DNA from: SAR202 cluster bacterium Io17-Chloro-G7 | GTDB taxonomy: Bacteria; Chloroflexota; Dehalococcoidia; UBA3495 | Length of the DNA: 17,716 bases | Reading direction: 5' to 3' | NCBI GenBank assembly: GCA_002817055.1 | Contig: MUCU01000025.1 | Span: 1-17,716, forward strand | In this document: piece by piece, positions 1-17,716 of the stretch | Layout: each line of letters begins with the position of its first letter | Numbering within the stretch: position 1 is the first letter of the stretch | Notes under the pieces: generated by a model | Database searches by the model: none | The model's input: only the letters and a program-made list of their open reading frames with translations | What the model was told of the DNA's origin: nothing | Position numbers and translations under genes: made by a program

Positions 1-464
1 CGCCTGCGGCGGCTAATCGGTTGGCAGTGGATGCAGCAGGCTATGACTCAACTTCCCAACTCTTGATTGCGCTGAGGATAAACAAAATTGGTATAAGAGA
101 CTTAAGAGACTTAAGAAGGTAGATGGGCATAGGCTGAGTATCGCCCACACCCAGGCGCGTCTTTCAGCAGCAACCTGAAGCGTACTCGCCCGAACTGCTG
201 GAACTAAGCGCTTCCACGAGGCCAAAGGCACCCTTGTGTCGCCCCAAGATGATGGTCACCGGCCCGCCCGGCTTGAAGCGGCTGCAGGGCATCTAGGTTG
301 GGCCAGGTAATTGACGCCATTGTGCGTTAGGGAAACCAATTGCAACTGGCGCCGGCGCTGGCGAGAGCGATCGTAGACACCACGACGGAGCAACCCCAGA
401 GGATCCCATACACGACGATACGGCGGAACTGACCTACCAATTCGGACTGGGGGAGCAACTGGGG
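1..464. other. Region without a confident gene
   Basis: I see no convincing coding region here. Short open frames on both strands match no family I recognise. The stretch contains a 9-base tandem duplication near position 100 and the upstream part of an open plus-strand frame that runs from about 315 to 698. It could be the decayed end of a gene lying to the left of the window. Confidence 0.5.
94..116. repeat. 9-base tandem duplication
   Basis: The unit TAAGAGACT occurs twice head to tail (94-102 and 103-111) and is followed by a third partial copy, TAAGA. It lies in non-coding DNA and looks like slippage; no function is evident. Confidence 0.7.
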
Positions 465-698
465 TTGGCGATTACGTTCTATCAATTGCGGGATCCGCAA
501 GCGCCGCTCGTGGGCTGGGATGTGGCGTTGCGGGTGGGGAACCGGGTACTCTCGGAAGGAGTCACAGATAAGCAGGGACGGTTTCGCTGGAGTGGACCGT
601 CAAGACAAGCCCACCCACTAACCTGGGCGTCCGGCCTAACTTTGGGACGCCAAAGGTCGCGCGGGAGGCGCCCCAAAGTTAGTTTTGTCTTCCCATGA
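465..698 (+). CDS. Possible gene remnant with a beta-sandwich-like stretch
   Basis: The frame is open from about 315 to the stop at 698, and the only listed start is a TTG without a clear ribosome binding site. The first part of the translation reads like real protein, for example ITFYQLRDPQAPLVGWDVAL followed by TDKQGRFRW. A Thr-Asp-x-x-Gly-x-Phe pattern of this sort is common in carboxypeptidase-regulatory-like or transthyretin-like beta-sandwich domains. From about position 605 the frame runs into an inverted repeat and becomes low-quality sequence. I suspect a fragment of a larger surface or repeat protein whose ends were lost, but chance cannot be excluded. Confidence 0.2.
   Translation: MAITFYQLRDPQAPLVGWDVALRVGNRVLSEGVTDKQGRFRWSGPSRQAHPLTWASGLTLGRQRSRGRRPKVSFVFP
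636..682. repeat. 16-base inverted repeat, possible terminator of the GMC gene
   Basis: CTAACTTTGGGACGCC (636-651) pairs with GGCGCCCCAAAGTTAG (667-682) with one mismatch across a 15-base spacer. Flanking AAGACAA (602-608) and TTGTCTT (685-691) are also complementary. It sits about 57 bases past the stop of the minus-strand GMC oxidoreductase, where a terminator would fall, but there is no T-run after the stem on that strand. A small non-autonomous mobile element or dispersed palindrome is an equally good reading. Confidence 0.6.
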
Positions 699-738
699 AA
701 CATCTCTTAGTTGGATGAACCACTGGAACTGACCGATC

Positions 739-2283
739 TTACTTCCCTTCCTTGATCCAGTCGGCCACCCGCTCGGCTATCATGATTGTGGTGCAGTTTG
801 TGTTGGCCCTGATCACGTCGGGCATCACGGATGTGTCCACCACTCTCAAACCCTCAAGACCATGAACCCAGCAGTACTGGTCCACCACCGCCATCGAGTC
901 CAAGGCAGGTCCCATTTTGCAGGTACCGGAGGTGTGGAACTGGGTGCCTATGTTGCTGAATAACCAGGAATCCAGGGCAGCAGCGGAAGCCAGATCGGCG
1001 TCGGTTGGAGACACCCGCTGGATGATATCCCTAAACGCGGGGTGCTCGGAAATCCGCACGGCAAGCCGCACCGCCTCCCGCATTCGCTGTACGTCCCAGG
1101 GATCAGATAGGTACCGATAGTCCAAAGCGGGTTGTTCGTGAGGGTCATTTGACCTGAGTCTTAGCTCACCGGCGCTGAGAGCGTTCTGAACGCTGACGTA
1201 AACGGTGACGCAGGTATCATCTTTGTTGATCGGGCTATCCGGCGGCAGAAAGGCCGGGTCCAAAGAAAGAATCCCTATGTGCATATCATCTCGGGTACTG
1301 GACCCCTCACTGGTGTATCGGAGGAGCACCTGGATCATGGCATCCAAGTCGCCGGGCATTTCCCCCGAATGGCGATACAATACCATCGCCATGGGATGGT
1401 CTCGCAGGTTCTGGCCCACCCCGGGAAGGTCGTGAACCACATCGATTCCCAGGCTCCCTAGTTGGTCCACTGGGCCTATGCCGGAGAGCATCAGCAATTG
1501 AGGCGACGCAATGCCTCCCGCGCTCAACAGGATCTGGTTTCCTTCCACTTTGAGACTTTCTCCGCCGCTCTCGACCTCCACACCGACGGCACGCTTCCCC
1601 TCGAACAGGACTCGTTTGACCGTAACGTTGGCTCGGATGGTCAAGTTGAGCCGATGGCGGGCTTGGTTCAAATAAGCCAGGGCCATGCTAATGCGAACCC
1701 CGTCACGGTGGTTTAGCGGTGCGGGGCCGATTCCGGTGGCTTCGGGGTTATTCTCGTCCAGCGACTCGGGGAAACCCTCCGCCAGGCAGGCATCATAAAA
1801 GGCATTGGCGTACTGAACCATATCTGTCCGCTGATAACGGCGAACTGGAATAGGTCCTTCGGTTCCATGAAAATCGCCCTGAAAGTCCTGGTCTCGCTCG
1901 ATTTTCCGGAAGAAAGGTAGGACTTTAGTGAAACCCCATTCATCGTTGCCCCGGTCCGCCCAATCGTCGTAATCCTCGGGTATGCCGCGTAAAAAGATCT
2001 GGCCGTTGACGGCGCTGGAACCACCGACGACCCTGCCGCGGGGTATGGGGATAGGTTCGGGTTGCTGTGAAGTGGCAGTCCCCACGTATCCCCAATTGTG
2101 GGGGCCGAACGCAGACCTCAGAAGGTTGTTCCCTCGCTTGAGGTCATCGGGAAGGCGGTCGAAATCGGGATAATCCGGTCCAGCCTCCAGCAGTAAGACC
2201 GACCGGTCCGGGTCCTCCGATAGACGAGTAGCCAGGACACTACCGGCAGACCCTGCCCCGATTACAATTACGTCGAATTTCAT
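739..2283 (-). CDS. GMC family FAD-dependent oxidoreductase (choline/alcohol dehydrogenase-like)
   Basis: This is a full-length 514-residue glucose-methanol-choline flavoenzyme, which oxidises an alcohol substrate using FAD. The N-terminus has the FAD-binding Rossmann motif GAGSAG (residues 9-14) and the ribose-binding acidic end ELL-type strand LLLEAG (Glu33). The first GMC signature lies at residues 81-100 (PRGRVVGGSSAVNGQIFLRG), and the second, GGIASPQLLMLSGIGP, in the middle. The C-terminal domain carries the likely catalytic pair, His450 in FHTSGTCKMG and Asn496 in RANTNCTTIM. No signal peptide is present, so it should be cytoplasmic. The ATG start gives the standard N-terminus directly before the FAD motif. 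A second GMC gene of the same orientation begins its 3' end at the right edge of the window, and 22 of its 34 visible residues match this protein's C-terminus. The substrate cannot be told from sequence. Confidence 0.95.
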   Translation of the reverse strand: MKFDVIVIGAGSAGSVLATRLSEDPDRSVLLLEAGPDYPDFDRLPDDLKRGNNLLRSAFGPHNWGYVGTATSQQPEPIPIPRGRVVGGSSAVNGQIFLRGIPEDYDDWADRGNDEWGFTKVLPFFRKIERDQDFQGDFHGTEGPIPVRRYQRTDMVQYANAFYDACLAEGFPESLDENNPEATGIGPAPLNHRDGVRISMALAYLNQARHRLNLTIRANVTVKRVLFEGKRAVGVEVESGGESLKVEGNQILLSAGGIASPQLLMLSGIGPVDQLGSLGIDVVHDLPGVGQNLRDHPMAMVLYRHSGEMPGDLDAMIQVLLRYTSEGSSTRDDMHIGILSLDPAFLPPDSPINKDDTCVTVYVSVQNALSAGELRLRSNDPHEQPALDYRYLSDPWDVQRMREAVRLAVRISEHPAFRDIIQRVSPTDADLASAAALDSWLFSNIGTQFHTSGTCKMGPALDSMAVVDQYCWVHGLEGLRVVDTSVMPDVIRANTNCTTIMIAERVADWIKEGK

Positions 2284-2338
2284 AGTTCCCCTATCCTAGT
2301 TGGGATTCCCCAGATCAAACCACCTTTCCTGGATATAG

Positions 2339-2348
2339 CCCCGCGGGG
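2339..2348. promoter_or_regulatory. Palindrome just after the predicted GMC transcription start
   Basis: CCCCGCGGGG is a perfect 10-base palindrome. It falls roughly at +3 to +12 relative to the start predicted from the promoter at 2358-2386, where an operator would block transcription. No regulator is identified. Confidence 0.3.
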
Positions 2349-2357
2349 ATAACGCCA

Positions 2358-2386
2358 AATATAATCCCGCATTCCAAGAGCGTCAA
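2358..2386 (-). promoter_or_regulatory. Sigma70-like promoter for the GMC oxidoreductase
   Basis: On the minus strand, TTGACG (2381-2386) is followed after exactly 17 bases by TATATT (2358-2363). Each hexamer matches the consensus at five of six positions. Transcription would begin near 2351, leaving a leader of about 68 bases before the ATG at 2283. Other promoter classes were not assessed. Confidence 0.6.
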
Positions 2387-2480
2387 ATGCGGTCTGATGC
2401 GGCCTGATCACTCAAATTCCCCTCTTTCATAGGGCAACCAAAGTACTGCCAAGCGTAAAATCCCCAAACAGCTTGTCTAC

Positions 2481-2501
2481 TCCCAAGTCTCCCCCTTGGG
2501 A
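2481..2501. repeat. Short hairpin at the 3' end of the monooxygenase remnant
   Basis: TCCCAAG (2481-2487) and CTTGGGA (2495-2501) can form a 7-base-pair stem with a 7-base loop, just past the last readable codon of the minus-strand pseudogene. No T-run follows, so I do not call it a terminator. Confidence 0.35.
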
Positions 2502-2505
2502 AGCC

Positions 2506-2918
2506 CTATTGCCCTGTACGACCCTGTAACCGTAAACCTCGACGGATTTCAGCAGGGTTCCGGTCGTCCCAGAGCCTCGATTGAATCCCAAAGAAATCCC
2601 GCGCCCACTCCAAGCTCAACTCGCCCACCTGAAAGTCGCTCAACGCTTGCGGCTCCCCTTGCCGACCATGGCAGGAGTTCTCAGTGGCAAGTTCATCACA
2701 CTGGGCATAACCGAAATATGTTTGGTGGACGTTGATAATGCGACCAGCAAGGTCCTTGCATTGAGGTAATTAGCAAGGTAAGGGTGGTCTTGGATGGCTA
2801 TGATGTCGATATGATTTTCGTAGGCAATTCGTGCGACTTCGAGAATCGTTTCTATATGTTCTGTAAGGGGCTCGACTCAGACGCCGAATAGTGGCGTATT
2901 ACGTGGGTTTGGTGTCAT
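2506..2918 (-). pseudogene. Luciferase-like (LLM) flavin-dependent monooxygenase, decayed
   Basis: Read on the minus strand, the N-terminal part of an LLM-family F420/FMN-dependent oxidoreductase is recognisable in pieces. The start ATG at 2918 follows a good AGGAG ribosome binding site. After 13 codons (ending LFGV) a TGA at 2877-2879 interrupts, and the frame resumes with VEPLTEHIETILEVARIAYE and IIAIQDHPYL, then MPSVMNLPLRTPAMV. An extra base in the C-run at 2655-2658 then shifts the frame to ASVERLSGGRVELGVGAGFL and WDSIEALG. A second shift near 2550 leads to a stop at 2506. The family is usually near 300 residues, so the C-terminal half is gone. Typical homologues read continuously through these points, which makes decay the best explanation; assembly errors could account for single shifts, not for the missing half. 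Confidence 0.8.
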
Positions 2919-2959
2919 GAATATATGCTCCTATGGGGTTTAAGGGCGTAGACCCTTGC

Positions 2960-5900
2960 TTAGGCGCCAAGTACTTTACGCACTTTAGGGGCGTTCAAAA
3001 AGGCGTCGCGTATCTCTGATGATCCACAGCGGTCGGCGATGTAATTTACCGTATCTCTAGATTGTTGGATCAACTCGCCTCTTTCCAGAGCACTGTCTTC
3101 CAACACAGCAACTTGGCCCAACTCGAATAGAATGGGCCAAAGAGCACGCTTTGAACCTTGGACTAAGGCCATGTCGCGGGCTGTGGTCAGAACTTCACCA
3201 GCTTCTCTCACACGACCAAGCGCAAGCAGAGCCTGACCTTTAATCCGAAGTAAATCGGGAAAGAGAACAGACCTTCCGCTATTAGCGGCTCGCTCACTGT
3301 CTTCCAGATCGTACGCCAACACCAACTCACACTGCTGCTTGGCCAAAGCCAGCTCCCCTCTTAAGACATCGGGCAACGCAGATATCATTCCGAGGTATTC
3401 TATGTTGCGTTTAGACTCCATTTGGGGGTCTTCGTATGATATCTGAAGGGCCTCTTCTGCTTCACTAAGACGCCCGCTCTCGAGGTAGGCAAGGGCGAGA
3501 GAGATTGTGAAATACCAGAGCTGCCCGGGTGTCGCCAAGTCAATCGATATTAGAGCCTCGTCAAGTGCGTGATCGGCCATGCCACATAGTCCGTATATGG
3601 CCGAGGCTGTGCCGTGGAGGAGTGCTGACATAGCTCCTGTCGCTGCGTCGGATTTTGCGATCCCGTCTTCAACCGCTGCCAGAGCCAGTCCGACATCCCC
3701 AGTCTCCAGATGGGCCTGGGAAACCATCGCCAAGGCGGCCGCTTCCAGATGCACGCTTCCGATGGAATGGCTGATATCCAGCGCTTCTTCAATCATTTCG
3801 TATCCTGCAGCGTTGGCCCCCTCGGCAAAAATGACTCCGGCCGAGTTTATCAGGTTGTCGGCTAACATGGGCTGGTCTCCAAAATTGCGCCAGGAAATGC
3901 GAGCGCCTTCCAACGCTTCCTTTGCTTCCACGAATTGTCCAACGGCGAGATGGGAACGAGCCATATCTTGCAACGTGTAGGCGATCTGATCGCCAAGGTC
4001 ATACATACGGGCCATCTTCAACGAGTGTTCCCCAAATTCCAGCGCCTTGAAAAAGTCCTCTCCGGCCAGATTCTCAAGCAACATTCTCTGCCACAGAATC
4101 CGGGCTTGGGAAGGGTGATCGTTGATGTGCCCAGCCAGACTGAGCGACCGTTCTAATAACACTCGTGCCCTTTCCGGGTCAGGTTTAGCATTGATCGTTG
4201 AGTAGATGGTAACCATCGCTAGTAGGGCTGCCAATTCGAGAGCGGCATCCAAACCGACCCGCCCAAGCTCTTCTAGCTCCTGGTAACCGGACAGAGCATC
4301 GTCGAACAGGCCCCCGATTTCCTGGGTACGGCCACGAGCCATATAGAGTTCGATGAGTTGCTGGTTCGGCGTATCGCCCTGTCTAGCCAATTCAATAGCC
4401 CGAGAAAAATGAGTAGTTGCCTCATCGTTCGCGAACAGTCTTGCCGCAGCATCCCCCGCCATCACCGAGTATTCCAACGCCCGCCGGGTGTCTCCAGCTT
4501 GATTGAAGTGGTAGGCCAGTAAATGCGATTGCTCTTCCAGTCGACCACTAAAAATCTCTTCAATTGCCTGGCCAACCCGTCCGTGGAACTCTCGGCGTTC
4601 CCGCAATAGGATCGAGTTGTACGCCGCATCTCGCGTCAGATCATGCCGGAAGATGTACTCCAATTCCGGTACCCTTGCCGCTTCACGAATCAATTCCGCC
4701 CTCTGGAGAGTGTTGAGCTGCCTATCCAGGGTGATCGCCGCGTCGGATATCAAGTTGAGCACGCCGTGGTGGAACGACCGACCAATCACCGAACTCAACT
4801 GTAGGGTACGGCGGGCACTATCCCCCAGCTGGTCGATGCGCGCTGTAATCAACGCCAGCAAATTTTCCGGTATTGGCAGCTCTTCGATCCGGGTACCTGG
4901 CTTCCAATGCATTCCAGTTTGGTCTTGGGTTATGGCGCCGCTGTCGATGAGAGAGCGCATTAACTCTTCAAGAATTAGCGGGTTCCCTCCGGTCTTCGCT
5001 AGAATCATCTGACGGAGCTGGGGTGGAGAGTCAGACACGCTAAGTAGATTCCCAAAAAGTAAATCGCTTTCTCCGTCGGACAGCGCGGTCAACGAGATTT
5101 CTGTGTATCGGTGGGGGTATTCGGTCTCTGCGGTTTGCTTGATGCGCCAGGCCGGCGACTGTCGCTCGGGCCGGAAGGAGAATATCAAAAGAATCGGAAC
5201 CTCATCCACGAGCGACAAATTACTATCGATCAACATTTCCACCGATGCGGGGTCGGCCCAATGCAGATCGTCCAACACTATCACCGTCGGCCTGTGAGAC
5301 GCGGACGCATGAAAAATAGCGCGGTTGGCTTGGTACAGCTCTTGTTGAAGGGCTTCCCCTTGCAAGTGTGGTGCGTCTGAATCCGTTCCGACGGCAAACA
5401 ACGCTTCAATAACGCGGATCACTATATTTTGGACCTGGGGTGGGAAAGCCTCTTGTGTTTTGGCAACTTTGTCGCGCATCAGTGCCAAAGGATCGGTTTC
5501 CTCGATACCATATATCTGACGAGCGAGTTGCAAGAACAGCCCGAATGGGCGGGCCGTTTCGTAAGAAACTCCGTGGCCTTCGACCCAGGGCGCTTCGCTG
5601 CCAGCGATCCTTCTCCATTTGGCCTTGGCATCCTCTAGCAGGCTGGTTTTCCCGATCCCGGCCTCACCTATCAGGCAGACTATCCCACCGACTCCTAGGT
5701 GAAGATTCTCGAAGGCCTGGGTCATCGCTGAAATTTCGTTATCACGTCCAACTAGACGGGCACTCAGCCCCTCTATGCCTCTCAATCTGCCGGGAACGGC
5801 CTTCGGACCTATCACTCGATAGGCTGGCACAGGCTCACTCTTGCCCTTGACCTCAATCCCTCCCAGACTTTCAAAGTCGAAGATCGGTGCAATTAGATTG

Positions 5901-6694
5901 TAAGTATCGGCAGCGACTTGCACCGTACCCGTTTGAGCGGTCTGCTCCATACGGGCTGCGAGGTTGATTGCGTCACCCATGGCGGTATACTCGACCCGCA
6001 TGTCGGAACCGACCTCGCCTACGACCACCAAGCCGGTATTGATTCCGACTCGTACGCCGAAGTCCAGGTTCCATTTGCTCTTTACTTCCTCTTGATAAGC
6101 CCGGATACCCTGAACGATGTGCAGACCAGCCAATACTGCTCTCTGAGGGTCGTCTTCGTGGGCGATCGGCGGGCCGAAGAAGGCGAGGATAGCATCTCCC
6201 ATGAGGCGTGCCAAAGTGCCCTCGTACCGGTATATTGGGGAGATGAGGTACTCAAACGCCCCATTCATGATCTCGGCCCACTCTTCTGGGTCCAGACTCT
6301 CGGCTGCGGCCGTCGATCCGGTAACGTCGCAAAACAGCATGGTAACGACGCGGCGTTCGCTAGAAGCGACATCGTTGCGAGTCCCTTCCAGCTTGGCGAG
6401 TAGCTCCTTGGGGATGTACTGTTCAAGCCTGGCGCGGGATTTGTCCGCCTCTAGTGCAGGCTCATCTACCTGTGGAATTGTACGGGGAGAAATATCCGCC
6501 GCCGGAAGCGAGCTATCGAGATGTAGATCACGCTCTGCGGCAGCCAAATAGGCCAAAACATCTTGATTTTCAGGGTCAAGCCGTAGAGCGGATCGGGCAC
6601 GATCCCCTACGGTCTTCCAATCCTGATTAGCAATCGCCGCTTCGGCCTGATCTAAAAGGAGGTCGATCTGTCGTTGAACCCGCTCGCTTGGCAT
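2960..6694 (-). CDS. Class III nucleotidyl cyclase fused to STAND-type ATPase and TPR repeats
   Basis: A very large signalling protein. The open frame reaches a GTG at 6733; I prefer the ATG at 6694 because the protein then begins MPSERVQRQIDLLLDQAE, a helical TPR-like start. Numbering from the GTG, residues 14-75 form a TPR-like segment. Residues 127-310 are the cyclase domain, with metal ligands Asp136 (FCDVTGS) and Asp180 (RLMGDAILAFFG) and transition-state Asn257 and Arg261 (INLAARME). Residues 325-550 carry an ATPase with Walker A GEAGIGKTS (356-364) and Walker B VIVLDDLHWAD (484-494). The remaining ~600 residues are helical TPR-type repeats. Thr250 replaces the usual adenine-selecting Asp, as in class IIIb cyclases, and Arg176 stands where Lys is usual. 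There is no DNA-binding domain or membrane segment. It probably makes cAMP in response to a protein partner or metabolite; the signal is unknown. Confidence 0.9.
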   Translation of the reverse strand: MPSERVQRQIDLLLDQAEAAIANQDWKTVGDRARSALRLDPENQDVLAYLAAAERDLHLDSSLPAADISPRTIPQVDEPALEADKSRARLEQYIPKELLAKLEGTRNDVASSERRVVTMLFCDVTGSTAAAESLDPEEWAEIMNGAFEYLISPIYRYEGTLARLMGDAILAFFGPPIAHEDDPQRAVLAGLHIVQGIRAYQEEVKSKWNLDFGVRVGINTGLVVVGEVGSDMRVEYTAMGDAINLAARMEQTAQTGTVQVAADTYNLIAPIFDFESLGGIEVKGKSEPVPAYRVIGPKAVPGRLRGIEGLSARLVGRDNEISAMTQAFENLHLGVGGIVCLIGEAGIGKTSLLEDAKAKWRRIAGSEAPWVEGHGVSYETARPFGLFLQLARQIYGIEETDPLALMRDKVAKTQEAFPPQVQNIVIRVIEALFAVGTDSDAPHLQGEALQQELYQANRAIFHASASHRPTVIVLDDLHWADPASVEMLIDSNLSLVDEVPILLIFSFRPERQSPAWRIKQTAETEYPHRYTEISLTALSDGESDLLFGNLLSVSDSPPQLRQMILAKTGGNPLILEELMRSLIDSGAITQDQTGMHWKPGTRIEELPIPENLLALITARIDQLGDSARRTLQLSSVIGRSFHHGVLNLISDAAITLDRQLNTLQRAELIREAARVPELEYIFRHDLTRDAAYNSILLRERREFHGRVGQAIEEIFSGRLEEQSHLLAYHFNQAGDTRRALEYSVMAGDAAARLFANDEATTHFSRAIELARQGDTPNQQLIELYMARGRTQEIGGLFDDALSGYQELEELGRVGLDAALELAALLAMVTIYSTINAKPDPERARVLLERSLSLAGHINDHPSQARILWQRMLLENLAGEDFFKALEFGEHSLKMARMYDLGDQIAYTLQDMARSHLAVGQFVEAKEALEGARISWRNFGDQPMLADNLINSAGVIFAEGANAAGYEMIEEALDISHSIGSVHLEAAALAMVSQAHLETGDVGLALAAVEDGIAKSDAATGAMSALLHGTASAIYGLCGMADHALDEALISIDLATPGQLWYFTISLALAYLESGRLSEAEEALQISYEDPQMESKRNIEYLGMISALPDVLRGELALAKQQCELVLAYDLEDSERAANSGRSVLFPDLLRIKGQALLALGRVREAGEVLTTARDMALVQGSKRALWPILFELGQVAVLEDSALERGELIQQSRDTVNYIADRCGSSEIRDAFLNAPKVRKVLGA

Positions 6695-7079
6695 AATTAG
6701 GAATGGTAATACCGAGAGTGCGGATTCGTCCACTGTACTCGGGGGTCTTGCGCGCGTTGACCAGAACTGGTGAAAATCAGGATCATCAAAATGACTTCTT
6801 TATGATCTATTATCACCGAATCACACACCCCACCGCCCACTGTCTTCCAGGCCAGTGTTGGAGATGGTGTATTGGGCGAAAGGGAGAGCCCCCTCAACAA
6901 AGAGGTTGGGGGGAAATGCGCTATCAAACAAACAGGACGTTGGCCGAACGGTTACCTACTGACACTATCGTTTCATAGTGTCTCAGCGACTCCGGCAATC
7001 TCTGAAGATAGCCTGACTTTTTTATGTGTTGAGCAGTTCAGGCTGGAGAATGACAGACCATAGCTGTTCGTGGCATGTC
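6695..7079. other. Intergenic region upstream of the cyclase
   Basis: I find no gene here. The only clear structure is the hairpin at 6961-6982. A convincing -35/-10 pair for the cyclase was not found on the minus strand. Confidence 0.5.
6961..6982. repeat. Perfect 8-base-pair hairpin
   Basis: GACACTAT (6961-6968) pairs with ATAGTGTC (6975-6982) around the loop CGTTTC. It lies about 98 bases past the stop of the minus-strand dehydrogenase and upstream of the cyclase. It has no adjacent T-run, so a terminator, an operator or a dispersed repeat are all possible. Confidence 0.55.
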
Positions 7080-7973
7080 CTAATCGCGAGCAGCCCGAAT
7101 CTCGATCCCTGAAGACTCTTCCTGCAGGCGAACCGCTATCGTCCGGTCACTATTGCTCCAGCCTCGGTTCATAGCATGCATCATGATTTGTTCTACCAGG
7201 TTCGCCACCGGCATAGGCACGCCGCTGTGCCGGCCCAGGTCTGTCGCTAGCCCTAGGTCCTTTCGGGCCAGGTCCAGGGTAAAGACTGGTGGGTCGAACC
7301 CTCCCTGGAAAACTGTTGTCAGGCGTTCGGCCATTGCGCCCACTGGGCCGCGGCTCCCAGTGTCCAAAAGGACGGGAAGCTCGACACCAGCCTTGATGCC
7401 AAGCGCCAGAGCTTCGGCGACCACCTGCTGCATTGCGATGGTGGTCATATTGTGAACGAGCTTGCAGACATTAGCCGATCCTAGTCCTCCTGTGTAGACC
7501 ACTTTGTCGGCGAAGGCGTCAAGGATTAGATGCAGTCGGTCGAATATATCCCGTTCCCCTCCTGCCATCACGATCACACCTCTGTCCAGTGCGTCCAAAG
7601 GGCTGCTCAATACTGGGGTATCCATCACGTGAGCTCCCTTCTGTTTGAAGAGCGGCTCGAGGCTCCGGATAAGGTCCGGGCCACAGGTGGACATGTCCAT
7701 GTAGATTCCACCAGGCCGGATCCCTTCTAGTATCCCTTCAGGGCCATTCACCACCTGTTCGACAACTTGAGGCCTCGGTAAACAGGTGGCGACTACATCG
7801 CAAAGCTGCGCGACCTCCGCCGCAGACCCGACGAGTCGTGCACCACCATCCAGTAAAGGCCTAGTCGCTTCCTCTCGGGCGTCATAGACTACCATCGGGT
7901 AACCTGCTTTCTGTATGTTGACTGCCATTGGTGTGCCCATCTTGCCCATGCCTATGAACCCGACCGTGTCCAT
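7080..7973 (-). CDS. NAD(P)-dependent beta-hydroxyacid dehydrogenase (3-hydroxyisobutyrate dehydrogenase family)
   Basis: This 297-residue protein has the length and motif order of the 3-hydroxyisobutyrate/tartronate-semialdehyde reductase family, which interconverts beta-hydroxyacids and semialdehydes with NAD(P). It begins with the Rossmann motif GFIGMGKMG (residues 5-13). Asp31 at the end of the second strand suggests a preference for NAD. The catalytic Lys171 lies in GLGSANVCKLVHNM with Asn175 four residues on, and the C-terminal helix carries Lys238 in the usual LARKDL motif. An oddity is the substrate loop: DTPVLSSP (residues 118-125) stands where most members have DAPVSGG, so the substrate may be atypical. 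The ATG at 7973 has an excellent AGGAGGG ribosome binding site at 7981-7987. The gene stands alone and is divergent from the MaoC/CoA-transferase cluster. Confidence 0.92.
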   Translation of the reverse strand: MDTVGFIGMGKMGTPMAVNIQKAGYPMVVYDAREEATRPLLDGGARLVGSAAEVAQLCDVVATCLPRPQVVEQVVNGPEGILEGIRPGGIYMDMSTCGPDLIRSLEPLFKQKGAHVMDTPVLSSPLDALDRGVIVMAGGERDIFDRLHLILDAFADKVVYTGGLGSANVCKLVHNMTTIAMQQVVAEALALGIKAGVELPVLLDTGSRGPVGAMAERLTTVFQGGFDPPVFTLDLARKDLGLATDLGRHSGVPMPVANLVEQIMMHAMNRGWSNSDRTIAVRLQEESSGIEIRAARD

Positions 7974-8008
7974 ATTTTCGCCCTCCTAAGCTTGGTTTGT
8001 TCCAAAAG

Positions 8009-8017
8009 ATTATCACA
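8009..8017 (-). promoter_or_regulatory. Possible extended -10 promoter for the dehydrogenase
   Basis: On the minus strand TGTGATAAT fits an extended -10 element (TGn followed by GATAAT, five of six matches). No good -35 is present. It would give a leader of about 30 bases including the strong ribosome binding site. Confidence 0.3.
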
Positions 8018-8089
8018 TGACAGCCACAGACAGCGCCGGTTCACACACATCGCCATTGGTTTGTCCATTCGTCTGTCTACACGCTATCC

Positions 8090-8104
8090 TCGAATAGTAT
8101 TCGA
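8090..8104. promoter_or_regulatory. 15-base palindrome in the divergent region
   Basis: TCGAATAGTATTCGA is a perfect palindrome of two 7-base arms around a central G. It lies between the divergent dehydrogenase and MaoC genes, about 75 bases upstream of the possible -10 at 8009-8017. This is the expected form of a dimeric repressor or activator site; the protein is unknown. Confidence 0.4.
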
Positions 8105-8417
8105 CCTCCACAGTTGGCAGGTTGCGCGTTGTTGATCACGCCCTATTGGGGCTTAGGTCGGATACGAGCCGGCGATATATTTCCTCGATCTGGCAGCAAT
8201 GTTCGATCGCAAGTTTGCTTGAACCGAGTCTGCGCCCGGCTTTTTGAGACAGGCTCTCTCCCCCGTCCCCACCATAAAAATGCAATCAAGGGTTATGACA
8301 GGTACGCCAAGCAGCCGATGTTACACTATAAATCTGACTGGATTTCCTTTCTATTTGCAGAACTAAATAACCAATGACCTAAGGCAAGGCCAATTCCAGT
8401 GTAAATCGGGACGGATC
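8105..8417. other. Divergent intergenic DNA without a gene
   Basis: An 87-codon open frame here (8114-8377, plus strand) resembles nothing and has no good ribosome binding site, so I do not call it. A TATAAAT at 8327-8333 could be a -10 for the MaoC cluster but has no -35 at the right distance. Confidence 0.5.
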
Positions 8418-8430
8418 AATTGCGTACACG
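8418..8430. repeat. 13-base motif shared with 17515-17527
   Basis: AATTGCGTACACG is identical to the sequence at 17515-17527. Each copy lies just left of an intergenic palindromic element (8472-8516 here, 17535-17554 there), so it may be a boundary of the same mobile or dispersed repeat. Confidence 0.5.
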
Positions 8431-8471
8431 TCGTTGCCACGAGCGAACAGAGACTTCGAGACCGATCGCCT

Positions 8472-8516
8472 GAGCCAGTCGAAGGGTCTTATGCGAAGGG
8501 ATGGTTCGACAGGCAC
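8472..8516. repeat. REP-like inverted repeat, copy 1
   Basis: GAGCCAGTCGAA (8472-8483) faces TTCGACAGGCAC (8505-8516); the arms pair at 10 of 12 positions. The 13-base sequence TGAGCCAGTCGAA recurs exactly at 13085-13097, again followed by an inverted TTCGACA arm. Short palindromes built on a GTCGAA/TTCGAC core are common between genes in Chloroflexota. Confidence 0.6.
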
Positions 8517-8554
8517 ACCACGAGCGAATCAAATCGTCGCAGCCGATCATCCTG

Positions 8555-8574
8555 GGCTCGTCGAAAGACGAGCC
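8555..8574 (+). other. Hairpin with a GAAA tetraloop in the leader of the MaoC gene
   Basis: GGCTCGTC (8555-8562) and GACGAGCC (8567-8574) form a perfect 8-base-pair stem closed by GAAA, a GNRA-type loop, plus a possible outer G-U pair. It ends 25 bases before the ribosome binding site of the hydratase. In RNA this would be very stable. It could protect the mRNA 5' end, bind a protein, or simply be another member of the neighbouring palindrome family. Confidence 0.5.
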
Positions 8575-8613
8575 TCCGAATCCCAGTTCAATCAGAAACA
8601 AGGAGCCCACTCT

Positions 8614-9072
8614 ATGCAAGGGTTAGTGCGCTACTTCGAGGACGTGCGGATCGGCGAGGAGTTACCCGTCCTTCAAAAGCACATCAACTTGGCAAGGATG
8701 ATGGCCTATGGGGCGGCAACCTGGGATTTCATCCGAATTCATTACGACGCCGATTACGTTCGACAGCAAGGGTTCGACGCACCCTTTGTTGATGGGCAGA
8801 TGCTGGGCGGCTATTTGGCCCAGCAGGTTCAAGATTGGGCCGGACCCGACGCTTTCCTGCGCAAGCTGGGCTTTCGCAACCGGGTCATGGTCTATCCCGG
8901 CGACGTGTTGACCTTCCACGGAGTGGTTACCGCTTCTCAGACCCACGGAGACGAAGCCTTGGTGGAGTGCGACCTGTGGGTGGAAAACCAGAAGGGCGAC
9001 CGGGTCGTCCACCCGGCCAGTGCCGTGGTGCGTTTTCCTAGGAGAGGCGACAGCGGAGGTGCGCCTAGGTGA
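8614..9072 (+). CDS. MaoC-like hydratase/dehydratase
   Basis: This 152-residue hot-dog-fold protein belongs to the MaoC/hydratase-2 family, which adds water to or removes it from enoyl-CoA or related thioesters. The hydratase pair is visible as Asp38 and His43 in WDFIRIHYD, followed by the conserved loop GFDAPFVDGQML and the tail motif VYPGDVLTFHGVV. The reading frame extends upstream to 8434, but I chose the ATG at 8614 because an AAGGAG site lies 8 bases before it and the upstream codons run through the repeat and hairpin. It leads a plus-strand cluster and is followed after 56 bases by a CoA-transferase. At this length it is a single hot-dog domain, unlike the double-domain mesaconyl-CoA hydratases. 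Confidence 0.88.
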   Translation: MQGLVRYFEDVRIGEELPVLQKHINLARMMAYGAATWDFIRIHYDADYVRQQGFDAPFVDGQMLGGYLAQQVQDWAGPDAFLRKLGFRNRVMVYPGDVLTFHGVVTASQTHGDEALVECDLWVENQKGDRVVHPASAVVRFPRRGDSGGAPR

Positions 9073-9128
9073 ACCTCCGCAGAGAGTTTCTGCCAGGGCA
9101 AGTGACGCGTTGCCTGGGAGGCATTTAG

Positions 9129-10307
9129 GTGTTTCGCCCTTCGGCATTGTCGGACCTGAAGGTCTTGGAGTATGGGGACATGGTCCCTGGGGCCTACTGC
9201 GCTCGTCTGTTGGCTGATGCCGGAGCCGATGTGGTAAAGGTGGAGCCTCCCGCCGGCGACTCTGCCCGGCAGACGGGGCCGTTTCCCGGAAACGTGAAGG
9301 ACGCGGATTGGAGCGGTCTTTACCTTTATCTAAATGCCAATAAACGGGGCATTACCCTCGACGTAGCCCAAGATCAAGACTGGGCAGCTTTCCAGAAATT
9401 GACGGCTCAGGCCGACATTTTGGTGTTGGACCACACCGCAAAAGAGATCGATAGACTAGGACTGCGAAGGCACGACCTTGAACACCTGAACGCCAGCTTG
9501 ATAGTCACCGCCATCACGCCCTTCGGACTAACCGGCCCCAAGCGGGATTACATTGGCGATGACTTGATAGCGGTCAGCGCCGGTGGCATGGCCCATGCGA
9601 CACCCGGCATACCCGACATGATCCACGACCCGGAAAAGGAACCGCCGCTGCGGGCCAACGCATACGTCGGCGACATGCTGGCTGGTGTCCAAGGGGCCAT
9701 GGCTATCATGGTGGCGGTGTTGGGCCGGAGCTTGAACGGCGAGGGCTGCGAAGTAGACGTGAGCCGCCAGGAAGCAGTATCAATGGTACTTCCCTTCGAG
9801 CTTGCCCACGCATCCCACCACGAAGCAAAGAAGCGGGAACCAACCATCTTCGGGGCCATGCCCAATGCATACCTTCCCTGCAGCGACGGCTATGTGGTAA
9901 TCATGGCGGTCATAGACGCTCACTGGAAGGCACTGATGGACCTGACTGGCAATCCTGATTGGGGAGAAATCGAGATTTTCGCCAACGCCCAGGAACGGGC
10001 TCGCAATTGGGACGCGTTGGAGCCGTTGTTGCTGGCATGGACCATGAATCATACCGGCGCCGAAATCACACGCCTCGCCCAAGGGAGGGGCATCCCATGT
10101 TTCCCGGCTTACACGGTGGGAGAGATGGTGGAGTCGGAGCACGTCAAAGCCCGTGAGTTTATGTGGCAACTGGAAGGCCCTCAGGGCCAAAAATTTAAGC
10201 TGCCCGGTTATCCGGTGCGCATGGGCGCGACACCCTGGCAACTCCGGCGCCGGGCCCCAAAGTTCGGCGAGCACAACGCAGAAGTTCTCGCCGAGTGGCT
10301 CAAATAA
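9129..10307 (+). CDS. CaiB/BaiF class III CoA-transferase (first copy)
   Basis: This 392-residue enzyme moves CoA between carboxylic acids through an enzyme-bound aspartyl anhydride. Features seen are the N-terminal LEYGDMVPGAYCARLLADAG stretch, VVKVEPPAGD for the CoA-binding region, LNANKRGITLD, and the probable catalytic Asp182 in YVGDMLAG. The C-terminal FGEHNAEVLAEWL is typical of the family. The start is a GTG at 9129, seven bases after GGGAGG (9116-9121); no ATG lies nearby. It should be cytoplasmic and work with the preceding hydratase. It differs clearly from the second CoA-transferase downstream, so the two are unlikely to be a recent duplication. They may have separate substrates or form a heteromer such as is known for some class III enzymes. 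Confidence 0.93.
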   Translation: MFRPSALSDLKVLEYGDMVPGAYCARLLADAGADVVKVEPPAGDSARQTGPFPGNVKDADWSGLYLYLNANKRGITLDVAQDQDWAAFQKLTAQADILVLDHTAKEIDRLGLRRHDLEHLNASLIVTAITPFGLTGPKRDYIGDDLIAVSAGGMAHATPGIPDMIHDPEKEPPLRANAYVGDMLAGVQGAMAIMVAVLGRSLNGEGCEVDVSRQEAVSMVLPFELAHASHHEAKKREPTIFGAMPNAYLPCSDGYVVIMAVIDAHWKALMDLTGNPDWGEIEIFANAQERARNWDALEPLLLAWTMNHTGAEITRLAQGRGIPCFPAYTVGEMVESEHVKAREFMWQLEGPQGQKFKLPGYPVRMGATPWQLRRRAPKFGEHNAEVLAEWLK

Positions 10308-10371
10308 GCGTTGCGCCGAACTGATTAAAATCCGTGCCGCTAACTATTTGCAAACCCGAGCAGTCAAAAAG

Positions 10372-10393
10372 TCCCCCTTTCGTAAAAGGGGGA
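10372..10393. repeat. CCCCCTTT hairpin repeat, copy 1
   Basis: TCCCCCTTT (10372-10380) pairs perfectly with AAAGGGGGA (10385-10393) around CGTA. A near-identical hairpin occurs at 17394-17414. It sits between the two CoA-transferase genes, so it will be present in any shared mRNA and could stabilise or attenuate it. No T-run follows. Confidence 0.75.
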
Positions 10394-10480
10394 TTCAACC
10401 CGTCGATCAAGTTTGTTCGCCTATTCAGGGGCCAACAAAAAATGTTTAGTGCTGTTTAGTGCGTGGCAGCAATATTGGCA

Positions 10481-11692
10481 ATGAACAACCAGCCGCTAAA
10501 AGGAATCAGAGTCGCCGACTTCGGTCAAATCGTGGCCATGCCTTTTACCGCCCAAATCTTGGGCTGGCTGGGGGCAGAGGTAATTTTGGTGGAAACCAAA
10601 CACCGGCTGACCACCAGAGTATGGCCGCCCTTTGCCGAAGCACAGCCGGGAGTGAACCGCAGCGGCGGCTTCAATACCATAAATAACACCAAGCTGGGTG
10701 TTACTCTCAACCTCCGGGAACCCCAAGGAATGGAGCTTGCCAAGCGGCTGATTTCAATCAGCGATATCGTGGCCGAAAATTATTCCACCGGCACCATGGA
10801 ACGTATGGGAATTGGCTACCAAGAGATGCAACGGTTACGTCCCGACATCATTTATTTATCCCTTGGCGCATTCGGTCGCACCGGCCCCATGAAGGACCTG
10901 GCGGGATTTCACAGCGTGATCAACCTGTTCAGCGGTCTAGCGGCTGTCACCGGTCACCCCGGTTCTCACCCGCGCATTTTGGGCGGCATATTCCCCGACC
11001 CGTTCAGCGGTTGTTACTGCGTGCTGTCCCTCTTGGAAGCCCTGTATCACCGGTCCAAAACGGGTGAAGGCCAATATATCGAAGTCGCGATGACCGAGGC
11101 CCTAGCTACCCTTCTGCCCGAGGCGGTCATGGCTTACACCCTCAATGGAAAAGAGCCGGAACGGGTGGGCAACAAGCATCAGGACAAAGCTCCTCATGAC
11201 GTATTCCGTTGCAAAGGCGACCAGAAGTGGGTGGCTATTTCCGTGGAAAACGAGGCCCAATGGGAAGCCCTGTGCCGGGTTTTAGACCGTCCCGAATGGC
11301 AGCAAGACCCACGTTTCGCTGACGACGAAAAGCGCTTGGATAACCAGGATGTTCTCACACCGCTTATCGAGGCTTGGACATTAGCCAAGTCGCCAGAAGA
11401 GGTTGCCCGCGCGTTGCAGCAAGCGGGAGTTGCTGCGGCGCCGGTGCAGGATTCCGCGGAAGTACTGACGGACCCCCACCTTATAGACCGGGGGTTCGTG
11501 ACCTGGGTAGACCATCCGGAAACGGGTAGCCGGCCCATGGGCACGGTGTCTTGGGCCATCGATGGCGAAAAGCCCAAGGATTTCCGTCCCGCGCCTCTTA
11601 TGGGCGAGCATAACCGGTCCGTGTTCTGCGATTTGCTGGGCTTGCCGGAGGAAGAGGTGGCGCGGCTCATCGAGTCCGGCGTCATCGAGTAA
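10481..11692 (+). CDS. CaiB/BaiF class III CoA-transferase (second copy)
   Basis: A second class III CoA-transferase, 403 residues from the ATG at 10481. A GTG at 10463 would add six residues; neither start has a clear ribosome binding site, and I prefer the ATG because PLKGIRVADFGQIVAMPF is the normal family N-terminus. Visible motifs include LGAEVILVET, NTINNTKLGVTLNLREPQG, VAENYSTGTMERMG, YLSLGAFGRTGPMKD, and the probable catalytic Asp173 in GIFPDPFSG followed by TGEGQYIEVAMTEA. The C-terminus has PAPLMGEHNRSVFCDLLGL. It shares family motifs but little exact sequence with the upstream copy. The gap of about 170 bases between them holds a hairpin repeat. The triple-RidA gene follows 35 bases after its stop, so these two are probably co-transcribed. 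Confidence 0.93.
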   Translation: MNNQPLKGIRVADFGQIVAMPFTAQILGWLGAEVILVETKHRLTTRVWPPFAEAQPGVNRSGGFNTINNTKLGVTLNLREPQGMELAKRLISISDIVAENYSTGTMERMGIGYQEMQRLRPDIIYLSLGAFGRTGPMKDLAGFHSVINLFSGLAAVTGHPGSHPRILGGIFPDPFSGCYCVLSLLEALYHRSKTGEGQYIEVAMTEALATLLPEAVMAYTLNGKEPERVGNKHQDKAPHDVFRCKGDQKWVAISVENEAQWEALCRVLDRPEWQQDPRFADDEKRLDNQDVLTPLIEAWTLAKSPEEVARALQQAGVAAAPVQDSAEVLTDPHLIDRGFVTWVDHPETGSRPMGTVSWAIDGEKPKDFRPAPLMGEHNRSVFCDLLGLPEEEVARLIESGVIE

Positions 11693-11727
11693 ATGAAAGA
11701 TATATCTCGCCCATTGCAGGAGAAGTA

Positions 11728-12930
11728 ATGAGCAAAAACATTGTCGAAGTCGACCCCGACAAATTCCCATGGTTGGACTTGCGTCGCTACACCTTTAGTT
11801 TGGCCGCCGAGAACTCAGGAATTGTTTACCTATCGGGCCAGACTGCTAGCGAGTACGACCCCGATCCGGGAAAAGTGGTCTGCAAAGGCGACCTGTTGGA
11901 TCAGACCAGGGTCATTTACGAAAAGCTGGGGGTGATCCTAGACGCAGCCGGTCTCAGCTTCGACAACGTCGTGCAAACCGTAGACTACGTCGACCCTGTG
12001 GCCCTGCCCCAATACCGGCAAACCGGCGAGATTAGGCGACAATACCTGGGCGGCACCCCGGTTGGTTCCACGGGAATCTGTGTGGAGCGCCTGCTGCGTC
12101 CCGATGCCTTGATAGAAGTCAGCGCCATCGCCATGGATGGCGAAAAGGAGCTGGTTAACCCTTACGCCGATCAGTTCGCCCAAGTAACCTACGTGCCGGG
12201 AGTTGAAGTGGACGGCATCATCTGGCTGTCCGGTTTCATTGGTTATGAGGACGACAACGGCGCACGCAAATATTCCAGGGATACCAACCGGCAGGTAGAA
12301 CTGTCCTACGGGATCATATCGGGTGTCTTGGAAGCTGCCGGGTCGGTCCCCGGCGATGTGGTAAAAAGCCTGGATTACATTTCTCCCCAAGCGCTGCTCC
12401 AATACCCCGATAGCGCCGCAGCCCGCCGCGACTTCTACCAAGGTTCCTACCCGGCGGCCACCGGCATACCCATCAACCGGCTGCTTCGCCCGGAAGGGCA
12501 CGTGGAGGTGGAGACCATCGCCGTGAAGGGCGGTAGCCGGGAAGAGATACGAATTCCAGAGTGGGACCGGCGCTACCAGGAATTGACCTACCACCCTGGC
12601 ATCAAGAAGGGGCACATGCTGCACATCTCCGGGCAGGCGGCGGTGGACCACACTAACGGAGAAAGCGTCGGCGGCTTTGACATGACCGCCCAAGCGGACA
12701 AGGCCTACGAAAACATTGCCCGGGTGCTGTCGGAGGCGGGTTATTCCATGGACGACGTTGTGAATACTATAGAATGGATTGCCCCCAACGGGTTGATGGG
12801 GTACCGGGGCACCCAAGACGTGCGCCGCAAGTACTTCGGTGAGAGCTTTCCTTCAGCCACCGGGGTGATCATCCACCAAATTTTACGACCGAAACTACTC
12901 TTCGAGGTTACTGCTGTGGCATTGGTTTAG
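11728..12930 (+). CDS. Triple-domain RidA/YjgF-like protein (single-chain trimer)
   Basis: This 400-residue protein consists of three consecutive RidA/YjgF (YER057c/UK114) domains at about 19-138, 150-268 and 282-400. Each repeats the same marks: an early strand YLSGQTA, WLSGFIG or HISGQAA; a mid segment VDYVDP, LDYISP or IEWIAP; and a closing TGICVERLLRP, TGIPINRLLRP or TGVIIHQILRP followed by an EV-AIA strand. Ordinary RidA proteins are about 130 residues and form homotrimers with ligand pockets at the subunit interfaces, so this looks like a covalent trimer. The arginine that binds the substrate carboxylate in enamine/imine deaminases (Arg105 of the archetype) aligns with Ser, Thr or Ala-type positions in all three domains, so deaminase activity is doubtful. 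The ATG follows AGGAGA (11718-11723). It ends the plus-strand cluster. Confidence 0.92.
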   Translation: MSKNIVEVDPDKFPWLDLRRYTFSLAAENSGIVYLSGQTASEYDPDPGKVVCKGDLLDQTRVIYEKLGVILDAAGLSFDNVVQTVDYVDPVALPQYRQTGEIRRQYLGGTPVGSTGICVERLLRPDALIEVSAIAMDGEKELVNPYADQFAQVTYVPGVEVDGIIWLSGFIGYEDDNGARKYSRDTNRQVELSYGIISGVLEAAGSVPGDVVKSLDYISPQALLQYPDSAAARRDFYQGSYPAATGIPINRLLRPEGHVEVETIAVKGGSREEIRIPEWDRRYQELTYHPGIKKGHMLHISGQAAVDHTNGESVGGFDMTAQADKAYENIARVLSEAGYSMDDVVNTIEWIAPNGLMGYRGTQDVRRKYFGESFPSATGVIIHQILRPKLLFEVTAVALV

Positions 12931-13084
12931 CGGAGTTTTGGCTGAGGCGATAAAAGCTTTCTATTAGCCTTGGCATCTTCGAATAATCTAAGGTAAACGG
13001 GTAACACTCATAGTTTGCTCTAGCCGAGAATTTTTCACCCGGCGAATCGTCACGCTACACACCTTGTCACGCACAAGTTGGTGG

Positions 13085-13130
13085 TGAGCCAGTCGAACCA
13101 CTTTGCGCATTCAGACCCTTCGACAAGCTC
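13085..13130. repeat. REP-like inverted repeat, copy 2
   Basis: TGAGCCAGTCGAA (13085-13097) faces TTCGACAAGCTC (13119-13130); arms pair at 10 of 12 positions over a 21-base spacer. It lies in the 253-base convergent gap between the RidA gene and the unknown gene at 13184, the only obvious structure there, and might serve as a two-way terminator, although no T-run is present. Confidence 0.6.
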
Positions 13131-13183
13131 CGGGCGAACGGACGATTCAAATTCATATCTCCATACTTTTATCCGTAGGTGCA

Positions 13184-13921
13184 CTAAGAATCGGCCTGTT
13201 CCTCTTGGCCATCAACCGTTGGCTCATCGGCCAGTTCTTCTTCCTCAGACTCTTCGACAGACTCCTCGACGCCAGCTTGTTCCTGGGTGGCGGCCGCCCG
13301 CTGGTTTTGCTGCTGTATCATCCAGTTCTGTAGCCAGCGGCGGAACTCGTCCAGAGCCGGTGGGGACACGTAGAAGACTTCAATGTCCTGGGGGAACTGG
13401 ACCTGATGCCGCTCGCTGATCAGCAGCAGGCCAACCTCATTTTCCCCCAGGGTGGAGTCGATTTGACTGGCAATGTGATCGTATCGGGTTTTGTTGGCCT
13501 CGGTAAACCATTCCTGTAGTTTTTGGGCGACGGCGCCGCTGGCAAGAGGGACCATCATGCACCGCTGTAAATCCAGGGTTTCCAACAAGATTTCGGTGTC
13601 TTCGGTCGCTTCCAATGCCGCACCGTCGTCACACTTGGATTTCACGAAGGCGTGGCTTCGTTGGTCCGCTTGGGATAGTTGCGATAGTCCCGTTTCCCCA
13701 CCATCGGGAAGGCTTTCGTGGTAGATGTGGTGCAGCCCGCCCAAAGCCGCAACAAGGGACTCCACCTGCGTTTGCATCTGGTCCCAGTATTTCTGTAGTA
13801 CAACAACGCCTTCGGGAGCATTGGCCTGGGGTCCGTATACCAAAGGCACCAACAGAAGCTTTCTGCGACCTTCGTACTGACCGACGGCGGGCCTGGATAT
13901 TCGACCTAGCTCCTGAGCCAT
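13184..13921 (-). CDS. Protein of unknown function with an acidic C-terminal tail
   Basis: I do not recognise this 245-residue protein with certainty. It has no signal peptide or membrane segment. The ordered part ends with CMMVPLASGAVAQKLQEWF, a basic stretch, then VGLLLISERHQVQFPQDIEV and FYVSPPALDEFRRWL, which resembles the pattern of an L7Ae/eRF1-domain-3-like fold in bacterial release-factor relatives; this is a weak resemblance. The last ~40 residues are low complexity and strongly acidic (VEESVEESEEEELADEP). The ATG at 13921 is preceded by GAGGTG at a good distance. It is the last gene of the minus-strand series, 114 bases after the binding-protein gene, and convergent with the RidA gene. 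Codon pattern and the absence of interruptions support it as a real gene. Confidence 0.75.
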   Translation of the reverse strand: MAQELGRISRPAVGQYEGRRKLLLVPLVYGPQANAPEGVVVLQKYWDQMQTQVESLVAALGGLHHIYHESLPDGGETGLSQLSQADQRSHAFVKSKCDDGAALEATEDTEILLETLDLQRCMMVPLASGAVAQKLQEWFTEANKTRYDHIASQIDSTLGENEVGLLLISERHQVQFPQDIEVFYVSPPALDEFRRWLQNWMIQQQNQRAAATQEQAGVEESVEESEEEELADEPTVDGQEEQADS

Positions 13922-14035
13922 GGGAGCACCTCTTATTTATCTAATGCCCATTGGCTGAATAAAATCGCCAACACATTGTCTTAGAAAACGTGGATCGGCC
14001 AATCGGCAATTACGTCCTGCTTCGGAAGACTACTC

Positions 14036-14965
14036 TCACCAGAGATGGCGAAATTGGGTGGCTACAACTGCTTCATAAGGCGGAGCGCCGAAAATGGGCC
14101 CGGAGAGCAAACCAATACTTTGGGCGAATTGATTCATTCGGGCCACGGCATTTTCGGTGATGCTGGAGTCGTAGTACGGCAGGTCTCGTTCCACCAACCC
14201 GGCTATGAGGCCAGCCTCTGCCTCCGGGAACACCCGGTTGCCCACCTCGGTCGCTAGAGTTGGGTTTCCTCGGAGCGCTTTTTGAGTCCTTACGATGGCC
14301 CGTACCGCCGCTGCTGCGCCGTTTGGGTCACGGGCGATCAGGTCGTCGGTGGTGACCAATGCCGCAAATGTGAAATCCTGGGACGCCGGAGGGCCGATGC
14401 CGCGCCTCACGTCCAAGACCACACTGCCAGCGCCACTGCGCACCGCTATCTCGTTGCCCATGGCGTTGGCCCAGAACCCATCGATTGTGCCTTCTTTCAG
14501 AAGGCGGGCAGCGTGAACCCCGAACGAGACGCCGGGGCCTCCCGCGCCGGGCACTGCCCCGATCTCTACGTGGTCTCTCTCCGGGTCTATCCCCGCTTCG
14601 GCCAGGAGTCCCCTTAGTGCCATGTCGGGACCGGGAGCAGCACCGATGCGAAGCCCCTTGATCGCTTGGACGTCGCCCTTTTCCGCCCCCAGGTCCGCCC
14701 GTAGGATCAGCAGCCAGTAGGTCTTTTGGGCCAAGGTGGCCAGCAGCTTGGCGCCTTTCCACCGAGGGAAGGCCGACAAAGTGGCGTGGGCCGATCCTGC
14801 CACGAAGTCCAGTTCATTATCCCGCAGCGCCTCCATAGTTTTGGGCAGGGGGAAAACGTGGCGCAACTCTGCGTCCAACCCCTCGGCTTTCAGAAACCCC
14901 AGTTCCACGGCGGCGATTGCGGGAAAATAGGAATTGGAAATAAGGTCGGGAACACCTATGCGCAT
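14036..14965 (-). CDS. NMT1/THI5-like substrate-binding protein without signal peptide
   Basis: A 309-residue member of the NMT1/THI5/SsuA-type binding proteins, which bind small organic ligands for ABC importers or, in the THI5 branch, act in pyrimidine synthesis. The start MRIGVPDLISNSYFPAIAAV followed by LGFLKAEGLDAELRHVFP is the standard first lobe, and MEALRDNELDFVAGSAHATL is the expected helix-strand that follows. GLRIGAAPGPDMALRGLLAE and the EIGAVPG segment form the second lobe. The first strand begins at residue 2, so there is no room for a signal peptide or lipobox, and no permease or ATPase genes lie nearby. It may therefore act in the cytoplasm. The ATG at 14965 has only a weak ribosome binding site. 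The gene lies 85 bases after the GlcG-like gene. Confidence 0.85.
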   Translation of the reverse strand: MRIGVPDLISNSYFPAIAAVELGFLKAEGLDAELRHVFPLPKTMEALRDNELDFVAGSAHATLSAFPRWKGAKLLATLAQKTYWLLILRADLGAEKGDVQAIKGLRIGAAPGPDMALRGLLAEAGIDPERDHVEIGAVPGAGGPGVSFGVHAARLLKEGTIDGFWANAMGNEIAVRSGAGSVVLDVRRGIGPPASQDFTFAALVTTDDLIARDPNGAAAAVRAIVRTQKALRGNPTLATEVGNRVFPEAEAGLIAGLVERDLPYYDSSITENAVARMNQFAQSIGLLSGPIFGAPPYEAVVATQFRHLW

Positions 14966-14982
14966 GGCTGTCCGGTTCTTGC

Positions 14983-14996
14983 TCCAATTAATTGGA
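14983..14996. promoter_or_regulatory. 14-base palindrome upstream of the binding-protein gene
   Basis: TCCAATTAATTGGA is a perfect palindrome 17 bases upstream of the start codon at 14965. Its position overlapping the leader would suit a repressor operator. It is AT-rich, so chance is possible. Confidence 0.4.
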
Positions 14997-15050
14997 TAGG
15001 TTTAGTGGACCTGTTTTTTTGATTAGAAACCCACAGTCTAGTTGAACCGG

Positions 15051-15464
15051 CTATAGACCCAGGGCCTTCACCCCGGCCTTGGCGATGGACTCATCGTCTA
15101 TGCCGCTGGGCAGGCCTCCCACGCCGATGGCGCCAATCACCGCGCCTTCGTGGAATACGGCCACACCGCCGGGGATGGCGATTAGCTGAGGGTCGCCGAA
15201 GGATTCCACGGGGCGGTTCTGGGAGCTAAGTTGCTCGCCGAATGCCAGAGTGTCCATGCCACGGATGGCCGAAGTGTAGGCTTTCCGGATAGCGAAGGTG
15301 GGCCTCCGGCACCGGTCCATGCGAGCGTAAGCCAGCAGGTTTCCCGCATCGTCAACCACGGCCATGTCTACCTTGGCGCGGCTAGAGTCTTTATTGTAAT
15401 CGGCGATCATTGCGGTAATGGCGGCTTGGGCTTGTTCCAGTCCCAACATGTTCTTTCCGTACAT
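15051..15464 (-). CDS. GlcG/HbpS family protein (DUF336), possible heme-binding
   Basis: This 137-residue protein matches the GlcG/HbpS family, small proteins found with glycolate or diol-degrading genes, some of which bind heme. Characteristic segments are DMAVVDDAGNLLAYARMD, RPTFAIRKAYTSA, IAIPGGVAVFHEGAVIGAIG and VGGLPSGIDDESIAKAG at the C-terminus, the form of the usual VSG-x-x-x-x-D-E-x-x-A-x-A-G ending. The frame is open upstream to 15713, but I chose the ATG at 15464 because a GGAG site lies 8 bases before it and the added N-terminal residues look non-coding. A promoter (15540-15568) and a tandem duplication (15482-15513) lie between it and the upstream hydrolase gene, so it probably starts its own transcript. 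Confidence 0.88.
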   Translation of the reverse strand: MYGKNMLGLEQAQAAITAMIADYNKDSSRAKVDMAVVDDAGNLLAYARMDRCRRPTFAIRKAYTSAIRGMDTLAFGEQLSSQNRPVESFGDPQLIAIPGGVAVFHEGAVIGAIGVGGLPSGIDDESIAKAGVKALGL

Positions 15465-15481
15465 GAGTGCGTCTCCTTGAG

Positions 15482-15513
15482 CGAAATTGGCAACGAACGA
15501 AATTGGCAACGAA
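15482..15513. repeat. Perfect 16-base tandem duplication in the GlcG leader
   Basis: CGAAATTGGCAACGAA occurs twice without a gap (15482-15497, 15498-15513). Both copies fall between the predicted transcription start near 15533 and the start codon at 15464, so they are in the transcribed leader. They may be paired protein-binding sites or a slippage product. Confidence 0.85.
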
Positions 15514-15539
15514 TAAGATAAGGGAATGAGATAAGGCCA

Positions 15540-15568
15540 AATATACAACTGCTGGTCGGCTATAGCAA
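15540..15568 (-). promoter_or_regulatory. Sigma70-like promoter for the GlcG-like gene
   Basis: On the minus strand TTGCTA (15563-15568) and TATATT (15540-15545) are separated by exactly 17 bases. The -35 matches at four of six positions and the -10 at five of six. The predicted leader is about 70 bases. Confidence 0.5.
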
Positions 15569-15720
15569 GGAACCTGAAAGATGAAGCCACATGGGGCCGA
15601 TATTGCCGGTCCATGCCTGCTACGTGCCGGGCTGTTCCGAGACCTCCGAGGATTCTAAACCAAAGCCAAAGTGGATTCCAAATAGATTCGCACGTAGGCG
15701 ATGTAGTTTTCACCTTGGTA

Positions 15721-16439
15721 TTAGTTTAGGAAGCTATCGTCGCCGCAGAATGCCCAGTAAAAAGCTTTGGCGACAAGTTTGCTATTGGTATCCCCGCTGA
15801 ACCGATGGTCGCAGTTGGGCACCTTTTTCACCTGAAAAGAGTTTGCCGCCATCGGGCCAAGGGCCAACGCGTAGGCTAAAAAGCCAGCCACGGGGTCCTC
15901 GCTGCCATAGGCCAAGAATATATCACCCGGGAATTGTGTGACGCCCTCATAAAAAGGGTCGCCCACGCTGTCGTAGGCGGACAACAGCAGGATGCGTTTC
16001 ACCTCCGGGTATTGAAACGCCGTAGCGCCTACGGCAGAACCCCCTGAAGAAAAGCCAGCCAGATACAGAGTGGGCGCCGAGGTTCCGCAAATTTCCTGGG
16101 CTTTTTCCAGGGAGAATTCCACGGCGTTGGCCAGACTCTCCAGCAACAACCGGTTCCAACTGGCCCCCTTGTAAGAATAGGGCTCCCAGGGTAGTTGGAC
16201 TTCCCCATCGGGTCTCGGTGCGTTGTAAGTAACCAGCGAGCCGAGGTTTCGTTCTTGAAAATGCTGGGCGAGCTTCATCCAACGGTCTTGCGACAGTCTT
16301 TCAGTTCGCCGGATCCCGGAGAGTTGACGATAATGACGTGAGAATCGGTGGCGTAAGCGGACACAGGGATATCATAGGAGACCTTCTCGCCTAAGTGGTT
16401 TTCTGTCTGCTCATTAAGCAGGACGTCTATTCTGTCCAT
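15721..16439 (-). pseudogene. Alpha/beta hydrolase split by a frameshift
   Basis: Two overlapping frames together make one alpha/beta hydrolase of about 240 residues. The first, from an ATG at 16439, encodes 54 residues ending VIIVNSPGSGELKD and then reads out of frame to a TGA at 16275-16277. The second, from 16278 to 15721, continues with the expected WMKLAQHFQERNLGSLVTYN. The second part holds the nucleophile elbow GFSSGG (Ser in G-x-S-x-G), the acid in AYGSEDPVAG and the His in NCDHRFSGDTNS, so the catalytic triad is complete. The first part supplies the first strands and the oxyanion region. The missing base is most likely near 16290. The start of the second frame overlaps the stop of the first as ATGA, so translational coupling is conceivable, but a single-base deletion or sequencing error is simpler. 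Confidence 0.75.
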
Positions 16440-16521
16440 TGAGGACTCTCGCATAATGGGCTAGGTCAGTTTGGCCGGAGCGGTCCGCGGCGCGCCGAGC
16501 ATTTAGAGATTTGCCGACCGT

Positions 16522-17268
16522 TTAGATTGGAAGGCCTCCTAGCCCTTGAATATTGACGCCCAGTTGCCTCGCCAAGTCCGGAAAGTCATCGGCCACGATG
16601 TCGTGATGTGGGTTGGGTTCCAGGTCGGGTGGTCCTTCCGTACCCCATTCATCCAGGCGGCGCACGAATGCAGTCTTAAAACCGGCATTCTTTGCTGCGT
16701 CTAGGTCGAAATTGTGACAGGCGACCATGCAGCACTCTGCTGGATTTAACTGTAGCCACTTTGCGGCCGTTAAATAGGCCGCTGGCAAGGTCTTGTATTT
16801 TCCTATGGCTTCACATGAAATTACGGCGTCCCAACTCAGGTTGTTCCTTTTGGCGGTGTCGATAATGATTCTAAAGCTGAGAATGGTCAACGAGGCGCAG
16901 ATGAACTTCTCGCGCAATTTAGGCAATACCGCCGGGAAGTCCGGCCAAGCTTTCAGGTTATGGGCTGTCCGCCAATTAATTTCGTGCCGGTCCTCAGGGG
17001 TGAAGGCGTCGAGGTTGTTTTCAGCGATTATTTCGTCTAGCACAACCCGGTGCGAGTCGTCGAAATTATAATCGGGGGGCGAATGTTCTCCCAAGTTAAT
17101 CATCCGGCGCAGGGACCGGCGCCGCAACTCGTTGGCAATGAAAGCCCAGTCTTTATCCAGGCCATATTTGGCCCCCGCCTTGGCCAATGCACTGCTAAAA
17201 CCGGTATGCCAATCAAGAATCGTACCACCGGTATCGAAGGTCAGGGCTTTCACGTCCTCAAAGCTCAT
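16522..17268 (-). CDS. HAD-superfamily hydrolase, haloacid dehalogenase type II-like
   Basis: A 248-residue HAD hydrolase closest to the L-2-haloacid dehalogenase group, which cleave carbon-halogen or other bonds through an aspartyl ester. Motif I is LTFDTGGTILDW with the nucleophile Asp12. The later lysine motif is GKYKTLPAAYL (Lys159), and the final acidic motif is CHNFDLDAAKNAG (Asn186, Asp188). Motif II reads LTILSFRIII: relative to the usual LSNGxF, two or three residues including the conserved Asn are missing, so activity may be altered. There is no signal peptide. The ATG at 17268 has a GGAG about 10 bases upstream and a strong promoter at 17290-17318. The split hydrolase gene follows after 82 bases and may share the transcript. 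Confidence 0.88.
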   Translation of the reverse strand: MSFEDVKALTFDTGGTILDWHTGFSSALAKAGAKYGLDKDWAFIANELRRRSLRRMINLGEHSPPDYNFDDSHRVVLDEIIAENNLDAFTPEDRHEINWRTAHNLKAWPDFPAVLPKLREKFICASLTILSFRIIIDTAKRNNLSWDAVISCEAIGKYKTLPAAYLTAAKWLQLNPAECCMVACHNFDLDAAKNAGFKTAFVRRLDEWGTEGPPDLEPNPHHDIVADDFPDLARQLGVNIQGLGGLPI

Positions 17269-17289
17269 AGGGCCGTTGCTCCTAGCGCG

Positions 17290-17318
17290 TTTTTACGCCT
17301 TGGTCACGAACTCGTCAA
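17290..17318 (-). promoter_or_regulatory. Sigma70-like promoter for the HAD hydrolase
   Basis: On the minus strand TTGACG (17313-17318) is followed after 17 bases by TAAAAA (17290-17295). Transcription would start near 17283, leaving a leader of about 15 bases. The -35 is identical to that of the GMC promoter at 2381-2386. Confidence 0.5.
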
Positions 17319-17342
17319 AAGTAGGCTCCCGCATCCCCTCTT

Positions 17343-17384
17343 CCGATCAGACTAAAACCCATCAATGCGGCTAAGTCTGATCGG
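17343..17384. repeat. 11-base perfect inverted repeat upstream of the HAD promoter
   Basis: CCGATCAGACT (17343-17353) pairs with AGTCTGATCGG (17374-17384) over a 20-base spacer. It ends 24 bases upstream of the HAD -35 and lies downstream of the second GMC gene on the same strand, so it may be a regulator-binding site or a transcript-ending hairpin. Confidence 0.6.
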
Positions 17385-17393
17385 GCAACCAAG

Positions 17394-17414
17394 TCCCCCT
17401 TTTGTAAAGGGGGA
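17394..17414. repeat. CCCCCTTT hairpin repeat, copy 2
   Basis: TCCCCCTTT (17394-17402) pairs perfectly with AAAGGGGGA (17406-17414) around TGT, followed by a further AGGGGGATTT. It is the same element as 10372-10393. The rest of the 17269-17609 gap contains no gene that I can see. Confidence 0.75.
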
Positions 17415-17514
17415 TACAGGGGGATTTCGTCCTCGCAAAATTCACGATTCGCAGACGAAGTAGCAATGGTGGAGGAATAGTAACTTTAGCCGCAACGATT
17501 GTCCAGGTAGGAGT

Positions 17515-17554
17515 AATTGCGTACACGATGTCACGGGCACGGCATGCCGTGCCC
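17515..17554. repeat. 20-base perfect palindrome with the shared 13-base boundary
   Basis: GGGCACGGCATGCCGTGCCC (17535-17554) is its own reverse complement over all 20 bases. It is preceded by AATTGCGTACACG (17515-17527), identical to 8418-8430. Palindromes of this kind, built on GGCACGGCATGCCGTGCC, are dispersed intergenic repeats in several phyla. Confidence 0.7.
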
Positions 17555-17583
17555 CTAGAGAATAATCAAGATGGGCCAGGGAA

Positions 17584-17622
17584 TTATCGCCCTTGTTTAT
17601 CGCTCTTGTTTATCGTCCCTGT
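17584..17622. repeat. Three 13-base tandem repeats over the GMC stop codon
   Basis: The units TTATCGCCCTTGT, TTATCGCTCTTGT and TTATCGTCCCTGT stand head to tail. On the minus strand each ends in GATAA, and the third supplies the last codons and TAA stop of the partial GMC gene. Because 13 is not a multiple of 3, read-through would meet the next copies in other frames. Confidence 0.8.
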
Positions 17623-17716
17623 TTTATGAAGTCGCTGACCTGCTCCCCGATCACCATCGTAGTGACATTGGTGTTGGCCCGGATGCAGTCGGGCATAATG
17701 GAAGCATCCACCACCC
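17610..17716 (-). CDS. GMC family oxidoreductase, C-terminal end only
   Basis: The last 34 codons of a second GMC flavoprotein are visible and run off the right edge of the window. They read VVDASIMPDCIRANTNVTTM then VIGEQVSDFIKQGR before TAA at 17610-17612. This is the C-terminal GMC motif with the Asn (in ANTNVTT) that partners the catalytic His. Of 34 residues, 22 are identical to the end of the complete GMC protein at 739-2283, so the two are paralogues rather than recent copies. The stop codon lies inside a three-unit 13-base repeat. Nothing can be said about the rest of the protein. Confidence 0.9.
   Translation of the reverse strand, partial: VVDASIMPDCIRANTNVTTMVIGEQVSDFIKQGR

What the first reader, a model, noticed from the sequence alone, without database searches (positions are those of the whole stretch)
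11728..12930. Three RidA domains in one chain, a covalent pseudo-trimer
Seen directly: three successive copies of the same strand-helix pattern, each closing with a TG-I-x-x-LLRP-type motif. Known: RidA/YjgF proteins are ~130-residue homotrimers with ligand sites at subunit interfaces. Inference: fusion lets the three interfaces diverge, so one chain could hold three different pockets. None of the three domains has the arginine of the deaminase site (domain 1 has Ser-Thr, domains 2 and 3 Ala-Thr at that place), so a new ligand or reaction, or a scaffold role, is likely.
Basis: partly seen in the sequence, partly recalled or inferred. Interest (0 to 1): 0.7.

Follow-up and report, generated by a model that had tools for sequence, protein, structure and literature searches.

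The report
Three fused RidA domains, one pseudo-trimer
One protein of a bacterium related to Dehalococcoidia is made of three RidA domains that are predicted to fold together like the usual ring of three separate RidA chains; the arrangement was described in 2015, but here all three sites lack the usual arginine and the gene lies among genes for enzymes that handle CoA-linked acids.

Summary

Added here: (1) an R105-less 3x family (240 closest homologues examined); (2) pockets differ by domain: the Glu120-equivalent is E/E/E in the window's group, E/Q/E in a second, and in domain 2 only in four further loci; (3) linkage to MaoC hydratases (21 of 27 loci) and class III CoA-transferases (14 of 27), against 0 of 52 control Rid loci within 1.5 kb; (4) a helix-2 arginine in all three domains of 236 of 240 homologues, never found together with R105 in 87 other Rids.

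Most likely an enzyme of a CoA-thioester catabolic pathway. Substrate and reaction are inferred, not shown, and the published finding that Glu120 can be replaced in one RidA with little effect weakens the argument from Glu.

The parts
11728..12930 (+). gene for the three-domain Rid (3x-RidA type) protein, 400 aa
11728..12144 (+). domain 1 (residues 1-139); R105-equivalent Ser114 (12067-12069), helix-2 Arg103 (12034-12036), Glu120-equivalent Glu130 (12115-12117)
   Evidence: secondary structure of the model
12145..12537 (+). domain 2 (residues 140-270); Ala244 (12457-12459), Arg233 (12424-12426), Glu260 (12505-12507)
12538..12927 (+). domain 3 (residues 271-400); Ala377 (12856-12858), Arg366 (12823-12825), Glu393 (12904-12906)
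10463..11692 (+). class III CoA-transferase (CaiB2), ends 35 bases before the Rid gene
   Evidence: PF02515 E 1.6e-106
9129..10307 (+). class III CoA-transferase (CaiB1); its counterpart is fused to that of CaiB2 in L114
   Evidence: PF02515 E 1.6e-89; L114
8614..9072 (+). MaoC-type hydratase subunit (MaoC-C); probable start ATG 8614 after AAGGAG, inside the longer TTG ORF 8434-9072
   Evidence: PF01575 E 1e-6; sequence

Best explanation
It is a 3x-RidA-type protein: three RidA domains in one chain that fold into one covalent pseudo-trimer with three interface pockets (predicted). It is most likely an enzyme of a CoA-thioester catabolic cluster: the paired class III CoA-transferases would load a carboxylic acid onto CoA, MaoC (and in relatives enoyl-CoA hydratase and acyl-CoA dehydrogenase) would desaturate or hydrate it, and the Rid protein would hydrolyse or tautomerise an unstable enol-, enamine- or imine-like intermediate. 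Shown: three domains, no R105, gene linkage, domain-wise conservation. Predicted: pseudo-trimer packing. Inferred: that it is catalytic, that the substrate is CoA-linked (with the carboxylate masked, R105 would not be needed), and that the helix-2 arginines face the pockets.
Against: No substrate or activity is known to me for any member. Replacing R105 abolished or almost abolished activity in the RidA and RutC proteins named in the passages (PMC4433059, PMC8113886). Replacing the Tyr17 and Glu120 equivalents had little effect in S. enterica RidA (PMC4433059 passage), so conserved Glu is weak evidence for catalysis. Six of 27 three-domain loci (L075, L113, L116-L119) have no MaoC neighbour, and 13 of 27 no CaiB. 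The window itself has no match to the MaoC-N or enoyl-CoA hydratase of L001. No coordinates were available, so pocket geometry was not measured. Linkage does not show which step the protein takes. On re-reading the Glu passage I lowered this confidence from 0.45 to 0.42 and raised the scaffold rival.
Confidence: 0.42

Rival explanations
1. Classic Rid chemistry with a moved arginine: the helix-2 Arg (R103, R233, R366; E. coli position 91) does the work of R105, and the protein deaminates an imino or enamino acid formed nearby.
For: Helix-2 Arg in all three domains of 236 of 240 homologues and of 25 of 27 distinct proteins in a wider set (28 rows, two of them the same protein). In 88 distinct Chloroflexota Rids taken as single-domain (1 gapped row left out, so 87), R105 and R91 never occur together: 0 of 34 with R105, 34 of 53 without. 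Positions 84, 88 and 91 fall on one helix face by spacing, and Asn88 is a listed active-site residue (PMC5979572 passage). An amidase family recurs in 5 of 27 loci, so nitrogen chemistry is possible.
Against: The counts are not independent: R105 needs 5 changes on the tree, and 2 (supported branches) to 5 (all branches) independent pairs give no significant test. The helix Arg stays even in domains that lost the Glu (L110-L112, L114), so it may be structural. No PLP enzyme or amine oxidase was named among the neighbours scanned, but not all neighbours were scanned.
Confidence: 0.2
2. Non-catalytic partner: the pseudo-trimer is a scaffold or stabiliser for the MaoC subunits or the CoA-transferases.
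For: No R105 in any domain; close linkage to MaoC, with overlapping frames in L005; pocket Glu not essential in a tested RidA (passage).
Against: The pocket Glu is kept in group-specific patterns, which a plain scaffold would not need; six of 27 three-domain loci lack MaoC neighbours.
Confidence: 0.23
3. A chorismatase-like hydrolase of an enol ether using one interface only.
For: Best whole-chain structural match of both models is chorismatase; chorismatase is listed among YjgF-family activities (PMC4433059 passage).
Against: Identity only 15-20% in those alignments; no chorismatase family at E <= 0.1 in the Pfam and NCBIfam scans; no chorismate-pathway gene named among the neighbours scanned; a shared fold does not show function.
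Confidence: 0.07

Closest known systems
3x-RidA proteins (e.g. EF_0115 of Enterococcus faecalis; Niehaus et al. 2015, PMC4433059, passages)
   Same: three RidA domains fused in tandem, proposed covalent trimer
   Different: EF_0115 was not compared here; the passages seen do not tell the R105 status of 3x proteins or any MaoC/CaiB linkage. Here R105 is absent from all three domains
Chorismatase (PDB 4bps, 5a3k, 5ag3)
   Different: 15-20% identity; no chorismatase family hit; gene context of chorismatases not examined
Cyanuric acid hydrolase AtzD, 'Toblerone' fold (PMC3758960, passages)
   Same: three concatenated YjgF-type units in one chain
   Different: AtzD units have four-stranded sheets, Ser-Lys pairs and a central active site; AtzD was not among the rows shown
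FBXO22 (chains 8ua3_C, 8ua6_C, 8s7d_D, 8s7e_B)
   Different: 7-8% identity; F-box protein; not among the rows shown for the window's own model
Single-domain RidA, RutC, YabJ
   Different: the RidA, RutC and YabJ rows aligned have R105 (RutC: Arg104, PMC8113886 passage) and are separate chains that trimerise

Membership tests
RidA/YjgF domain family (PF01042) | profile match over the curated cut-off | tested here: met
   139.5 bits against 27.3, three stretches
3x-RidA (Niehaus 2015) | three Rid domains fused in tandem in one chain | tested here: met
3x-RidA (Niehaus 2015) | chain forms one covalent trimer unit | tested here: inconclusive
   predicted packing agrees; oligomeric state cannot be measured here
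RidA imine deaminase | arginine at position 105 | tested here: not met
   Ser114, Ala244, Ala377
RidA imine deaminase | glutamate at position 120 | tested here: met
   Glu130 120/120, Glu260 118/120, Glu393 119/120 in the window's group
RidA imine deaminase | tyrosine (or Phe) at position 17 | tested here: met
   Phe23, Tyr155, Tyr288 in the window protein; in its group domain 3 varies, Gln in 62 of 120
RidA imine deaminase | asparagine at position 88 | tested here: not met
   Gly100, Ala230, Gln363 in the window protein
RidA imine deaminase | deaminase activity | not testable with these tools
   needs a bench assay
Chorismatase | whole-chain fold | tested here: met
Chorismatase | catalytic residues and chorismate hydrolysis | not tested
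   no residue-level structural alignment was available
AtzD/barbiturase Toblerone fold | overall fold with central site | tested here: inconclusive
   not among the rows shown
AtzD/barbiturase Toblerone fold | three Ser/Lys pairs | not tested
   no alignment to AtzD made

The most novel reading that the evidence does not exclude
A Rid pseudo-trimer in which the substrate-binding arginine has moved from strand 5 to helix 2 in all three domains, and in which separate lineages have kept three, two or one of the three pocket glutamates, forming a new enzyme of CoA-thioester catabolism (an enol/enamine acyl-CoA hydrolase or tautomerase) that works with a two-part MaoC hydratase and a paired CoA-transferase.
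Probability: 0.14. Interest if true: 0.7.

Novelty: new variant of a known kind. Interest (0 to 1): 0.42.

Why it matters
Rid subfamilies without Arg105 have no assigned function (the abstract of PMC4433059 says Rid4-Rid7 'remain mysterious'). A fused trimer with domain-specific pockets lets each pocket be tested by mutation in one chain, which homotrimers do not allow, and the conserved gene cluster suggests where to look for a substrate: CoA-linked breakdown of carboxylic acids.

Tried and rejected
Rejected: chance repeat (shuffles). Rejected: fusion as the cause of the arginine loss, because 53 of 87 other Chloroflexota Rids also lack R105. Not upheld: repeated correlated swaps of R105 and R91; only 2 to 5 independent pairs, no significant sign test. 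Plasmid records gave no near-full-length match (0 of 74 matching records cover 80% of the query). Literature: searches for the architecture and for a link with CoA-transferases or MaoC (listings) showed the term 3x-RidA only in PMC4433059 and nothing recognisable on the cluster; two papers on Enterococcus faecalis listed for the term EF0115 (PMC3084688, PMC6834293) and the preprint PMC11185555 on F-box proteins were not opened. In PMC6946804 six terms (RidA, YjgF, MaoC and others) had no occurrence; PMC5395668 mentions CaiB but not RidA or MaoC. One promoter-like site and ten terminator-like sites were found in 7900-13300, means of shuffles 2.7 and 5.7; not used. No tRNA, and no Rfam match at gathering level, in the window. 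AtzD did not appear among the rows shown, which proves nothing.

Limits: searches list the best 120 of 590 and of 699 hits, so the 240 homologues are the closest ones, not a sample of the family. The comparison Rids come only from Chloroflexota, were found by similarity to this protein or by PF01042 in three genomes, and were taken as single-domain without checking each; several lie in open frames of 200-414 aa. In one search, 2 of 47 loci gave no usable domain and 1 of 88 rows was gapped at the site. Flanks differ and some loci are cut by contig ends. The 52 control loci have shorter flanks than the loci, so only one search compares like with like. The domain tree is a quick one with few columns: D1 rows of all groups join with SH-aLRT 85, while the placing of D2 and D3 of the window's group relative to the others is unresolved. 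In one search the far relatives (L109-L119) may be misaligned at single sites. The 15 genomes were picked because their three-domain locus has MaoC.

Full report
Observation. The ORF at 11728-12930 on the + strand is 400 codons from an ATG; the three database homologues aligned (P0017, P0023, P0107) begin at the same Met. Pfam finds three stretches of PF01042 and NCBIfam three of TIGR00004, over its cut-off. The thirds are 33-36% identical and score about 30-35 standard deviations above shuffles. Each third matches solved RidA structures by sequence on its own (domain 1: 2dyy E 1.7e-11; domain 2: RutC 5.6e-6; domain 3: 2dyy 2.7e-12). The arginine of the deaminase site is replaced by Ser114, Ala244 and Ala377 (domain 2 by alignment to E. 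coli YjgF 1qu9; the others through the domain alignments).

Already known. Niehaus et al. 2015 (PMC4433059; abstract and passages) state that a subset of RidA proteins, '3x-RidA', has three domains fused in tandem, e.g. EF_0115, and is presumably a covalently linked trimer unit. Another case of concatenated YjgF-type units is cyanuric acid hydrolase AtzD (PMC3758960; passages). The central idea of the finding is therefore not new.

Family. A search with the protein gave 590 hits at E <= 1e-3 among 7999 scored candidates, and one with a relative 699 among 7994. The best 120 of each were used (240 proteins; 114 are 400-409 aa, the others 340-429). Names given by sources include Dehalococcoidia, Chloroflexota, Candidatus Tectomicrobia, Candidatus Entotheonella, Nitrospinae, Alphaproteobacteria and Burkholderiaceae. 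In the order of the closest genome 19 of 197 genomes match at E <= 1e-20. In the phylum 223 of 301 match at 1e-3, mostly over one domain; of the matches listed there, those of G001 (89%), G287 (39%) and G140 (in pieces) are three-domain. In a domain tree (134 rows; quick method) the 90 rows of three-domain proteins are separated from 44 other Rid rows by a branch of SH-aLRT 99, and the domain-1 rows of the three main groups join (85). This favours one old triplication and separate evolution of the positions, but the tree does not resolve domains 2 and 3 of the window's group.

Pockets. RidA active-site residues are Tyr17, Ser30, Asn88, Arg105 and Glu120 (passage in PMC5979572). In the window protein Arg105 and Asn88 are gone in all three domains, while the Glu120-equivalent stays: Glu130 in 120, Glu260 in 118 and Glu393 in 119 of the 120 closest homologues, the protein itself included. 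Over all 240 the pattern over domains 1-2-3 is EEE in 117, EQE in 116 and other in 7. Among 28 rows of the wider set (27 distinct proteins) L110-L112 and L114 keep the Glu in domain 2 only; L075 and L109 have lost it in domain 1, as has L119 (Cys); L106, L108 and L113 have Gln in domain 3. Against a simple catalytic reading: replacing the Tyr17 and Glu120 equivalents by Ala had little effect on S. enterica RidA (PMC4433059 passage).

A second arginine. At E. coli position 91, on helix 2 and in line with positions 84 and 88 by helix spacing, an Arg is present in all three domains of 236 of 240 homologues and of 25 of 27 distinct proteins in the wider set (exceptions L116 and L117, domain 2). 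Among 88 distinct other Rids of Chloroflexota, 1 gapped row left out, none of 34 with R105 has R91, against 34 of 53 without R105 (Fisher p 9e-11, ignoring ancestry). On the tree this rests on few events and is not significant. The Arg also stays where the Glu is lost, so a structural role is possible. I report it as a lead, not a result.

Neighbourhood. Upstream in the window lie two class III CoA-transferases and a MaoC hydratase subunit on the same strand. In L001-L007 MaoC-C and MaoC-N are present in 7 of 7, the CoA-transferase pair and the enoyl-CoA hydratase in 5 of 7 each. In L005 the called MaoC-C and Rid frames overlap by 4 bases. Over 27 loci (26 plus the window) MaoC proteins occur in 21, CaiB in 14, enoyl-CoA hydratase in 9, luciferase-like monooxygenase in 8, SDR in 6, acyl-CoA dehydrogenase in 5 and amidase in 5; families are named from one representative each. 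The six loci without MaoC are L075, L113 and L116-L119. Within +-1.5 kb, 13 of 25 have MaoC and 9 of 25 CaiB (19 of 25 either), against 0 of 52 other Rid loci. MaoC-N genes (PF13452) number 5-11 per genome in 15 genomes picked because they hold a linked locus, so adjacency by chance is unlikely. L108 carries MaoC-N and MaoC-C as one protein and L114 both CoA-transferases as one. A study of SAR202 genomes stresses expanded CoA-transferases that feed acids into CoA-linked oxidation (PMC5395668, passages); whether this organism is SAR202 was not tested. The nearest named relative is Dehalococcoidia bacterium UBA1141 (L001).

Reading. The evidence fits an enzyme that works on a CoA-linked or otherwise carboxylate-masked intermediate, with R105 dispensable because there is no free alpha-carboxylate to hold. 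Hydrolysis of an enamine or imine bond is the activity reported for RidA and RutC (passages); extension to enols and tautomerisation is my inference. No call shows the substrate. The pseudo-trimer itself I hold at about 0.9, the functional reading at about 0.3, and the joint statement at 0.42 (lowered from 0.45 after re-reading the Glu120 passage).

Noticed in passing
window 7973-8614: MaoC-N and enoyl-CoA hydratase, which lie upstream of MaoC-C in relative L001 (Rid protein 89% identical), have no tblastn hit at 1e-4 in the window; a 3-hydroxyisobutyrate dehydrogenase-like gene on the other strand (7080-7973) lies there instead.
   Followed up: partly
window 8505-8523 and 13079-13097: A 19-base motif made from the first copy recurs once, inverted and with 2 mismatches, on the other side of the gene block (0.01 matches expected by chance).
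   Followed up: partly
window 13184-13921 (-): A 245-aa ORF facing the Rid gene, found in 8 of 27 loci counting the window; its L001 relative has no Pfam match at 0.01.
   Followed up: no
window 2960-6733 (-): A 1257-aa protein that by eye carries a nucleotide-cyclase-like region, an ATPase region and repeats; not scanned.
   Followed up: no
genomes G001, G002, G003 (of L001, L003, L005): Many Rid domains: 18, 15 and 8 PF01042 matches per genome, the three of each 3x protein counted singly.
   Followed up: no
L111 9230-10185: MaoC-C and MaoC-N matches are split into pieces in genome G317, possibly sequencing errors.
   Followed up: no
genome G273 (L077, L078): Six short Rid frames (132-153 aa), 36-45% identical to domain 3, two contigs with two each.
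   Followed up: no
L103 14434-15999 and relatives in L005, L105: An HpaB-type hydroxylase (PF03241/PF11794) recurs in three loci that lack the CaiB pair.
   Followed up: no
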